A stretch of 64,000 nt of DNA from Lachnospiraceae bacterium (GTDB lineage: Bacteria > Bacillota > Clostridia > Lachnospirales > Lachnospiraceae), in assembly GCA_015056865.1 (NCBI GenBank), contig SVFM01000007.1, positions 1 through 64,000 on the forward strand, in the 5' to 3' direction. This document shows positions 1-64,000 of this stretch, piece after piece (within the stretch, counting starts at the first letter, position 1; every line of letters begins with the position of its first letter). The notes beneath the pieces were generated by a model. It saw only the letters and a program-made list of their open reading frames with translations. It had not been told where the DNA came from and searched no databases. The position numbers and the translations under genes are program-made.

Positions 1-70
1 GAATAAAAGAAAAACTAGGATGGATGAGTCCTGTGCAATACAGGCTTAGCCTCTTGGCTGCATAAAAACA

Positions 71-96
71 GCGTAGCAGCCAATAAACTGCTACGC
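71..96 (-). terminator. Hairpin terminator of the small reverse-strand gene
   Basis: A perfect 9-bp stem (GCGTAGCAG/CTGCTACGC) with an 8-base loop. On the reverse strand it is followed by TGTTTTTATG, so it suits termination of the gene at 125-391, whose stop codon lies about 30 bases away. Confidence 0.7.
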
Positions 97-124
97 TTAA
101 AAAGTCTAACTTTTTGGGGTCACA

Positions 125-391
125 TCAATCTTCTTCTATCACATGAATTTCCAGATAATCAAAGGAAATAGTTTCTATGAAGTTATCTTGGGAAAATCTG
201 GTCTTATCGTGGCGCCTGAACTCCTGGATGTTAGCATCCAGCCAGATAGGTTTGCCCAGATCAAACTGGTAACAGACCTGGTCCAGGGCGTGAAATATCT
301 TGTGTGTGCGTGTGTCTGCACCGTCATCGCAAATGACGGTATCCCGCAGCAACCGGTTATCCTTAAACATTTTGGCCCACAGACGAAACAT
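125..391 (-). CDS. Small conserved protein of unknown function (88 aa)
   Basis: An 88-residue protein with no signal peptide or membrane segment, mixed charge, and no domain that I can name. The start is supported by a strong AAGGAGGA site about 6 bases before the ATG, and a hairpin terminator lies just past the stop, so this is a self-contained single-gene unit. The opening residues MFRLWAKMFKDN resemble a small protein often seen in Lachnospiraceae genomes, but this is from memory. It is divergent from the alarmone synthetase gene. No function is proposed. Confidence 0.7.
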   Translation of the reverse strand: MFRLWAKMFKDNRLLRDTVICDDGADTRTHKIFHALDQVCYQFDLGKPIWLDANIQEFRRHDKTRFSQDNFIETISFDYLEIHVIEED

Positions 392-459
392 AAGCCATCC
401 TCCTTCAGGTAAATGTTATTTTAGTCTATCAGAAGTGGGAGGAAAAAGCAATCTTTCGA

Positions 460-488
460 TATACAGAAGGAAAAATTTGTGCTATAAT
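460..488 (+). promoter_or_regulatory. Promoter of the relQ operon
   Basis: A perfect -10 TATAAT (483-488) with a 4/6 match to -35 (TATACA, 460-465) at 17-bp spacing, 15 bases before the GTG start. Confidence 0.55.
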
Positions 489-502
489 ACAAAAGGAAAG
501 GG

Positions 503-1165
503 GTGATGCATCAGGTGGAGTTACGATTGGGTCGGGACGACAGCGATGTGGACAGCTGGACCGAGGTGCAGTTGGTATACAAGGCGGCACTTCGGCAGAT
601 ACAGACGAAGATGGAAATTCTGAATGATGAATTTCAACATGTACACAGGTATAATCCCATAGAGCATATTAAGGCCAGGATGAAAACGCCGGAGAGCATT
701 GTCAAGAAATTAAAGCGTTACGGATATGCCTCTACCATTGACAACATGATTGAATATGTCAATGATATTGCAGGGATCCGGATCATCTGTTCTTTTACAT
801 CAGATATCTATCGTATTGCGGATATGATAGCAGAGCAGAAGGATATTCAGGTGGTTTCTGTAAAGGATTACATCACCTATCCCAAGGCCAGTGGGTATAA
901 AAGCTATCATATGATAGTGACAGTACCGGTTTATCTGTCAGACCGGATTGTGGACACCAAGGTAGAGGTGCAGATACGGACGGTTGCCATGGATTTTTGG
1001 GCCAGTCTGGAGCACAAGATGCATTATAAATTTGAGGGGGATGCGCCCCGTCATATTAAGGAAGAGTTGGTGCAATGTGCCAAGCTGGTATCGGATCTGG
1101 ATGCCAGGATGCTGAGCTTAAACGAGGAAATCTTGGGGATGAGCGAAGAAGATGGCCAACACTAA
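503..1165 (+). CDS. relQ: Small alarmone synthetase, RelQ-type GTP pyrophosphokinase
   Basis: A single-domain (p)ppGpp synthetase that transfers pyrophosphate from ATP to GTP or GDP, in the cytoplasm. At 220 residues it matches small alarmone synthetases and lacks the hydrolase, TGS and ACT domains of long RelA/SpoT. Motifs read in order: RMKTPESIVKKLKRYG (G-loop region), DIAGIRIICSF, YPKASGYKSYH (nucleotide binding) and VEVQIRT with its catalytic glutamate. A GTG at 503 is followed directly by ATG at 506; AAAGGAAAGG precedes both, so either can be the start. The gene opens a run of three same-strand genes. Relatives in Bacillus and Enterococcus are tetramers controlled by pppGpp; that control is not visible here. 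Confidence 0.92.
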   Translation: MMHQVELRLGRDDSDVDSWTEVQLVYKAALRQIQTKMEILNDEFQHVHRYNPIEHIKARMKTPESIVKKLKRYGYASTIDNMIEYVNDIAGIRIICSFTSDIYRIADMIAEQKDIQVVSVKDYITYPKASGYKSYHMIVTVPVYLSDRIVDTKVEVQIRTVAMDFWASLEHKMHYKFEGDAPRHIKEELVQCAKLVSDLDARMLSLNEEILGMSEEDGQH

Positions 1166-1203
1166 AGTGAAAGTGGTAAAGAGACATGTTTGGAGGAAGA
1201 TGG

Positions 1204-1731
1204 ATGGACAACTTTATTGATAAGATTGCGCAGAAACTGACAGCGCAGGAAATGATCAGGGCTAACGCTGCGGCTGATGCAGCGGAATTGCAGAAGATGA
1301 AGGCCCAGGCAGCTCAGTACGAGGAACTGCTTAGGGAGATCAGAGCCATCAACAGGCAGAATGCCGAGTCCGCAAAGCTGGTGCAGGATGCTGCGGGAGA
1401 GGCGCTGACCAGACTTCAGAGCACAGAAAAGATTGATCAGCTGACCGAGGCCTGTCTGGAAAAGATCCATGCGATCCAGCAGGATAACAGCAGCCAGGAA
1501 GCGGCTTTTGCTGAACTGACTGATCACGTACATAAAGAGAATGTCAAGGTGTACCGTAATGTGCAGGCTGTTGTGGTGGAGGAGACCGCCAAGCTGGGGG
1601 AACAGTTGGCCGGAGTCAGAAGATCTGTATCCATCAAGCTGGGTGTGATCCTTGGCGTATCCATCGTGTCATTGCTGACAGCCGCTGCTAGCCTGACCTT
1701 TCAGATATTGACTTGGATGAATGTGATATAA
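1204..1731 (+). CDS. Coiled-coil protein with a C-terminal membrane anchor
   Basis: 175 residues if started at the ATG at 1204, which has GGAGGA 6 bases upstream (an in-frame ATG at 1186 has no such site). Residues 1-140 are rich in Ala, Glu, Gln and Lys with heptad-like spacing, so a long coiled coil is likely; the last 30 residues (LGVILGVSIVSLLTAAASL) form one membrane segment ending near the C-terminus. This suggests a tail-anchored cytoplasmic rod. No domain is recognised. It starts 38 bases after relQ and is 13 bases from the flavoredoxin gene, so the three are probably co-transcribed. Confidence 0.75.
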   Translation: MDNFIDKIAQKLTAQEMIRANAAADAAELQKMKAQAAQYEELLREIRAINRQNAESAKLVQDAAGEALTRLQSTEKIDQLTEACLEKIHAIQQDNSSQEAAFAELTDHVHKENVKVYRNVQAVVVEETAKLGEQLAGVRRSVSIKLGVILGVSIVSLLTAAASLTFQILTWMNVI

Positions 1732-1744
1732 GGAGTGACAGAGC

Positions 1745-2311
1745 GTGGGAAAACAGATCTGGAGACCGGGGAATATGCTGTATCCGCTGCCGGTGGTGAT
1801 GCTCAGTGTGGCAGGTAAAGGCGGGGAAGAAAATATCATTACAGTTGCTTGGGCAGGGACTATCTGCAGTGATCCGGCAATGGTATCCGTTTCCGTCAGG
1901 CCGGAGCGCTATTCTTACAAGCTGATGAAAGAGACGGGAGAGTTTGTGATCAACCTGACTACCAAAGATCTGGCGTTTGCCACAGACTATTGCGGTGTTA
2001 AGAGCGGAAGAGACATCGATAAATTCAAAGCAATGCACCTGACTAAGGTGCCTGCATCCATTGTACGGGCCCCTATGATTGGAGAGAGCCCTGTGAATAT
2101 CGAGTGCAAGGTAACAGAGGTCAAGGCGTTGGGAACCCATGACATGTTCCTGGCAAATGTGGTGGCGGTGCACGCAGATGAAAAATATATGGATGAGAAC
2201 AATAAGTTCCATCTGGAATGGGCAGAGCCGATTGTATATTCCCACGGAACCTATTTTACTTGCGGTCAGGCAATAGGAACCTTTGGATATAGCGTAAGAA
2301 AAAATAAATAA
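1745..2311 (+). CDS. Flavin reductase-like FMN-binding protein (flavoredoxin family)
   Basis: 188 residues matching the flavin reductase-like/flavoredoxin family: an N-terminal W-R-P-G-N-x-L-Y-P-x-P core, the strand NIITVAWAGTICSDP, SVSVRPERYSY, and GEFVINL. Family members bind FMN and shuttle electrons to or from NAD(P)H or partner redox proteins in the cytoplasm. The start is GTG at 1745, with AGGAG nine bases upstream immediately after the previous stop. It is the last gene of the relQ unit, and a large hairpin element begins four bases after its stop. The natural electron partner cannot be told from sequence. Confidence 0.85.
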   Translation: MGKQIWRPGNMLYPLPVVMLSVAGKGGEENIITVAWAGTICSDPAMVSVSVRPERYSYKLMKETGEFVINLTTKDLAFATDYCGVKSGRDIDKFKAMHLTKVPASIVRAPMIGESPVNIECKVTEVKALGTHDMFLANVVAVHADEKYMDENNKFHLEWAEPIVYSHGTYFTCGQAIGTFGYSVRKNK

Positions 2312-2314
2312 AAT

Positions 2315-2580
2315 TGTCGGGTGGTTGTGTATGTTTTGTTACCTTATCTCTCAAGGAGCAGTGCCGCCCGGAAACAAGAAACTCACCTCACTTGGACGCG
2401 CTTTCGCTCCGTGAAAAAGCGTAGTGGTCGCTAGACTCGAGGCTCAGCGCTATGCGCTTTGCCTGACCTCGTCAAGCGCCAACGTTTTTCAAGGGTCCAT
2501 CGTTGAGGTGAGTTTCTTGTTTCCGGGCGGCTATTTCCCCTTGCAAGACAAAATAACAAAACAGGCACAACCACACGATA
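2315..2580. repeat. Long hairpin element A (conserved core, element-specific arms)
   Basis: Inverted-repeat arms of about 75 bases fill almost the whole gap between two convergent genes. The inner 28 bp (2363-2390 against 2504-2531) are perfectly complementary; the outer arms are imperfect but clearly paired (for example GGTTGTG with CACAACC). The core (2395-2497) begins GAC-GC-GCTTTCGCTCCGT, an A-run and GCG, and ends CG-TTTTT-CAA-GGGTC; it holds a further hairpin, CGAGG...CCTCG. The same core recurs in element B at 62350-62441 although the arms are unrelated. The position fits a bidirectional terminator or a dispersed non-coding element. Open frames across it are read as chance. Confidence 0.85.
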
Positions 2581-2583
2581 AAT

Positions 2584-3792
2584 TTATTTTTCTGATGGGG
2601 AGCGAAGCAGGCTTCCCCGCATGACTGCATCCGAGCCATATCTGGAACGGATGGCGTCCAGGGCGGCGTCCAGCTTCTGCTGTTTTTCTGAAGATTGTGT
2701 CATATCCAGATCAAACAGACTGAGCTGCATGGGTTCATCCTCGGGCTGTAGCTTGGAGGCGCGGATGCCCAACAGTCGGATGGGTCCCAGGCCCCACAAT
2801 TCGTCGAACAGTGCCACCGCGGTCTGATAAATGGTATCGTTGGAGGCGGTGGGTGCCGGCAGGACAGTCTGGTGTGAGACGGAGCGAAAATTACTGTATT
2901 TGATCTCTGTACAGATCAGAGCGGCCGTCTCATGGGAAGTGCGAAGTCTGCTGCCTACGGATTCGGCCAAGGAAAGCAGTACCCTGCAAGCCTGCGCTCG
3001 GTCAGTGACATCTTTGGCCAGGGTAATGGAGTTGCCCACGCCTTTATGCTTTACAGGTTCGGAGATAACCGGAGAATCATCCAGGCCTCTGGCAAATTTC
3101 TGGAGCAAAACCCCGTGGCTTTTTAAATGAGAATGTATGATATTGGAATCTGCAGCTGCCAGATCTCCTATGGTAAGGATCCCCAGTTTACGAAGACTTT
3201 CCACGCTGGAGCGTCCGCACATAAACAGGGAGGAAACCGGCAGGGGCCATAATTTATCGGCAATCTCATGGGAGTAGAGGGTGTGGACCAAATTGGGCTT
3301 TTTAAAGTCGGAAGCCATTTTGGCCAGCACTTTCCGGTCGGAAATGCCTACATTTACGGTAAAACCAAAGCGGGCATGCACCTCATCCTTGATGGAGTGT
3401 GCAGCAGCCTCCGGGGAATCATAAAAACCGGCAATAGGCGTGTAATCCATGTAACACTCGTCCACGCTGGTCTGCTCAATGTCAGGGCAGATGTTCCGCA
3501 AAAATTCCATCAGCGTGTGACTGCGGCGTTCATACATTTCATGGTCCGGAGAGTCCATGATCAGGTTGGGGCATTTGCGAAAGGCGTTAACCACAGGCTC
3601 ACCGGTGACAATGCCATAGGCTTTGGCCGGAACGGATTTGGCCAGGACCACACCATGCCGTTTTTCCATATCTCCGCCGATGATGGAGGGGATCAGGCGC
3701 AGGTCGGTTGCAGCTCCCTCACTCAGGCGCTGCAGTGCCGTCCAGCTTAAATATGCAGAATTTACATCGATGTGAAAAATGATCTGATTCAT
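2584..3792 (-). CDS. dinB: DNA polymerase IV (Y-family translesion polymerase)
   Basis: 402 residues. The N-terminus HIDVNSAYLSW holds the first catalytic aspartate; SVDECYMD near residue 110 is the SxDE motif with the second acidic pair; a helix-hairpin-helix region (LRKLGILTIGDLAAA) and little-finger domain follow. QLSLFDLD near the C-terminus is a sliding-clamp binding motif. It copies damaged DNA at low fidelity at the replisome. I set the start at the ATG complementary to 3790-3792, preceded by AAAGGAGGG; an in-frame ATG 30 bases further upstream has no such site. It is convergent with the relQ unit, separated by hairpin element A, and divergent from the M23 gene. No LexA box was identified. 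Confidence 0.9.
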   Translation of the reverse strand: MNQIIFHIDVNSAYLSWTALQRLSEGAATDLRLIPSIIGGDMEKRHGVVLAKSVPAKAYGIVTGEPVVNAFRKCPNLIMDSPDHEMYERRSHTLMEFLRNICPDIEQTSVDECYMDYTPIAGFYDSPEAAAHSIKDEVHARFGFTVNVGISDRKVLAKMASDFKKPNLVHTLYSHEIADKLWPLPVSSLFMCGRSSVESLRKLGILTIGDLAAADSNIIHSHLKSHGVLLQKFARGLDDSPVISEPVKHKGVGNSITLAKDVTDRAQACRVLLSLAESVGSRLRTSHETAALICTEIKYSNFRSVSHQTVLPAPTASNDTIYQTAVALFDELWGLGPIRLLGIRASKLQPEDEPMQLSLFDLDMTQSSEKQQKLDAALDAIRSRYGSDAVMRGSLLRSPSEK

Positions 3793-3849
3793 GACGCCCT
3801 CCTTTAAAAAATAGTATAACAAAGGCGTGGTCTGGAATCAACTTTTCCC

Positions 3850-3878
3850 TTTACAATTGTGGAAAATACTGTTAGAAT
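3850..3878 (+). promoter_or_regulatory. Promoter of the M23 wall-hydrolase gene
   Basis: TTTACA (3850-3855) and TAGAAT (3873-3878) at exactly 17 bp spacing. Confidence 0.6.
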
Positions 3879-3884
3879 AGTAAA

Positions 3885-3901
3885 TGTTACAAATTTGTTA
3901 A
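3885..3901 (+). promoter_or_regulatory. WalR-like box before the M23 wall-hydrolase gene
   Basis: TGTTAC-AAATT-TGTTAA is an exact match to the WalR (YycF) consensus TGTWAH-N5-TGTWAH. It begins about seven bases after the -10 box, near the expected transcription start, which would suit repression or a second promoter. Confidence 0.45.
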
Positions 3902-3919
3902 GCTGTTAAGGGAAATGTA

Positions 3920-5509
3920 ATGTTAAGGGTTATCAGAAATTGTCATAAAACAGTTAGAATTGCATATATGCGGGCAGCGATTTTTTGTGCAATGGTTGCC
4001 GCTTTCTTTTTGCCTAATTATCATAAGTTGGAGTATACGGGAGAAAATCTGTTTACCGTCTGTCTGAACGGCACTCCGGTTGGAATACTGGATGATGTCT
4101 CTCAGGTGGAGGACTGGCTGCAGGAAGTGCGCCGGGAAGTGGCCTTGGAGAAGAACGAATTGGTGTTTGCGGATGTGGAGATGACGGTGGAAGGTCAGGA
4201 GGTATTGTACGCTGAGGTAAATACCAAAGAAGAAATTATGGCCAATATGTATACTGTTGTAAAGGAAAGCATTCTGGAGACCATGGAGCTTTCCTGCGTG
4301 GTAAAGGTAAATGATTATATGGTAAACCTGGGCAGTATGGATGAGGCCAGAGAGCTTTTGCAGGCAGCAGTCAACCAGTATGATACAGAAGGTAGTTTTC
4401 AGGTACAGTTGGTACATGATGCCAAAAGAGCATTTAACGTGCTGGATGCAGAGGTGGTAGAGGTACAGGAAGCCCTTGCTACGACAGTGGTTGGAAAAGA
4501 GCAGATTTTTATGAATGGCGGCATGCAGCAGAAGCTGTTTTCCATGGTGGAGAATGTGGAGCCGGCAGGAGAAAAAGACTTTGATGATTATGATCTGGGG
4601 CTGCAGGCTGTGGGTTTCTCTGAAGATGTGGAGATCGTGGAGGCTTATCTGGATGCCGGTCAGATTACGCCCCTTGAAACTGCAATCCAGGAGGTGACCA
4701 AGGAGCAGGAGGTCAACACCATTTATAAGGTGGAAAAGGGAGACACGCTGACGGAGATATCCCTCAAGGTCAACATTCCCATTGATCAACTGGTAGCTAT
4801 GAACGACAGCCTGAAGGATGAAAATACCATCATTCATATTGATCAGGAGCTGATCATCACGGTGCCCGAACCGGAACTGTCCGTAGAGCGGCAGGAACAG
4901 GTATATTACGAAGAGAGTTATGATGCACCTGTGACTTACATTGACAGAAACGATTGGTATACTTCACAGTCTAGGGTGGTGCAGGAGCCATCTTCCGGTT
5001 TCCGGCGGGTCGTTGTTCTTGTTACTTATCGCAACAATGAGGAGATCGGCAGGGAGATCATCAAGGAAGAAGTGGTGGCTGAGGCTGTTCCGAAGATCGT
5101 GGAGCGTGGAACCAAGGTGCCGCCCACTTTCTTAAGACCTATCAGTGGCGGAAGGCGGACCTCACCTTTTGGTTATAGAACAGCACCTACTGCAGGCGCA
5201 AGCACCTATCATCAGGGTGTGGACTGGGCAATTCCTACGGGAACCAGTGTGAAGGCATCAGCTGCAGGAACGGTGATCAAGGCCGGTTGGGCCAGCGGCG
5301 GTGGATATGTGGTTTATATCAACCATGGGGACGGCAGAGAGACTAGGTACAAGCATCTGAGCAAGATCCTGGTAAAGGTGGGCCAGAAGGTAAGTCAGGG
5401 ACAGGTGATCGCAAAGAGCGGAAATACCGGTGTAAGTACGGGACCTCATTTGCATTTTGAGATCCGCTTAAACGGAACGGCGGTAAATCCGGAAAAATAT
5501 ATTAAATAG
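3920..5509 (+). CDS. Cell-wall hydrolase with LysM, G5 and M23 peptidase domains
   Basis: 529 residues. A hydrophobic segment at about 17-34 anchors or exports the protein. A long N-terminal region of unknown fold is followed by one LysM domain at about 266-312 (YKVEKGDTLTEIS), a G5 domain at about 323-402, and a C-terminal M23 metallopeptidase. Zinc ligands are visible in YHQGVDW (His and Asp, about 430) and GPHLHFE (His-x-His, about 510). The family cuts peptidoglycan cross-bridges, with LysM and G5 binding the wall. The ATG at 3920 has only a weak ribosome site; ATG at 3968 is a less likely alternative. It is a single-gene unit with its own promoter, a WalR-like box and a downstream hairpin. 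Confidence 0.88.
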   Translation: MLRVIRNCHKTVRIAYMRAAIFCAMVAAFFLPNYHKLEYTGENLFTVCLNGTPVGILDDVSQVEDWLQEVRREVALEKNELVFADVEMTVEGQEVLYAEVNTKEEIMANMYTVVKESILETMELSCVVKVNDYMVNLGSMDEARELLQAAVNQYDTEGSFQVQLVHDAKRAFNVLDAEVVEVQEALATTVVGKEQIFMNGGMQQKLFSMVENVEPAGEKDFDDYDLGLQAVGFSEDVEIVEAYLDAGQITPLETAIQEVTKEQEVNTIYKVEKGDTLTEISLKVNIPIDQLVAMNDSLKDENTIIHIDQELIITVPEPELSVERQEQVYYEESYDAPVTYIDRNDWYTSQSRVVQEPSSGFRRVVVLVTYRNNEEIGREIIKEEVVAEAVPKIVERGTKVPPTFLRPISGGRRTSPFGYRTAPTAGASTYHQGVDWAIPTGTSVKASAAGTVIKAGWASGGGYVVYINHGDGRETRYKHLSKILVKVGQKVSQGQVIAKSGNTGVSTGPHLHFEIRLNGTAVNPEKYIK

Positions 5510-5545
5510 TTTCAACGAATGATAATTGAAGGAACGGAAACCATA

Positions 5546-5580
5546 AATAGGGATACCTGGGTCGAACAGGTATTCCTATT
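5546..5580 (+). terminator. Hairpin after the M23 peptidase gene
   Basis: A 14-bp stem (5546-5559 with 5567-5580, one G-T pair) and 7-base loop. The T-run is short, and the 3' arm touches the -35 box of the murA promoter. Confidence 0.6.
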
Positions 5581-5607
5581 TACAAATGGACAGAATCGCG
5601 TTATAAT
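5579..5607 (+). promoter_or_regulatory. Promoter of murA
   Basis: TTTACA (5579-5584), 17 bp, TATAAT (5602-5607). Transcription would begin near 5614, giving a leader of about 60 bases. Confidence 0.65.
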
Positions 5608-5673
5608 AATAAAATGAATGAAAATAACGTGGGGAAGCATGTGCTTTTTTGCGTGGATGATAGAGGTATAAAT

Positions 5674-6966
5674 ATGGAACAGTATGTTATCAAAGGCGGC
5701 AATCCTTTGGTGGGAGAGGTTGAGATCGGTGGCGCTAAGAATGCGGCACTGCCTATTATCGCGGCTTCTCTTATGACAAATGATACAGTGCATATTGATA
5801 ATATCCCGGATGTGCGGGATACAGATGTGCTGCTGAAATCCATACAGACGATGGGTGTGTTTGTGGAGCGCACGGGGAGACACAGCCTGACTATCAATGC
5901 TTCTCAGATTCAGCATTTGGTAGTTGAGGACGATAACATAAAAAAGATCCGTGCATCCTATTATCTGATAGGTGCACTTTTGGCAAAATACAAGAGAGTA
6001 GAGGTTGCATTGCCGGGTGGCTGCAATATCGGCAGCAGAGCCATCGACCTGCATATCAAGGGTTTTCGTGCTTTGGGTGCAGAGGTTACCATTGAGCATG
6101 GATTGATCAAGACCAAGGCAGAGAGGCTGTTGGGCAGTCATATTTATATGGACAGTGTTTCCGTGGGAGCAACCATCAATGTGATGATGGCTGCGGCTAT
6201 GGCGGAGGGCACTACGATCATTGAGAACGCAGCAAAAGAACCTCATGTGGTAGACTTGGCCAATTTCTTAAACAGTATGGGTGCAGGTATTAAGGGGGCC
6301 GGTACGGATGTGATCCGTATCAAAGGTGTGCCCAAACTTCATGGTACGGATTATACCATTATTCCGGATCAGATCGAGGCGGGTACTTATATGTTTGCGG
6401 CAGCCATTACCAAGGGTGATGTGACGGTAAAGAATGTAATTCCTAAGCACTTGGAATCCATCAGTGCCAAGCTGTTGGAGATCGGTTGTGAGGTGGAGGA
6501 GTCGGATGATGCAGTGCGGGTGGTTTCTTCCAAGCCCTTACAGCACACCCATGTAAAAACCTTACCTTATCCCGGATTTCCTACAGACATGCAGCCCCAG
6601 ATTGCTGTGGCACTTGCCTTGTCTCAGGGAACCAGTATTGTGACAGAGACCATCTTTGATAATCGATTTAAATATGTGGATGAGTTGACCCGTATGGGTG
6701 CAAGCATCAAAGTAGAGGGCAATACCGCTATCATTTCCGGTGTCAACAAGTATACCGGAGCCAGTATCACGGTGCCGGATCTTCGTGCCGGTGCAGCCCT
6801 GATCTTGGCAGCCTTGGCGGCGGACGGATACTCTACCGTGGAGGAGATTCAGTATGTGGCAAGAGGCTACGAGGATTTCCATCTGAAGCTACAGTCTTTG
6901 GGTGCGCAGATTGAGGTTGTTGACTCAGAAAGAGCGCTTCAGAAATTTAAATTAAAGACCGGCTGA
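5674..6966 (+). CDS. murA: UDP-N-acetylglucosamine 1-carboxyvinyltransferase (MurA)
   Basis: 430 residues from the ATG at 5674, which has AGAGG seven bases upstream; an in-frame ATG at 5614 has none and would give an atypical extension. The enzyme transfers enolpyruvate from PEP to UDP-GlcNAc, the first committed peptidoglycan step. Visible motifs: GGAKNAALPI near the N-terminus, and LPGGCNIGSR with the PEP-binding cysteine that fosfomycin modifies. The residue after that arginine is alanine where many homologues have proline. FPTDMQPQ and ETIFDNRF follow as expected. It is transcribed alone between the M23 hydrolase and metK. Confidence 0.95.
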   Translation: MEQYVIKGGNPLVGEVEIGGAKNAALPIIAASLMTNDTVHIDNIPDVRDTDVLLKSIQTMGVFVERTGRHSLTINASQIQHLVVEDDNIKKIRASYYLIGALLAKYKRVEVALPGGCNIGSRAIDLHIKGFRALGAEVTIEHGLIKTKAERLLGSHIYMDSVSVGATINVMMAAAMAEGTTIIENAAKEPHVVDLANFLNSMGAGIKGAGTDVIRIKGVPKLHGTDYTIIPDQIEAGTYMFAAAITKGDVTVKNVIPKHLESISAKLLEIGCEVEESDDAVRVVSSKPLQHTHVKTLPYPGFPTDMQPQIAVALALSQGTSIVTETIFDNRFKYVDELTRMGASIKVEGNTAIISGVNKYTGASITVPDLRAGAALILAALAADGYSTVEEIQYVARGYEDFHLKLQSLGAQIEVVDSERALQKFKLKTG

Positions 6967-6973
6967 TTGGGTC

Positions 6974-7002
6974 TTGACAAAGTGTTATAATACGTGTATT
7001 GT
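6974..7002 (+). promoter_or_regulatory. Promoter of the SAM riboswitch-metK unit
   Basis: Consensus TTGACA (6974-6979) and TATTGT (6997-7002) at 17 bp. A nearer TATAAT at 6986 is badly spaced for this -35. Confidence 0.6.
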
Positions 7003-7033
7003 ATTTTTACAGAAAATTCAATAGTTGATGTTA

Positions 7034-7150
7034 CTCTTATTCAGAGTGGTGGAGATACATAGGATCGGTGAAGCCACGGCAACCCCGTTTTTGCGGAAGG
7101 TGCCTCCCTGAGCGAGCAATACTGTCGGTTGACAGATCGAACAATAAGAG
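7034..7150 (+). promoter_or_regulatory. SAM-I (S-box) riboswitch
   Basis: The closing stem pairs CTCTTATT (7034-7041) with AATAAGAG (7143-7150). Inside are the conserved S-box pieces: AGAGTGGTGGAG after the stem, GGTGAAGCCACGGCAACC, and AAGGTGCC. S-boxes bind S-adenosylmethionine and usually switch off methionine and SAM genes by terminator formation; a terminator follows at 7175-7202 and metK comes next. The paired ends and conserved joints leave little doubt about the class. Confidence 0.95.
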
Positions 7151-7174
7151 GATTTGATTGATGAACAGTTGTCG

Positions 7175-7202
7175 GGTCCGCTTATGTAAGCGGACCTTTT
7201 TT
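7175..7202 (+). terminator. Riboswitch expression-platform terminator
   Basis: GGTCCGCTTA (7175-7184) pairs with TAAGCGGACC (7187-7196), followed by six T residues, 15 bases before the metK start codon. Confidence 0.85.
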
Positions 7203-7216
7203 CAAAGGAGGAAAAA

Positions 7217-8407
7217 ATGGAAAAATTACTATTTACATCAGAATCAGTGACTGAGGGACATCCGGACAAGCTGTGTGATGCAGTATCAGATGCGATTCTG
7301 GATGCCATGCTGGAACAGGATCCCATGAGCCGTGTGGCCTGTGAGACAGCGGCTTGTACCGGTTTTGTACTGGTGACAGGTGAGATCACCAGCGGTGCGC
7401 ACGTGGATATTGCAAAAGTGGTGCGCGAAACAGTAAAAGAGATCGGTTATAACAGATCCGAAGTAGGATTTGATGGCAATACCTGTGCGGTATTTGTGGC
7501 CATCGATGAGCAGTCCGCAGATATTGCCATGGGTGTGGACAAGGCTTTGGAGGCCCGGGAAAACAATATGTCTGATGAGGAGTTGGAGGCCATCGGCGCC
7601 GGTGACCAGGGCATGATGTTCGGTTATGCCACCAATGAGACCGAAGAGTTTATGCCTTATCCCATCTCCCTTGCGCACAAACTGACCAAGCAGTTGACCA
7701 AGGTCCGTAAGGACGGTACCCTGCCCTACTTAAGACCGGACGGCAAGAGCCAGGTTTCTGTGCAGTATGACGAGGCCGGTAAGCCCATCCGTCTGGAGGC
7801 AGTAGTGCTTTCTACCCAGCATGATGCAGATGTTACCCAGGAACAGATCCATGAGGATATTAAAAAGTATGTGTTTGATCCGATTTTGCCCGCAGAGCTG
7901 GTAGATGCAGAGACCAAATACTTTATCAATCCCACCGGCCGTTTTGTGATCGGAGGTCCTCACGGTGATGCGGGTCTGACAGGCCGCAAGATCATTGTAG
8001 ATACTTACGGCGGATATGCCCGTCACGGCGGCGGTGCCTTTTCCGGTAAAGACTGTACCAAGGTAGACAGAAGTGCAGCTTATGCAGCCCGTTATGTGGC
8101 TAAAAATATTGTGGCAGCCGGTTTGGCTGACAAGTGCGAGATCCAGCTGTCCTATGCCATCGGTGTGGCACAGCCTACCTCTGTCCGCGTGGACACCTTT
8201 GGCACCGGCAAGATCTCTGAACTGGAACTGGTGGCTATCATCCGTGAAAACTTTGACCTGCGCCCGGCAGGCATCATCAAGATGCTGGATCTGCGCCGTC
8301 CTATCTACAAGCAGACCGCGGCCTACGGTCACTTTGGCCGGAATGATCTTGATCTGCCTTGGGAGAAGCTGGACAAGGTAGAGGTGCTTAAGAAGTATTT
8401 AGGATAA
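7217..8407 (+). CDS. metK: S-adenosylmethionine synthetase
   Basis: 396 residues, the usual length. It makes S-adenosylmethionine from methionine and ATP in the cytoplasm. Motifs: [20 protein letters not shown] at the N-terminus, [12 protein letters not shown] (methionine/ATP site), and [16 protein letters not shown] with the second-half signature. AAAGGAGG lies seven bases before the ATG. It is controlled by the SAM-I riboswitch immediately upstream, so the product closes a feedback loop on its own synthesis. A strong terminator follows, so it is a single-gene unit. Confidence 0.97.
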
Positions 8408-8432
8408 TTATTGATAATAAAGATTAACTGCA

Positions 8433-8464
8433 TCGGTCCCGCGTTGGCGGGGCCGAGTTTTTAT
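8433..8464 (+). terminator. Terminator of metK
   Basis: GC-rich stem TCGGTCCCGC (8433-8442) with GCGGGGCCGA (8447-8456), a four-base loop and a T-rich tail. Confidence 0.8.
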
Positions 8465-8652
8465 ATTTTGGCATTATGCTATTTTAAAAATAAGAAACCT
8501 ATAGTTATTTCTGCCCAATGCACAATCATATATAAAATCAAGAAATTCACCTTGTTCTGCAGTATAATATAGTTACAAGTTTGGTATGAAGCGCCTGGCT
8601 TGTAATATGGTATTGTGAGCTTCATTCACAAGATCAAGTGTGAGGGAAAGGC

Positions 8653-9558
8653 ATGAATACAGCAATTTTAAAGAAAATTCTTTCTTACATCGATGAGCAC
8701 ATATACGAAAAGATCTGCTTGTTGGAGTTGGCGGAAGTGGCAGGATATAGCCCATTTTATTTCAGTAAATTGTTTACAGAAACAATGGGAATGCCGATAA
8801 CGGGATATATCCGAATCAGGAAGCTGCAATATGCCCTTTGCTCGTTGTTAGAAGGAAAGAAGGTTCTGGATGTATCAATTATGTATGCTTTTGACTCGCA
8901 CGAAGGATTTACAAGATCATTTACACAATTATTTGGCCAGGCACCCAGTACAGTTAGAAAATATCTTGTTTCTTATAGTGTGCCGGAGTGGAGCGTGCCA
9001 GATACAGAGTCAAGGAGAATGTCTATGGGATTAGGTAAAAGCACGTTATTTGATAATATGCATCAGATTGTTTTTGAGGTACTTAAAACGTCATTACAAG
9101 AAGTGGAAGCCGGTTATTGTACCGAAATAAGTATTACGCTGCTTCCAGGTGGAAAGCTTAAGATTTGTGATAATGGTAGGGGGATTCCATTATCAAAAGA
9201 CCAGCACATGAATAAGGGGGTTCTGGATAAGATTCTTGCAGGGCATCCGATTACCGGCCTAGAATATGCAGGAATGGGAGACTTTTCGCAGTGCAGTATG
9301 CAGACGGTTAATTCTCTATGTGAAAGCCTACAAGTTAATGTGTATCGCAATGGGATGTGGTTTCAGCAGGACTATGTAAGGGGAATTGGGCAGCATGATG
9401 TTTTTTGTAAGGAGTTAGAGCATGCAGCAGGCACGGAGATGATATTGAAGCCGGATAAGATGATTTTTGGAGAAACAGCGTTTTCGGATGCAGTCATTCG
9501 AGATTGGGTAAAAGAAAATACAAATATTTATTCTGGATTGATAGTAAATATCGAATAA
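8653..9558 (+). CDS. AraC-type DNA-binding domain fused to a degenerate GyrB-like ATPase domain
   Basis: 301 residues. Residues 1-110 are a standard AraC/XylS double helix-turn-helix, unusually placed at the N-terminus. Residues about 136-301 follow the DNA gyrase B ATP-binding region: IVFEVLKTSLQEVEAGYCTEI aligns with the GyrB VDNxxDE helix, ICDNGRGIP is retained, TVNSLCESLQVNVYRNG matches the NALS...EVxRDG segment, and GTEMILKPDKMIFGET matches GTxVxFxPDxxIF. Glu142 and Asp173 (GyrB Glu42 and Asp73) are kept, but the Mg-binding Asn is Thr146 and the glycine-rich lid is altered, so ATP hydrolysis is doubtful while nucleotide or ligand binding is possible. It stands alone, with a terminator after it. 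The target is unknown. Confidence 0.8.
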   Translation: MNTAILKKILSYIDEHIYEKICLLELAEVAGYSPFYFSKLFTETMGMPITGYIRIRKLQYALCSLLEGKKVLDVSIMYAFDSHEGFTRSFTQLFGQAPSTVRKYLVSYSVPEWSVPDTESRRMSMGLGKSTLFDNMHQIVFEVLKTSLQEVEAGYCTEISITLLPGGKLKICDNGRGIPLSKDQHMNKGVLDKILAGHPITGLEYAGMGDFSQCSMQTVNSLCESLQVNVYRNGMWFQQDYVRGIGQHDVFCKELEHAAGTEMILKPDKMIFGETAFSDAVIRDWVKENTNIYSGLIVNIE

Positions 9559-9589
9559 GCTAAATGATTTCAGACGAATAAAAGGATGG

Positions 9590-9628
9590 TACGGTAAGTT
9601 TTGTGGAGTGCAGAACTTACCGTATTTT
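9590..9628 (+). terminator. Terminator of the AraC-GyrB-like gene
   Basis: Perfect 11-bp stem TACGGTAAGTT (9590-9600) with AACTTACCGTA (9614-9624), followed by TTTTG. Confidence 0.75.
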
Positions 9629-9791
9629 GTGTATAAGCAAGATTAAGGAGTGTGTGAATGTGTAATCTCTAAGGTGCTTTTCTTTAAGTCGTTAATATGA
9701 TAAAATGTCTATAACGAATTATTTATGTATAGGGGTAGAATTTATCGAGTTGCCGGAATTTTAGATATTTTATAAAGTCAGGAGAAAGAAT

Positions 9792-10307
9792 ATGATTATT
9801 CGTGAAATGGTACCAGAAGATTGGAATAGAGTATTTGAAATATATAAGCAGGGAATTGATTCAGGAAAAACAACATTTAGCACAAAATATCCCACATGGG
9901 AAGAGTGGGATGCGGGACACAATAAAGCATGTAGATTTGTTGTTTTGTACAATGATGAAATTGCCGGTTTTGTTGCAGTTAGTCCTATTTCTGCAAAAGC
10001 ACATTATTCTGGTGTGGTAGAAGTAATGATTTACGTGGATGAAAAATATTGGCAAAATGGAGCAGGGACAAGTTTGCTCAAAAAATTAATTGATGAAGCG
10101 CCTAATAATGGTTTTTGGTGCTTGTATTCTTCGATATTTTCGTCAAATGAAAAGAGTATCAGACTACATAATAAATGCGGTTTTCGGGAAATCGGTTACA
10201 GAGAGCGAATCGCGAAAGATAGATTTGGAAACTGGACGGATACAACGCTAATGGAATATAGATATTCAGATGAACTTGTGAATTATGGAGGATGTTATCA
10301 TGGCTAA
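9792..10307 (+). CDS. GNAT N-acetyltransferase, phosphinothricin acetyltransferase-like
   Basis: 171 residues with the GNAT fold of the Pat/Bar/MnaT group: N-terminal IREMVPEDW, then VEVMIYVDEKYWQNGAGTSLL with the acetyl-CoA loop (here Q-N-G-A-G), and SIRLHNKCGFREIGYRERI near the end. Relatives acetylate phosphinothricin or the amino group of methionine sulfoximine and similar amino acids; the substrate here is unknown. AGGAG lies about eight bases before the ATG. The gene overlaps the start of the broken Nudix gene by 8 bases, so the two were once an operon. Base composition is AT-rich relative to the core genes. Confidence 0.85.
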   Translation: MIIREMVPEDWNRVFEIYKQGIDSGKTTFSTKYPTWEEWDAGHNKACRFVVLYNDEIAGFVAVSPISAKAHYSGVVEVMIYVDEKYWQNGAGTSLLKKLIDEAPNNGFWCLYSSIFSSNEKSIRLHNKCGFREIGYRERIAKDRFGNWTDTTLMEYRYSDELVNYGGCYHG

Positions 10308-10645
10308 TGAAAATACAAATTGGGGGCAGAGCGTTACAGGGGTAGTAATAAAAGAAAATAAAGTATTGCTTGCACGTCATACATATGGAGGCGGAAAAGG
10401 TATGCTATATGCACGATTGGTATATCGCTTTTAGCGCTGAATATGTTTCGGGAGAAGCAAGCTCTGATAATGATGAAAATAGCGAAGTTTTATGGGTAGA
10501 TATTGAGGAGGCTTTATTGAGAGAAGATGTACCGGAATTGACAAAAAACTTGATCAAAAGTGCGATTTCTAAGGAGCGTGGATTGAACTATAAGGAATAC
10601 GTGGGCAATACGAAGCATGCACCATATTCGTTGTATTGTTTGTAA
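10300..10645 (+). pseudogene. Nudix hydrolase, internally deleted and frameshifted
   Basis: From the ATG at 10300 (behind GGAGG), 44 codons give a Nudix N-terminus (SVTGVVIKENKVLLARHTYG) and then stop at 10432-10434. The C-terminal half continues in another frame from about 10395 (YMHDWYIAFSAEYVSGEA...HAPYSLYCL). The part that should lie between, including the catalytic GX5EX7REUXEEXGU box, is missing. A deletion that also shifted the frame near 10395-10410 explains this. No active hydrolase can be made. Confidence 0.75.
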
Positions 10646-10738
10646 TAGACGGTAGGTGATTAAAGCCTAGTGACTCACTGTAGCAAACAGTAGTAATATG
10701 AAAGTGATTGGGTTTCTCTTTATTCGGATAAAGTAAGG

Positions 10739-11194
10739 ATGCCTGACGGGCGAATTTTTGATACATATCATAAGTTGCATTATTCGCATGAATCGGTTAG
10801 CGTGGTGATTGTAAATGAAAAGAACGAAATTTTAATGATACAATCTAAAAGATACGTGACATCGAGATTGGAATGGGAAATACCCGCAGGGAGAATTGAA
10901 AAAAATGAAAGTCCTGAATGTGCAGCCCGAAGGGAGTGCCTGGAAGAAACAGGCTGTACTTTAAAGGACCTTACGTATTTATGCTGCTACAATCCAAGCA
11001 ATGGTATGTCTGATTTGAAACTTCATGTCTTTGGGGCTAAAGTGAGTACTGAATCCATGGAAATTGATGCGAATGAAGTAAATGCAAAAAAATGGATTCC
11101 CAAGGACAAAGTAATAGATATGCTTAAAAATAATGAGACGCAGTGTGGAATATCAATATTGGCATTGCTTTATGCCATTCAGTTTTATATTTAA
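10739..11194 (+). CDS. Nudix hydrolase, ADP-ribose pyrophosphatase-like
   Basis: 151 residues with a complete Nudix box, GRIEKNESPECAARRECLEE followed by T-G-C, so cleavage of a nucleoside diphosphate derivative, probably ADP-ribose, is expected. The 5' end is suspect: the same frame stays open upstream to 10697 and reads YESDWVSLYSDKVR, just what the family has before MPDGRIFD, yet no start codon exists there and the ribosome site at 10739 is poor. The gene may have lost its first few codons or use a rare start. It lies among other damaged genes. Confidence 0.7.
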   Translation: MPDGRIFDTYHKLHYSHESVSVVIVNEKNEILMIQSKRYVTSRLEWEIPAGRIEKNESPECAARRECLEETGCTLKDLTYLCCYNPSNGMSDLKLHVFGAKVSTESMEIDANEVNAKKWIPKDKVIDMLKNNETQCGISILALLYAIQFYI

Positions 11195-11196
11195 GG

Positions 11197-11355
11197 GCCG
11201 GCTTGAGTTGGTGGATTGAAAATAATTCAAACGTTCCATGTTTTCGTGCATGTGGCATTAATGGGCAAAAGTTGGTTGTTGTTCTTCAGAAAAAGATGAC
11301 AATTAGCATACTATCTGATATGGACAGACCGCATCCGAAAAAAGAATATAGTTGA
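11197..11355 (+). pseudogene. C-terminal scrap of a possible serine hydrolase (beta-lactamase class C family)
   Basis: About 52 codons reading GLSWWIENN...CFRACGINGQKLVVV...MTISILSDMDRPHP. The GWW, then FxAxGxxGQ, then a strand of V/I residues is how the last part of penicillin-binding/class C-like serine hydrolases usually reads. The catalytic SxxK and YxN parts are absent, and no start or ribosome site precedes it. I regard it as a decayed remnant; the family call is tentative. Confidence 0.4.
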
Positions 11356-11434
11356 AGCTGCATTACAGCTATGAATTAGATTTAGGGTGTTGTAGTGTAT
11401 ACAAGAAAGACTATTGATTTGTAGGAGGTATATA

Positions 11435-11917
11435 GTGATTAATTTTAGAAAGTTTTCAGAGTTTCCAAGAGGAACAATGTATGATATTTTGCAGGATGCA
11501 TATTCCTTTGACTCACGAAACAAAGAAATATGGGATGAAAATTGGCACAAGTCAGATGATTTTTTCTATGACAATCCAATGATTGCGGATAAGTATGGAT
11601 TGGTAACTTGTATTGATGATTATCCAATAGGATTCGTGGCATGGGACCCAAGGAATGCACCGGAATATGTAGAAATAGGGCATAATGGCATACGAAGTGC
11701 ATACAAAAGAAAAGGCTATGGTCATTTACAATTACAAGAGGCTATTGGTAGAATCAAAACATATGATGATTTGAAGAAAATCATTGTATGTACGAATAGT
11801 AATCTTATTGCTCCAAGAAATTACGAAAGTGTTGGATTTAAGTTGTATGGCAGGAAAGAAAATCATTCGGAAAGTGCATATACTGGGGATTACTTGTATT
11901 ATGAAATAATACTGTAG
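11435..11917 (+). CDS. GNAT family N-acetyltransferase
   Basis: 160 residues starting with GTG at 11435, seven bases after AGGAGG. The GNAT core is seen in GFVAWDPRNAPEYVEIGHNG, the acetyl-CoA loop RSAYKRKGYGHLQL, and the final NYESVGFKLYGRKE. Target unknown. It lies in the AT-rich stretch, downstream of damaged genes, and does not seem to be part of the operon that follows at 12004. Confidence 0.8.
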   Translation: MINFRKFSEFPRGTMYDILQDAYSFDSRNKEIWDENWHKSDDFFYDNPMIADKYGLVTCIDDYPIGFVAWDPRNAPEYVEIGHNGIRSAYKRKGYGHLQLQEAIGRIKTYDDLKKIIVCTNSNLIAPRNYESVGFKLYGRKENHSESAYTGDYLYYEIIL

Positions 11918-11968
11918 GATTATATGAAGCTAGCGACTGAAATTTTCTATCAATATTGCGGAAAAATA

Positions 11969-11977
11969 TGGTATAAT
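11969..11977 (+). promoter_or_regulatory. Extended -10 promoter of the GHKL-STAS operon
   Basis: TGGTATAAT, an extended -10 (TGnTATAAT), 27 bases before the ATG; no convincing -35. Confidence 0.5.
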
Positions 11978-12003
11978 GATTATACTTCAAGATTAACAGG
12001 CAT

Positions 12004-13179
12004 ATGATGGGATGTGATTATTTGTTAGAATGTAGTCAGCTTATTGAAAAGAACAGTAAAAAGATTAAAAATGTAATTCCTCTGCAAAGAGGCGGTATTG
12101 TTAAAGTAACATTTGATGGAAAATTGAATGGCTCCAAATTGGCAAAAATGTTAAGTGATTTAAGCGCCGTTATAAAAATATATAAAAGCGGATGTAAAAA
12201 AATAGTTTTTACATGTAATGGTACTTTTAAACCACAAGATATGTTCACCTATGTTTTATTTGAATGTGTTTTATACACGTTAATGATGAAAAATAAATAT
12301 GAAATTGAAGTTAAAATACATGAGGTAGAAACGACTATTCATACCCCGGGATTGAGGGATAGCATGATAGTTCACTTCATACAAAATAAATTTAATTTAG
12401 TGGAAATAGAGAAAAAATATAAAAGCATATTTAATAGAAATCATTTTAGAAGAATTATTAGTGCTAGTGACCTCGAACAAGCATCTGTGTTGCTGGGAGA
12501 TTTAAAAACATTCTTTAGATTTCACGATATAGATTTAGAGTATGGAAAACAAATTTCTAAGGTTATTTCAGAATTAGTAGATAATGCTAGTGACCATTCG
12601 GATTCTGATTGTCTGGCAGATATTTTTATATCTGATCCAACATATAAAAAGAAGGGGGATGATAACGACTATTATGTTATTAGTATGGTTATTCTAAATT
12701 TTTCAAATAAACAATTGGGTGACGATGTTAAAAGAAAAATTTTGAAAAAAGAATATAATAATGCTGCAAGATACGACAATGTTAATAATGCATACAAGAA
12801 TCATAAACAGTTTTTTTCTGATAGAGGATACAACGAAGAAGACTTTTTTAATATTACATCTTTTCAAGATAAGATATCAGGAAGAAAACATGAATCTACT
12901 ACTGGAGGAACAGGCTTAACTGCTTTAATAAAGTCATTAGAGGATAAGGCAGAGGCACATAGTTGCTATGTTTTAAGTGGGCAGCAGGGGCTTTGGTTTG
13001 AACCGGAGTTTTTGGAATATAATGATGATAATTGGATAGGCTTCAATAAGGAAAATGATTTTCTTAACTGTGAGCCGTGTAAAGAAGTTCTTTTGAGATC
13101 TAGCGTTAATTTTATGGGAACAGGATATAATTTTACACTAGTAGTAAGGAAAGAAGGTAAAGAAAATGAAGGAAATTAA
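12004..13179 (+). CDS. GHKL-type ATPase of a three-gene STAS-like module
   Basis: 391 residues. The middle carries a histidine-kinase-like ATPase N-box, ISELVDNASDHSDSD (Glu190, Asn194), and the later TTGGTGLTALIKSLED (from about 299) fits the G2 lid. The usual G1 aspartate motif (DxGxG) appears replaced by VILNFSN, as if diverged. There is no HisKA or receiver domain. Residues 1-150 are an alpha/beta region of unknown fold. The ATG at 12004 has a weak ribosome site; ATG 12007 is equivalent. The gene overlaps the STAS-like gene by 14 bases, indicating coupled translation. By analogy with SpoIIAB and its STAS partner, it may bind or phosphorylate the second protein; that is inference. Confidence 0.7.
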   Translation: MMGCDYLLECSQLIEKNSKKIKNVIPLQRGGIVKVTFDGKLNGSKLAKMLSDLSAVIKIYKSGCKKIVFTCNGTFKPQDMFTYVLFECVLYTLMMKNKYEIEVKIHEVETTIHTPGLRDSMIVHFIQNKFNLVEIEKKYKSIFNRNHFRRIISASDLEQASVLLGDLKTFFRFHDIDLEYGKQISKVISELVDNASDHSDSDCLADIFISDPTYKKKGDDNDYYVISMVILNFSNKQLGDDVKRKILKKEYNNAARYDNVNNAYKNHKQFFSDRGYNEEDFFNITSFQDKISGRKHESTTGGTGLTALIKSLEDKAEAHSCYVLSGQQGLWFEPEFLEYNDDNWIGFNKENDFLNCEPCKEVLLRSSVNFMGTGYNFTLVVRKEGKENEGN

Positions 13180-13459
13180 GTTGTCGTTTGATAAAATGAT
13201 TACAAATTTGGCTGGGAACCGATTTGGAAGAGAAACGTACAAAAATCAAGTGAAAAATCAAGTAGCAATGGAGCAGGAATTTTGTGTAATTATTCCAGAT
13301 GTAATTGAAGACATAGCAAGTTCGTTTATTCAGGGATTTTATAGTGAGCTGTGTGAAAAGTATGGCAATGAGAAAGCTAGACAACTCATGAAACTTACGT
13401 CACCGAATGAATATGTTACAAATAAAATTCAAGAGTCTATAGAAACTTATGGTGTTTAA
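13166..13459 (+). CDS. STAS-like (DUF4325-type) protein
   Basis: 97 residues. The pattern ITNLAGNRFGRETYKNQV, then FCVIIPDVIEDIASSFIQGFYSEL, is how I remember the STAS-like DUF4325 family: two strands and a helix with the SSFxQGF segment that aligns with the functional loop of STAS proteins such as anti-sigma antagonists. Serines in that loop (ASSF) are possible phosphorylation sites. AAAGAAGG precedes the ATG, which lies inside the end of the ATPase gene; the stop overlaps the next gene. It is probably the regulatory partner of the GHKL ATPase. Confidence 0.7.
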   Translation: MKEIKLSFDKMITNLAGNRFGRETYKNQVKNQVAMEQEFCVIIPDVIEDIASSFIQGFYSELCEKYGNEKARQLMKLTSPNEYVTNKIQESIETYGV

Positions 13460-13952
13460 TATGGGCGGATTAGAAGAGATAATTAAAAAAATGTTGTCGC
13501 TTTCTGTGACAGATAAAATTGCGTTGCTTGCGTTATTCATATCTGTACTATCGGTAATGTTGTCTGTATATTCCCTTATTGTTCAAAGGAAACTGAATAC
13601 GCAAAATTTGCAAGCAATATATTTTGAAAAAATATTTCATGAGTTCTTATTAGAAAAGATTCCAACAGTGGCAACAAAATTAGCTTTTGGTGCTAATGGT
13701 AGGCTTCTGCCTAACTACAAAGATGTAAACCAAGTAATGATGGAAATGATAAAGAAATCAAAGTACTTTGCTTATGCAAATAATGATTTTTATTGTTTGT
13801 TGAAAGAAAAGACGTTGTATTTAGAAGATGAATTATTAATATTAGCCAATTCAACTATAAAAGATATGGACAAGCAGAAGGATGAATTAGTGCGTATACA
13901 TTTATTAATAAGTGAAATTGTAAGTTTTGTAAACCAGCATTATTGTAAATAA
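13449..13952 (+). CDS. Membrane-anchored protein of the GHKL-STAS operon, unknown
   Basis: 167 residues from ATG 13449 (overlapping the previous gene by 11 bases) or 163 from ATG 13461. One strong membrane segment lies near residues 22-44 (IALLALFISVLSVMLSVYSLIV), followed by QRKLNTQNLQ and about 120 mostly helical cytoplasmic residues. No known enzyme motif is seen. The layout (single anchor plus helical domain) is that of many membrane-linked effectors or sensors. Its place as third gene of a tight operon suggests that it acts with the ATPase/STAS-like pair. Confidence 0.65.
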   Translation: MVFNMGGLEEIIKKMLSLSVTDKIALLALFISVLSVMLSVYSLIVQRKLNTQNLQAIYFEKIFHEFLLEKIPTVATKLAFGANGRLLPNYKDVNQVMMEMIKKSKYFAYANNDFYCLLKEKTLYLEDELLILANSTIKDMDKQKDELVRIHLLISEIVSFVNQHYCK

Positions 13953-14094
13953 TAATGTACTGAATATAAATAGTGTATTATATACCATGTTATAAGTCCA
14001 GAAACCGTGTAGAAAAATGAAAATGTTGCAGGAATCCCCTATTAATCAGTATTTTTGAGGTGTTGGAATCGTTCAACTCCAACCACCGACATAT

Positions 14095-14121
14095 AAAATC
14101 CAGCATTTCTGCTGGATTTTT
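14095..14121 (+). terminator. Terminator between the accessory stretch and dnaE
   Basis: Perfect 11-bp stem AAAATCCAGCA/TGCTGGATTTT with a TTTC loop and a T-run on either strand. The rest of 13953-14231 (279 bases) holds only a weak imperfect hairpin near 14058-14088 and the dnaE leader. Confidence 0.8.
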
Positions 14122-14181
14122 GCGTATCCCATAAATCCCTACGATTTCTAACCGAATTTTATAGAAAGTCTTTGGGGGATA

Positions 14182-14190
14182 TGGTAAAAT
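14182..14190 (+). promoter_or_regulatory. Extended -10 promoter of dnaE
   Basis: TGGTAAAAT (TG at 14182-14183, -10 TAAAAT at 14185-14190), 41 bases before the ATG; no clear -35. A very similar TGGTAAAATAATAATA precedes the pseF gene. Confidence 0.4.
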
Positions 14191-14231
14191 AATAATATTA
14201 TACGATAAGCTCAAAACAAGGAGGCTACCCT

Positions 14232-17200
14232 ATGGCGTTTACACATCTTCACGTTCACACAGAGTACAGTCTGCTGGACGGGTCCAATAAGATAAAAGAA
14301 TATGTGAAGCGGGTTAAGGAGCTGGGCATGGATAGCGCAGCGATTACTGACCACGGCGTGATGTATGGTGTGATCGATTTTTATCGGGCAGCCAAGGAAG
14401 CGGGAATTAAGCCGGTTTTGGGTTGTGAGGTTTATGTGGCACCAAACTCCCGGTTTGACAAGGAACTGACGGGGGGAGAGGACCGGTATTATCACTTGGT
14501 GCTTCTGGCGGAGAACAATGTGGGCTACGCCAATCTGACCAAGATTGTCAGTAAAGGCTTTACGGAAGGATATTATTACAGACCCAGGGTGGATATAGAA
14601 GTGCTCCGACAATATCATGAAGGGATCATTGCTCTTTCTGCCTGTCTGGCAGGTGAGGTGCAGCGCTTTATCGCCAAGGGGCTGATCAGTGAGGCGGAGA
14701 AGACTGCGCTGAAATATGAAGAATGTTTTGGAAAGGGTAATTTTTTCCTGGAGCTGCAGGACCACGGTATCCCGGAACAGAAGCTGGTAAATACCGAGCT
14801 TTTGAAGATGAGTAAAAAGCTCAATATTCCACTGGTGGCCACCAATGATGTGCATTATACCTATGCGGACGACGCGGAATCTCATGATATTTTACTGTGC
14901 CTTCAGACGGGTAAGAAACTGTCCGATGAGGACCGGATGCGTTATGAGGGAGGGCAGTATTTCGTTAAGAGCGAGGAAGAAATGAAGGGGCTTTTTCCTT
15001 ATGCCTGGGAGGCTGTGGAGAATACCCAGCGCATTGCGGACAGGTGTCATGTGGACATTGAGTTTGGTGTGACAAAGCTGCCCCGGTATGATGTGCCGGA
15101 GGGGTATGATTCCTGGAGTTACTTGAATAAATTGTGTTATGATGGCCTGACCATGCGTTATGGAGCGGACCACAGCAAGCCGGCGGGAACCACCGGCCAG
15201 TCATTGAAGGAGCGGTTGGATTACGAATTGGGTATCATCCGCCGGATGGGGTATGTAGATTATTTTTTGATCGTGTGGGATTTCATTAATTATGCCAGAG
15301 AGCATGATATTCCGGTAGGGCCGGGAAGAGGTTCCGCTGCAGGCAGTATTGTGGCTTATTGTCTGTCCATTACCAATATCGATCCCCTGCGTTATAGTTT
15401 GCTGTTTGAGCGTTTCTTAAATCCGGAGCGTGTTTCCATGCCGGATATCGATATTGACTTTTGCTTCGAACGTCGCCAGGAAGTGATTGATTATGTGGGG
15501 CGCAAGTATGGGGCGGACAAGGTGGTACAGATCGTTACCTTTGGTACCTTGGCGGCCAAGGGTGTGATCCGGGATGTGGGCCGCGTGATGGATCTGCCCT
15601 ATGCCTATGTGGACGGCGTTGCCAAAATGGTGCCCAATGAACTGAATATCACCTTGGAGCGGGCGCTGGACATCAACCCTGAGATGCGAAAGCTGTACGA
15701 GGGGGATGAGCAGGTACATAAGCTGATCGATATGTGTAAGCGGCTGGAAGGTTTGCCCAGGCATACTTCCATGCATGCCGCCGGTGTGGTGATCTGCCCG
15801 GAGGCGGCAGATGAGTTTGTGCCTCTTTCCAGAGGGGCGGACGGCTCCATCACCACCCAGTTTACCATGACCACCCTGGAGGAGCTGGGACTTTTAAAAA
15901 TGGATTTTCTGGGACTGCGTACCCTGACGGTGATCAAGGATGCGGTGGATCTGATTGCGAAAGATACGGGTAAAAAAATAGATGTAGATCACTTGGATTA
16001 TAACGATAAGGATGTGTTGGCTTCTATTGGCAGTGGACGCACGGAAGGGATATTCCAGCTGGAAAGTGCGGGTATGAAAAGCTTTATGAAAGAGTTAAAG
16101 CCGGAGAATCTGGAAGATGTGATCGCCGGAATCTCTTTGTATCGTCCGGGCCCTATGGATTTTATACCCAAGTATATCAAGGGAAAGAATAACCATGGTT
16201 CCATCACTTATTCTTGCCCCGAACTGGAGCATATCCTGGCCCCGACCTACGGCTGTATCGTATACCAGGAGCAGGTCATGCAGATCGTGCGGGATCTGGG
16301 TGGCTATACCCTGGGCCGAAGCGACCTGGTGCGCCGTGCCATGAGTAAGAAAAAGCAGTCCGTGATGGAAAAAGAGCGGGCCAATTTTATCTATGGCAAT
16401 CAGGAAGAGGGCGTTCCCGGATGCGTGGCAAACGGTATTCCCGAGGCTGTTGCCAGTCAGATTTATGAGGATATGATGGACTTTGCAAAGTACGCCTTCA
16501 ATAAATCCCATGCTGCGTGTTATGCAGTGGTGGCTTATCAGACTGCCTGGTTGAAATATTATTATCCGGTAGAATTTATGGCGGCCCTTTTGACCTCTGT
16601 GATCGATAATCCGGGGAAGGTTTCTGAATACATTATGGAGTGCCGCAATATGGGGATCTCCATCTTGCCGCCGGATATCAACCGTGGGGAAAGCGGATTT
16701 TCTGTGGATGGAGATTGCATACGTTATGCATTGACTGCCATTAAGAGTGTGGGGCGGCCCATGATCAACACCATTGTCAGGGAGCGTCAGGAAAGAGGCG
16801 CGTATGGAAGCATCAATGATTTCATTACCCGCCTGGCTGAAAAGGAACTGAACAAACGGGCCGTGGAAAACTTTATCAAAGCAGGGGCATTGGATAGTCT
16901 GGGAGGTACTCGCAAGCAATTTATGAGTGTCTACGTACAGATCATGGATCATGCCCAGAAGAATAAGAAGAGCAATCTGGAAGGCCAGATGTCTCTGTTT
17001 GATATTGTATCTGAGGAGGAGAAAGAGGAGTTTAGCATGAAACTGCCCGATGTGGGCGAGTATTCCAAGGAGATGCGGCTGGGATTTGAAAAGGAAGTGC
17101 TTGGCATCTATGTCAGCGGACATCCCCTGGAGGAGTATGAGGCCTTGTGGCGTAAGAAGATCTCAGCCACCACCGCAGATTTTGCCTTGGAGGAAGAAAC

Positions 17201-17708
17201 CGGTGAGGTGCGGGTAAAGGACGGCAGCCAAGTGACCATTGGAGGCATTATAGCGGACAAAACCATTAAATATACCAAAAATGACAAGGTTATGGCCTTT
17301 TTGACGCTGGAGGACCTGTTGGGATCTGTAGAGGTAGTGGTATTTCCCAGAGATTATGAGAGAAATGCCTCCTTGCTCACGGAGGATGCCAAGGTGTTCA
17401 TCCAGGGCCGGGTGTCCGTGGAGGAGGAGAAGGACGGAAAGCTGATCTGCGAAAAAATGGTGGGCTTTGATGAGATTCCCAAGAAGATCTGGATCCGTTT
17501 CCCGGATCTGGAGACTTATATGCAGCAGGAGAAAACACTCTACGGTACCATTGCAGAGTACGAGGGAAAGGACCGGGTGACTGTATACCTGAACAGCACC
17601 AAGCAGATAAAGGAGCTTCCACCCAACCGAAATGTCTGTGCCAGCGAGACTTTGATTGGAAAATTAAAGGAATTATTCGGAAGTGACAGCGTGAAAGTGA
17701 CATATTAG
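14232..17708 (+). CDS. dnaE: DNA polymerase III subunit alpha (DnaE)
   Basis: 1158 residues, typical of DnaE. The N-terminal PHP domain opens with THLHVHTEYSLLDG and AITDHGVMYG. The polymerase core includes the glycine-rich GPGRGSAAGSIVAY and the catalytic PDIDIDF (two aspartates) with the third in LLKMDFLG. An OB-fold is expected near residues 1000-1080. It lacks the internal exonuclease of PolC. In Firmicutes DnaE usually extends primers before PolC takes over; here the same role is assumed. AAGGAGG lies seven bases before the ATG. It precedes pfkA by 84 bases with a separate promoter. Confidence 0.96.
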   Translation: MAFTHLHVHTEYSLLDGSNKIKEYVKRVKELGMDSAAITDHGVMYGVIDFYRAAKEAGIKPVLGCEVYVAPNSRFDKELTGGEDRYYHLVLLAENNVGYANLTKIVSKGFTEGYYYRPRVDIEVLRQYHEGIIALSACLAGEVQRFIAKGLISEAEKTALKYEECFGKGNFFLELQDHGIPEQKLVNTELLKMSKKLNIPLVATNDVHYTYADDAESHDILLCLQTGKKLSDEDRMRYEGGQYFVKSEEEMKGLFPYAWEAVENTQRIADRCHVDIEFGVTKLPRYDVPEGYDSWSYLNKLCYDGLTMRYGADHSKPAGTTGQSLKERLDYELGIIRRMGYVDYFLIVWDFINYAREHDIPVGPGRGSAAGSIVAYCLSITNIDPLRYSLLFERFLNPERVSMPDIDIDFCFERRQEVIDYVGRKYGADKVVQIVTFGTLAAKGVIRDVGRVMDLPYAYVDGVAKMVPNELNITLERALDINPEMRKLYEGDEQVHKLIDMCKRLEGLPRHTSMHAAGVVICPEAADEFVPLSRGADGSITTQFTMTTLEELGLLKMDFLGLRTLTVIKDAVDLIAKDTGKKIDVDHLDYNDKDVLASIGSGRTEGIFQLESAGMKSFMKELKPENLEDVIAGISLYRPGPMDFIPKYIKGKNNHGSITYSCPELEHILAPTYGCIVYQEQVMQIVRDLGGYTLGRSDLVRRAMSKKKQSVMEKERANFIYGNQEEGVPGCVANGIPEAVASQIYEDMMDFAKYAFNKSHAACYAVVAYQTAWLKYYYPVEFMAALLTSVIDNPGKVSEYIMECRNMGISILPPDINRGESGFSVDGDCIRYALTAIKSVGRPMINTIVRERQERGAYGSINDFITRLAEKELNKRAVENFIKAGALDSLGGTRKQFMSVYVQIMDHAQKNKKSNLEGQMSLFDIVSEEEKEEFSMKLPDVGEYSKEMRLGFEKEVLGIYVSGHPLEEYEALWRKKISATTADFALEEETGEVRVKDGSQVTIGGIIADKTIKYTKNDKVMAFLTLEDLLGSVEVVVFPRDYERNASLLTEDAKVFIQGRVSVEEEKDGKLICEKMVGFDEIPKKIWIRFPDLETYMQQEKTLYGTIAEYEGKDRVTVYLNSTKQIKELPPNRNVCASETLIGKLKELFGSDSVKVTY

Positions 17709-17719
17709 AGTAAAAAAGA

Positions 17720-17748
17720 TTGAAAATGTTTTGTAAAAGGGTTAAAAT
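17720..17748 (+). promoter_or_regulatory. Promoter of pfkA
   Basis: TTGAAA (17720-17725), 17 bp, TAAAAT (17743-17748). Confidence 0.5.
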
Positions 17749-17792
17749 GAGTAGCAAAAGCGAAAAGACAGGAGAAATGGGAGGATACCATC

Positions 17793-18767
17793 ATGGCTGA
17801 ACAGGTAAAAACCATAGCTGTACTTACTAGCGGCGGAGATGCACCGGGAATGAATGCTGCCATCCGTGCAGTGGTTAGAACAGCACTTGCCAGAGGATTA
17901 AAGGTAAAAGGAATTGAGAGAGGCTATAGCGGCCTGATCAATGAAGAAATTGTGGATATGTATCCACACAGCGTATCAGATATTATCCAGAGAGGCGGTA
18001 CCATTCTGGGAACTGCCAGATGTCCGGAGTTTGTGGAGCCGGAAGTGCAGAAACAGGCTGCAGAAATTTGCAGGAAGTATGAGATAGACGGATTGGTAGT
18101 AATTGGCGGTGACGGTTCCTTTAGAGGCGCCCAGGCACTGGCAAGGCAGGGTATCAATACAGTGGGACTGCCGGGCACCATTGATCTGGATATTGCCTGC
18201 ACAGATTATACCATAGGTTTTGACACGGCGGTAAATACTGCCATGGAGGCCATTGACAAAGTGCGTGATACCTCTTCCTCTCATGAAAGGTGCAGTATCA
18301 TTGAGGTTATGGGCAGACATGCAGGCTTTATAGCCCTGTGGTGCGGTATTGCCAATGGTGCGGAGGATATCTTGCTTCCGGAGCGGTACGATTACAATGA
18401 GCAGGCCATTGTTAACAATATTATAGAGAAGAGAAAATTGGGTAAAAAGCATCATATCATCATTAACGCGGAGGGAATCGGGCATTCCAATTCCATGGCC
18501 AAGCGTATCGAAGCGGCTACCGGTATGGAGACTCGTGCCACCATTCTGGGTCACATGCAGAGAGGGGGCAATCCTACCTGTAAGGATCGCTATTATGCTT
18601 CCATTATGGGTGCATATGCGGTAGATTTATTGCTTTCCGGCAAAACCAACCGGGCGGTTGGTTTCAAAAATGGTGAGATCATTGATTTTGATATTGAGGA
18701 TGCACTGGCAATGAAAAAGGATATTTCTGAATATGCCTTTGAAATTGCCAAGTTGCTGTCTATATAA
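17793..18767 (+). CDS. pfkA: 6-phosphofructokinase
   Basis: 324 residues, the bacterial A-type length. It phosphorylates fructose 6-phosphate in glycolysis. GGDAPGMNAAIR binds ATP; VVIGGDGSF has glycine at the position that marks ATP rather than pyrophosphate use; VMGRHAGFIALW and ATILGHMQRGG are substrate and effector regions. The catalytic loop reads PGTIDLDI where most family members have PGTIDNDI: both aspartates are kept but the Asn is Leu. The ATG follows GGGAGG. It heads a unit with the RNA methyltransferase (10 bases downstream) and proC. Confidence 0.95.
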   Translation: MAEQVKTIAVLTSGGDAPGMNAAIRAVVRTALARGLKVKGIERGYSGLINEEIVDMYPHSVSDIIQRGGTILGTARCPEFVEPEVQKQAAEICRKYEIDGLVVIGGDGSFRGAQALARQGINTVGLPGTIDLDIACTDYTIGFDTAVNTAMEAIDKVRDTSSSHERCSIIEVMGRHAGFIALWCGIANGAEDILLPERYDYNEQAIVNNIIEKRKLGKKHHIIINAEGIGHSNSMAKRIEAATGMETRATILGHMQRGGNPTCKDRYYASIMGAYAVDLLLSGKTNRAVGFKNGEIIDFDIEDALAMKKDISEYAFEIAKLLSI

Positions 18768-18777
18768 AGGCGGATTT

Positions 18778-19581
18778 ATGATCAGCAGTGTGTCAAACGG
18801 ACGTATCAAGCAGGTGGTCCAGTGGCAGAGCAAAGCCAAAGAGCGAAAAAAGAGCGGTATTTTCATTGCAGAGGGGATACGCATGTATCAGGAGGCACCC
18901 CTACAGTGGATTCTGGAGACTTACGTGTCTACACAGGAGTTGGAACGCCTGAGAAAATCTGAGGATGAAAGAGCCCGGGCTGCATGGCAGAAGCTGGTGC
19001 AGACAGGATATGAGGAAGTGTCCGGGGAGGTTTTTGCCAAAATATCTGATACCAGTACCCCACAGGGGATCCTGTGTGTGATGAAACGGCCGGAATATGT
19101 TTTGGAGAATATGCTGAAAAAGGAAAACCCCCTGTTGTTGATCCTGGAGGATCTGCAGGATCCGGGTAATTTGGGGACCATCCTGCGCACCGGGGAAGGT
19201 GCGGGTGTGGATGGTGTGATCATGAGCCGGGAGACGGTGGATATCTATAATCCCAAGACCATTCGGGCTACCATGGGCTCTATTTACCGGGTGCCTCATA
19301 TTTATACAGAGGATCTGGGAGGGGTGTTGGATGCTCTGCGGGAGAGGCAGATTTGTGTTTATGCCGCCCATTTGGCAGGAAAAACATATTATAGTGACAT
19401 GGATTTTCGGACAGGCACAGCCTTTTTGATCGGAAATGAGGGCAATGGCTTAAAACAGGAAACGGCAGAGCGTGCAGCCTGCTACCTGAAGATACCCATG
19501 GAGGGGCAGGTAGAATCCCTGAATGCAGCCATCAGTGCCGGTCTCTTGGTTTACGAAGCACACAGACAACGTCATATTTGA
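18778..19581 (+). CDS. SPOUT (TrmH/SpoU-type) RNA 2'-O-methyltransferase
   Basis: 267 residues from ATG 18778, preceded by AAAGGCGG; an in-frame ATG upstream lies inside pfkA and is unlikely. An N-terminal substrate-binding domain (about 1-110) is followed by the SpoU knot: NLGTILRTGEGAGVDGVIMS (motif 1), FLIGNEGNGLK (motif 2) and IPMEGQVESLNAAISAGLL (motif 3). Such enzymes methylate a ribose in rRNA or tRNA using SAM; the exact nucleotide cannot be assigned. Translation is probably coupled to pfkA. It overlaps the region before proC by no more than a stop codon. Confidence 0.88.
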   Translation: MISSVSNGRIKQVVQWQSKAKERKKSGIFIAEGIRMYQEAPLQWILETYVSTQELERLRKSEDERARAAWQKLVQTGYEEVSGEVFAKISDTSTPQGILCVMKRPEYVLENMLKKENPLLLILEDLQDPGNLGTILRTGEGAGVDGVIMSRETVDIYNPKTIRATMGSIYRVPHIYTEDLGGVLDALRERQICVYAAHLAGKTYYSDMDFRTGTAFLIGNEGNGLKQETAERAACYLKIPMEGQVESLNAAISAGLLVYEAHRQRHI

Positions 19582-19601
19582 TGACGCAAAAGGAGAAAGA
19601 T

Positions 19602-20396
19602 ATGAAAATAGGTTTCATCGGGCTGGGCAATATGGCAACAGCTATTATTGGGGGCATGTTACGTAAGGAAGTGGCTTCCCGGGAAGAGATCATAGGAGCA
19701 GATAAAGTGCAGATGGTGGCTGATAAGGCCGCCGGCCAATACGGTATCACTACTTATACAGACAATAGAGTAGTGGCCGGGCAGGCGGATTATTTGGTGT
19801 TGGCTGTGAAACCGGTTTATTTGGAGGAAGTGATCCGGGAGATTAAGGATGTGATCTCTGAAAATACGGTGCTCATCAGTATCGTGGCCGGCAAGACCAT
19901 GGAATGGATCGGGCAACGCTTTGCCAGACCCATAAAGTTGATCCGTTGTATGCCCAACACTCCCGCTTTGGTAGGGGAAGGTTGCACAGCTATGTGTGCA
20001 GATACTCTGGTTTCTCAAGAGGAGAAAGCCTTGGTAGCCGGCTGGTTGGGTTCTTTTGGAACTGTGAATGAAGTGACGGAAAGTCTGATGGATGTGGTGG
20101 TAGGTGTCAGTGGCAGTTCTCCCGCCTACGTATTTATGTTTATTGAAGCCATGGCGGATGCCGCGGTAGCCGGCGGGATGCCCAGAAAGCAGGCTTATGA
20201 AATGGCAGCCCAGGCGGTGCTTGGCAGTGCCAAAATGGTGCTGGAGACCGGGAAACATCCGGGAGAATTAAAGGACATGGTGTGTTCCCCCGGAGGAACG
20301 ACCATTGAAGCAGTGAAGGTTTTGGAGAGGCTTGGTATGCGCAGCGCAGTCATGGAAGCCATGGAGGCCTGCATTGAGAAGTCAAAGAGGCTGTAA
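19602..20396 (+). CDS. proC: Pyrroline-5-carboxylate reductase
   Basis: 264 residues. It reduces pyrroline-5-carboxylate to proline with NAD(P)H in the cytoplasm. The dinucleotide fold opens with MKIGFIGLGNMATAIIGGML; RCMPNTPALVGEG lies in the middle, and the C-terminal signature is LKDMVCSPGGTTIEAVKVLE. I place the start at 19602, after AAAGGAG; an in-frame ATG at 19578 overlaps the previous stop. It is the last gene of the pfkA unit. Confidence 0.95.
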   Translation: MKIGFIGLGNMATAIIGGMLRKEVASREEIIGADKVQMVADKAAGQYGITTYTDNRVVAGQADYLVLAVKPVYLEEVIREIKDVISENTVLISIVAGKTMEWIGQRFARPIKLIRCMPNTPALVGEGCTAMCADTLVSQEEKALVAGWLGSFGTVNEVTESLMDVVVGVSGSSPAYVFMFIEAMADAAVAGGMPRKQAYEMAAQAVLGSAKMVLETGKHPGELKDMVCSPGGTTIEAVKVLERLGMRSAVMEAMEACIEKSKRL

Positions 20397-20417
20397 AAAC
20401 ACTTTTGTATGAAAAAC

Positions 20418-20446
20418 TTGACAAAGTAAAAAACATTTGATATGAT
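20418..20446 (+). promoter_or_regulatory. Near-consensus promoter of the SleB-type hydrolase gene
   Basis: TTGACA (20418-20423), 17 bp, TATGAT (20441-20446). Confidence 0.7.
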
Positions 20447-20461
20447 AGCCACCGTAACAAA

Positions 20462-20501
20462 TTTAACAAATTTGTAATATTCTTAATTTATGGGATACAA
20501 T
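20462..20501 (+). promoter_or_regulatory. WalR-like box and second promoter before the SleB-type gene
   Basis: TTTAAC-AAATT-TGTAAT (20462-20478) matches TGTWAH-N5-TGTWAH at 11 of 12 constrained positions. Its second half-site lies exactly 17 bp before a TACAAT -10 (20496-20501), replacing the -35, as in WalR-activated promoters of Bacillus and Staphylococcus. Confidence 0.45.
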
Positions 20502-20544
20502 ATAAGTAGAATCCTAATTTTAAGAAGTTGCGGAGGTAAATCAT

Positions 20545-21624
20545 ATGGCAAGAAGCAGAAAGCTGCTTTTGTCTGTCCTTAGCCTGATTCTTGGGCTGGT
20601 TAGTCTTGTGCAGGCGGACATAGCAGCAGAAGCCAGCAGCAGTGCTTACCTGGATCTTCTGAATGGAGGCGTGGCAGCAATCATTGATCCCACTGTCATG
20701 AATTCTTCTGAGCTGATCACTGTAACAGCAGAGGAATTACAATTGGAGCCCATCGCCGAAAAAGAGGAAGAAGACAGTACATTAGTCATGGCGAATGTGT
20801 CTAAGGTGCTGAATGTGAGAGAAGAACCGAATTCTGAAGCAAAGAAGGTCGGGAAGTTATATAAGGACTGCGGCGGCACCATTTTGGAGAGAAAGGATGG
20901 CTGGACCAAATTGCAGTCCGGCAATCTGGTAGGTTGGGCAAGTGATCAGTATCTTCTGTTTGGAGAAGAGGCTGAAACGCTTGCGAAAAAGGTGGGTGTT
21001 ACCACAGGTAAGGTGAATACTCAGGTGCTCAATGTACGGCAACAGCCCGGTATGGAGGCACAGATCCTTGGCAGGATTCCGCTGAATTATGAAGTAGAAG
21101 TTCTGTACGTAAGTGAGAGTGAGTGGGTCTGCATAAGCTACGAAGGTAAAGATGGCTACGTGCTTGCAGAGTACTTGGATCTGGGTTGGCGGGTCGATGC
21201 GGGTGAAACGCTGGATGAGATCAAAGCGCGTGAAGCTGCGGAGATGGAGGCAAAGCGATATAAAAAGTTTAGCGAATATACTGTGGACGAGGATACTCTG
21301 ACGCTGCTTGCGGCGATCATCCACTGTGAGGCCGGAGGAGAGTCCTATGAGGGGCAAGTGGCTGTGGGAGCAGTGGTAATGAATCGTGTCAGAAGCAGCC
21401 GTTTCCCCGATAACATTCACGATGTTATTTATGCTGCAGGGCAGTTTTCACCTGCTATGAGCGGCCGGTTGGACGAAGTCCTGGAGTCCGGAAAGATTTA
21501 TGATAGCTGTTACAAGGCGGCCAAAGAAGCGCTGTCCGGTGTTTCTAATGTGGGTGATATGACTTATTTTAGAAGAAATGACGGCAGAAAAGGTCTTGTG
21601 ATCGGCAATCATGTATTTCATTAA
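20545..21624 (+). CDS. Secreted cell-wall hydrolase with SH3 repeats and SleB domain
   Basis: 359 residues. Signal peptide at about 1-27 (LLLSVLSLILGLVSLVQA). Two bacterial SH3 domains follow, at about 85-145 (KVLNVREEPN...GWTKLQSGNLVGW) and 155-215 (QVLNVRQQPG...GKDGYVLAEYL). The C-terminal 110 residues are the SleB/CwlJ hydrolase domain: LLAAIIHCEAGGESYEGQVAVGAVVMNRV, QFSP, and MTYFRRND. The glutamate of HCEAGGE is the usual catalytic residue. Such enzymes cut peptidoglycan, in spores or at the wall of growing cells; SH3 domains bind wall peptides. GCGGAGG precedes the ATG, and two promoters and a WalR-like box lie upstream. Confidence 0.9.
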   Translation: MARSRKLLLSVLSLILGLVSLVQADIAAEASSSAYLDLLNGGVAAIIDPTVMNSSELITVTAEELQLEPIAEKEEEDSTLVMANVSKVLNVREEPNSEAKKVGKLYKDCGGTILERKDGWTKLQSGNLVGWASDQYLLFGEEAETLAKKVGVTTGKVNTQVLNVRQQPGMEAQILGRIPLNYEVEVLYVSESEWVCISYEGKDGYVLAEYLDLGWRVDAGETLDEIKAREAAEMEAKRYKKFSEYTVDEDTLTLLAAIIHCEAGGESYEGQVAVGAVVMNRVRSSRFPDNIHDVIYAAGQFSPAMSGRLDEVLESGKIYDSCYKAAKEALSGVSNVGDMTYFRRNDGRKGLVIGNHVFH

Positions 21625-21640
21625 AATTTGAGAGCAATTG

Positions 21641-21670
21641 ACAGGGTGTCTCCGCCAGGAGACACCCTGT
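21641..21670 (+). terminator. Hairpin after the SleB-type gene
   Basis: Perfect 13-bp stem ACAGGGTGTCTCC/GGAGACACCCTGT with a four-base loop; no T-run follows, so it may stabilise the mRNA end or act with a factor. Confidence 0.6.
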
Positions 21671-21782
21671 GCACGTTAGAGATATTTATCGTGCGAATAA
21701 AAATATTGATAGAACAGCATATATATAGTAAAATAAAGATGTAAATGCATGATGATTTAGAAAGGTAGAAAGGGGAGATGAT

Positions 21783-22214
21783 ATGAGTATCTGGTGGTTG
21801 ATACTATTGGTAATCCTGATCATCATTGAGTTTGTGACAATGGCTTTGACCACAGTATGGTTTGCCGGAGGTGCACTGGTGGCGGCTGTAGCGGCATTGC
21901 TTGGCGGTCCCATATGGTTGCAGATCACTCTTTTTGTGCTGGTGTCGTTGGCGTTGCTGTTCTTTACCAGGCCGGTGGCGGTAAAATATTTCAACAAGGC
22001 CAGGGTAAAAACAAATGTAGAGAGTCTTGTTGGCAAGCAGGCCATTGTTATCAGTGAAATTGACAATCTGGAGGGGATTGGTCAGGTTACCGTAGGCGGT
22101 CAGGAATGGTCCGCCAGAAGTCTGGACGATGCCGTAAAGCTTCCTGTAGGTGCAGTGGTTTACATCCGGGAGATAAACGGCGTAAAACTGATGGTGGAAG
22201 AAAAACAAATGTAG
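21783..22214 (+). CDS. NfeD-like membrane protein
   Basis: 143 residues. Three hydrophobic stretches fill the first 70 residues (WWLILLVILIIIEFVTMAL, a short GGALVAAVAALLGG, and LFVLVSLALLFFTRP), followed by a soluble OB-fold domain from about 80 (LVGKQAIVISEIDNLEGIGQVTVGG...AVVYIREINGVKLMV). This is the short NfeD form without a protease domain. NfeD genes almost always sit beside SPFH/stomatin genes, as here (22 bases to the next gene), and the pair is thought to organise membrane microdomains. ATG 21783 follows AGGGGAG. Confidence 0.9.
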   Translation: MSIWWLILLVILIIIEFVTMALTTVWFAGGALVAAVAALLGGPIWLQITLFVLVSLALLFFTRPVAVKYFNKARVKTNVESLVGKQAIVISEIDNLEGIGQVTVGGQEWSARSLDDAVKLPVGAVVYIREINGVKLMVEEKQM

Positions 22215-22242
22215 TAAATAAAATAGAAAGAGAGGTATGACT

Positions 22243-23169
22243 ATGTTTGATATGTGGTGGATTGTTTTAGCATTAGTTATTGTATTGTTATTGATCTTGG
22301 CGTCTTGTATTAAGGTGGTTCCCCAGGCGCAGGCGTATATCCTGGAGCGTTTAGGCGCTTATCAGGCTACCTGGTCTGTGGGTGTTCATGTGAAGATTCC
22401 TTTCTTTGACAGAGTGGCCAGGAGAGTAAATCTGAAGGAACAGGTGGCCGATTTCCCGCCCCAGCCGGTTATTACAAAGGATAACGTAACCATGCGGATC
22501 GATACGGTTGTATTTTATCAGATCACGGATCCCAGGCTGTTTACTTACGGTGTGGAGAACCCCATGATGGCCATTGAAAATCTGACAGCGACTACGTTGC
22601 GTAATATCATCGGTGATCTGGAATTGGATGAGACCCTGACCAGCCGTGAGACCATCAATACCCAGATGAGAGCAGCTCTGGATATTGCAACGGATCCTTG
22701 GGGCATCAAGGTTAACCGTGTGGAACTGAAAAATATTATTCCTCCTGCAGAAATTCAGAATGCCATGGAAAGACAGATGAAGGCAGAGCGTGAGAGGCGT
22801 GAAGCGGTAACCAGGGCAGAGGGTGAGAAGAAGGCGCAGATCCTTCAGGCAGAAGGTGAGAAGGCATCCGCTATCCTGCGTGCGGAGGCTGAGAAACAGT
22901 CTGCTATCCTGCGTGCAGAGGCACAGAAGGAAAAGATGATCAAAGAGGCAGAAGGCCAGGCAGAGGCTATATTGAAAGTGCAGCAGGCAAATGCAGACGG
23001 TATCAGGATGCTGAAAGAGGCCGGTGCGGATGAAGCAGTACTGAAGCTGAAGAGTCTGGAGGCCTTTGAGAAGGCGGCTGACGGTCAGGCTACGAAGATC
23101 CTGCTTCCCGCAGATCTGCAGGGTATTGCCAGTCTGGCAACTACATTCCGTGAGGTTGCTGAGAAGTAA
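22243..23169 (+). CDS. SPFH/band 7 membrane protein (stomatin/QmcA-like)
   Basis: 308 residues from ATG 22243, seven bases after AGAGAGG; the ATG at 22237 is too close to that site. An N-terminal membrane segment (WWIVLALVIVLLLILASCI) is followed by the band 7 domain (VPQAQAYILERLGAYQATWSVG, YQITDPRLFTYGVENP) and a long charged helix with repeated ILRAEAEK/ILQAEGEK units typical of stomatins, which drives oligomer formation. With the NfeD partner it probably forms a scaffold in the cytoplasmic membrane. A hairpin terminator follows. Confidence 0.92.
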   Translation: MFDMWWIVLALVIVLLLILASCIKVVPQAQAYILERLGAYQATWSVGVHVKIPFFDRVARRVNLKEQVADFPPQPVITKDNVTMRIDTVVFYQITDPRLFTYGVENPMMAIENLTATTLRNIIGDLELDETLTSRETINTQMRAALDIATDPWGIKVNRVELKNIIPPAEIQNAMERQMKAERERREAVTRAEGEKKAQILQAEGEKASAILRAEAEKQSAILRAEAQKEKMIKEAEGQAEAILKVQQANADGIRMLKEAGADEAVLKLKSLEAFEKAADGQATKILLPADLQGIASLATTFREVAEK

Positions 23170-23202
23170 TATTTTCTGGCGTAGTAAATTCAGAGGATAG
23201 AT

Positions 23203-23235
23203 AAGGGGCAACGGAGTTTTGATCCGTTGCCTCTT
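23203..23235. terminator. Bidirectional terminator between the SPFH and LRR genes
   Basis: GGCAACGGA (23207-23215) pairs with TCCGTTGCC (23223-23231); the stem extends by A-T, G-C and G-T pairs on both sides. Both convergent genes end within 40 bases of it. Confidence 0.65.
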
Positions 23236-23242
23236 GTTGGGT

Positions 23243-25096
23243 TTATTCCTCTGTTTTGTGAGCTTGGAATACATCGTCGATCGTAGAGTATTTCCCTGGC
23301 AGTTTTATCAGTGACAGATCATAGCCGCCACAGATAATCTGCGCATCGTACAATTTGTTGATATCAAGCATTTCGTGTATGTCCTGCCCGTTTAAGGTCA
23401 TGTCGTGGAAGAGCCTGCGGTTCATCATCAGATAGGAAACGGAAGCATTTTTTACAGCAGCGTCGATCCAGCTGTTCATAACTTTGTATTCATTTTCTTC
23501 TGTAAAAGCTACCGTGGGCAAGGTAAGGCTGGTCATATTGGGAAGTGCCAGTATTTCCTCTACGCCTTCCAGAGGTTCCGGTCTATTCATTTGATTGATA
23601 TACAAGTATTCCAGTGCATCCAGTTGAGTCAGGTCACTGAGATCCAGCCTATCCTTCCCTGCGGTTTCAAATGAAAAATGCTTTAGCTTGGAGCATTGCG
23701 CAATATATTTCATGGTGCTGATATCGGAATAGAGGGACAGTGTTTCCAGATTCGGAAGTGCTGCAAGTCCCTTGTATGTCATGGTGTCATTCAAGGTATA
23801 GATTCTTAAAAAGCTCAGGGCTTCATGTCGGTCTCCATTGTCCTTTATGTAATCCAGCAGATCGCAATAGTCATTGATGGTAAAGGACAATTCTCTCAGG
23901 TTGGTCAGACTTTTAAGAAAATCCGTATCTTCAAATAGGCAGAAGGAAAGGGACAGTTCCTTCAGTTGTGTTAAAGAACCAATTTCTTCAAAGTCTCCGT
24001 TCACACCGCACAGATTCAGGGAAAACAATTCTTTATTTTCCGCAAGGGCATCCAGATTTTTCAGCCGAGTGTCTCCGTAGGAATAAACTCTAAAGGGGCA
24101 GACAATCGTCAATGTCTTAAGATGTTTAAAATCTGACACAGGCTCCAGGTCAAGAGATTCTCCACTGTAATAAATACAAATGTCCTCTGTTTTCCTCGGA
24201 AGGGTGTCCAGAAATTCCTCCAGCTCATCCTGATCACCAATGCGCACGTGGAGTGTGCGGCTATGGGTGCTGTCCTCGTTGTAGGCATAGGACCAACCAT
24301 TCAGGTAGCTGTTCATGTCTGCCGGATAAAAGGTACTTGTATTTTGCAGCACCATAAAGGGATCGGAATCGTTTACAATTTCCAGCTTTGTATTGTCCCC
24401 CATAAGTAATTGCTGATGTTCCTCTGCCACCATATAACCCAGATCCAGTTCCTCCAGTTCCGGCAATTGCGCTATAATTTCTGCCAGATATTTATATCCC
24501 ATGGGAAGTGCTCCGTCATGGTAATTTTCCGAGGGATTATATTGCATGGTCAGCTTTTCCAGCTTTCGGCAGTGGGACATGGCGTCCAGATTGACCAGCA
24601 TGTCGCGGGAAACGTGATTGTCAATGACAAGCTCCTTCAGGCCTGTCAGGTACTGCAGGTCACACAGGTCAATATAGTTTGCTGCATCCCAGCTTGCGGT
24701 GACCAAATTCAGGGTACCTGAGATATCCAGATCGCAGTCGATCAACAGCTCCTCGATGGCAGCACATTCCTTCTTGGTAATGGGTTCATCCGCACCCTTA
24801 TCCAAAGTCAGGCGAACACACCTTTCCACCAACGGATCCTGGAAGGTTATTTCGGAATCAGAGAAAAGAAAACCGACGCATACAACTGCGATGATTACCA
24901 CAGCAGCAGCGGCGAAAACTCCCCAAAGCCATTTTTTAGAGCGCTTTTTAGCCGGCGTTGCCTGCACGGGCTGGCTGTCAGGAGCAGCGACGACTGAGGC
25001 CTGGGTACTAGGGGCAGCCCCGGCATGCTGGTAGCCGCAGTAGGGGCAGAATCTGGTTGTATCTGCAATTTCTTTTCCACAGTTTGAGCAAAACAT
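23243..25096 (-). CDS. Zinc-ribbon membrane protein with leucine-rich repeats
   Basis: 617 residues from the ATG behind GGAGGAAC; a further in-frame ATG upstream lacks a site. The N-terminus is a zinc ribbon (FCSNCGKEIADTTRFCPYCG, four cysteines), then an Ala/Pro/Gln linker, a Lys/Arg patch and one membrane helix at about 65-85 (WLWGVFAAAAVVIIAVVCVGFLF). Residues from about 140 to the end are outside the cell if the ribbon is cytoplasmic, and read as irregular leucine-rich repeats (LTGLKELVIDNH, LKHLKTLTIV, LTQLKELSLSFC, LPNLETLSLYSD). Such LRRs usually bind protein or glycan ligands. It is a single-gene unit convergent with the SPFH gene; the role is unknown. Confidence 0.8.
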   Translation of the reverse strand: MFCSNCGKEIADTTRFCPYCGYQHAGAAPSTQASVVAAPDSQPVQATPAKKRSKKWLWGVFAAAAVVIIAVVCVGFLFSDSEITFQDPLVERCVRLTLDKGADEPITKKECAAIEELLIDCDLDISGTLNLVTASWDAANYIDLCDLQYLTGLKELVIDNHVSRDMLVNLDAMSHCRKLEKLTMQYNPSENYHDGALPMGYKYLAEIIAQLPELEELDLGYMVAEEHQQLLMGDNTKLEIVNDSDPFMVLQNTSTFYPADMNSYLNGWSYAYNEDSTHSRTLHVRIGDQDELEEFLDTLPRKTEDICIYYSGESLDLEPVSDFKHLKTLTIVCPFRVYSYGDTRLKNLDALAENKELFSLNLCGVNGDFEEIGSLTQLKELSLSFCLFEDTDFLKSLTNLRELSFTINDYCDLLDYIKDNGDRHEALSFLRIYTLNDTMTYKGLAALPNLETLSLYSDISTMKYIAQCSKLKHFSFETAGKDRLDLSDLTQLDALEYLYINQMNRPEPLEGVEEILALPNMTSLTLPTVAFTEENEYKVMNSWIDAAVKNASVSYLMMNRRLFHDMTLNGQDIHEMLDINKLYDAQIICGGYDLSLIKLPGKYSTIDDVFQAHKTEE

Positions 25097-25201
25097 AATA
25101 GTAGTTCCTCCGGAGTCAATCATATTTTATTTATAAATATATCACATTTGGAAGTATAGTAAAGAGTTTTTCGGTAGAAACGCGAGCGGTAATTTCTGCT
25201 C

Positions 25202-25230
25202 TTGCAATTTTCAAAGTTGTAAAGTATAGT
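25202..25230 (+). promoter_or_regulatory. Promoter of eutH
   Basis: TTGCAA (25202-25207), 17 bp, TATAGT (25225-25230), 28 bases before the ATG. Confidence 0.5.
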
Positions 25231-25257
25231 AGTAGGTATCTTGATGGAGGTTGTGAC

Positions 25258-26328
25258 ATGCAGATTATTACATATGTGATGATAGGATTTGCGGTAATTG
25301 CCGCAATAGATAAGGTGACAGGGAGCAGGCTTGGCCTTGGAAAGGAGTTTGACCGGGGTATGATGATGCTGGGCCCTCTGACCATTTCCATGACAGGTAT
25401 GCTGATCATGGCTCCGCTGATCGCACATCTTTTCAGCGACGTTGCAGGAAGCGTGCCGGAATTTTTAGATTTTTCCATAGTACCTGCGATGTTACTGGCC
25501 AATGATATGGGCGGTGCGCCTCTTGCGGTGGAACTGGCCAGAGATCCCCAGATGGGCATGTATAATGCTATGGTTGTATCCGCTATGATGGGGTGCACCG
25601 TGGCTTTTGTCATTCCCTGTGCACTGCAGATGGTGGATCCGAAACATCACAAGGATACCTTATTCGGTATACTGTGCGGTATTGTGACGATCCCGTTGGG
25701 ATGCTTGGTATCCGGCCTGATGGTGGGGATACCTTTTGTGCCGCTTCTGATCAATCTGATTCCGCTGGTGATTTTTGCGGGAGTGATTGCCTTTGGCCTT
25801 TTGAAGTTTAAAAATGTTACAGTTAAGATCCTGGGCGGTGTAGGCTGGGTGATCCGCCTGATCATTTTGATCGGACTGGTGGCAGGCATTATCGAGTTTC
25901 TAACCGGTCGACAAGTGATCCCTTATACTGACACTATGGAAAATGCTATGAAGATCGTGATCAATATAGCTTGTATCATGGCTGGTGCGTTTCCGCTGAT
26001 TCATGTGCTGAGCAAGGTGTTTGGTAGGCTCCTGAAGAAACTTGGCTGCTTGATGGGGATCAATGAGACCGCTGCCCTGGGGCTGTTGGCAACACTTGGA
26101 AATGTGCTGACGACCTTTGAGATGGTGAATCGAATGGACCGGAAGGGAATCGTGCTGAATTTTGCTTTTGCGGTTTCTGCTACCGCGCTGCTGGTGGATC
26201 ATCTGGCTTATACCCTTTCCTTCAATGCTTCCTATGTACCGGCGGTCCTGGTGGGCAAGCTGGTTGCCGGTGTGAGTGCAGTGGTGGTTGCGGTTCTGCT
26301 TTGCAAAAAGACGGAAGGAAAAAGTTGA
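25258..26328 (+). CDS. eutH: Ethanolamine permease EutH
   Basis: 356 residues, almost wholly hydrophobic with about ten membrane segments. Family hallmarks include DKVTGSRLGLGKEFDRGMMMLGPL, the conserved FSIVPAMLLANDMGGAPLA, and GINETAALGLLATLGN. EutH brings ethanolamine into the cell by facilitated transport. GGAGG lies nine bases before the ATG. No ammonia-lyase, microcompartment shell or regulator genes lie nearby: the neighbours are an LRR protein and argF, so either the rest of the eut set is elsewhere or this copy moves a related small molecule. Confidence 0.9.
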   Translation: MQIITYVMIGFAVIAAIDKVTGSRLGLGKEFDRGMMMLGPLTISMTGMLIMAPLIAHLFSDVAGSVPEFLDFSIVPAMLLANDMGGAPLAVELARDPQMGMYNAMVVSAMMGCTVAFVIPCALQMVDPKHHKDTLFGILCGIVTIPLGCLVSGLMVGIPFVPLLINLIPLVIFAGVIAFGLLKFKNVTVKILGGVGWVIRLIILIGLVAGIIEFLTGRQVIPYTDTMENAMKIVINIACIMAGAFPLIHVLSKVFGRLLKKLGCLMGINETAALGLLATLGNVLTTFEMVNRMDRKGIVLNFAFAVSATALLVDHLAYTLSFNASYVPAVLVGKLVAGVSAVVVAVLLCKKTEGKS

Positions 26329-26344
26329 TCCGGTATTTCCGGGC

Positions 26345-26373
26345 TTGAATTATGGCGTATTATGAAGTATAGT
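26345..26373 (+). promoter_or_regulatory. Promoter of the argF operon
   Basis: TTGAAT (26345-26350), 17 bp, TATAGT (26368-26373). Confidence 0.5.
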
Positions 26374-26404
26374 TAAAAAATACAGTACGGAAGGAGACGT
26401 TATT

Positions 26405-27388
26405 ATGAACCTGAAAGGCAGAGATTTTTTGAAATTATTGGATTTTACTCCGGAGGAGATTACATATTTGCTGGATCTGGCAGCAGAATTAAAGCAGAAA
26501 AAGAAGCAGGGCATCCCTGTGGACACACTGCGGGGCAAGAATGTGGCTTTGATCTTTGAAAAGACCAGTACGAGAACACGCTGCTCCTTCGAGGTGGCGG
26601 CTCACGATCTGGGGATGGGTACCACTTATCTGGATCCTTCCAGTTCTCAGATTGGTAAGAAGGAAAGCATGGCGGATACAGCCAGAGTGCTGAGTCGTAT
26701 GTTTGACGGTATTGAATATCGAGGATATGGGCAGGATATGGTGGAGGCTCTGGCCAGGTACGCGGATGTGCCTGTGTGGAATGGACTGACCAATGAGTTT
26801 CATCCTACCCAGATGTTGGCAGATTTATTAACCATCCGGGAACACTTTGGACGTTTAGAGGGAATCAAGTTGGCTTATATGGGTGATGCCAGATATAACA
26901 TGGGCAACTCTCTGATGGTAGCTTGCGCCAAGATGGGCATGCATTTTGTGGCCTGCGCTTCTGCAAAATATTTTCCGGAGCCCGGGCTGGTGGAACAGTG
27001 CCGGGAGATCGCGGCAGTTACCGGCGGCAGCATCACTTTGACGGAGGATGCCATGGCCGGAACCAAGGGTGTAGATGTGGTATATACAGATGTGTGGGTA
27101 TCCATGGGTGAGCCGGATGCAGTATGGGAAGAAAGAATCCGGGAACTGTCACCCTATCAGGTCAATGCCAAGATCATGGAAAATGCAGGTCCCCAGGCAA
27201 AGTTTATGCACTGTCTGCCTGCTTATCATGACTGGAAGACTGAGATCGGAGCCAAAGTGGGCGAGAAGTTTGGTCTGACAGAACTGGAAGTGACAGATGA
27301 AGTGTTTGAGTCAGACAGGTCTATTGTATTTGATGAAGCAGAAAACCGTATGCACACCATCAAAGCAGTGATGGCTGCAACTTTATAA
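26405..27388 (+). CDS. argF: Ornithine carbamoyltransferase
   Basis: 327 residues. It joins carbamoyl phosphate and ornithine to give citrulline. Carbamoyl phosphate binds at [12 protein letters not shown] (STRTR), with [15 protein letters not shown] further on; ornithine binding uses [10 protein letters not shown] near residue 265, with its cysteine. AAGGAGA lies before the ATG at 26405. No arginine deiminase genes are adjacent, so biosynthesis is as likely as catabolism. It heads a run that includes birA (3 bases downstream), a DUF6145-like gene, coaX and dus. Confidence 0.95.
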
Positions 27389-27391
27389 AAA

Positions 27392-28198
27392 ATGGGTAAA
27401 ATCAAATGGGAGCGCAGCTTTCCCAGCCAGGTTTATACAAAGTGGGCAGGAAAGTCGGTGTATTATTATAAAAGCATTAATTCCACCAATGTGAAGGCCC
27501 ATGAATTGGCGGCCCAGGGAGCCCGGCACGGAAGTGTGGTATTGGCAGATAAGCAGACGGCAGGCAGAGGCCGCAGGGGGAGACAGTGGGATTCTCCGCC
27601 CGGAGAAAACCTATATTTCACGCTTCTGCTGTATCCAAAGCTCCCTGCCCGGAAGGCTTCTATGTTGACCCTTGTGATGGCTTTGGCCGTGGGGAAGGCT
27701 TTGGGGGAAGTGACAGGTCATGAGATTTGGATCAAATGGCCCAATGATATGGTATTAAATGGCAAAAAGGTGGCAGGTATCCTTACAGAGATGCAGGCCC
27801 GGAATGACGAGATTGACCATGTGATCATTGGTGTGGGTGTGAATGTAGCCCGGAGAGAGTTTGAAGGAGAATTGGCAGAGAAAGCCACTTCTCTGGAAAA
27901 TGAAGTGGAAAATCAGGTGACGCGGGAGGCACTGCTGGCCGGGATCCTGGAACATTTTGAGATATTATACGAAATGTTCTGCCTAAAAGGAAACATGAGG
28001 GACCTGCGCCAGGCCTATGAAAGTTATCTGATCAATAAAGGACGGCAGGTTCTGGTGCTGGATCCGACGGGAGAGTTTGCCGGTATTGCTCTGGGGATCA
28101 ATGATACAGGGGAACTACAGGTACAGCTTAAGGACGGTACAGTGCAGTCTGTCTATGCCGGAGAAGTTTCCGTCAGAGGAGTGTATGGATATGTGTGA
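27392..28198 (+). CDS. birA: Biotin-[acetyl-CoA-carboxylase] ligase, group I
   Basis: 268 residues. It forms biotinyl-AMP and attaches biotin to carrier domains. The core is present: ADKQTAGRGRRGRQWDSPPG (biotin/ATP loop), KWPNDMVLNGKKVAGIL and a small C-terminal SH3-like domain. The N-terminal winged-helix repressor domain of group II enzymes is missing, so it should not act as a transcription repressor. No ribosome site is visible; the ATG lies three bases after the argF stop, so translation is probably coupled. It overlaps the start of the next gene. Confidence 0.93.
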   Translation: MGKIKWERSFPSQVYTKWAGKSVYYYKSINSTNVKAHELAAQGARHGSVVLADKQTAGRGRRGRQWDSPPGENLYFTLLLYPKLPARKASMLTLVMALAVGKALGEVTGHEIWIKWPNDMVLNGKKVAGILTEMQARNDEIDHVIIGVGVNVARREFEGELAEKATSLENEVENQVTREALLAGILEHFEILYEMFCLKGNMRDLRQAYESYLINKGRQVLVLDPTGEFAGIALGINDTGELQVQLKDGTVQSVYAGEVSVRGVYGYV

Positions 28199-28547
28199 CA
28201 GAGAAGAAAAAAGAGTGGTGCTCTGCGGTGCAAACGCCTATGAGCAAAAATTTTATTTTAATCAAGATTTCGATGGGATCCCACAGTCCGTGAAGGATGA
28301 GTTGCATATCATTTGTGTGCTGTTTACGGAGGAAGTGGGCGGGATCTTTACCATTGTCTTTGAACAGGATGGCAGTGTAGTGCTGGAGACAGATGCGGAG
28401 GAAGACGATATCTATTATGATGAGGTGGGCAGTGGCCTTTTGGTGGGGGAAGTCCGCAGAAAGAGGCAGGAACTGTTGGAGTCACTTAGCTTATATTATC
28501 GCGCCTTTGTGCTGCACGAGGATATGAGTAGTCTTCTGGAAGAATAA
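28185..28547 (+). CDS. Small conserved protein (DUF6145-like)
   Basis: About 120 residues, acidic (pI low), with no signal or membrane segment. The opening [23 protein letters not shown] and the later [17 protein letters not shown] are how I recall the DUF6145 family of Lachnospiraceae; function unknown. AGAGGAG lies three bases before ATG 28185 and nine before ATG 28191, so the latter may be the true start. It overlaps the 3' end of birA by 14 bases and precedes coaX, suggesting a link to cofactor genes only by position. Confidence 0.7.
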
Positions 28548-28561
28548 ATGGGGGAATGAAG

Positions 28562-29332
28562 ATGATTTTTGTAGTAGATGTGGGAAATACCAATATTACC
28601 TGTGGTGTCTATGCAGGCAAGGAGTTAAAGGCCACTTTTCGTATCATGTCCAAAATGCCCAGGACATCAGATGAGTACGGTATTTTGTTGATGGATCTTC
28701 TGAAGACAAAAGAAGTGGATATGGATCAGATTGAAGGTTGTATCATCTCCAGCGTGGTGCCGGATGTGATGCATTCCCTGACAGGCGGTATCGTGCGATA
28801 CTTGGGAGTTACACCACTGGTGGTAGGCCCCGGTGTCCGGACAGGCATCAAGATCACAACAGAGAATCCCAGATCTATCGGTGCAGACCGAATTGTGGAT
28901 GCGGTAGCTGCCTATGAAAAATATGGGGGACCGGTGCTGGTGCTGGATTTCGGTACTGCGACCACCTATGATCTGGTGACTGCTGATGGCAGTTTTTCGG
29001 CGGGGATCACTGCACCCGGTATCCGTATCAGTGCGGAAGCACTCTGGGAGAAAGCAGCAAAGCTGCCAAAGATCGAGATCAAAAAGCCTAAGTCCATACT
29101 GGCCCAGGAGACCATCAGCAGTATGCAGGCGGGTCTGATGTACGGGCAGATTGGACAGACCGAATATATTATCAAGAGAGTAAAAGAAGAAACCGGCCTT
29201 CAGGATCTGAAAGTGGTGGCAACCGGAGGTCTGGGCAGAACCATTGCGGATGAGACGGATACCATTGATATTTACGATCCGGCTTTGACCTTGGAAGGTC
29301 TGCGGATTATTTATGAAAAAAACTGTGGTTGA
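28562..29332 (+). CDS. coaX: Type III pantothenate kinase
   Basis: About 256 residues from ATG 28562, six bases after GGGGGA (ATG 28556 is an in-frame alternative). It phosphorylates pantothenate, the first step of coenzyme A synthesis. The ASKHA-fold motifs are clear: [13 protein letters not shown] (phosphate 1), [19 protein letters not shown] (pantothenate/dimer), and [14 protein letters not shown] (phosphate 2), then VVATGGLG (adenosine). Type III enzymes need a monovalent cation and are not inhibited by CoA. Downstream, dus begins within 20 bases. Confidence 0.95.
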
Positions 29333-29348
29333 GTAAGTGAGTAAGAAG

Positions 29349-30320
29349 ATGAGTAAGCTGACGATAGGAAATGTGACCTTGGATAATCAAGTGATTTTGG
29401 CTCCCATGGCAGGTGTGACGGACCTGCCATTTCGTCTGCTGTGCAAAGAACAGGGAGCAGGACTTTTGTGCATGGAGATGGTCAGTGCCAAGGCAATTCA
29501 TTACCACAACCGCAATACGGAGGAACTGATGGAGATCCGGCCGGAGGAGATGCCGGTGTCCCTGCAGCTCTTTGGCAGTGAGCCGGAACTGATGGCAGAG
29601 GTGGCTGCCCAAATAGAAGAAAGACCCTTTGCTATTTTAGACCTCAATATGGGATGTCCCGTGCCCAAGGTAGTAGGCAACGGGGAGGGATCTGCTTTGA
29701 TGAAAGATCCTAAGAAAGTGGAAGCTATTGTATCCAAGGTTTCCAGGGCCATCAAAAAGCCTGTGACAGTAAAAATCCGCAAGGGGTTTGATGAAGACCA
29801 TGTGAATGCAGTGGAGATAGCCAAGATTGCTGAATGTGCAGGAGCGGCGGCTGTAGCGGTGCATGGGCGTACCCGGCAGCAGTATTACAGCGGAGCAGCA
29901 GACTGGGAGATCATCCGCCGGGTAAAAGAAGCGGTCAGCATCCCTGTCATCGGCAACGGAGACATAACCAGTCCTTTGAAAGCCGTGCAGATGTTGGAAC
30001 AGACCGGGTGCGACGGGATTATGATAGGCAGGGGAGCCCAGGGAAATCCTTGGATATTCAGCCAGATCACAGAATATTTAGAGACCGGGAAAGTACCGGA
30101 GGGACCATCCCCTGCGGAAGTAAAAAGAATGATTCAAAAACATGCCGGACTTTTACAGGAAGTCAAAGGAGAATACACCGCAGTGCGGGAAATGCGTAAA
30201 CACATATCCTGGTATACGGCAGGCTATCCCCATTCGGCCAGATTTCGGGGGATGATCAATACCATGGAAACCATGGGGGAACTGCTTAAAGGGCTGGAAC
30301 AGATTTTTCCGGAGGTGTAA
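29349..30320 (+). CDS. dus: tRNA-dihydrouridine synthase (DusB-type)
   Basis: About 323 residues. An FMN-dependent TIM barrel reduces uridine to dihydrouridine in tRNA D-loops. LAPMAGVTDLPFRLLC is the FMN-binding N-terminus, LNMGCPVPKVVGNGEGSALM contains the catalytic cysteine, VHGRTRQQYYSGAADW follows, and IPVIGNGDI and GIMIGRGAQGNPWIF close the barrel. The start may be ATG 29349 or GTG 29337; neither has a strong ribosome site, and both follow coaX closely. The pairing with coaX is common in Firmicutes. A hairpin at 30332-30395 follows. Confidence 0.93.
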   Translation: MSKLTIGNVTLDNQVILAPMAGVTDLPFRLLCKEQGAGLLCMEMVSAKAIHYHNRNTEELMEIRPEEMPVSLQLFGSEPELMAEVAAQIEERPFAILDLNMGCPVPKVVGNGEGSALMKDPKKVEAIVSKVSRAIKKPVTVKIRKGFDEDHVNAVEIAKIAECAGAAAVAVHGRTRQQYYSGAADWEIIRRVKEAVSIPVIGNGDITSPLKAVQMLEQTGCDGIMIGRGAQGNPWIFSQITEYLETGKVPEGPSPAEVKRMIQKHAGLLQEVKGEYTAVREMRKHISWYTAGYPHSARFRGMINTMETMGELLKGLEQIFPEV

Positions 30321-30331
30321 GTATAAATCAG

Positions 30332-30395
30332 AAGACGACAGCATATGTTCCTTTGGAGGAATAATCAATGGAAACTATGACAGTCGTCTTTTTTT
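30332..30395 (+). terminator. Terminator-like hairpin enclosing the next gene's ribosome site
   Basis: AAGACGAC (30332-30339) pairs with GTCGTCTT (30383-30390), followed by TTTTT. The 43-base loop contains the TTGGAGGA ribosome site and ATG of the downstream gene, so formation would both end the dus transcript and mask that start. Confidence 0.45.
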
Positions 30396-31144
30396 ATGTA
30401 AGCAGCCATGCATCCGGCCGAAAAAAGAGAAAGTGGTGCTATGATGTTCGAAGGGAGAATACAATAGAAGAAAACATTGTTTTCAGCAGGATACAGGTTT
30501 TTCTGCCTTTGTTTGAAAAAGGGAAAAAAAGGTGGACAGGCAAGGCTCTGAGCACCTATTTGGATGGATTGGATATTCCCCAGGAGAGCCGAAATGTATA
30601 CTATGTGCCTGATGAAGAGGCGGCTTGCATGTTAGAGCGTGGAACAGAGCCTCTGAGTTTGGAATGGATTTTGTTTTTACTGGCATACTATCACTTGGAC
30701 TTTGATGGTCTGCTTATTTTACAGGATCGGGAGATGGATGCAGAAGAAATGATACGCCATTTTGCTCCGGTCACCAAGTATCTGGGCGTGATAACAAAAC
30801 AGCCGGAAAAATGGCAGGACGTGGCGGAAGAGTTGTCAGAGGAATATGGATTTTTATTGGATGTAGTTACGGAGTTTGGCGGGCATCATTATCGGGGTGA
30901 AAAGCTACTGGTTGTGGCCGGTAGAGAAAACTACCAGGTTTCTCCGGATCTAATTCCGGAAGGCAGTATGTGGCTTAGCACGGATATTGGGAGTGAAAAC
31001 CGGAAAATTTGTGCGGGAGCGCACAAGGTGGCTTATTTTGATATCAAACGTTTTCTCAGGGAGAGGAACTGGTATAAATGGATAAAGAAATCAGATACTT
31101 TGCTTGACACTGACCTTAAAATTCAGTATAATAACACACGTTAA
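30368..31144 (+). CDS. Protein of unknown function (258 aa)
   Basis: 258 residues; no signal peptide, membrane helix or known motif. It is rich in aromatic residues and charged residues: a basic segment at 17-25, then a helical central part (PLSLEWILFLLAYYHLDFDGLLILQD), a strand-rich part with KYLGVITKQPEKW and LDVVTEFGGHHY, and a C-terminal SMWLSTDIGSE...AYFDIKRFLRERNWYKW. The alternating strands and helices suggest an alpha/beta fold. GGAGG lies eight bases before the ATG inside a terminator-like hairpin. The greA promoter lies within its last codons. I do not recognise the family. Confidence 0.6.
   Translation: METMTVVFFYVSSHASGRKKRKWCYDVRRENTIEENIVFSRIQVFLPLFEKGKKRWTGKALSTYLDGLDIPQESRNVYYVPDEEAACMLERGTEPLSLEWILFLLAYYHLDFDGLLILQDREMDAEEMIRHFAPVTKYLGVITKQPEKWQDVAEELSEEYGFLLDVVTEFGGHHYRGEKLLVVAGRENYQVSPDLIPEGSMWLSTDIGSENRKICAGAHKVAYFDIKRFLRERNWYKWIKKSDTLLDTDLKIQYNNTR
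31104..31132 (+). promoter_or_regulatory. Consensus promoter of greA-lysS
   Basis: TTGACA (31104-31109), 17 bp, TATAAT (31127-31132): a perfect sigma-A promoter located inside the 3' end of the upstream gene. Confidence 0.85.
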
Positions 31145-31221
31145 TCTAGGCAACGTGTCGTTACAAATTATAAGATATAACAATATATGGGGAAGAATCA
31201 AAAATAGGAAGGGTATTAAAA

Positions 31222-31704
31222 ATGGGAGAAAAGAAAAACATATTGACCTACGAGGGGCTTAGAAAATACGAGGATGAGCTGCACCAGCTGAAGGTCTTTA
31301 AGAGAAAGGAAGTAGCGGCAAAAATCAAGGAAGCCAGAGAACAGGGAGATTTATCTGAGAATGCCGAGTATGATGCAGCCAAGGATGAGCAGAGAGATAT
31401 CGAGGCCCGCATCGAGGAGTTGGAGAAGATCCTGAAAAATGCAGAAGTGGTGGTAGAGGATGAAGTGGATCTGGGGACCATCAATATCGGATGCAGAGTG
31501 ATCATTTTAGATATGGATTACAATGAAGAACTGGACTATAAAATTGTGGGTTCCACGGAGGCAAACAGCCTGAAGGGCAAGATTTCTAATGAAAGTCCTG
31601 TAGGTAAAGCACTGATCGGCAAAAAGGTCGGTGAGATTGCGGAAGTAGAGACACAGGCAGGTACCATGAAATATAAGGTGCTGGAGATTCAGCGCTCGAA
31701 TTAA
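31222..31704 (+). CDS. greA: Transcription elongation factor GreA
   Basis: 160 residues, normal for GreA. The N-terminal coiled coil carries [17 protein letters not shown] and the tip [15 protein letters not shown], whose acidic pair reaches the RNA polymerase active site to stimulate transcript cleavage and rescue backtracked complexes. The C-terminal FKBP-like domain includes [29 protein letters not shown]. It is followed by lysS after 13 bases, a common Firmicute arrangement, and driven by a consensus promoter. Confidence 0.96.
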
Positions 31705-31717
31705 GGGAGAGAAGACA

Positions 31718-33220
31718 GTGGCAGATACACAGCAAAACACACAAAATGTACAGGAACAGGATATCAATCAACTTTTAAAGGTGCGCCGGGATAAACTTGC
31801 CAATCTGCAGGAAGCGGGCAAGGATCCCTTTCAGATCACCAAATATGATGTAACCCACCATAGCCAGGAGATCAAGGATAACTTTGAACAGTTGGAAGGC
31901 CAGATTGCCTCTGTGGCAGGCCGTATCATGCAGAAACGTGTTATGGGTAAGGCCTCTTTCTGTAATGTACAGGACTTACAGGGGAATATTCAGTCCTACG
32001 TGGCAAGAGACTCTATCGGTGAGGAATCCTATGCAGATTTCAAGAAATATGATGTGGGTGATATCGTAGGTATCAAAGGCGAAGTATTTAAAACCAAGAC
32101 CGGAGAGATCTCCATCCATGCGGCAGAAGTAACTCTGCTCTCCAAGAGTCTGCAGATCCTGCCTGAGAAGTTCCACGGACTGACTAACACAGATATTCGT
32201 TACAGACAGAGATATACGGATCTGATCATGAATCAGGATGTAAAGGAAACCTTCGTAAAGCGCTCTAAGATCATCAGTGAGATCCGTAAATTCCTGGACG
32301 GTCAGGGCTTTATGGAAGTGGAGACCCCCATGCTGGTTTCCAATGCAGGCGGCGCAGCAGCCAGACCTTTTGAGACCCACTACAATGCACTGGACGAGGA
32401 CGTAAAACTGCGTATTTCCTTGGAACTTTACCTGAAGAGATTGATCGTGGGCGGCCTGGAGAGAGTGTATGAGATCGGCCGTGTGTTCAGAAACGAGGGC
32501 CTGGACACCAGGCATAACCCGGAGTTTACTCTGATGGAGCTGTATCAGGCATACACCGATTACTACGGCATGATGGACCTGACAGAGAATATGTTCCGTC
32601 ATGTGGCACAGGAAGTTTGCGGCACCACCTTGATTCCTTATGCGGAGCACATGATCGATCTGGGCAAGCCTTTTGAGCGCTTGACCATGATTGAGGCAGT
32701 GAAGAAATATACAGGCATTGATTTTGACGAGATTCCCGACACGGCAGCAGCCAAGAAGCTTGCAGATGAGAAGGATGTGCACTACGAGGCTCGTCATACC
32801 AAGGGCGATATCCTGAATCTGTTCTTTGAAGAGTTCGTGGAGGAACACCTGATTCAGCCTACTTTTGTGATGGATCATCCTGTGGAAATCTCCCCTCTGA
32901 CCAAGAGAAAGCCGGACAAGCCGGACTATGTAGAGCGTTTTGAGTTGTTTATCTATGGCCGCGAGATGTGCAATGCTTACTCCGAATTGAACGATCCCAT
33001 CGACCAGAGAGAGCGTTTCAAAGCCCAGGAGGCTGCACTGGCAGCAGGTGACGAAGAAGCCAACACCACCGACGAAGATTTCATGAACGCACTGGAGATC
33101 GGTATGCCTCCTACAGGTGGTATCGGTTACGGTATAGACAGACTGGTAATGCTACTGACTAATTCACCGGCGATCAGGGATGTGTTGTTGTTCCCGACGA
33201 TGAAATCTTTGGATAAGTAA
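31718..33220 (+). CDS. lysS: Lysyl-tRNA synthetase, class II
   Basis: 500 residues. The N-terminal OB-fold anticodon-binding domain (about 60-165, [17 protein letters not shown]) is followed by the class II catalytic core: motif 2 in [22 protein letters not shown] and motif 3 in [14 protein letters not shown]. It charges tRNA-Lys. The start is GTG at 31718 with AAGGGAGA upstream. It is co-transcribed with greA and followed by a strong terminator at 33227-33269. Confidence 0.96.
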
Positions 33221-33226
33221 AAATCT

Positions 33227-33269
33227 AAGACATCATTATTTATTGTGAAATAGGTAATGATGTCTTTTT
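33227..33269 (+). terminator. Terminator of greA-lysS
   Basis: 12-bp stem AAGACATCATTA/TAATGATGTCTT (33227-33238 and 33255-33266) with a T-run. Confidence 0.85.
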
Positions 33270-33293
33270 GTATGTCAGGGTATTTTATATATA

Positions 33294-33551
33294 GGATGGT
33301 AGCAGTTTTTTTATAGAAAGGATATATCTATTATATTCAAAAAAGGCTACCGAACTAATCGTTGGAGTGGTATATTAAAAGAGGAAGATAAAAGGGAATT
33401 CCACTGAAACATCGCATCAAAATTCGGTTATATAGATGGATTCCCTGTTGGCCATATTAAGCATGTGATCATCTGCCGGATTGTATTAATATAGTGGTTG
33501 CTACCGGTGGTAGCGAAAATGCTTATGTTTGTGTATAGAGTTCTACCATCC
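33294..33551. repeat. 258-bp non-coding segment bounded by a short inverted repeat
   Basis: GGATGGTAG (33294-33302) and CTACCATCC (33543-33551) face each other across the gap between lysS and the XRE gene. Inside are pieces resembling internal repeats (GGCTACCG, GCTACCGGTGGTAGC) and no supported gene. It could be a degenerate miniature element or chance; apart from the lysS terminator nothing else is seen in 33221-33586. Confidence 0.3.
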
Positions 33552-33586
33552 ATTTAAGTATGCTTTAAGTGAAAGGAGGGGCAAAG

Positions 33587-34033
33587 TTGTTATCGGAAAA
33601 ACTATTTAAGCTACGAAAAAACAGCGGTCTTTCGCAGGAGCAACTTGCAGAGCAGTTACATGTGTCACGACAAGCTATTTCAAAATGGGAATCAGGAACA
33701 GCGGTCCCGGAGAGCGAGAAGTTGATTACCATAAGCAATTATTTTGGAGTGTCTTTGGACTACCTTTTGAAAGACGGTGAAGAGGACAAGGCAAAAACAG
33801 CAGACAGCACCACAGAAGAGAAACCTAAAATGATAGCGGGCATAATCATTTGTATTGCGGGTATTGTTGCTATGATCATTTGGGGATTGCTTTCAATCTT
33901 TAGTCCGGAAGCGTCGAATCAGATCCATGGCTCCTCCGTGATAGTGGTCGATGGTAATGGAATAGTTTTGATGGCATGTGTTGTGGCCATCATTGTGGGT
34001 GCAGGGATACTCCTAAAAGGCAAAAAGAGATAG
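33587..34033 (+). CDS. XRE-family regulator with a membrane tail
   Basis: 148 residues, starting with TTG at 33587 behind AAAGGAGGGG. Residues 1-60 are a Cro/cI helix-turn-helix (KLFKLRKNSGLSQEQLAEQLHVSRQAISKWESGTAVPE). After an acidic/threonine linker come two membrane helices (MIAGIIICIAGIVAMIIWGLL and IVLMACVVAIIVGAGILL), so this is a membrane-tethered DNA-binding protein. The class is common in Clostridia and may sense envelope state, but no ligand is known. It is followed within 12 bases by a small membrane protein and then a phosphoesterase, probably one operon. Confidence 0.85.
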   Translation: MLSEKLFKLRKNSGLSQEQLAEQLHVSRQAISKWESGTAVPESEKLITISNYFGVSLDYLLKDGEEDKAKTADSTTEEKPKMIAGIIICIAGIVAMIIWGLLSIFSPEASNQIHGSSVIVVDGNGIVLMACVVAIIVGAGILLKGKKR

Positions 34034-34044
34034 GAGGGAACCTT

Positions 34045-34266
34045 ATGAAGAAGATCAGTAATATATTTATTTTATTAGCAATTTTACTTAGTAATGTGAT
34101 GTGTGCAGTGGTTGCTTACAATTTCTGTCAAATGCAACGGGGAGCCGAGTACGGACATAGTGCTCCTGCATGGGTAGCGTTTTTGTATGCCATACCTTAT
34201 GGGATCGGAATTGTTGCATGCATTCTTGTGGCGTTGGTATTGAGAAAAAGGAGTAAACAAGGATGA
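34045..34266 (+). CDS. Small membrane protein (73 aa)
   Basis: 73 residues with two membrane helices: IFILLAILLSNVMCAVVAYNF near the start and FLYAIPYGIGIVACILVALVL near the end, and a basic C-terminus (RKRSKQG). The ATG at 34045 has GGAGGG nine bases upstream. It overlaps the phosphoesterase gene by 4 bases (ATGA) and follows the XRE regulator, so all three are likely translated together. No family is recognised; a partner of the membrane-tailed regulator is possible. Confidence 0.7.
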   Translation: MKKISNIFILLAILLSNVMCAVVAYNFCQMQRGAEYGHSAPAWVAFLYAIPYGIGIVACILVALVLRKRSKQG

Positions 34267-35393
34267 CAAAAGAAGATTTTATTAAAGCCGGCTATGTGAA
34301 TTTTGGCTATATTTCCCCAGCACTTTCCTCTGAAAGTACCTATCCTGAATATATTATGGAGAATGTTGCCCGGGCAATCGAAAGACTGAAGAAAATCCAT
34401 AAGGACGATCAAGTTTCTTTTGTATTCATGACAGATCTGCATTATTCGGTCACGGCTAATCATGATATAAGAACAAGGCGGCTGATGAACGCTTATCAGG
34501 ATATTAAAAAAGAGACTGGGATTGAAATGATGATTCTGGGCGGTGATTATGTCAATGATGGCACCAAAGATTATAAACTTAGGAATTATCGGGCCTTAAG
34601 GGAATATCTGAAAGATGAAAAATGGTTTCCGGTTAACGGAAATCATGATGACAACTCCATCTGGGACTTGTGCATCGAAAGTGAAGTGTCCACACATCAC
34701 TTGAGCGCAGAGGAACTTTATGATGAGTTTTACAGTCACCTGCCGTCCCTTGGGGCGGAGTTTGACGTGGTTGGACAGGAACTCTATTATTACTGGGATG
34801 ATCAAAAACAGAAGGTAAGATATATTTTCCTTGATGGAAACGACATACCCTATTCTGTGGATGAAAAGGGAAAATTCAATTATACAAAACAGCATCTTTT
34901 TGCATTGTCCCAAGATCAAATCAACTGGCTTTGTGATAAGGCGCTGGTGCCTCCGGAAGAGGGGTGGGATATAGTCATTACCGCCCATGCTTTCCCCAGG
35001 TGGTGCCAAGGAGAAGTGCAGAGAGATAGGGAGCTTAGATATCTTGAAGTGATAGGGGATATCATTGATGCATACCGCAGCGGCCGGGATCTGAAGAGAA
35101 CTTATTTTAAAAATGAATTTGAGGTTTGTGTGTGCGCAGACTTTTCAAAATACAAAAGAGGAAATATACTCGCCTGCTTTGCAGGGCATCATCATGCGGA
35201 TTTTGAGGAGCGTTCTCAAACAGGCGTGCCCATCATCTATACGGGCAATGTGATCATGTATCAATACAAAGTGCCAAGGATAGATGGAGATAAAACAGAG
35301 CTTTTATTCGATGTCGTGACCATCGACAAAGAGAAAAAGGTGATCTATACAACAAGGATTGGCGCGGGCCAGGACAGGGAGATTCTGTTGTGA
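34263..35393 (+). CDS. Calcineurin-like metallophosphoesterase
   Basis: 376 residues with all metal-binding motifs of the superfamily: FMTDLHYS (D-x-H), LGGDYVND (GDxxxD-like), VNGNHDDN (GNHD), ITAHAF (H) and FAGHHHAD (GHxH). Two metal ions would hydrolyse a phosphomonoester or diester; the substrate is unknown. No signal peptide, so cytoplasmic. It is translationally coupled to the 73-residue membrane protein, and a hairpin (35374-35407) overlaps its stop. Confidence 0.88.
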   Translation: MTKEDFIKAGYVNFGYISPALSSESTYPEYIMENVARAIERLKKIHKDDQVSFVFMTDLHYSVTANHDIRTRRLMNAYQDIKKETGIEMMILGGDYVNDGTKDYKLRNYRALREYLKDEKWFPVNGNHDDNSIWDLCIESEVSTHHLSAEELYDEFYSHLPSLGAEFDVVGQELYYYWDDQKQKVRYIFLDGNDIPYSVDEKGKFNYTKQHLFALSQDQINWLCDKALVPPEEGWDIVITAHAFPRWCQGEVQRDRELRYLEVIGDIIDAYRSGRDLKRTYFKNEFEVCVCADFSKYKRGNILACFAGHHHADFEERSQTGVPIIYTGNVIMYQYKVPRIDGDKTELLFDVVTIDKEKKVIYTTRIGAGQDREILL

Positions 35394-35407
35394 CGGAATC
35401 TCCCTGT
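35374..35407 (+). terminator. Hairpin overlapping the phosphoesterase stop codon
   Basis: ACAGGGAGATTC (35374-35385) pairs with GAATCTCCCTGT (35396-35407); no T-run directly follows. Confidence 0.5.
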
Positions 35408-35451
35408 TGCATATGTGCCGAAAAAAATTATCAAAAAAACAAAAAAAGTAG

Positions 35452-35479
35452 TTGCAATTTTTGAAAAAGTGATTATAAT
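35452..35479 (+). promoter_or_regulatory. Promoter of the Tad pilus operon
   Basis: TTGCAA (35452-35457), 16 bp, TATAAT (35474-35479). The leader to the first gene is about 190 bases; it contains a TTGCGC/GCGCAG hairpin but no riboswitch that I can name. Confidence 0.5.
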
Positions 35480-35674
35480 AAACTTTACCAAGTGCGATAC
35501 AAGGTCTGAAACATCATTTGCACAGGGTCTTATATCATCAATTTGCGCATTTCAATTTCAGCGCAGGGAATCCATTTTATTATAACAAAGAATATGTTTT
35601 GCTTTTGGGAAAATTCTGCCCTTTCGTAAAGCGATCCAACAAATCAAAAAATTTAATAAGTAAGAGGTGAAGGA

Positions 35675-36832
35675 ATGCAGCTTGGAAAAAAAGATAATGC
35701 GCCGGAGAACCTTTATGAAAGTATGCCTGAAAAGGAACTGTACTTGAAGATAAGGGATGATCTGTTGCATTCTCGTACCGGGATAAGGCTGGAGGAACAG
35801 CTGGCTGAAAAAAATCCCGATAAATTTCTGAAGGAGATCAATGAATATATCAGACGTGTATATAGGATCTCGGAGGAAAAGATAAGACATTTTGATATTT
35901 ATATTGAAAATTATATTTTTGGCTTTCACGTATTGACGGATGTGATGAAAGCTAAAGACATCTCTGACATCAAGGTTTTGGCTTGGAACAATGTACGGAT
36001 CAAACAGTTGGGCAAAAGAAAGGGAACTCGCATTTCTTTTTGGTCCGCAGAGGATTTCAGAGGGTTCGTGGAAATGATCGCGGTCAAGAATGGTGTGAAT
36101 ACCGGCAAGGCAAATGCGATCCAGACTTTTACAGACAAGGACAGTAGCGAAGAGTTCATTTATCGTTTTGACATCTCTATGGGTTCCATCAATAGCACTG
36201 GCGAACCCTATCTTCATATCAGAAAAATACCCAAGGAAAAGAAAACAGTGAAGGACCTTATTGCCATGCAAATGATGGATGGAAAACTGGCAGAATATCT
36301 GTGCCGCAGACGCAAAGAAGGGTACCTGATCATATGTGGCAAAAACGGATCCGGTAAGACCTATCTTCTGAATGCGTTGCTGGATGAAATTCCGGATGAG
36401 GAGTCTGTACTGGTGGTTCAGGAGAATGAGGAATTATTCAGTAGTAGGCATCCGGATATGATGTTTCAGCACATAGAGGTTCGCTATGGGCTAAAGGAGT
36501 TGGTGATAAACGGCTTGCTTATGGATATTGACCATATGATCATTGGTGAGATAAAGGGAGAGGAAGCCCTGTATTTTATCAGTGCCGCATTGTCCGGTTG
36601 TACCGGGATGACGACGATCCACAGCGCGGATGCGGCAGGCGCGTTGGATAAGCTGGCGGATTATTGCAAGTGGGCAAGTGACTACAGCAGGGAAGAAATC
36701 TTCAAGATGTTGTCTTGTGTAAAAACTTTGGTGTTTGTAAAAGATTTTCAGATCAAAGAAATTGTGGAAAATCACGGAGAGAACAGACTGGAGCTGGTTT
36801 ATGACAAAGTGAAAGGAGTGAATCAATTGTGA
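35675..36832 (+). CDS. Tad/CpaF-type secretion ATPase
   Basis: 385 residues of the T2SS/T4P/T4SS ATPase superfamily, TadA/CpaF branch. Walker A reads ICGKNGSGKTYLL (about 225), the aspartate box VVQENEELF follows, Walker B is DHMIIGEIKGEEALYFISAALSGC, and the His box TTIHSAD. It powers pilus assembly from the cytoplasmic side. GAGGTGAAGG precedes the ATG. Its stop overlaps the next gene by 4 bases, and the following genes supply the rest of a Flp-type pilus machine. No TadZ/CpaE-type gene is seen. Confidence 0.9.
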   Translation: MQLGKKDNAPENLYESMPEKELYLKIRDDLLHSRTGIRLEEQLAEKNPDKFLKEINEYIRRVYRISEEKIRHFDIYIENYIFGFHVLTDVMKAKDISDIKVLAWNNVRIKQLGKRKGTRISFWSAEDFRGFVEMIAVKNGVNTGKANAIQTFTDKDSSEEFIYRFDISMGSINSTGEPYLHIRKIPKEKKTVKDLIAMQMMDGKLAEYLCRRRKEGYLIICGKNGSGKTYLLNALLDEIPDEESVLVVQENEELFSSRHPDMMFQHIEVRYGLKELVINGLLMDIDHMIIGEIKGEEALYFISAALSGCTGMTTIHSADAAGALDKLADYCKWASDYSREEIFKMLSCVKTLVFVKDFQIKEIVENHGENRLELVYDKVKGVNQL

Positions 36833-37755
36833 AAATAGTGCTTTTTATACTTTTGGCTGTGGGAATGTACTTTCTGGTCAGAGCAGTTCGTGACTATGAG
36901 CCGGCGGGCAAGATACGTGAAAAAATCGATGAGCTGTACCGGCGACGTCTCTTGAATACAGAGTTGGAAAAGAGAGGGGTGCTTGAAAAATATTTGGACA
37001 GGCTGGAGGAACATCTGTTGCAGGCCGGAGTAAAAAGTTTTTCTCCCAAGCTGAGTGTTGAATTTTACTTTTTATTCAATGTAGTGGAATTTACTTTGAT
37101 ATTTTGTCTGTCCGGAGAGGGCATTTTGGTGCCCCTTTTAAAGGCCGGTGCAGCCATATATATGAACAAAATGATTCTTGATATTTTGCGTTACCGCAGG
37201 AGAAAGGTGGTAGAAAAGCATTTATTGGCATTTTTGAATCTGGTCAGTGACTATTCCCTTTCGGAGAGTGAAATCACCACTATCTTCTTTCGGTGCGGTC
37301 AGTTAATGCCGAGGGTTTTGAGGGAAGCATTGACAAAGTGCCATTTAAGTGCCGCCAATAGTGGTAATTCTGAGAAAGCTTTATGTGAGCTGCGCAGAAG
37401 CGTTGACCACTTTCTCTTTCAGGAAATCATATTGCTTTTGGAGGTGTGCAGCCTGGGAGACAGTGATTACCGGAAAGTGATCAATGGATGCAGAGGCATG
37501 GTAAGCCGTTATTTAAAAGAGGAAAAGGAGAAGGTTTCTGTGGTGCGCAGTCTGGTGATCGAAGCCCTCCTGATGACAGGGGTGGCAGTATATGGTATCA
37601 GTACCATGCTGAAAGAGTTTGGGGGTAATACCGGATCCGGGAATGGTATGGTGGATTTCTTTTTTCATAGTGGAGCCGGACAAATTTGCCTGATCATATA
37701 TCTCCTTCTTTGTTTTGCCATGCTTCAGGCAATTCTTAAATTCGCGAAAAGGTAG
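36829..37755 (+). CDS. Tad pilus inner-membrane protein (TadB-like)
   Basis: 308 residues. An N-terminal membrane helix (IVLFILLAVGMYFLV), a helical cytoplasmic part, and C-terminal membrane segments (LVIEALLMTGVAVYGIS and GQICLIIYLLLCFAMLQAIL) give the T2SS F/TadB layout, though the sequence is diverged. TadB and TadC together form the platform through which the ATPase drives pilin. It starts with GTG at 36829 behind AAAGGAG and overlaps the ATPase gene; the TadC-like gene follows after 9 bases. Confidence 0.75.
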   Translation: MKIVLFILLAVGMYFLVRAVRDYEPAGKIREKIDELYRRRLLNTELEKRGVLEKYLDRLEEHLLQAGVKSFSPKLSVEFYFLFNVVEFTLIFCLSGEGILVPLLKAGAAIYMNKMILDILRYRRRKVVEKHLLAFLNLVSDYSLSESEITTIFFRCGQLMPRVLREALTKCHLSAANSGNSEKALCELRRSVDHFLFQEIILLLEVCSLGDSDYRKVINGCRGMVSRYLKEEKEKVSVVRSLVIEALLMTGVAVYGISTMLKEFGGNTGSGNGMVDFFFHSGAGQICLIIYLLLCFAMLQAILKFAKR

Positions 37756-37764
37756 GTAAGGGGC

Positions 37765-38619
37765 ATGGAAAAAATGTTTCAAATGTTGGATGCAACCCGA
37801 ATGCACATATTGGTTGTGGGTGCGGCCCTGGTGTTTTGCCTTTTTGCCGGACTGGGATTTGGTTTGCTTTATCGCAAAGGAAGGCTTTGGAAGGAAATTT
37901 GCCGGACCATAGAAGCTTCTTTCAGGGATGGGAGCAGACCGGGATATCAGAAACTGCACAGGTGGCTGAAAGCTGTGGGCGCAGAGTATGTGGTAAAGGG
38001 ATTTGAAGATCCTCTTCGATTTCTTACCATAAACGCAATACTTGTGATCACAAGCGTAATCGTATTTGGGATATTATCCAATTTTTTTGTGGGGATTGTG
38101 GTTGCAACGGCATTGGTTGCCACAGAGATTTTTATGTTGGTGGTAATTGATAAGAAAAGTAACCGGGATATGCTGGATGATATTTCATTTTTGTATGATG
38201 CAACTGCTATCCAGTTGTCCTGTAACATTTATGTGATCCGGGCTGTTTCCAATTGCTTGATCTATATCCGGACCAAAAGATTAAAGGAGGCATTGATGGA
38301 GCTATGCGGTAATCTGGCCCTGGGTGGTGACGTAGGAGAGGCAACAAGAGATCTTAGCGAAAAGTTTCATAATGAATATCTGGATACTTTTTGCAATGTG
38401 ATTGTGCAGATCACAACAGAAACCGGTCAGGTGGGGAAGTTGATCGATGATATGTCGCAACAATTATTAATACTTAAGGAAACGGATTTTGCCGGTAGGA
38501 AAAAATCCACGGAAAACAAACTGCAATGTTGTATCATAGGAATTTTTATTACATTTACAGGGCTTATTTTTTATCTTTGCATTGTCAGTATGTCTGGTAG
38601 CGCAAACACACTGTTTTAG
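37765..38619 (+). CDS. Tad pilus inner-membrane protein (TadC-like)
   Basis: 284 residues with an N-terminal helix (LVVGAALVFCLFAGLGFGLLY), a central pair (AILVITSVIVFGILSNFFVGIVVATALVATEIFML is one continuous hydrophobic block), a T2SS F-like cytoplasmic domain with LGGDVGEATRDLSEKF and a C-terminal helix (CIIGIFITFTGLIFYLCIVSM). It is the second platform protein of the pilus. The ATG follows AAGGGG. The pilin gene comes next after 55 bases with its own strong ribosome site. Confidence 0.75.
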   Translation: MEKMFQMLDATRMHILVVGAALVFCLFAGLGFGLLYRKGRLWKEICRTIEASFRDGSRPGYQKLHRWLKAVGAEYVVKGFEDPLRFLTINAILVITSVIVFGILSNFFVGIVVATALVATEIFMLVVIDKKSNRDMLDDISFLYDATAIQLSCNIYVIRAVSNCLIYIRTKRLKEALMELCGNLALGGDVGEATRDLSEKFHNEYLDTFCNVIVQITTETGQVGKLIDDMSQQLLILKETDFAGRKKSTENKLQCCIIGIFITFTGLIFYLCIVSMSGSANTLF

Positions 38620-38674
38620 CGGTATAAGAGGTAAAAACCTTTTATATAGAAAAAATTTAAGGAGGTTCTCGAAT

Positions 38675-38908
38675 ATGAGAAACAAAGTGAATGCTCTTGT
38701 GACCAGAGCAAAGAATATGGTCATGATAGGAATGGACAGAAAGGATGCAGGTATCGAAACCCTCATGGTGATTGCGCTGGTGTGTGTGGTGGCAGTGGCG
38801 CTGACGGCCTTGTTCCGGACAGAAGCAGGTACCATGATCGGTAACATTTTTGAGACTATGAATACCAATATCAACGACACTCTGTTCAAAGAATTCGGCA
38901 CAGTCTAA
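38675..38908 (+). CDS. Flp-like major pilin subunit
   Basis: 77 residues from ATG 38675 behind AAGGAGG. A basic leader of about 25 residues ends in RKDAG, followed by IETLMVIALVCVVAVALTALF, the hydrophobic pilin helix with a glutamate at its start, and a short polar tail. This matches class IVb/Flp pilins; cleavage after the Gly by the prepilin peptidase at 43832-44347 is likely. A strong hairpin follows the stop, which would raise the dose of pilin over the later genes of the operon. Confidence 0.75.
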   Translation: MRNKVNALVTRAKNMVMIGMDRKDAGIETLMVIALVCVVAVALTALFRTEAGTMIGNIFETMNTNINDTLFKEFGTV

Positions 38909-38922
38909 GCCGGATAAATCAG

Positions 38923-38955
38923 AAAAGGAGCAGGGCACAGGTTCCTGCTCCTTTT
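38923..38955 (+). terminator. Intra-operon terminator after the pilin gene
   Basis: 12-bp stem AAAAGGAGCAGG/CCTGCTCCTTTT with a 9-base loop and terminal T residues, between the pilin and the next pilus gene. Confidence 0.7.
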
Positions 38956-38978
38956 GCAAATTAAAGGAAAGATGAGGG

Positions 38979-39392
38979 ATGGAAGTGTTTAGAAAGGACA
39001 AAGGGATTCTGGAACAATTTCTTCCTGCAATCGTGGTGATCCTGTTGTTGGCAGTGCTTTGGACGGGTTCCATGGTCGCCGCTTCAAACATTGACAGAAG
39101 CACAGATATTCATCATGTGGCCAGAACCTATTTGCTGCGAATGGAAACGGATGGGTATCTGACGAAGCAAAACAGATATTTGCTTGAGGAAGAATTGGAG
39201 GCACTGGGTGTGACGGATGTTGATCTAAAGGGAACCAGCTTTGAAGATGTTGGTTATGGAAATAAAGTTGAATTGGTTATCCGAGGCATAGCAAACCTGA
39301 AAGATGTAAGCTTTAAGGGCTTTGGATCGCCGATGATGACAAAGCGGCAGGCGGAAGTGACAATACGTAAAGTGTCTATTGCAAAAAATTAG
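38979..39392 (+). CDS. Tad minor pilin-like protein (TadE/DUF4320 type)
   Basis: 137 residues. A short leader ending RKDKG is followed by a hydrophobic helix (ILEQFLPAIVVILLLAVLWTGSMVAASNI) and an extracellular domain of about 95 residues. The arrangement is that of TadE-like pseudopilins; the DUF4320 family, common in Clostridial Tad loci, is my best match. A shared KDxG before the helix links it to the same peptidase as the major pilin. It is followed after 4 bases by another pilin-like gene. Confidence 0.7.
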   Translation: MEVFRKDKGILEQFLPAIVVILLLAVLWTGSMVAASNIDRSTDIHHVARTYLLRMETDGYLTKQNRYLLEEELEALGVTDVDLKGTSFEDVGYGNKVELVIRGIANLKDVSFKGFGSPMMTKRQAEVTIRKVSIAKN

Positions 39393-39396
39393 GAAT

Positions 39397-39975
39397 ATGA
39401 AGAGAAGAATGAAGAGAAAGGATGCAGGTACTATATTTAATCCTGTGATGTTTCTGGTGCTTTTGATGCTGAGCGCGCAGCTGCTGATAATGTTCGTGGA
39501 GTATAGACGTGTCGCTTGGTTATCCGGCGTTGTGACAAATGTCATGACGGATGCTCTTTTGGGCGCGGGTACATTAAATGAGTACGAAGTATATCACTAT
39601 GGCAGGACAGGAGAATTGGAGATTTTGTATCCGGAAGAGAAATATCATATTTTTCAGGATATTTTGTGTGAAGAATTGAGACTGATGCCTGATATGGGGG
39701 TGACAGATAACAGCGTGGCACTGATAAAAGATGGGGTTAAAATAAAAGACTTTAAGATATACAGTGTTCAGGGTTCGGATATTACAGTCTATGACTTTGA
39801 TGAAAGGGCTGACTATACAGTCCATAGGATGGAAAATATGACAGGAGTCTTTGCGTCAGAAAACGGTGAGGTCATAGAAGATACCGCATTGGTGGCTGAA
39901 ATAGGATTTACCGTAGAGTTTTTGGGAATGCCGGTGGAAGTGTGTAAATATCACATGGTTGATTTGGGAAGCTGA
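39397..39975 (+). CDS. Second Tad minor pilin-like protein
   Basis: 192 residues from ATG 39397, four bases after the previous stop. The leader reads MKRRMKRKDAG, then a hydrophobic helix TIFNPVMFLVLLMLSAQLLIMFV and an exported domain rich in strands (TGELEILYPEEKYHIFQDIL, IKDFKIYSVQGSDITVYDF). Unlike the other two it lacks a glutamate shortly after the Gly. It may be a minor or tip subunit. No close family is recalled. Confidence 0.65.
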   Translation: MKRRMKRKDAGTIFNPVMFLVLLMLSAQLLIMFVEYRRVAWLSGVVTNVMTDALLGAGTLNEYEVYHYGRTGELEILYPEEKYHIFQDILCEELRLMPDMGVTDNSVALIKDGVKIKDFKIYSVQGSDITVYDFDERADYTVHRMENMTGVFASENGEVIEDTALVAEIGFTVEFLGMPVEVCKYHMVDLGS

Positions 39976-39988
39976 TGGAGGAAAATGA

Positions 39989-40636
39989 ATGCAAGAAAAG
40001 AAAGGAAAAATGAATAAGGTATGGCCTGTTGTCTTATGTCTGCTTTTGGCCGGAGGTGTGTTTGTGTTTTTGCTGAAGGTGGAAAAAAGGCAGCTTGCTC
40101 CGTATGAAAAATGTAAAGTGGTAGTGGCGGTTACCCAGGTCGCAGCAAAAACGGAAATAACCGGAGATAATTTGACCAAGTTTTTTGCGGTGGAAGAAAG
40201 ATATTTGTCTGACACCCCGCAAGCGGCCTATCTGAAAGCGGAAGATTTGGTGGGACAGTATGTCTTAACCGGTATCGATGAGGGAAGTGTGGTCACAAAA
40301 AGTATGTTGGGAGCGCTGGACGAGGATCGCACAGATACAGTGCTTTTGAGTGTTAATATGGAAAACCTGGAACACAGCGTGGCAGGTACTTTGAGAGTAG
40401 GTGATCGGATTGATATCTATACTGTTATGTTGGATGAGGAAAAAGAGCCAATAGTGGAAAAAGTGTTGGGCAACGTGACTATCGAAAGAAGTTATACCGG
40501 TGCAGGGGCACCCATTTTGAAAGAGGATGATAGTTCTATTGCAAAGTATATCACAATCGCTGTTCACAAACATGAGGTGGAAACTTTTTACCGTGCATTG
40601 GAAAATCGGAGGATTGAGATTGTAAAACATCTATGA
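39989..40636 (+). CDS. CpaB/RcpC-like SAF-domain pilus protein
   Basis: 215 residues. After a basic start comes a membrane anchor (VWPVVLCLLLAGGVFVFLL), then an SAF domain at about 40-115 (VVVAVTQVAAKTEITGDNLTKFF ... EGSVVTKSML) and a strand-rich part ending near RRIEIVKHL. CpaB/RcpC proteins assist Flp pilus assembly at the cell surface, perhaps by binding glycan strands. GGAGGAAA precedes the ATG. Its stop overlaps the start of the large secreted protein by 4 bases, so both are made together. Confidence 0.8.
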   Translation: MQEKKGKMNKVWPVVLCLLLAGGVFVFLLKVEKRQLAPYEKCKVVVAVTQVAAKTEITGDNLTKFFAVEERYLSDTPQAAYLKAEDLVGQYVLTGIDEGSVVTKSMLGALDEDRTDTVLLSVNMENLEHSVAGTLRVGDRIDIYTVMLDEEKEPIVEKVLGNVTIERSYTGAGAPILKEDDSSIAKYITIAVHKHEVETFYRALENRRIEIVKHL

Positions 40637-43600
40637 AGAAAATATTAGTTAAACTTATGTATATATATGTTTTTTGTATGTTTTTCACACCGTTAAGGGT
40701 GGATGCTGCTTCTGTAACAAGGGATATGAATCAATATCAAAATGTAACGTTGAGCCCGGATGGCTCAGAAAGAGCCTGGACTACAGATTTGGGAGATAAA
40801 ACAAATGAATGTCTGCCCTATGGATACACCGTTAATATAAATTCTCAGGCTGCCGGGCAAGAGCTGAAGGAAGGAGAACATTATTATAAAACCAAAGCTG
40901 TGGGCAGTGTAACTATTGGCAAATGGGTCGTAAAGCAATCTCCTGGGCAATGTGTTCATGATACGGTGGTAAAAGATACGTTTGCCGGATTTCACTACCA
41001 AAATGAAATTTGCAGAGCATATTACAACAATGGATGGCTTGCTTATTGTGCAGATTGTGGAGAGGAAGTTGCCCAGATGATCATTTATGGGAGGGAGGCA
41101 ACTGTCAGTCAGATCACATCTATGCTGGCGTCTTCTATATATGTGTATCTTTGCCCTCATTGTAATCATTTGGAGCAGGGAATGGAGTATCAGCATATGT
41201 GTAAGGCGATTTCAAGTAACAGATACAGAATAACTTACAGGGCCAATGCACCGGAAGGTTCTAATGTGGCGGGATATATGGCGCCTACGTTGCACATGTA
41301 TAATAATAGTGATGCATATAACGGGAAGCCTTCATCAGTGGAGGGATATACAGATACGGCTCTCAGGAAAAACAGTTATACATGTGAGGGGTATGTTTTT
41401 ACTGGGTGGAATACCGCTTCGGATGGCAGCGGCAATCTTTTGAGAGATGAGCAGGCAGTGATAAATTTAACATCTCAAGACGATGGGGTGGTAGAATTAT
41501 ATGCCCAGTGGGTAAAAGCAGAAAGTTTGTTGCAGATAGATGCAGCAGGCGGTACTTATAGCGGGAAAAAAGTTTATGAGAGGAAACAAAGCTATGGGAC
41601 CAGCTATAAGATTGACAGCAGCCTTGTTGTGCCACCCTCCGGTTACGAAGTCCGCTTTGTAACAAATGGTGGGGAGGAGATTGATCCGATCACCACCACA
41701 AAAGATTTTTCTCATTGGGAGATCCAGTCTGGGTTTGTAGGAGAATTTAAGGATGATATTTATAAATTTACCGGTGAGGATGGGACGGTTGACAGGATAC
41801 AGGCAAAATATTTGAATCATAAATTTGCACTTCCTGAGTGCAGGGCAGAAAATTTATCCTTGGTGGGATGGTATGATAATCCTGAACTGGATGAATCCGG
41901 GTTTATGGGGAAACCGGGAGAGGAAGTGACGGTAGACAAAAATACAGTGCTCTATGCAAAGTGGTCTGCACTTACTTTGTGGGCATATGACAATTACGAA
42001 TCTTATGGGGGTGTGGGAGCAGTTGATCTAACTTGGAGTCAAAAGGATGGAAGGAGTAAGTATTACAAACTTTATCAGTCTGCTGATAAAGAGAATTGGA
42101 AGGAGATCTTTTCAGGAGACGATGTTTGTAGTAGTGTCAGTATTTCATTGACTTATGATGCAAGCTGCCAAGGCGCAACTTATGAGGTTCCGTATACAGG
42201 TAATTATGTGTTGACTGCGTATGGAGCAAAGGGTGGTGATTACAGCAGTGATTATGTTGGTGGCAGAGGAAGTGGTGTAACGGCTGTCTATTGGTTGCAA
42301 CAGGGTGATGTGCTGACGGTATATCCGGGGACAGAAGGAAACGGATTGGCGGGTGGCACAAATGGAAACGGAGCAGATGGCGGAACTTCTGACAGTGATC
42401 TTGGCTGTGGGGGCGGGGCTGCCACAGAGATTTATTTGACCAGAGACGGGACAAGGACGCTTCTATTGATAGCCGGCGGTGGGGGCGGTGCCAATGCCTA
42501 TGCTTCCGGCGGAGACGGCGGGAGTAATGGTGGAAATGGACTGGATAGGAGAGGCGTTGACGGAGTGGGTGCCGGAGGTGGCGGCGCAGTGGGTGGTATG
42601 AATGGAACGTTTGCATATCATAAGCATACTACGGAAGACTGTGGTTATCATGTGCATGACGGTAGTGCCGTGAAAAGAGGAACTTGTTATCCTACCAGAG
42701 AGATAGTGGGATATGATGAAGAAATAAGGAATGGAGGATATTGCCTTACCTGTGGTGATACTGTATGGCAAGGACATGGGTACCTTGGGTGGCATGAGGA
42801 TCAAGGACATGAGGTCGAATGGGAAGAATTGTCATTTGGATCCACACCTATTTATGGTAATTATATATTTGATTGCCCTTATGATATAGGCCGGAATACA
42901 GTTGGGTATTTGTGCGGACTGACAGAAACCACAATCAGTGTAGCTTCTGCATCCTATGGAGGCAGTAGTTATGCATCATCCGGATTTGGGGGTAAGAATA
43001 TTCAAGTGGAAAGTGGGATCAATTGCGGACCCGGAAAGGTGGTGATTACAAGCCAAGATATAGGGTATACAGAACTGACAAAATTGGAGGATGTGCCGGC
43101 GAAAGATCAAGAGGCTCCGGGAGTGATCACAGAATACCAAAAAACCGTGATAGATGAAAAACGGTGTCGGATTACTGTGGCCGAACCGATGGATTACGGT
43201 ACATTGTATTATCACATGGTTGAGAGCTACGAAAGTGAAACGATGGAGAAACTTTTGAGATCCAATATAACTGAAAATACATTGGTAAGCGGAGTGGCGG
43301 GATATCGGTATTATACAGATGATGATCCGGACGGAACAGTAACCGCCATGCATTTCTGGATGACGGACAATACTTTGGATATGGAAATGGAAAATAAATA
43401 TCTCCATATTGCAGCAGTAGATGTGGCAGGAAACATAGGGCCTACGACGCACATTCAGGTGGATTTCTTGGAGTTTGCGTTGGAGGCAGAACTCCGAAGA
43501 AGCAGATATCCTTATGATGGGGACTTTAAGGCGGGGGATGGTGCCGTTGTCACGGTTACAACATGGGGGTATGCAGATAAGGTAATCATTGCATTTCCGG

Positions 43601-43842
43601 ATGAATTGACGGCTTTAAATCCGAGGCTTGGCAAAGAATATATTTATGAGCTGCCAGACGCGACAAAAACAGAAACATATGAATTTAATGTTCCCTTGGA
43701 TGCCATCGGGGGTGACTATATACTGAATGTGACGGCGTGGAGGAATGAAAGAAAGCTGGAGAAAGATTTAGTGTTGTCAGTATTGACAGATGAAAGCATT
43801 GTAGAGGAGTTCAGAACCAGGATCAGGGACAATGGAGTGTAA
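40633..43842 (+). CDS. Large secreted glycine-rich pilus-linked adhesin
   Basis: 1069 residues with a signal peptide of about 25 residues. The first third has cysteine pairs (CADCGEE, CPHCNHLE) like zinc or disulfide knots; then come repeats of the Listeria-Bacteroides (InlB-B) kind, seen in YTCEGYVFTGWNTASDGSG and LSLVGWYDNPELDE. Residues about 515-660 are a glycine-rich region of the type found in some receptor ectodomains (GAKGGDYSSDYVGG, CGGGAATEIYL, LLLIAGGGGGANAYASGG). A His/Cys-rich part and Ig-like strands follow. No LPxTG sorting signal or membrane tail is seen, so it may ride on the pilus. It overlaps cpaB and the peptidase gene. Confidence 0.75.
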   Translation: MKKILVKLMYIYVFCMFFTPLRVDAASVTRDMNQYQNVTLSPDGSERAWTTDLGDKTNECLPYGYTVNINSQAAGQELKEGEHYYKTKAVGSVTIGKWVVKQSPGQCVHDTVVKDTFAGFHYQNEICRAYYNNGWLAYCADCGEEVAQMIIYGREATVSQITSMLASSIYVYLCPHCNHLEQGMEYQHMCKAISSNRYRITYRANAPEGSNVAGYMAPTLHMYNNSDAYNGKPSSVEGYTDTALRKNSYTCEGYVFTGWNTASDGSGNLLRDEQAVINLTSQDDGVVELYAQWVKAESLLQIDAAGGTYSGKKVYERKQSYGTSYKIDSSLVVPPSGYEVRFVTNGGEEIDPITTTKDFSHWEIQSGFVGEFKDDIYKFTGEDGTVDRIQAKYLNHKFALPECRAENLSLVGWYDNPELDESGFMGKPGEEVTVDKNTVLYAKWSALTLWAYDNYESYGGVGAVDLTWSQKDGRSKYYKLYQSADKENWKEIFSGDDVCSSVSISLTYDASCQGATYEVPYTGNYVLTAYGAKGGDYSSDYVGGRGSGVTAVYWLQQGDVLTVYPGTEGNGLAGGTNGNGADGGTSDSDLGCGGGAATEIYLTRDGTRTLLLIAGGGGGANAYASGGDGGSNGGNGLDRRGVDGVGAGGGGAVGGMNGTFAYHKHTTEDCGYHVHDGSAVKRGTCYPTREIVGYDEEIRNGGYCLTCGDTVWQGHGYLGWHEDQGHEVEWEELSFGSTPIYGNYIFDCPYDIGRNTVGYLCGLTETTISVASASYGGSSYASSGFGGKNIQVESGINCGPGKVVITSQDIGYTELTKLEDVPAKDQEAPGVITEYQKTVIDEKRCRITVAEPMDYGTLYYHMVESYESETMEKLLRSNITENTLVSGVAGYRYYTDDDPDGTVTAMHFWMTDNTLDMEMENKYLHIAAVDVAGNIGPTTHIQVDFLEFALEAELRRSRYPYDGDFKAGDGAVVTVTTWGYADKVIIAFPDELTALNPRLGKEYIYELPDATKTETYEFNVPLDAIGGDYILNVTAWRNERKLEKDLVLSVLTDESIVEEFRTRIRDNGV

Positions 43843-44347
43843 TGTGAGAGGACTTGTTTTTTTGATAAATATAATGGCAGTCACGGTTTATTTGGCTGTG
43901 ACTGCCATAGAAGACGGTCGATCCTGCGAAGTGACAAGATGGAAACACTTGATTGGTTTTGTGCCTGCAGTTTCAAGTTTTGTCATAAATGTAAAAAAGC
44001 ATTCTTTCATGGACATGGGGATTGTTCTTGCTTTTGCGATTCTCTTCGTGGTAATTGGGTATGCAGGAATATATGGTGTGGCAGATGGCTTTGTGTTTGC
44101 CAACCTGTCATTGCTGTTTGGAGGGATTGGAGGAACAGTAGGCATTGGCGCGGTAATACTGATCGCGGTAATCGCAGCATTTTCTGCCTTCTTTTGCCAT
44201 ATCGTAAAATGTATAATGCAAAAGAAAAAAATATTTCAAAATGCTGCAGGGGCATTTATTCCTCATATTTTATTCGGTTATGTGGTATTAACACTGGGGC
44301 TGATTGCGTATGGATTTTTTGTTTATTTTGTGTATAATTATGATTAG
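43832..44347 (+). CDS. Prepilin peptidase (A24, TadV/CpaA-like)
   Basis: 171 residues, five or so membrane helices. The aspartate protease pattern is recognisable though diverged: VTAIEDGRSCEVTRW holds the first Asp before the usual R-xIPN region, and GIYGVADGFVFANLSLLFG holds the second in place of GxGDxK. The enzyme cleaves the leaders of pilins after glycine at the membrane. ATG 43832 lies within the end of the large adhesin gene (11-base overlap). It closes the pilus operon. Confidence 0.7.
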   Translation: MECNVRGLVFLINIMAVTVYLAVTAIEDGRSCEVTRWKHLIGFVPAVSSFVINVKKHSFMDMGIVLAFAILFVVIGYAGIYGVADGFVFANLSLLFGGIGGTVGIGAVILIAVIAAFSAFFCHIVKCIMQKKKIFQNAAGAFIPHILFGYVVLTLGLIAYGFFVYFVYNYD

Positions 44348-44392
44348 AATGTTTTGTCCAAGATGATGCTGAGATAAGAGGGGGAGAAGGTA

Positions 44393-45775
44393 ATGTCATT
44401 AAATGCATTTTCCTTTGTGCTTTTTTTACCGCTTATAGTAGGAATAAATTTTCTGATTCCTCGAAAATATCGATATATTTGGCTGTTTGCAGCCAGCTAT
44501 TTTTTTTACCTTTCCAATGATGTGCGGTTTTTGGCTGGTCTGGGAGCATGCACTGCGGTTACATATGTGACCGGGCTGTTGCTGGAGAAGACAAGGGGCA
44601 TTGCAAGAAGAGTTTTGCTGACGCTTTGTATTTGTCTGAGTATTTCTCTGATTTTACTTAGGTATATGGATTTCGAATCTATCATTGTTCCCATGGGTAT
44701 GTCTTTTTATGGCCTACAGGCTTTGGGGTATGTAATTGACGTGTACAGAAATCAGCTGGAAGCAGAAAAGAATCCTGTCAGATATGCGTTGTTTGTAAGC
44801 TTTTTTCCGACAGTGATGTCCGGGCCCATACAAAGAGGCAGTGTACTGCTTGGGCAGATAAGAGAGGGCAGAAACTTTGACTATAGTAGAGCCCGTGCGG
44901 GTTTGTATGATTTGCTGTGGGGATACTTGTTAAAGCTTGTGATCGCAAATCGGCTGGGCGGGATGGTTGATTATGCTTTCGGAAGATATGAAACTATGCC
45001 GGGGGCAACCATGGTGTGGGCTACTGTACTGTATGGAATACAGTTGTACTGCGACTTTGCCGGTTATAGTGCTTTGGCCATTGGAACCGGGAAAATTCTT
45101 GGGTTTGATCTGGGCATCAATTTTGCCCGTCCCTACTTTGCTACTTCCATCAAAGAATTTTGGAAACGTTGGCACATCAGTCTTTCTTCTTGGCTGAAGA
45201 ATTATGTATATATTCCCTTGGGCGGAAATCGAAAAGGCAGATGCAGAAAATATGTTAATTTGATGATTACCTTTTTGGTCAGCGGGTTGTGGCATGGAGC
45301 AGGGATCAATTTCTTGGTCTGGGGAGCTCTGCATGGCATCTACCAAATATTGGGGGGATGCCTTCCAAAGAAAACTGACCGAAAGAGGGGAGGGTTTTAT
45401 AGAGCTGTTCAGACGATCTTTACCTTTGTACTGGTAGATTTTGCATGGCTGTTTTTTCGAGCGGATTCCATAAGCCAGGCATTCGTAATATTGAGGCGGA
45501 TCTGTTTCCATTTCAATTTGAGAGAAATGACTTACTATGGTAGTTACCTGCTGGGGGATAACAGGACGAATCTGTTGCTTGTGCTGGTGGGGATCGGACT
45601 GGTATTTTTGGTCGATCTGTTGTGTGAGAAGAAAATATCTATAGTGGATGTGTCCCTTCGGGTTCCTATGGTAGTCAGGTGGTTAGTGTATATAATTCTT
45701 ACTTTGCTTATTTTGTATGTGGTGGTGTATCACTATGGACTTGCTGGCACAACATTTTTATATGGAAGGTTTTAG
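44393..45775 (+). CDS. MBOAT O-acyltransferase (AlgI/DltB-like)
   Basis: 460 residues with about ten membrane helices. Family signatures: LFVSFFPTVMSGPIQRG, the amphipathic LSSWLKNYVYIPLGGNRKG, and VSGLWHGAGINFLVWGALHG with the conserved histidine. It moves an acyl group (often acetyl) across the membrane to a surface polymer or protein. GGGGGAGAAGG precedes the ATG. A DltD-like partner follows after 2 bases. Coming straight after the pilus operon, the pair may decorate a surface glycan or the pilus itself; this is inference. Confidence 0.92.
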   Translation: MSLNAFSFVLFLPLIVGINFLIPRKYRYIWLFAASYFFYLSNDVRFLAGLGACTAVTYVTGLLLEKTRGIARRVLLTLCICLSISLILLRYMDFESIIVPMGMSFYGLQALGYVIDVYRNQLEAEKNPVRYALFVSFFPTVMSGPIQRGSVLLGQIREGRNFDYSRARAGLYDLLWGYLLKLVIANRLGGMVDYAFGRYETMPGATMVWATVLYGIQLYCDFAGYSALAIGTGKILGFDLGINFARPYFATSIKEFWKRWHISLSSWLKNYVYIPLGGNRKGRCRKYVNLMITFLVSGLWHGAGINFLVWGALHGIYQILGGCLPKKTDRKRGGFYRAVQTIFTFVLVDFAWLFFRADSISQAFVILRRICFHFNLREMTYYGSYLLGDNRTNLLLVLVGIGLVFLVDLLCEKKISIVDVSLRVPMVVRWLVYIILTLLILYVVVYHYGLAGTTFLYGRF

Positions 45776-45777
45776 AT

Positions 45778-46719
45778 ATGAAAAAATTTGTACAAAAGGG
45801 ATTGCTATTTTGTGTGATAATTGCTTTGCTCTGTGCATGTGTGGTGTATTTATCTACCACAGAACATTACCGTTCTGCGATAGCAAAGTGGACAAACAGT
45901 AGTGAGTTTATGGGAGATGGCGGGATGGTGCCTATTTTTGAACAGGCAAGAAGGCAGGATGGAGCCACACAATTGGTACTGGGAGACAGTATATGTCGCC
46001 AGTTGTTTTCCGGACTGAGTGAATATAATCCCAAGACAAGCTTTCTGGCTACCAATGCGGCGCTTATGATAACCGGTCAATATCTGTTGGTTGAAGAATA
46101 TCTTCAGACACATCCGGATACCACTGATGTGTGGCTGGTCATGCACCCCTTGGCCCTTACAAGGACTTTTGATACAGAATGGAGTTACAGATATGCGTAT
46201 ATGACTTACGTGGAGACAGAGACATTACAGTACCTGGATGAGAATACCCTTGCTGCTATGGAAAGTGTCTACGGAGGTTTTCTCATGCAGAAATGGGTTG
46301 TGCAGTTAGCGGAGGATTCTCCCATTGTGAGAAAACTCTGCCTGAATCATATCAAGTTTAACAGTGAGGATTATATACAGGCATCTCCCTTTGAAATAGC
46401 AGACCAATATGTAAAGAAAATGTATGAGCTATGTGAAGAAAATGGAGTGAAACTGCATGTGTATGCTTCGCCTGCCGCCGAGTATTATAGGGGGCAGATC
46501 GAGGAATTATCGGCAGTATACGGGGAGACTTGGATGAGTAGTCAATATCCGGACTATTTTGATGATATGATGTATTATCCGGATGAATGGTCGGAAGATT
46601 TGAGTCATTTCAGCGGAGAATATGCGACGCGGGATAAGCTGAATGAGATCATCGAGAATGCGTATGGGCAGACTACGTTGTTGGAGAAACTGAGTTATAC
46701 CGGTACGAATGTGCGCTGA
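45778..46719 (+). CDS. SGNH/DltD-like acyl-transfer partner, membrane anchored
   Basis: 313 residues from ATG 45778, two bases after the MBOAT stop. An N-terminal helix (GLLFCVIIALLCACVVYLS) anchors an extracytoplasmic domain. QLVLGDSICRQLF gives the GDS block with the nucleophile serine, and EDLSHFSGEYA gives the D-x-x-H pair near the C-terminus, so an SGNH-type esterase/transferase is expected. With the MBOAT protein it should complete transfer of the acyl group outside the membrane, like DltD or PatB. The acceptor is unknown. Confidence 0.78.
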   Translation: MKKFVQKGLLFCVIIALLCACVVYLSTTEHYRSAIAKWTNSSEFMGDGGMVPIFEQARRQDGATQLVLGDSICRQLFSGLSEYNPKTSFLATNAALMITGQYLLVEEYLQTHPDTTDVWLVMHPLALTRTFDTEWSYRYAYMTYVETETLQYLDENTLAAMESVYGGFLMQKWVVQLAEDSPIVRKLCLNHIKFNSEDYIQASPFEIADQYVKKMYELCEENGVKLHVYASPAAEYYRGQIEELSAVYGETWMSSQYPDYFDDMMYYPDEWSEDLSHFSGEYATRDKLNEIIENAYGQTTLLEKLSYTGTNVR

Positions 46720-46813
46720 AACAGGCGCGATACCCGAGCGTAATTGCCAAACTGATATTATTAAAAACTATAAGACTGGATATATAAATATGGTCAGAAA
46801 GGGACTACTATTG

Positions 46814-46842
46814 CCTCAGACGTCTAAGAAATCAACCTGAGG
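46814..46842 (+). promoter_or_regulatory. Leader hairpin covering the ribosome site of the ECF gene
   Basis: CCTCAG (46814-46819) pairs with CTGAGG (46837-46842), which includes the first part of the GAGGAG ribosome site before ATG 46854. The surrounding 130-base leader has a second possible stem (GACT/GGTC near 46773-46794). I cannot assign a riboswitch class. Confidence 0.35.
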
Positions 46843-46853
46843 AGTGAAATGGT

Positions 46854-47366
46854 ATGGAAAAACATGTAAAGCATTTAGTAGTAACTGCACTGGCGATAGC
46901 CCTGACCTATGTATTTACAGCTTTTGTAAATATTCGGCTTCCCATTATGGCCAACGGTGGCCTGATTCATCTGGGAAATGTGCCTCTTTTTGTTTTTGCA
47001 ATTATTTTCGGAAAGAAGACAGGGGCCATTGCAGGCGGCATAGGCATGGCCCTTTTTGATCTGTTGTCCGGGTGGACTGCGTGGGCTCCTTTTACTCTGG
47101 TAGTGGTTGGAGCCATGGGTTATGTGGTGGGAGCTATCACGGAGAAAAAACACAGCTTTGGATGGACTGTCACGGCCATGCTGTCCGCCCTTGTGATCAA
47201 GATCGGAGGCTATTACATAGCAGAAGGCATTATCTATGGTAATTGGGCTATTCCAGTTGCCTCTATTCCGGGCAATGTAGTGCAAGTGATGACAGCAATG
47301 ATCATTGTGATGATCATAATTGTACCTCTGCGTAAAGCTGCCAACAGGAGTATGATGAAGGAGTAA
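46854..47366 (+). CDS. ECF transporter S component
   Basis: 170 residues with six likely membrane helices. The pattern AIALTYVFTAFVNIRLPIMANGGLIHLGNVPLFVFAIIFG, then GAIAGGIGMALFDLLSGWTAWAPFTLVVVGAMGYVVG, is typical of substrate-binding S subunits of energy-coupling factor transporters, close to the HmpT-like group. It needs the shared EcfA/A'/T module, which is not in the window. The vitamin or precursor carried is not evident. GAGGAG lies nine bases before the ATG, inside a possible hairpin. The next gene starts five bases after the stop. Confidence 0.85.
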   Translation: MEKHVKHLVVTALAIALTYVFTAFVNIRLPIMANGGLIHLGNVPLFVFAIIFGKKTGAIAGGIGMALFDLLSGWTAWAPFTLVVVGAMGYVVGAITEKKHSFGWTVTAMLSALVIKIGGYYIAEGIIYGNWAIPVASIPGNVVQVMTAMIIVMIIIVPLRKAANRSMMKE

Positions 47367-47371
47367 GCTTG

Positions 47372-48391
47372 ATGGCTGAGTGGAAAGTTTTTTTAGACAG
47401 TGGTTTTTGGAAACACCGGGGCAGGGATAGGGCAGGAACTGAGATCCCTGTGGGAAAGAGTTTTCTGTGGAATGGTGCATTGTGGCATGTTCCGGCGGTG
47501 TACCTGTGCAGAGCGGGTCTGGTGGTGGATTATTGTATTGAAATTGAACCGGAACGAATCTGCCGGTTCATAGAGAAAGTTGAGACGCTGGGCGAGAGCG
47601 CAGACCAGCTGAGTCATGAAGAGAAGGAATTTCTGGCGTCTCAGAATCCGCTAAATGTTAAATTTCTATCGAACGCGGTGGTAAATGGCGTGCAGCTGTG
47701 CCGAAAATCCGGCTGCAGTCTGTCCTGGATACCAAACAATTGCTTGCCGAAGGGCAGAGAAAATGCGCCGGAGTGGCAGGGGGTCATGGAGCATTATCAG
47801 CTGGATCCGGAAAAGGGCTGGGCAATTCACAGGTGTACTTATCTGTGGAACTTTAGGAGAAAGCCGGTTGTCAAATCTCTTCAGATTAGTCTAGAGCAGC
47901 CGCTCAGGGCGGTCACGGGGATGAAATTCAAGTCGGAGAAGGGGAGAGAGTTTACACTTACACACCCGGTAACCGGGGCGGAATATATATTGACGGTGGG
48001 AGAGATAGAGTCTCAGAAGCTGGATATGCAGAGAGTGCTTCAGGAAAAGTACGAGTATCCGATTAATTATACGATGATGTCCTACACACTTGTACCGGAG
48101 CTGCCGCCCGGCGAGTTTTACATCTGCGACTGTCTGCAGAGCGACATGCCAAAGCCTCGGCAGGCAGGGGGCACAGATGGTGCCAGCGCAATAGGCATCA
48201 TTGGCAGGGCGGATGGCCCTACATCCATATTCCTGGTTGGTAAGAGCGACAAGCAACCGCAGGTTCACTCTGCCTGTTCAGCATTGCATTTTGAGCCGGT
48301 GGATGAGGTGGAGTGGAAGGCTGTGTTCAGAGTGAAGGTGTGTGAGGATATCACGGTAGGGCTGATTGAAACATGTATAGGCGTGGACTAA
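47372..48391 (+). CDS. Unknown protein with an OadB-like GADGPT signature
   Basis: 339 residues from ATG 47372 (AAGGAG eight bases upstream). No signal or membrane helix is evident. The protein is mostly beta/alpha with scattered cysteines. Residues 271-290 read ASAIGIIGRADGPTSIFLVG, almost identical to the sodium-site signature of the beta subunits of sodium-pumping decarboxylases (GGADGPT), but the rest of that membrane protein is absent. The first part (SFLWNGALWHVPAVYLCRAGLVVDYC) matches nothing I know. It appears to be co-transcribed with the ECF S component, and a terminator overlaps its stop. Confidence 0.6.
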   Translation: MAEWKVFLDSGFWKHRGRDRAGTEIPVGKSFLWNGALWHVPAVYLCRAGLVVDYCIEIEPERICRFIEKVETLGESADQLSHEEKEFLASQNPLNVKFLSNAVVNGVQLCRKSGCSLSWIPNNCLPKGRENAPEWQGVMEHYQLDPEKGWAIHRCTYLWNFRRKPVVKSLQISLEQPLRAVTGMKFKSEKGREFTLTHPVTGAEYILTVGEIESQKLDMQRVLQEKYEYPINYTMMSYTLVPELPPGEFYICDCLQSDMPKPRQAGGTDGASAIGIIGRADGPTSIFLVGKSDKQPQVHSACSALHFEPVDEVEWKAVFRVKVCEDITVGLIETCIGVD

Positions 48392-48416
48392 TGTGAAAGT
48401 AGTCCACGCCTTTTTT
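48380..48416 (+). terminator. Terminator overlapping the stop of the OadB-signature gene
   Basis: Perfect 11-bp stem GGCGTGGACTA/TAGTCCACGCC with a 9-base loop and six T residues. Confidence 0.9.
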
Positions 48417-48471
48417 CAACTAAAGTTGACATTCAGTTGAGGTTGAGTTGCAAATAGGCTTTTATAATAAG

Positions 48472-48480
48472 TGGTATAAT
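48472..48480 (+). promoter_or_regulatory. Extended -10 promoter of the first degV gene
   Basis: TGGTATAAT (48472-48480); a second TATAAT lies at 48463-48468. No well-spaced -35. Confidence 0.45.
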
Positions 48481-48531
48481 GGCATGATAATAGGTTGATG
48501 CTTTCGAACTTGAAAAAGGAGAAGGATTATT

Positions 48532-49389
48532 ATGAAAACAGTATCGATTTTATCGGATAGTACTTGTGATCTGTCCGCAGAATTGTTGGAAAAGTATGAG
48601 ATCGCCACATTCCCGCTGCATATTCACTTGGGAGACCGGGAATATGCAGATGGTATAAATATCACCCCGGAGGAAATATATCAGTGGTCAGATGAGAACA
48701 AAGCCACTCCGAAAACCTCTGCGCTTTCGCCTTTTGAGGCACAGGAGGTGCTGAGCAAGCTTCTTGAAGTCAGTGAGGAGGTGCTCTGTTTTTGTGTTTC
48801 GGAAACCATGTCTTCCTGTGCAAGCGTTATGCGGATGGCGGCCCGGGAACTGGACATGGAGGAGCGGGTTTTCGTGGTGGATTCCGCCAATCTGTCCACC
48901 GGAATTGGTTTGCAGATCATAGAAGCGGCTATTATGGCCCAACAGGGACTGCGGGCAAAGCAGATTGCAGAGCGGTTGGAAGTTGTGAAGCCTATGGTCA
49001 GGGCCAGCTTTGTGGTAGACACGCTGACCTACCTGCACAGGGGCGGCCGTTGCAGCGGTCTGGCTGCACTGGCCGGAAGTACGTTGAGGCTGCACCCGTG
49101 TATTTCTGTGGTTGATGGGAAAATGCAGGCCGGGAAAAAATATCGCGGCAAGATGGAGAAGGTAATCTGTGAGTATGTGGATGATCTGAAGCCGGATCTG
49201 GAGACTGCCTGCCCGGAAAGAGTTTTCATTACGCATTCCGGATGCGATGCACCGGTAATTGCCGCTGTGGAGCAAAAACTGAAAGAACTGGGGCGCTTTG
49301 AAGAAATACTGATTACCCGGGCGGGGAGTGTTATCACAAGTCATTGCGGGCCGGGCACCCTGGGAGTTTTATTTATTGCCGGCAATTAG
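48532..49389 (+). CDS. DegV family protein (fatty acid-binding, FakB-like)
   Basis: 285 residues. DegV hallmarks: VSILSDSTCDLSAELLEKY at the N-terminus, FPLHIHLGDREYADGI, TSALSPFE with the threonine-serine pair, then VDTLTYLHRGGRCSGLAAL and ITSHCGPGTLGVLFI. Such proteins bind a fatty acid between two domains; FakB members present it to the FakA kinase for phosphorylation. No fakA is in the window. AAGGAGAAGG precedes the ATG. It is a single gene between two hairpins. A second, distinct DegV gene lies at 59298-60170. Confidence 0.9.
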   Translation: MKTVSILSDSTCDLSAELLEKYEIATFPLHIHLGDREYADGINITPEEIYQWSDENKATPKTSALSPFEAQEVLSKLLEVSEEVLCFCVSETMSSCASVMRMAARELDMEERVFVVDSANLSTGIGLQIIEAAIMAQQGLRAKQIAERLEVVKPMVRASFVVDTLTYLHRGGRCSGLAALAGSTLRLHPCISVVDGKMQAGKKYRGKMEKVICEYVDDLKPDLETACPERVFITHSGCDAPVIAAVEQKLKELGRFEEILITRAGSVITSHCGPGTLGVLFIAGN

Positions 49390-49511
49390 TGGTGGTGTAG
49401 AGCGCATTTCCCTCTGCCGGCTGCACGATATTATTGTTAATGTGCATATTTATAGTCTATACTATCCGGCGTACTGCGTTTATAATGTGGTATGAAAGGA
49501 GGGAGAATAAA

Positions 49512-49985
49512 ATGAATTTGTACATCAAGCAACGAGTTTTTTCATGGGGAGATAAGTTCTCCGTCTATGATGAAGCGGGATTTGAAAAGTATTATGTAGA
49601 GGGCGAGATTTTCACGTGGGGTAAAAAACTCCATCTATATGATCTGCAGGGAAACGAGCTTGCATTTATCAGGCAGGAGATATTTACTTTTTTGCCTAAA
49701 TACCATGTTTCCAGAAATGGTATAGAAGTGGCCGAGATTGTAAAGGAATTTACATTCTTTAAGCACGAATACAGTGTGAACGGCTTGGGCTGGCAGGTGC
49801 ATGGCGACTTTTGGGATCATGAGTATGAGATCACGAGTAACGGTCAAACCATCGCGGCGGTATCAAAAGAGTGGCTGACCTGGGGCGATACCTATGAAAT
49901 TCGCTTTGCTGCCGGTGTGGATGAGATCACGGCCTTGTCGGTGGTGCTTGTGATAGATGCCTGTATTGCTGCGGAAAGAAATTAA
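49512..49985 (+). CDS. YxjI/LURP-one-like protein
   Basis: 157 residues from ATG 49512 behind AAAGGAGGG. The repeating beta pattern with glycines and aromatics (YIKQRVFSWGDKFSVYDEAG, EGEIFTWGKKLHLYDLQGNELA, EIFTFLPKYHVS) is the tubby-like LURP-one/scramblase fold of Bacillus YxjI. The C-terminal helix ALSVVLVIDACIA is typical. Function is unknown; membrane or phospholipid binding has been suggested for the fold. It stands alone, with a terminator after it. Confidence 0.85.
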   Translation: MNLYIKQRVFSWGDKFSVYDEAGFEKYYVEGEIFTWGKKLHLYDLQGNELAFIRQEIFTFLPKYHVSRNGIEVAEIVKEFTFFKHEYSVNGLGWQVHGDFWDHEYEITSNGQTIAAVSKEWLTWGDTYEIRFAAGVDEITALSVVLVIDACIAAERN

Positions 49986-50021
49986 CAGTGAGAACCGACA
50001 AGGCATTTGGCGGAGAAATTG

Positions 50022-50077
50022 TACCGGATAGGGATACAGGTCGAAATACCTGTTTTCTTGTCCGGTATTCTTTTTTT
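50022..50077 (+). terminator. Terminator after the YxjI-like gene
   Basis: Outer stem TACCGGA/TCCGGTA (50022-50028, 50061-50067), inner stem ACAGGT/ACCTGT, then a seven-T run. Confidence 0.8.
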
Positions 50078-50118
50078 ACATAGTGAAAAGGTCAGAGATA
50101 GATTTTTTGCCGAAGACG

Positions 50119-50127
50119 TGGTAAAAT
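50119..50127 (+). promoter_or_regulatory. Extended -10 promoter of the pse genes
   Basis: TGGTAAAAT, 34 bases before the start; no clear -35. Confidence 0.35.
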
Positions 50128-50160
50128 AATAATAATATTTAAAAAATCAAGGAGAAAACC

Positions 50161-50853
50161 GTGATGAGGCTAGCGATTATTCCTGCCAGAGGTGGCAGTA
50201 AGAGAATTCCCAGAAAAAATGTCAAGGAATTTTGTGGGAAGCCCATATTGGCATATTCTGTTGAAGCTGCTTTGGAGGCTGGTATTTTTGATGAGGTAAT
50301 GGTTTCCACGGATGATGAAGAAATTGCGCGGCTGGCTGAGCAATTTGGAGCGCGGGTTCCTTTTATGCGAAGTGAAAAGACGGCCGGGGATTTTGCTACT
50401 ACCGCAGATGTGATTTCAGAGGTGCTTTATAATTACAGCAGGCAGGGCAGAGAATTCGATACTTTTTGCTGTATCTATCCTACGGCGCCCCTGCTTACTG
50501 CGGACAGGCTTCGGACGGCAGTGCAGCTTTTGGAAGAGAGTGCCATGGACGGCGTGGTCTCGGTGGTAAAATATGGTTTTCCTGTGCAGCGCAGCTTTGT
50601 GATGGAGGAAGGGCAGCTGAAGGTGAAATGGCCGGAGTATATATTGGCCAGATCTCAGGATCTGGAGCCCTTTTATCATGATGCAGGACAACTTTATTGT
50701 CTGCGCAGCAGCAGCTTTGCCCGGCAGGGGAAGATGTTTATGGACAGGACTATACCGCTGATCTTGTCTGAAATGGAAGTGCAGGACATTGATACTGAGG
50801 AAGATTGGAAGATAGCGGAATTAAAATATGAGATGCTCAGACGAAGAAAATAG
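50161..50853 (+). CDS. pseF: Pseudaminic acid cytidylyltransferase (PseF-like)
   Basis: About 230 residues; GTG 50161 is followed by ATG 50164, both behind AAGGAGAAAA. The nucleotide loop IPARGGSKRIPRKNVKEF is that of CMP-sugar synthetases; DEVMVSTDDEEIARLAE and IYPTAPLLT follow. It charges a nonulosonic acid with CMP before transfer to surface protein or glycan. The sequence resembles PseF more than NeuA, and the neighbours PseI and PseG support that. The gene leads a four-gene unit. Confidence 0.88.
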   Translation: MMRLAIIPARGGSKRIPRKNVKEFCGKPILAYSVEAALEAGIFDEVMVSTDDEEIARLAEQFGARVPFMRSEKTAGDFATTADVISEVLYNYSRQGREFDTFCCIYPTAPLLTADRLRTAVQLLEESAMDGVVSVVKYGFPVQRSFVMEEGQLKVKWPEYILARSQDLEPFYHDAGQLYCLRSSSFARQGKMFMDRTIPLILSEMEVQDIDTEEDWKIAELKYEMLRRRK

Positions 50854-50862
50854 AAAGGCATA

Positions 50863-51927
50863 GTGTATTGTATGGAAAATATTCAGATCAAAGGAAGAAC
50901 AATAGGGGAGGGCAATCCGGCGTATATTATTGCGGAAATGTCCGCCAATCATGCAGGTAGTTTAGAACGGGCCAAGGAGATCATTCATGCGGCCAAGGAA
51001 AGCGGAGCGGACTGCATTAAAATCCAGACTTATACACCGGATACCCTTACCATTGATTGTCACAACTCCTATTTTCAGGTAGAAAAAGGTACCTGGGCAG
51101 GGGAAAATCTGTATAGCCTGTATGGAAAAGCCTATACGCCTTGGGAGTGGCAGCCGCTTTTGAAGGAGGAAGCAGACAAGGTGGGAATTGACTTTTTGTC
51201 CACGCCTTTTGACAGGACCGCGGTTGATTTTTTAGAGGAGATGGGATTGGATTTTTATAAGATAGCCTCCTTTGAAATGGTGGATCTGCCGTTGATCACT
51301 TATGTGGCACAGCAGGGCAAGCCCATCATTATGTCCACCGGTATGAGCACTTTGGAGGAGATAGAAGAAGCGGTGGAGGCAGTTTACCGCACCGGGAACA
51401 GACAGTTGGTGTTGCTGAAGTGTTCCAGCGTATATCCGGCGGATCCGTCTCAGATGAATCTCAGGACGATCAGTGATATGATCCACCGCTTTCAGATTCC
51501 TGTGGGGCTTTCGGATCATTCCTTGGGGTCTCTCAGTGCTGCCACAGCTGTGGCTTTGGGGGCGTCTGTGATCGAAAAGCATTTCTGCATCAGTCGAGAG
51601 ATTGAAAATCCGGACGTTTCTTTTTCTATGACACCTCAGGAGTTTGAGGAGATGGTTGCACATGTCCGCAATACGGAGGCGGCACTTGGTAAGGCTGTTT
51701 ATGGTGTCAGCAAGCAGGAGGAGAGCAGCCATGTGTTCAGACGGTCTATTTTTGCAGTCAAGGACATTGCACCGGGGGAAGTACTCACAGAGGAAAATAT
51801 TCGCATCATCCGTCCCGGTTATGGATTGAAACCAAAGTATTGGGGAGAGGTTCTGGGTGCTCGGGCGAGTGTGGCTATTGAGAGGGGCACGCCCATAACC
51901 TTCGATGTCATACAGAAAAGAAAGTAA
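50863..51927 (+). CDS. pseI: Pseudaminic acid synthase (PseI)
   Basis: 354 residues from GTG 50863, or 351 from ATG 50872; AAAGG lies just before the GTG. A NeuB-type TIM barrel (PAYIIAEMSANHAGSLERAKEII, CIKIQTYTPDTLT, FLSTPFDRTAVDFLEE, VGLSDHSLGS, VIEKHFCIS) is followed by a C-terminal SAF/antifreeze-like domain from about 290. It condenses the altrose-type sugar with PEP. HFCISREIENPD is the usual PseI wording. It sits 9 bases after pseF and 14 before pseG. Confidence 0.93.
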   Translation: MYCMENIQIKGRTIGEGNPAYIIAEMSANHAGSLERAKEIIHAAKESGADCIKIQTYTPDTLTIDCHNSYFQVEKGTWAGENLYSLYGKAYTPWEWQPLLKEEADKVGIDFLSTPFDRTAVDFLEEMGLDFYKIASFEMVDLPLITYVAQQGKPIIMSTGMSTLEEIEEAVEAVYRTGNRQLVLLKCSSVYPADPSQMNLRTISDMIHRFQIPVGLSDHSLGSLSAATAVALGASVIEKHFCISREIENPDVSFSMTPQEFEEMVAHVRNTEAALGKAVYGVSKQEESSHVFRRSIFAVKDIAPGEVLTEENIRIIRPGYGLKPKYWGEVLGARASVAIERGTPITFDVIQKRK

Positions 51928-51941
51928 CGGAGTGGAGCAAA

Positions 51942-52979
51942 ATGATCTGGATACGTGCAGATGCAGGTGAAAATATAGGGTCAGGGCACATTATGCGGTG
52001 TCTTTCCGTGGCGGCAGCACTGAAAAAGGCAGGGGAAGAAGTGCGTTTTGTTACTGCGAATGAGGATGCCTGCAGCCTGCTGGCAGGTGCCGGGGCGGAC
52101 TGCCTGGTGCTTCGTTCTGCCTACAATAAAATGGAAGAGGAACTGCAGGTGCTGGAGCCGCTGCTGGACCGGTACAGGCCGGATCTTCTACTGATTGACA
52201 GTTATTATATAACAGAGAACTACTTTTGTAGTGTGGGAAAGTATACAAAAGTGGTATATATGGACGATATTCCCCGGTTTGTGTACCCGGTGGATGGAAT
52301 CATCAATTATAATATTTATGGGGAGAGTATGCCTTACAGTGAGCAGGCTTCCGGCAAGGTTCCAGTCCTGTTGCTGGGACCATCTTACGCGCCTTTGCGA
52401 GAACAGTTTTGGGAGAATGAATATGAGGTCCGTTCTGAGGTAAAGCATGTATTGATCACTACCGGTGGGGGAGATCGGTATAATCTTGCCGGGAAAATAC
52501 TGCATGAGGTGTTGGGGCGCCCGCAGCTTGGTGGCATGTGTTTTCATGTGGTAAGCGGCATGTTTAATCCCTATTATGATGAATTGGCAAAGATCGGGGC
52601 TTGGGCGCCTGATAGGGTGCAGCTGTATCGGAATTTGTCGGATATGGCGGGGCTGATGAAAGATTGTGATGTGGCCATAACTGCGGCTGGATCCACGGTG
52701 TATGAATTATGCGCTGTGGGTGTTCCTATGCTTTGCTTTTCCTATGTGGATAATCAGGAGCTGATTGTGGAGCATTTTAAGCGTAGGCAGTTGGTGGCGT
52801 ATGGTGGAAATTATCTGAGAGAAAAGGAAGCCTTTGCGGGAAATGTTGCGGATGCGCTGACTTTTCTTGCAGGACAGGAAGGGTTGCGACAACAGTACAG
52901 TGAAAGACAACGCCTGCTGGTGGATGGCAGGGGTGCTGAAAGGATCGCCGAAGCCCTGCGTGGCATGATCCATAATTAA
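51942..52979 (+). CDS. pseG: UDP-sugar hydrolase of pseudaminic acid synthesis (PseG)
   Basis: 345 residues. RADAGENIGSGHIMRCLSVAAAL is the PseG signature with its glycine-rich loop and catalytic histidine; a GT-B-like second half includes ITTGGGDRYNLAGKIL, and DVAITAAGSTVYELCAVGVP. It removes UDP from the diacetamido-trideoxy-altropyranose before PseI acts. GGAGTGG precedes the ATG. PseB, PseC and PseH, which act earlier, are not in this window. Confidence 0.92.
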   Translation: MIWIRADAGENIGSGHIMRCLSVAAALKKAGEEVRFVTANEDACSLLAGAGADCLVLRSAYNKMEEELQVLEPLLDRYRPDLLLIDSYYITENYFCSVGKYTKVVYMDDIPRFVYPVDGIINYNIYGESMPYSEQASGKVPVLLLGPSYAPLREQFWENEYEVRSEVKHVLITTGGGDRYNLAGKILHEVLGRPQLGGMCFHVVSGMFNPYYDELAKIGAWAPDRVQLYRNLSDMAGLMKDCDVAITAAGSTVYELCAVGVPMLCFSYVDNQELIVEHFKRRQLVAYGGNYLREKEAFAGNVADALTFLAGQEGLRQQYSERQRLLVDGRGAERIAEALRGMIHN

Positions 52980-53000
52980 TTTAAGAAGGAGTTGTAGGGA

Positions 53001-53996
53001 ATGATGTATAAAGCATCAGAGGAACGATATCAATCTATGATTTATAATCGATGCGGTGACAGTGGTCTGAAACTTCCGGCCGTTTCTCTTGGATTATGGC
53101 ATAATTTTGGGGACGGAGCCAGTGAGGAGATGATGAAAAGCCTGATATTTACGGCTTTTGATAATGGTATTACACACTTTGATTTGGCAAATAATTACGG
53201 GCCTGCGCCGGGGAGTGCTGAGGTCAATTTTGGACGTATCTTGAAAGAAAACATGCGTGGATACCGTGATGAAATGATCATCAGTACCAAGGCGGGATAT
53301 GAAATGTGGCCGGGACCTTATGGAAATTGGGGAAGCCGAAAATATCTGTTGGCCAGTCTGGATCAGAGTTTGAAACGGATGGGACTGGAATATGTGGATA
53401 TTTTTTATCATCACCGCATGGATCCGGGTACCCCCTTGGAAGAAACCATGGGTGCATTGGCCCAGGCCGTCAGAAGTGGCAAGGCTTTGTATGTGGGGCT
53501 TTCCAACTATGATGGGAGGACTTTGGAGAAGGCAACAAAGCTTCTGCAGGAAATGCACTGTCCGTTCATTATCAATCAGAATCGGTACTCTTTATTTGAC
53601 AGGACCATTGAGAAAAATGGTCTGAAGGAGGCTTCGATAAAGTTAAAAAAAGGTATCATTGCTTTCAGTCCATTGGCGCAAGGGCTATTGACAGACAGAT
53701 ATTTGCATGGAATACCCGATGATAGTCGGATCAAAACAGACGGCCGCTTTTTGCAAGAGGCAGTTTTGGATGAAACCCGTCTTGGGAAGATCAGGGTTTT
53801 ACATGAAATTGCAGCCCGGCGTGGGCAAAGCCTTGCCCAAATGGCCTTGAGCTGGGTGCTTCGGGATGAGGTGGTAACCAGTGTTTTGATCGGTGCATCC
53901 AAACCGTCCCAGATCATGGACAATCTGGCATCCATAAAGAACACGAAATTTACTGAGGAGGAATTGCAGCGCCTTTCCGATATTGTAATGGAGTAA
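53001..53996 (+). CDS. Aldo/keto reductase (YghZ-like)
   Basis: 331 residues of the AKR superfamily, close in layout to the YghZ/GPR group. The catalytic tetrad is visible: HFDLANNYG (Asp, Tyr), IISTKAGYEMWPGPYG (Lys) and DIFYHHRMD (His). SVLIGASKPSQIMDN binds NADPH. YghZ reduces glyceraldehyde phosphate or aldehydes; the substrate here is unknown. AGAAGGAG lies before the ATG at 53001 (22 bases after pseG), so it may belong to the pse unit. The 3' end overlaps the reverse-strand araC gene by 47 bases. Confidence 0.9.
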   Translation: MMYKASEERYQSMIYNRCGDSGLKLPAVSLGLWHNFGDGASEEMMKSLIFTAFDNGITHFDLANNYGPAPGSAEVNFGRILKENMRGYRDEMIISTKAGYEMWPGPYGNWGSRKYLLASLDQSLKRMGLEYVDIFYHHRMDPGTPLEETMGALAQAVRSGKALYVGLSNYDGRTLEKATKLLQEMHCPFIINQNRYSLFDRTIEKNGLKEASIKLKKGIIAFSPLAQGLLTDRYLHGIPDDSRIKTDGRFLQEAVLDETRLGKIRVLHEIAARRGQSLAQMALSWVLRDEVVTSVLIGASKPSQIMDNLASIKNTKFTEEELQRLSDIVME

Positions 53997-54828
53997 GCTC
54001 GGTTTCTTTTTTGAAGGCACGGCAAAAATGGCCTGTGTCATTGAAGCCGATGCTTCTGGCAATGAGGGAAACCGGATCGTTGGTTTCTCGAAGTCTGCGC
54101 ATGGCTTCATTGATGCGCAGACTTTGAATATATTTGCCGATACTCATACCCTGAATATGAGTAAAAAGGTGAGAAAGGTAATATTTATTCAAATAGCAAC
54201 TTTGGGCAATATCCTCAAGAGAAATGTTATTTCGGTAATTTGCTTTGATATATTCCAAGGCCTGGTTAAAATGTCTGTTGTTTTGGAATAAAAGGGCGTC
54301 ATCTTCCTGCTGATTAATTATACGCAAAATATACATGATCATAGTTCGCGCAATGCTTTCTGCGATTTCTACATAGAATGTCTCCGAACCCTCAAATTCG
54401 TCGATCATGCTCTGGAAACTGTTGGCGAAAACATCTGCATATTTCTCAGCTGAATAGATAAAATCATACTCCGGAGGGAGCAGGTGGTTCTTGGGAAGAT
54501 CCGTGATCTCCAGACGGTCCAGTGCCATGAACATCATTTCTAACGGCTCTGCTTCGCTGTTTTCTTCCGCATGAACCACACCGGAGTTGTATATAATGAT
54601 ATCACCCCGAGTGACTTCACGGCGCTTGTTTTCTACGTTAACAAAGCCCCGGCCGTCGGTTACATAAATGATCTCGCAGAAATCATGACCATGCAGCTTT
54701 TCGCTCCAACCGTGGCTCTTTTTGAGGGTACCGGCGTAAAGAATGCGGGGTTTTAGCTTGAAAGTATATTGGCGGTTGAACAGGTAATGTTGACGTTCAA
54801 TACTGTCATAACGGTGTAAAGCGTTCAA
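53950..54828 (-). CDS. AraC family regulator with cupin sensor, beside the ABC operon
   Basis: 292 residues. An N-terminal cupin (about 30-110: HGHDFCEIIYVTDGRGFVNVE, RGDIIIYNSGVVHAEEN) probably binds a sugar, and a C-terminal AraC double helix-turn-helix (ISLEDIAQSCYLNKYYLSHLFTHIQGMSIGKYI, DPVSLIARSIGFNDTGHFCRAFKKETELTP) binds DNA. It is divergent from the ribose-type ABC operon, and a direct repeat typical of AraC sites lies between them, so it is likely its activator. AGGAGAG precedes the ATG. Its 3' end overlaps the AKR gene on the other strand. Confidence 0.9.
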   Translation of the reverse strand: MNALHRYDSIERQHYLFNRQYTFKLKPRILYAGTLKKSHGWSEKLHGHDFCEIIYVTDGRGFVNVENKRREVTRGDIIIYNSGVVHAEENSEAEPLEMMFMALDRLEITDLPKNHLLPPEYDFIYSAEKYADVFANSFQSMIDEFEGSETFYVEIAESIARTMIMYILRIINQQEDDALLFQNNRHFNQALEYIKANYRNNISLEDIAQSCYLNKYYLSHLFTHIQGMSIGKYIQSLRINEAMRRLRETNDPVSLIARSIGFNDTGHFCRAFKKETELTPLQYRKGAAIPPQ

Positions 54829-54898
54829 GATGATCTCTCCTTTGGTTTCTTTATTAATATATGTTATATGAAATTTGCAACAATGTCAATGAAAATTG

Positions 54899-54928
54899 AA
54901 CAATCTTGCTGTCAAAACAAAACAATCT
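54899..54928 (+). promoter_or_regulatory. Direct repeat, candidate AraC site of the ABC operon
   Basis: AACAATCT at 54899-54906 and 54921-54928, 22 bp start to start (two helical turns), ending seven bases before the -35 box: the geometry of AraC-type activation. Confidence 0.5.
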
Positions 54929-54934
54929 GTCATC

Positions 54935-54963
54935 TTGGAAAAAAATCAATAAAATAGTATGAT
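54935..54963 (+). promoter_or_regulatory. Promoter of the ribose-type ABC operon
   Basis: TTGGAA (54935-54940), 17 bp, TATGAT (54958-54963). Confidence 0.6.
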
Positions 54964-54977
54964 ACTTTATGACAACA

Positions 54978-55018
54978 TTGCACAATCAAAAAAAGAAGGC
55001 GAAGAAATTTTTGTGCAA
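54978..55018 (+). promoter_or_regulatory. Inverted repeat in the ABC operon leader
   Basis: TTGCACAA (54978-54985) and TTGTGCAA (55011-55018) can pair in RNA or serve as two half-sites. The same TTGTGCAA word is repeated before the NahK-like gene. Confidence 0.35.
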
Positions 55019-55049
55019 AATGTAAAACGAAGAAAAGGAGCTTTTGGAT

Positions 55050-56543
55050 ATGAATGAAATCATATTACAAATGAAGGATATCGAAAAGCGGTTTTCTGGC
55101 GTTCATGCTCTTAAATCTGTACAGCTTGAGTTGCGTGCAGGTGAGGTTCATGCTCTGATGGGCGAGAACGGAGCAGGTAAATCCACGCTGATCAAGGTCC
55201 TCTGCGGAATTTACAAGCGCGATGGCGGAGAAATCACTTATTTTTCCGAACCCGTGAATTTCACAAACATAGCAGAGTCTCAAAAGGCCGGAATCAGTGT
55301 CATTCATCAGGAGCTCAACATGATGAACCATTTGACGGTTGCCCAGAACATTTACATAGGCCGGGAGCCGAAACGTGGCATCATGATCGATGACAAAAAG
55401 ATGGAGAAGGATGCTGCAGAGCTGTTTGCCAAGATCGGAGTAAAGATTGATCCTTCTGTTCAGTTAGGTACTTTGACTGTGGGAAAACAGCAGATGGTGG
55501 AAATTGCTAAAGCGATCTCACACGATTGTAAGTTGTTGGTGCTGGATGAGCCCACAGCTGCATTGACACAGCCGGAGGTGGAGGAGCTTTTCAAGATCAT
55601 GAATGAGCTTCGTGCCAAGGGCATCGGCATGATCTATGTCTCCCATAGAATGGATGAGATAAACCGCATCTCTGACAGAGTTACCGTTATGCGTGACGGC
55701 GAGTACGTTGGCACGGTAAACACAGCTGAGACCACCAAGGACGATATCGTTAAGATGATGGTAGGCCGTGTAATCTACGGTGATAAGAAAGAAAAGAGCA
55801 ATGTGAAACCGGATGCACCGGTGGTTCTGGAAGTGAAGAATCTCAATGCAGGCAAGGAAGTAAAGAATGTCAGCTTCAAATTGCACAAGGGTGAGATCCT
55901 GGGCTTTGCGGGACTCATGGGTGCAGGCAGAACAGAGGTTGCCAGAGCGGTTTACGGAGCGGATCCTAAGGATACCGGAGAAATCTATATCAATGGTAAG
56001 AAGGTGGATATCAAGACACCGGAAGAAGCAGTTAAAAATGGTATCTGCTATCTTTCTGAGGACAGAAAGCGCTACGGACTGATGCTGATGAAGTCCGTTA
56101 CGGAGAATACTACCATTGCTTCTGTAGATAAATTTATCAAGGCAGGCTGGATCGATGATAAGAAGATGAAGGAAGAGTCCGCAGAGTATAATACGAAGCT
56201 GAGAACAAAGACTCCTTCCATGGATCAGCTACTGAAGAATCTTTCCGGCGGTAACCAGCAAAAGGTTATCGTGGCAAGATGGCTGATGAAAGACTGTGAT
56301 ATCTTTATTTTTGATGAGCCTACCCGCGGTATTGATATCGGTGCCAAGAGTGAGATGTATGAACTGATGGAAGATCTTGCCTCCAAGGGTAAATCCATTA
56401 TCATGATTTCCTCTGAACTTGCAGAGGTTCAGCGTCTGAGTGACAGAGTGGTCGTTATGTGCGAAGGCAGGATCACAACAGAATTGGATATTGCAGATGC
56501 AACACAGGAAGAGATCATGAAATACGCTACCATGCGCGAATGA
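55050..56543 (+). CDS. Sugar ABC transporter ATPase (RbsA/MglA type)
   Basis: 497 residues with two fused nucleotide-binding domains, as in RbsA and MglA. Domain 1 has Walker A GENGAGKST, signature LTVGKQQ and Walker B LLVLDEPTAAL. Domain 2 has the usual degenerate Walker A (GLMGAGRTEVARA), signature LSGGNQQKV and Walker B IFIFDEPTRGIDIG. It powers uptake of a monosaccharide by the permease and binding protein encoded next. AAAGGAG lies nine bases before ATG 55050 (TTG at 55044 is an alternative). Confidence 0.95.
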   Translation: MNEIILQMKDIEKRFSGVHALKSVQLELRAGEVHALMGENGAGKSTLIKVLCGIYKRDGGEITYFSEPVNFTNIAESQKAGISVIHQELNMMNHLTVAQNIYIGREPKRGIMIDDKKMEKDAAELFAKIGVKIDPSVQLGTLTVGKQQMVEIAKAISHDCKLLVLDEPTAALTQPEVEELFKIMNELRAKGIGMIYVSHRMDEINRISDRVTVMRDGEYVGTVNTAETTKDDIVKMMVGRVIYGDKKEKSNVKPDAPVVLEVKNLNAGKEVKNVSFKLHKGEILGFAGLMGAGRTEVARAVYGADPKDTGEIYINGKKVDIKTPEEAVKNGICYLSEDRKRYGLMLMKSVTENTTIASVDKFIKAGWIDDKKMKEESAEYNTKLRTKTPSMDQLLKNLSGGNQQKVIVARWLMKDCDIFIFDEPTRGIDIGAKSEMYELMEDLASKGKSIIMISSELAEVQRLSDRVVVMCEGRITTELDIADATQEEIMKYATMRE

Positions 56544-56568
56544 TAGTATGAAGAAAGGATAGATAAAA

Positions 56569-57579
56569 ATGAAAGCGAAAAAGTTCAAACTTCAGCAAAA
56601 TATTATTATTTTATTTGCCATGTTAGTTTTGGTTGTGATCTTCTGTGCCTTCAACCCTAACTTTATTGACAAATACAATATTCTCAGTATGGCTCAGTCT
56701 CTTGCGCCCTATGCCGTAATGAGCCTTGGTGTTACTTTTGTTATCGCAACAGGCGGAATCGACCTCTCTATCGGTACTGTTTGTATCGCTGCAGCAGTTG
56801 TTTCCGGTAAGATGTTTACTACCGGCATGATCCCCCTGTGGGCAACCATTCCTGTGATGGTGGCTATCGGTACACTCTTTGGTTTTGTCAACGGACTGCT
56901 GATTGCAAAACTGAAGATCCCTGCGTTTATCGCAACTCTGGGAACCATGATGTTCTCCCGTGGTCTGTCCGCACTGATCGTTGCAGACCCTAACATCTTC
57001 TTCCCTTCCAATACTTGGTACAACCGTACTTTCTCCAATGCAAACGGTATTCCTACCGGTATCATCTGGGTGCTGGGTTTTATGCTGATCTGCATGTACC
57101 TTATGTATAAGAATAAAGTGGGCAGATACACTCTGGCTATTGGTAGTAATGAAGAGGCAACCAGACTTTCCGGTATCAACACCGAGCGTTATAAGATCTT
57201 GGCTTATACCATTGGCGGTCTGGGCGCAGGTGTGGCAGCGATCTTCTGGTCTGCAGCATTCCCTACTGTAGCGGCAGCAACCGGTAACGGTATGGAGTTG
57301 GATGCGATTGCAGGTGTATACATTGGCGGTACCAGCGCAGCAGGTGGTGCAGCTTCTGTTTCAGGTTCTGTTATCGGTGCAGCTCTGTTGGTTGTTATCC
57401 GTAACGGTCTGAATATGGTTCTTGCTAAGTTCAATCTGAACCTGAACTCTACATATGTAACCTACGTTCTGACAGGTATCATCGTTGTGGCAGCGGTATT
57501 GATGGATGTTATCAAGACCAAGAATCAGAACAAGGTAAAAGTAGAAAAGGCAACAAAAGTTGCAAAGAAAGAATCGTAA
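56569..57579 (+). CDS. Sugar ABC transporter permease (RbsC type)
   Basis: 336 residues, about nine or ten membrane helices. LGVTFVIATGGIDLSIGTVCIAAAV, the cytoplasmic coupling part LAIGSNEEATRLSGINTERYKILAY and AIAGVYIGGTSAAGGAASVSGSVIGA are typical of the BPD_transp_2 group (ribose, galactose, autoinducer-2, inositol). AAAGGA precedes the ATG, 25 bases after the ATPase gene. The basic C-terminal tail (KTKNQNKVKVEK) is cytoplasmic. Confidence 0.95.
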   Translation: MKAKKFKLQQNIIILFAMLVLVVIFCAFNPNFIDKYNILSMAQSLAPYAVMSLGVTFVIATGGIDLSIGTVCIAAAVVSGKMFTTGMIPLWATIPVMVAIGTLFGFVNGLLIAKLKIPAFIATLGTMMFSRGLSALIVADPNIFFPSNTWYNRTFSNANGIPTGIIWVLGFMLICMYLMYKNKVGRYTLAIGSNEEATRLSGINTERYKILAYTIGGLGAGVAAIFWSAAFPTVAAATGNGMELDAIAGVYIGGTSAAGGAASVSGSVIGAALLVVIRNGLNMVLAKFNLNLNSTYVTYVLTGIIVVAAVLMDVIKTKNQNKVKVEKATKVAKKES

Positions 57580-57682
57580 CCATGCATTTGCTCACACAAA
57601 GTGAGTTCTCAACACGAAAATAACCTGACGGGCTGGGAAGTCCAAAAGGGTATTTAATAAAAAATCAGGAGGTAATCCAAAC

Positions 57683-58723
57683 ATGAAAAAGTTTAAAAAG
57701 GTCGTAACATTGATCCTTGCTGCAACCCTTGCACTGTCCACCATGACAGCTTGCGGTGGCGATAGCAACAGCAAGAAGATTGCAGTAGTTGCAAAGGGTG
57801 AGTCCCATGCATTCTGGCAGTCTGTTAAGAAGGGTGCTGAAGATGCAGCAACCGAAGCTGGTTATACCATTACATTCCGTGGTCCCGCAAGTGAGAGCGC
57901 AAAAGATCTTCCTTCTCAGGTTGAGATGGTTCAGACAGCTCTTTCCAACAACGTTGACGGTCTGGTTCTGGCTACCATCGGTGAAGGCTTTACCGATCTG
58001 CTGAAGCAGGCTTATGACAAGAAGATCCCCGTTGTTCAGTTTGACTCCGGTATCTGGGCAAACGATGTGGCAGCTCTGGATTCCAGCAGCAAGAACCCCA
58101 TCGAGGCTTCCGTAGCTACCAGCAACACTCTGGCAGCAGGCGTTGCAGCTGAGAACTTCTTTGCAGAGATCAAAGATGATATCGCAGGTTCTAAGGACAA
58201 ATATGTAGTTGGTATTATTCAGCATGATGAGACCCAGACCGGTATCGATCGTGCAGGCGGTTTTGAGACAAAGTTCAAAGAGCTGGCTGACGCTGATGCT
58301 TCTACCAAGGGCAAATATACCATCGTGAAGGAAGTAAAACCCGGTGATGCAAACAATGCCTACAAGGATGCTCTTGAGGCTCTGTATGAGAAGGATGCTC
58401 AGGCAATCTTCATGTCCAACGAAGGTGTTGTTAAGCAGGTTTACGATGCTATCCAGTCTGCTGGTGACAAGTATGACGATGTTCTGTTCTGCGGTTTCGA
58501 TGCAGGTACAAAGCAGATCGAGTGGATGAAGGCTACATCCGGTGCTAAGTTGGTTGGTTCCGTTGCTCAGGACTCCTATGCAATCGGTTACAACGCTGTT
58601 AAGCAGGTTATCAACGCTATCGAAGATAAGGGCGTTGAGGCAACTGTTGCTATTCCCGGTGCATGGTGGGATGCTACCAACGTAGATGAGATGATCAAGA
58701 ACAACCTGGTTTACGAAGGTTAA
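57683..58723 (+). CDS. Sugar-binding lipoprotein of the ABC transporter (RbsB-like)
   Basis: 346 residues. A lipoprotein signal ends at Cys24 (STMTAC-GG), followed by a periplasmic-binding-protein type 1 domain: IAVVAKGESHAFWQSVKKGAEDAA, NNVDGLVLATIGE, and VDEMIKNN at the end. It should hold a monosaccharide outside the membrane. AGGAGG precedes the ATG by about nine bases. Codon use is more biased than in the neighbours (GTTCTG, GGT, GAC richness), as expected of a highly expressed gene. A terminator follows. The sugar cannot be told from sequence. Confidence 0.93.
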   Translation: MKKFKKVVTLILAATLALSTMTACGGDSNSKKIAVVAKGESHAFWQSVKKGAEDAATEAGYTITFRGPASESAKDLPSQVEMVQTALSNNVDGLVLATIGEGFTDLLKQAYDKKIPVVQFDSGIWANDVAALDSSSKNPIEASVATSNTLAAGVAAENFFAEIKDDIAGSKDKYVVGIIQHDETQTGIDRAGGFETKFKELADADASTKGKYTIVKEVKPGDANNAYKDALEALYEKDAQAIFMSNEGVVKQVYDAIQSAGDKYDDVLFCGFDAGTKQIEWMKATSGAKLVGSVAQDSYAIGYNAVKQVINAIEDKGVEATVAIPGAWWDATNVDEMIKNNLVYEG

Positions 58724-58745
58724 TTTTAAATCCAAGGTGATTAAG

Positions 58746-58777
58746 AAAGAGGGCTGTTTCGGCAGTCCTCTTTTTAT
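58746..58777 (+). terminator. Terminator of the ABC operon
   Basis: 11-bp stem AAAGAGGGCTG/CAGTCCTCTTT (one G-T pair), loop of six, then T residues. Confidence 0.85.
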
Positions 58778-58790
58778 TACGTTCAAAAGA

Positions 58791-58821
58791 TGTTGACAAA
58801 TCAACAAGTTTGAAATATAAT
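58791..58821 (+). promoter_or_regulatory. Consensus promoter of marR-degV with overlapping palindrome
   Basis: TTGACA (58793-58798), 17 bp, TATAAT (58816-58821). The palindrome TGTTGA-CAAA-TCAACA (58791-58806) lies over the -35 box and is a likely operator for the MarR protein encoded next. Confidence 0.7.
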
Positions 58822-58853
58822 ACAGAAGAGCATAATAAGAAAAGGAGAGAAGG

Positions 58854-59282
58854 ATGATACAGCGGTTTCAGGCTTTTGTTACAGGCATCACGGAGTGCCA
58901 CAAATATATTCAAAAAATAAAAAATGTAGAAATGACGGAATTTGGACTGAAGGGTACCCATGTCATGTGCCTGTTTTATCTGCATTATTATCCGGAAGGG
59001 CTCACAGCTGCTCAGCTATGCAAACTTTGTTGCGAGGATAAGGCGGCGATTTCCAGGTCATTAGCTTTATTGCAGGAACGAGGTTTCATCCGATCCGGGG
59101 AGAAAAAGTACCGGGCTTGTCTGCAACTGACAGATGCCGGCAGGCAGGTGGCAGGGCAGATGGACGGACTCATCGAGCAGTGGGTGGGTCTGGGCGGCAG
59201 CGGGCTGACGGAGCAGGAGCGGGATACCTTTTACCACGTTCTGGAGATGATCTCCGCCAATCTTCGAGAAAATGTTAGTTAA
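58854..59282 (+). CDS. MarR family transcriptional regulator
   Basis: 142 residues. The winged helix is seen in GLKGTHVMCLFYLHYYPEGLTAAQLCKLCCEDKAAISRSLALLQERGFI, followed by the wing and C-terminal dimer helices. A pair of cysteines in the recognition part (LCCEDK) could sense oxidation, but this is a guess. AAGGAGAGAAGG precedes the ATG. The gene is coupled to degV 15 bases downstream. The palindrome over its promoter suggests self-repression. Confidence 0.88.
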   Translation: MIQRFQAFVTGITECHKYIQKIKNVEMTEFGLKGTHVMCLFYLHYYPEGLTAAQLCKLCCEDKAAISRSLALLQERGFIRSGEKKYRACLQLTDAGRQVAGQMDGLIEQWVGLGGSGLTEQERDTFYHVLEMISANLRENVS

Positions 59283-59297
59283 GAAAGGGGTCTTTTT

Positions 59298-60170
59298 ATG
59301 GCTGTGCAATTTATTATTGATTCTGGTTCAGATATTCTTCCTCATGAGGCTGAAGAATTGGGAGCAATTCATCTGCCTTTAAAAGTTTTATTTGGGGAAA
59401 AGGAGTATGCAGATGGGGTAGATCTGACCCATCGGGAGTTTTATGAAAAGCTGGTGGAAAGTGATGTGCTTCCTACTACCAGCCAGATTACTCCCGCGGA
59501 TTATATGGATGCTTATGAAAGGGTGGTGTCTGCAGGGGATGAGGCTGTGGTAATCACTTTGTCCGGCAAGCTGTCAGGCACCTATCAGAGCGCTATGCTG
59601 GCAGCCCAAGAATACGAAGGAAAGGTGTTTGTGGTAGATAGTGAAAATGTTTGTATAGGAGAACGGATTTTGATCCTGCGGGGTGTAAAACTGCGGGAAC
59701 AAGGGCTGACAGCTCAGGAAATTGCAAAACAGTTAGATAAAGAGAAAAAGCAGATCAGAGTATTGGCGCTTTTGGACACGTTGGAGTATTTAAAGAAAGG
59801 CGGCCGTATCTCTGCAGCAACCGCTCTTGCGGGAGGACTGCTTTCCATTAAACCTGTACTTGCGGTAGAAAAGGGGGGATTGGTCCAGATGGGAAAAGCA
59901 AGAGGTTCCAGGATGGGAAACAATCTGCTGCGAGAGTTGACGGTAAAATGCGGAGGCATTGATTTTGAAAAACCTCTCTGCCTTGCCTATAGTGGCCTTT
60001 CTGATACCTTGTTGCAAAAATATATAGAGGACAGCGCGGAACTTTGGAAGGATCATATGGGTAAGCTGCCGGTAGCAACTGTGGGCTGTGCCATTGGTAC
60101 TCACGCGGGACCCGGGGCAATTGCAGTGGCATTTTTTGCTAATTCTGATGGTGATCCGACAAACCCTTGA
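59298..60170 (+). CDS. Second DegV family protein (FakB-like)
   Basis: 290 residues with the same family motifs as the copy at 48532 but clearly different in sequence: QFIIDSGSDILPHEAEELG, LPLKVLFGEKEYADGVDL, PTTSQITPADY, LDTLEYLKKGGRIS and IGTHAGPGAIAVAFF. It should bind a fatty acid. The pairing with a MarR regulator recalls fatty-acid responsive MarR proteins (FabT) of streptococci, which is inference. AAAGGGG precedes the ATG. The last 32 bases overlap the reverse-strand araC gene. Confidence 0.9.
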   Translation: MAVQFIIDSGSDILPHEAEELGAIHLPLKVLFGEKEYADGVDLTHREFYEKLVESDVLPTTSQITPADYMDAYERVVSAGDEAVVITLSGKLSGTYQSAMLAAQEYEGKVFVVDSENVCIGERILILRGVKLREQGLTAQEIAKQLDKEKKQIRVLALLDTLEYLKKGGRISAATALAGGLLSIKPVLAVEKGGLVQMGKARGSRMGNNLLRELTVKCGGIDFEKPLCLAYSGLSDTLLQKYIEDSAELWKDHMGKLPVATVGCAIGTHAGPGAIAVAFFANSDGDPTNP

Positions 60171-61038
60171 TGGAAGAGGAATATTCGGAGGGGCTCATGC
60201 GGCTGAGTTTTTTAAATTGTCTGGAAAAATAATGCACGGAACTATAGCCCAAGTACTCGGCAATTTCCGTAAAATTCATATGGTTTTCCCGGATCAGGCG
60301 ACGGGCTGTATTGATCTTGAGTTGGGAAAACAGATCGATGACGCCGCAGCCATGGCGCTTGTGGATCAGCTGCTGCAGTCTGGATTTTCCGATGTGCGTA
60401 TCCCTGGCAATCTTGTCCAGGGTAAGATGCTCTGACAGATGCGCCTCCAGGTAGGCCATGATGTGGTGGTATGCCGCATCGTCCATTTTGCGGCGTACAG
60501 TTTCTTCGGGGCAGGTAACGGCCTCTGTATTGCTGTAGCGGCGTAACAAAGAGAGCAGTAAAAGTTCCAGGTGTAATTGAATACATTGTTCAGCGCCAAT
60601 TGGCTGGGTGGAGCGTTTTTTCATGTGAGTCTGATAGGGATTGTTCAGAGGCTCTGAAAAAACAGCTTCTGCTTCAGAAATGATCCGGGCGATCAGCTGC
60701 CTTTCGTAATCATTGATGACTAAACGGCGTTCTCGGAAGAAGTCCATTGCCTTGGAATCGCAATAAAAAGAAACCACCACCAGATTGGGAGCTACCCAAT
60801 GGTTGGCAGCTACTTGATGAAATTCCCCGGGTTTATGAAATAAAATATCGCCCCGGGTCAGTGTGTAAGGGTGCCCGTCGGCGGTCACGTCGACTTCGCC
60901 CTGATCCACACAGATAAATTCCCAGAAATCGTGAGCTTCCCCTGCAAAGTAAAAGTCGCTTGCATATTCAAAATAATGGATCGTAACAATCTCTGAAATT
61001 TCTATTAAAGAATCTAAATGCACACTGGTATAATTCAT
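60139..61038 (-). CDS. AraC family regulator with cupin sensor, beside the NahK-like gene
   Basis: 299 residues. An N-terminal cupin-like sensor (HDFWEFICVDQGEVDVTADG, RGDILFHKPGEFHQVAAN) and C-terminal AraC helices (LTLDKIARDTHIGKSRLQQLIHKRHGCGVIDLF, NFTEIAEYLGYSSVHYFSRQFKKLSRMSPSEY). AAAGGAGA lies before the ATG. It is divergent from the NahK-like gene with direct repeats between, so it probably regulates that gene and perhaps the creatininase-like gene. It is a paralogue of the regulator at 53950, with different N-terminal sequence. The 3' end overlaps degV. Confidence 0.9.
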   Translation of the reverse strand: MNYTSVHLDSLIEISEIVTIHYFEYASDFYFAGEAHDFWEFICVDQGEVDVTADGHPYTLTRGDILFHKPGEFHQVAANHWVAPNLVVVSFYCDSKAMDFFRERRLVINDYERQLIARIISEAEAVFSEPLNNPYQTHMKKRSTQPIGAEQCIQLHLELLLLSLLRRYSNTEAVTCPEETVRRKMDDAAYHHIMAYLEAHLSEHLTLDKIARDTHIGKSRLQQLIHKRHGCGVIDLFSQLKINTARRLIRENHMNFTEIAEYLGYSSVHYFSRQFKKLSRMSPSEYSSSIKGLSDHHQN

Positions 61039-61093
61039 GGTTTAGTCTCCTTTTAGCAATATAGTAAATGATAGCAATTCCTCGGTCAAGAAA

Positions 61094-61122
61094 ATTGTGC
61101 AAATAATGCACGATTGTGCAAA
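61094..61122 (+). promoter_or_regulatory. Direct repeat, candidate AraC site of the NahK-like gene
   Basis: ATTGTGCAAA occurs at 61094-61103 and 61113-61122 (19 bp apart), with an inverted TGCAC between. A -10 TATAAT follows at 61165-61170 without a good -35, which suits an activator-dependent promoter. Confidence 0.45.
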
Positions 61123-61196
61123 AACTGTGGGGGATTGTATAAAGATGTTTGCGAGGATGTGATTTATAATCAAAGAAAAAGTTTGGGAGGTAAGTC

Positions 61197-62282
61197 ATGG
61201 ATTTACAGGATAGGATCAGTAGATTTTGCATAGAAGGGAGCCTGGTGAAGGCGCAGGAGTACGGCAACGGTCATATTAATAGAACTTATTTGGTTGAAAC
61301 CGACCGAAAGAAGTACATATTTCAGAAAATCAATACGGCCATTTTTCAGGATGTGGAAAGTTTGATGGAAAATATAGCGGGGGTCACATCTTATTTGACA
61401 GAGACCATTCGTCAGAGGGGGGGAGATGTGGACCGGGAAACCTTGCAATTGATCCCTACTGTGGAAGGAAAACGGTTTTACAGGGATGAGGATGGGGCGT
61501 GCTGGCGCATGTACCTGTTTATCACAGAGGCTACCAGCTTTGATGCGGTGGAAAAGCCGGAAGATTTTTATGCCAGCGCAGTGGCTTTTGGTAATTTTCA
61601 GTCTTTGCTTGCAGAGTATCCGGCCCAGACGCTGCATGAGACCATACCGGATTTTCACAATACGCCCAAGAGATATGCGGCTTTTTGCCGTGCAGTGGAA
61701 GCGGATCGCTGTGGACGTGCGGGCAGTGTCCGGGCGGAGATAGAGTTTGTGAAGGCCCGTCAGCAGGAACTGTCTGTGCTGATGGATATGCTGGAAAAAG
61801 GGCAGCTACCCTTGCGGGTAACCCACAATGATACCAAGCTGAATAATGTGATGATCGACGATGCAACGGGCAAGGGGATCTGCGTGATCGATCTGGATAC
61901 AGTGATGCCGGGGCTCTCTGTCAATGATTTCGGAGATTCCATCCGTTTTGGTGCCAATACTGCGGCAGAGGATGAGACGGATCTGACCAAAGTATCCCTG
62001 GATTTGAATTTGTACGAGTGCTACATTAAGGGTTTTTTGGAGGGCTGCAACGGAAGTCTTACAGAGAATGAACTACGAATGCTTCCTGTGGGCGCAAAGA
62101 TGATGACCATGGAATGTGGCATGCGCTTCTTGACAGATTACCTGTCGGGGGATACCTACTTTAGGATCCATAGGGAGCATCACAATCTGGATCGTTGTCG
62201 TACCCAGTTTGCACTGGTGGCGGATATGGAGAAAAAGTGGAGCCGCATGGAGGAGATCGGCAGGCGGTATTGGGGAAAATAG
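61197..62282 (+). CDS. NahK-like N-acetylhexosamine 1-kinase (APH-fold phosphotransferase)
   Basis: 361 residues, the length of Bifidobacterium NahK. The aminoglycoside-phosphotransferase fold is shown by YGNGHINRTYLVE (nucleotide loop), the Brenner motif LRVTHNDTKLNNVMIDD with catalytic Asp, and ICVIDLDTVMPGLSVNDFGD with the metal-binding Asp, then SIRFGANTAAEDE, a NahK hallmark. NahK phosphorylates the C1 of GlcNAc or GalNAc from host glycans. GGGAGG precedes ATG 61197. It is divergent from an AraC gene and followed by hairpin element B, then the creatininase gene. Confidence 0.8.
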   Translation: MDLQDRISRFCIEGSLVKAQEYGNGHINRTYLVETDRKKYIFQKINTAIFQDVESLMENIAGVTSYLTETIRQRGGDVDRETLQLIPTVEGKRFYRDEDGACWRMYLFITEATSFDAVEKPEDFYASAVAFGNFQSLLAEYPAQTLHETIPDFHNTPKRYAAFCRAVEADRCGRAGSVRAEIEFVKARQQELSVLMDMLEKGQLPLRVTHNDTKLNNVMIDDATGKGICVIDLDTVMPGLSVNDFGDSIRFGANTAAEDETDLTKVSLDLNLYECYIKGFLEGCNGSLTENELRMLPVGAKMMTMECGMRFLTDYLSGDTYFRIHREHHNLDRCRTQFALVADMEKKWSRMEEIGRRYWGK

Positions 62283-62299
62283 AAAAAATATTACACATA

Positions 62300-62491
62300 G
62301 AGGATTAAGTGTCTCTGTAGTCGGGCTGTGGGACACTGGGGCTATGAAAGACATGCTTTCGCTCCGTAAAAAACGCAACGGTGCTAAGATTTTTCTGCGC
62401 AAAACGCTTGAAAAATCAAGTGCCGGCGTTTTTTTAGGGTCTTTCATAGCCCCAGTGCCCCGCAGCCCGACTACAGAGACACTTAATCCTC
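62300..62491. repeat. Long hairpin element B (conserved core, element-specific arms)
   Basis: Two 53-base arms (62300-62352 and 62439-62491) are complementary at 51 of 53 positions; one of the two exceptions is a possible G-U pair. The 86-base loop has the same core as element A: GAC-AT-GCTTTCGCTCCGT, an A-run with CGC that can pair to GCGTTTTTT, then TTA-GGGTC. An inner CTTGA/TCAAG hairpin caps it. The arms show no similarity to those of element A. It fills most of the gap between the NahK-like and creatininase genes; a T-rich tract follows. The open frame across it is read as chance. Confidence 0.88.
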
Positions 62492-62569
62492 ATTTTATTA
62501 TAGTTTTTTTTCTTTTTTTGTAGTATGATACTGGTGATTGGATCCGGCGGCGAAAAGGAGGAAAAAGCT

Positions 62570-63415
62570 ATGATATGGGAACATTTGCGACAGGAAGAAT
62601 TTCAGGATGCGGTGAAGGAGGCTAAGGGGCTTTGCGTGGTGCCTATCGGGTGTGTGGAAAAGCATGGACAACATTTGCCGCTTGGCACAGATGTGCTGCA
62701 TATCACCGAGATTGCACGCAGGGCAGCAAAAGAGGAGCCGGCTGTGGTGTTTCCTACCCTCTTTTTTGGGGAGAAAACAGGTGCGGGAGAGTTTGACGGC
62801 ACCATTATTTTCAGCGCCGAGCTGAGGCTGAAAATCTTGCAGGAGTGCTGCAGGGAGATCGCACGCAACGGATTTCGCAAGATTCTGCTCTATAATGGGC
62901 ATGGAGGCAACAGTGCCATGCTGTCTTATTTTGAAAGAAGCGTTCTTTATGAGAAACAGGATTATATGGTGTATACTTATGCTCTGGGCAATGATTTTGC
63001 TACGCCCAACAAAATATTGGGCAGGGGGTATTCTTACCTTACAAGCGAAGACCGAAAAGTGTTGCAGGCTTACGCCGCAGAGAAGAAAAAGTACGGACAT
63101 GCCTGTTTTATTGAGACCGGTTGGATGTATGGGACACATCCAGACCTTGTAAGGCTGGACAAGATGGACCAGGAGAGCGGAGTGTCGACTCATCTGTTTG
63201 ATGAATTTAAAAAACGGGGCATATCTACCCCTTTTGCCTGGATGGGCAATTTTCCCAATTCCTACGAGGGGGATATGCATGAGGGGATGAATGAGCGGAT
63301 TGCCAGGGCAATGGTGGATTATGCTGTGGAGAAGGCAGCGGAGGTATTCCGGTTTTTGAAGGAAGAGACTATATCCGACGAATATCATGCAAAATGGCTG
63401 GCTAAGCAAAAATAA
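62570..63415 (+). CDS. Creatininase family amidohydrolase
   Basis: 281 residues from ATG 62570, behind AAGGAGG; an ATG at 62525 lacks a site. The metal-binding residues are visible: VPIGCVEKHGQHLPLGTDVLH (Glu, His, Asp) and LLYNGHGGNSAML (His), with GAGEFDGTI between. Members open cyclic amides (creatinine) or hydrolyse formamides such as those in riboflavin-type and mycofactocin pathways; the substrate is unknown here. It is separated from the NahK-like gene by hairpin element B, so its expression depends on read-through or a promoter near 62505-62530. Confidence 0.85.
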   Translation: MIWEHLRQEEFQDAVKEAKGLCVVPIGCVEKHGQHLPLGTDVLHITEIARRAAKEEPAVVFPTLFFGEKTGAGEFDGTIIFSAELRLKILQECCREIARNGFRKILLYNGHGGNSAMLSYFERSVLYEKQDYMVYTYALGNDFATPNKILGRGYSYLTSEDRKVLQAYAAEKKKYGHACFIETGWMYGTHPDLVRLDKMDQESGVSTHLFDEFKKRGISTPFAWMGNFPNSYEGDMHEGMNERIARAMVDYAVEKAAEVFRFLKEETISDEYHAKWLAKQK

Positions 63416-63448
63416 AAGTTAAATTTTTATGAATAAGCTTTTCCTGTC

Positions 63449-63477
63449 TTGCAATGTATGACGGGATATCGTATATT
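63449..63477 (+). promoter_or_regulatory. Promoter of the HTH gene
   Basis: TTGCAA (63449-63454), 17 bp, TATATT (63472-63477). Confidence 0.5.
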
Positions 63478-63519
63478 ATTGGAGAAGGGCTTTAGTGCCT
63501 TGTAAAGGAGGAAGAAAAC

Positions 63520-63873
63520 ATGACAAAGGCAGAAATTTTAAAAAAAGAAATTTTGAGACAGTATAGAAGTGTGCGTCAGTTTGCGTTGGAAATGGGCATT
63601 CCTTATAGTACATTGGTAACCGCTCTGGAGCGCGGTATTGAGGGAATGGCTTATGGGACAGTGATTCGCATGTGCGACAAACTGAGCCTGAATCCCGTGG
63701 ATTTCAGTTCTTTGGAGAGAGACACTACTCTTGGTGCACAGTTGTTGGAGAACAGGGTTATGCAGTACTATGTAAAGTTGAATCAGACCGGCAGAGATAA
63801 AGTGTTGGAACTGATGGATGACTTTGTACAGATTGAAAAATATAAGGCAAAGGGTAAGAAGGCTGTAAAATAA
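63520..63873 (+). CDS. Helix-turn-helix (XRE-like) regulator
   Basis: 117 residues. The N-terminal 65 residues carry a Cro/cI-type motif (SVRQFALEMGIPYSTLVTALERGIEGMAYGTVIRMCDKLSLNP); the rest is a helix-rich tail ending in a basic patch (KYKAKGKKAVK). No membrane helix. AAAGGAGG precedes the ATG. The next gene, glf, starts two bases after its stop, so the two may be co-transcribed. Confidence 0.8.
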   Translation: MTKAEILKKEILRQYRSVRQFALEMGIPYSTLVTALERGIEGMAYGTVIRMCDKLSLNPVDFSSLERDTTLGAQLLENRVMQYYVKLNQTGRDKVLELMDDFVQIEKYKAKGKKAVK

Positions 63874-63874
63874 T

Positions 63875-64000
63875 ATGAGATATGATTATTTGATCGTTGG
63901 AAGCGGTCTGTTCGGTGCGGTGTTTGCCCATGAGATGAAAGCTGCCGGCAAGTCCTGTCTGGTGATCGACAAAAGAGAGCACTTAGGCGGAAATATATAT
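63875..64000 (+). CDS. glf: UDP-galactopyranose mutase, 5' part
   Basis: 42 codons, cut by the window end. The FAD-binding start YDYLIVGSGLFGAVFAHEMK, then a C-L-V-I-D-K-R-x-H-L-G-G-N run, is the distinctive N-terminus of Glf, which converts UDP-galactopyranose to UDP-galactofuranose for surface polysaccharide. ATG 63875 lies two bases after the HTH gene stop; no strong ribosome site is seen, so coupling is likely. The usual length is near 370 residues. Confidence 0.88.
   Translation, partial: MRYDYLIVGSGLFGAVFAHEMKAAGKSCLVIDKREHLGGNIY

Follow-up and report, generated by a model that had tools for sequence, protein, structure and literature searches.

The stretch of DNA analysed here, referred to as the window (64,000 nucleotides, 64 kb), holds two long palindromes, elements A and B, each with a gene on either side. 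The gene ahead of element A is flavin-reductase-like and ends at 2311; after A comes a gene with DinB-type polymerase domains, which lies on the other strand and runs from 3822 down to 2584. Ahead of element B is a phosphotransferase-family gene with its end at 62282, and B is followed by a creatininase-family gene at 62525, with T runs present beyond the right arm of the element. An initial annotation of this DNA had described the same core in both elements, placed at the tip of a long inverted repeat, and this description is borne out by an inverted-repeat scan of the window (at least 24 nt, exact 12-nt seed, spacing of at most 400 nt), in which A and B were the only two repeats found. The core as delimited by the covariance model introduced below is at 2394-2498 in A and 62349-62442 in B, as compared with 2395-2497 and 62350-62441 in the annotation. 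The parts of the two elements are as follows.

2306..2589, + strand: element A, whole palindrome with a type 2 core (inverted repeats; DNA fold z -16.6)
2306..2356, + strand: outer left arm of A, 51 nt, 80% complementary to 2539-2589
2363..2390, + strand: inner left arm of A, 28 nt, 100% complementary to 2504-2531
2394..2498, + strand: conserved tip (core) of A (model R1, 75.3 bits; A is among the 9 sequences of R1)
2400..2412, + strand: one-sided 13-mer of A, GCTTTCGCTCCGT (exact match)
2504..2531, + strand: inner right arm of A (inverted repeat)
2539..2589, + strand: outer right arm of A (inverted repeat)
62276..62515, + strand: element B, whole palindrome with a type 1 core (inverted repeats; DNA fold z -19.2)
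62276..62352, + strand: left arm of B, 77 nt, 86% complementary to 62439-62515
62349..62442, + strand: conserved tip (core) of B (model R1, 94.2 bits; B is among the 9 sequences of R1)
62355..62367, + strand: one-sided 13-mer of B, GCTTTCGCTCCGT (exact match)
62439..62515, + strand: right arm of B (inverted repeat)

Both elements fold as DNA much more stably than shuffled sequences, with the z values listed above. Their arms are unrelated to each other, and the common part is the tip only, approximately 95-105 nt, which is laid out as a short stem (GGAC/GTCC in A), the 13-mer on one side, the stem GAAAAACG/CGTTTTTC and an inner hairpin. The two exact occurrences of the 13-mer are the only ones in the window, and with two mismatches allowed there are three matches, against a shuffle mean of 0.8, a count of 3 being reached in 2 of 100 shuffles. 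The 13-mer had been annotated as unpaired and one-sided; in the folds of A and B the opposite side indeed holds no continuous partner for it, but a mini-hairpin of 2 or 3 bp forms around TTTC and CC is paired with GG. The tip loop is a possible candidate for a protein-binding loop.

Copy number, spread and genomic context

A pattern search of the genome returned 7 copies, with none for the reversed pattern, and a covariance model (R1) was derived from 9 copies that include A and B. With 150 of the 342 candidates in this genome scored, R1 gave 63 rows at E<=0.1, which after removal of 14 opposite-strand echoes leaves at least 49 distinct tips; these are sorted into type 1 and type 2 as 28/21 in one analysis and 33/16 in another. 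Within the genus, where a subset of the candidates per genome was scored, at least 87 of 138 genomes are matched at E<=0.01, and in a sample of the order the model matches at least 22 of 295 genomes at E<=0.001, belonging to 10 of 129 genera and all to one family. A scan of named genomes for an exact 19-mer yielded 79 stretches, 70 of which have an R1 match at E<=0.001 (the other nine being L058, L062, L066, L079, L099, L109, L111, L113 and L115); by assembly label, which may be wrong for drafts, 44 are Lachnospiraceae/Butyrivibrio, 14 Muribaculaceae, 8 Blautia, 5 Ruminococcus and the remainder others. Most of the genomes are drafts, and the copies fetched from them are mostly the top-scoring ones and not a random set. 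The search of this genome and of other Lachnospiraceae thus found many further copies with paired arms, and the annotated idea of a dispersed family with a conserved tip holds for the 49 tips of this genome and the matches in its relatives. Carriage by plasmids or phages was rejected, element B (one 231-base query, blastn) having no match in the plasmid and phage collections.

The copies are dispersed and mostly intergenic, a single one of the 49 (L165) being inside a called read-through ORF. By a simple and coarse ORF rule, 27 copies have their nearest ORFs arranged in tandem, 15 lie between divergent and 7 between convergent ORFs. The position directly after a stop codon that had been annotated for A and B is correct for these two but is no rule of the family, 15 of the 49 copies lying between divergent ORFs. 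The same counts bear on the suggestion that the elements serve as a 3'-end or termination device. T runs beyond the arms are present in 3 and 8 of 49 copies for the two senses, compared with 6 and 6 in controls, and because of this lack of enrichment and the many copies between divergent ORFs, an intrinsic terminator or 3'-end device was rejected. Terminator scans at A and B found none; such scans admit loops of 3-8 only and are blind to hairpins of this length.

Ends, target duplications and the related insertion sequence

The copies that appear young (the labels young and old being assigned from ends, duplications and likeness) are found in relatives, where they run from TAGG to CCTA over mostly 205-209 bp, with the tip flanked by approximately 62 nt to the left and to the right. 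Their terminal inverted repeats, TAGGNNNTTGCGAAAC, are the same as those of an insertion sequence. The fetched copies of one relative (G102) are near-identical over their full length, and in G127, G044 and G130 many copies resemble one another. Among the 130 copies examined, both ends were recognisable in 27, and 12 of these 27 are flanked by target duplications of 10-12 bp (direct repeat score >=7), as compared with 1 of 702 swapped-flank controls. The hairpin family is thus a transposable DNA element, a MITE family. In this genome, 3 of the 49 copies (L154, L159 and L165) still have such ends, and none of them has duplications. Neither recognisable TAGGNNNTTGCGAAAC ends nor target duplications were detected by the same kind of scan at A and B, which look like old MITE copies whose recognisable ends are gone, and their membership of the family therefore rests on the tip and the arm layout. 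The objection anticipated in the initial annotation, that the two copies might turn out to be known IS ends, is accordingly right for the young copies of the relatives, which carry IS1182-like IS ends, and does not apply to A and B.

Several TAGGNNNTTGCGAAAC ends in G102 lie at contig ends, as repeated sequences show, and one of these led to the insertion sequence, which is 1742-1769 bp long and was found in three copies (L287, L289 and L290). L289 and L290 are flanked by exact duplications of 12 and 13 bp, and a broken copy (L296) has, by eye, a 12-bp duplication with one mismatch, while none was seen for L291. The transposase of this insertion sequence, 490 aa, matches Pfam DUF772 at 5e-13 and the NCBIfam model for IS1182 at 2e-20, with 72.9 bits against a cut-off of 270 bits, and is IS1182-like, short of a family assignment. 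A search at E<=1e-20 detected the cognate transposase in 9 of the 138 genus genomes; the present genome gave no match, and here, as in other drafts, the gene may have been lost in assembly. The one IS1182 transposase of this genome above the cut-off (L409, G000:C24:16653-18158; 454.6 bits, 512-aa open frame) was rejected as the cognate enzyme because its ends, GAGGGTGTCCCAAAA, are unlike those of the family.

Short elements with TAGGNNNTTGCGAAAC ends and no conserved tip were found in G127, G130 and G044 (L259, L261, L262 and L265, in which the tip motif is absent with up to 3 mismatches allowed), indicating that the tip is dispensable for mobility. Four copies in G058 (L309, L311, L313 and L316) carry the same kind of tip between other ends, approximately GGGGCTGTTGCAAAATAG, with no target duplication found, and the tip apparently moves with ends of different types.

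Arm pairing within and between copies

The arms were scored over 62 nt each, and in this genome they pair far better with each other than with the arms of other copies: the own-arm score is 40.2 for 33 copies and 42.8 for the other 16, as compared with 7.8 and 6.9 with the right arms of other copies, and for 47 of the 49 left arms the best-scoring partner is the own right arm. Nearly exact arms occur in the family (67/71 in L332, 52/53 in L241). Pairing in this genome mostly stops approximately 62 nt from the tip, which is the arm length of the young copies, with a modest excess at 64-94 nt, where 8 of 49 copies are above the 95th percentile of the controls. Between copies, the type 1 left arms have an identity of 0.58 against 0.54 when shuffled, and several are homologous by eye. 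The type 1 left arms are G-rich (601 G and 327 C over 50 nt, with G exceeding C in 31 of 33), and the type 2 left arms show little bias (229 G and 206 C, G exceeding C in 9 of 16).

The sets of alike copies from relatives differ from this. For own and foreign partners the scores are 27.5 and 27.5 in G102 (4 copies), 20.1 and 17.4 in G127 (12), 23.3 and 21.5 in G130 (6), 22.0 and 16.6 in G044 (6) and 33.5 and 31.5 in a set of four G058 copies, and in all of these sets the left arms are mutually similar, with scores of 35-62. Six further G058 copies give 31.8 and 11.1, so that 10 of the 12 fetched from that genome were scored, L312 and L314 being left out on account of a contig end close to the tip. 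In G032 (9 copies) the tips are alike, at 0.87 score per base, and the arms are largely private (33.9 own, 14.1 foreign). The old copies here are better arm-matched than most young ones, though the young G058 set (33.5) and RUI181 (34.5) come near the level of the old copies.

Changes in the arms were counted between pairs of copies of this genome whose left arms are at least 0.68 identical (33 and 21 pairs, from 14 and 11 copies picked by eye), at positions with aligned partners, a choice that favours paired positions; so counted, double complementary changes outnumber single ones by 119 to 55 and 56 to 15. No excess of double changes is present in G127 (67 double, 218 single), G044 and G130 (86, 357), G032 and G111 (161, 195) or G058 (59, 73).

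The flank of element A finds its closest DNA match at approximately 76% identity, too distant for an empty site to be recognised, so the sister genomes G032 and G111 were used instead. Among 40 copies in G032 and 27 in G111, nine pairs were obtained at first; two of them, involving L407, were discarded because their matches were short and crossed. At the remaining 7 sites the flanks match, on both sides for 6 of them and, owing to a contig end, on one side for the seventh. The flank pieces are of 500-730 nt at 81-89% identity, with an additional 97-nt piece at 95%, and the orientation of the element is equal in all 7 pairs. At 5 of these 7 sites the arms look unrelated between the two genomes (left scores of 6-9, right of 7-9), while the own arms pair at 15-35. 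In L385/L364, one of the 7 pairs, a contig end leaves L364 with just 17 nt of left arm. A more lenient measure, the gapped identity over aligned left-arm positions, gave 76-89% for every one of the 7 pairs and was not used. At the two other sites the arms can be aligned: in L375/L368, 3 of 4 stem changes replace one Watson-Crick pair by another through a change in each arm, two of the three being neighbours, and in L363/L399 this is so for 4 of 12.

The tips at two of these sites point to descent. L375 and L368 have in common an uncommon tip variant that is present in 1 of 40 and 1 of 27 copies, at that site alone, and a second variant (1 of 40 and 4 of 27 copies) is common to L377 and L350, whose arms are unrelated; these shared variants argue for descent at both sites even where the arms differ, moderately so for L377/L350. 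Three shared sites differ in tip length (93-96 against 82-83 nt). At a further site, L165 in this genome (G000) and L319 in G057, an element is found between the same two genes in opposite orientation.

Origin of the matched arms

From arms that are private and matched to themselves, together with a conserved tip, we infer that one arm has been copied onto the other by template switching, and the elements are probably a MITE family that shares its ends with an IS1182-like insertion sequence and whose arms have been copied onto each other in this way. According to this model, the IS1182-like transposase, or a close one, would have moved the MITEs in trans, as the shared ends suggest. During replication, the long hairpin would allow the polymerase to switch template and to copy one arm onto the other, a mutation in one arm would thereby be written into both, and the two arms would change in concert. 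Copying would mostly spare the tip, where the 13-mer is one-sided and the loops are small. Two copies of this genome have symmetrised tips, in L178 at the inner stem and in L177 by pairing of the 13-mer region, and there the copying apparently reached the tip; the nearly exact arms of L332 and L241 likewise look rewritten. Template switching is reported to create, maintain and repair hairpins (in the portion of PMC8794818 drawn on here) and to alter quasipalindromes (likewise in the parts used of PMC8794818, PMC6649704 and PMC8604942, the last of which also names spacer inversion). As in the quasipalindromes that these excerpts describe, both arms of the inverted repeats change together; unlike them, the hairpins described here belong to a mobile family of which each genome can carry dozens of scattered copies.

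It has to be noted that two observations speak against template switching. Five of the seven shared sites have changed faster than copying and ordinary mutation should give, with flanks mostly at 81-89% identity, and the better match of arms in old than in young copies is not uniform, as the G058 and RUI181 scores given above show. In a different and tentative model, inheritance concerns the conserved tip, whereas the whole hairpin around it is rewritten, its arms being newly made when one arm or adjacent DNA is copied by fold-back, and this much faster than the neighbouring DNA changes. On the same reading, which is possible and no stronger than that, orthologous copies in sister species would keep the tip and have no arm sequence in common, and the tip would promote or survive the rewriting.

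A further model, the main rival, is stem-loop replacement, in which an incoming hairpin moved by an IS1182-type transposase supplants a resident one and so mimics the rewriting of arms. IS1272, which is tied to the IS1182 family, is reported in the part of PMC5678879 consulted to replace inverted repeats with no target duplication, and the transposase found here is IS1182-like. Such replacement would explain the re-used sites, namely the seven of G032 and G111, three with different tip lengths, as well as the opposite orientation at L165/L319, and the four G058 copies with other ends and no target duplication are in line with it. A replacing hairpin brings its own arms, though, so that the copies of one genome should share them, which they mostly do not here and partly do in G032. 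The equal orientation at all seven shared sites, the uncommon tip variants common to two of them (one, L377/L350, with unrelated arms, a moderate argument) and the target duplications of the TAGG-type young copies (12 of 27) also stand against this model, which is judged unlikely.

Less probable still is the reading of the hairpin as a structured RNA, acting as a transcript whose arm pairing is maintained by selection. The tip covaries strongly: across the 9 copies, both partners have changed in 15 of 33 pairs, a level that, like the observed pairing, is reached in 0 of 500 shuffles; further pair types are no more numerous than after shuffling (309 of 500). As the 9 copies are kin, this covariation indicates that pairing has been kept and is no proof of RNA. 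If a folded transcript were kept, G.U should exceed A.C on the functional strand. The arm mismatches in this genome are 97 G.T and 122 A.C, so that the tip-bearing strand has no G.U excess overall, nor has it one by gene arrangement (G.U/A.C over 60 nt of arm: 34/37 and 21/20 in the tandem classes, 18/31 in the divergent and 6/16 in the convergent). The eight other sets are near balance, with a sum of 154 G.T and 148 A.C in which a few copies are counted twice (e.g. L049 also in G032, L088 also in G112). Among sets of related copies, G.T and A.C are 16/2 in G102 (four near-identical copies), 31/30 in G127, 26/23 in G044 and 27/19 in G130. The 67 copies of G032 and G111 have 30 G.T and 158 A.C, the largest excess among the counted sets and one that falls partly in columns shared by descent; far from the tip, in the outer arms, the counts are 16 and 57. 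Read on the opposite strand, this A.C excess would equal G.U and favour an RNA, and it and the leaning to A.C of the divergent and convergent classes here could reflect selection on that strand. The orientation of the copies to genes is mixed, as given above, and Rfam yields no above-threshold family on the element: across the whole window nothing reaches threshold on A or B, and in a relaxed search of 12 loci the elements have sub-threshold matches only, to miRNA hairpins and the like (one tRNA was found in L011). The RNA element put forward in the initial annotation is thus not supported by these data, and an RNA gene, riboswitch or attenuator was rejected for want of an Rfam family, of a G.U bias here and of a uniform orientation. 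The sole Rfam match of the window lies elsewhere, a SAM riboswitch (RF00162, 67 bits) at 7034-7150, upstream of an ORF at 7217.

That the tip inserts into the loops of pre-existing palindromes, with the arms being host sequence, would fit arms that vary from site to site but is very improbable, given that the scan shows no further long inverted repeat in the 64-kb window, that pairing here mostly ends at the arm length of young copies (approximately 62 nt from the tip) and that several type 1 arms are homologous by eye.

Among known systems, the family resembles prokaryotic MITEs as portrayed in the part of PMC10969869 used here, in being short, mostly intergenic and hairpin-forming, with terminal inverted repeats and with target duplications in young copies; it is unlike them in that, in this genome, each arm matches its own partner only and that the tip is best conserved even though tipless elements with the same ends exist. 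The match of the end-sharing insertion sequence's transposase to the IS1182 model is a likeness to IS1182/IS1272 (PMC5678879, consulted in part); its 72.9 bits, below the 270-bit cut-off, and the target duplications of young copies, which that partial source reports to be lacking in IS1272, set the two apart. REP/BIME elements and the associated RAYT systems are also high-copy palindromes between genes, with a GTAG-type tag and a RAYT gene as hallmarks; the present hairpins have much longer arms, target duplications and other ends. Literature searches returned nothing on this family for the 13-mer, nor among the matches listed for Butyrivibrio palindromes and IS1182 MITEs (ISfinder and subscription papers being outside the scope), and the literature returned on Lachnospiraceae MITEs held nothing on it either.

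Covarying stems usually count as proof of a functional RNA. Here there are dozens of covarying hairpins per genome with little sign of one-strand wobble outside one pair of genomes (G032 and G111), and these hairpins warn against calling such repeats RNA genes. They also offer a natural setting in which to ask whether long stems can be maintained by template switching and nothing else, and would allow its rate to be measured in a bacterium. If it is the reading with arms made afresh that is true, bacterial template switching would have a natural recorder in this family.
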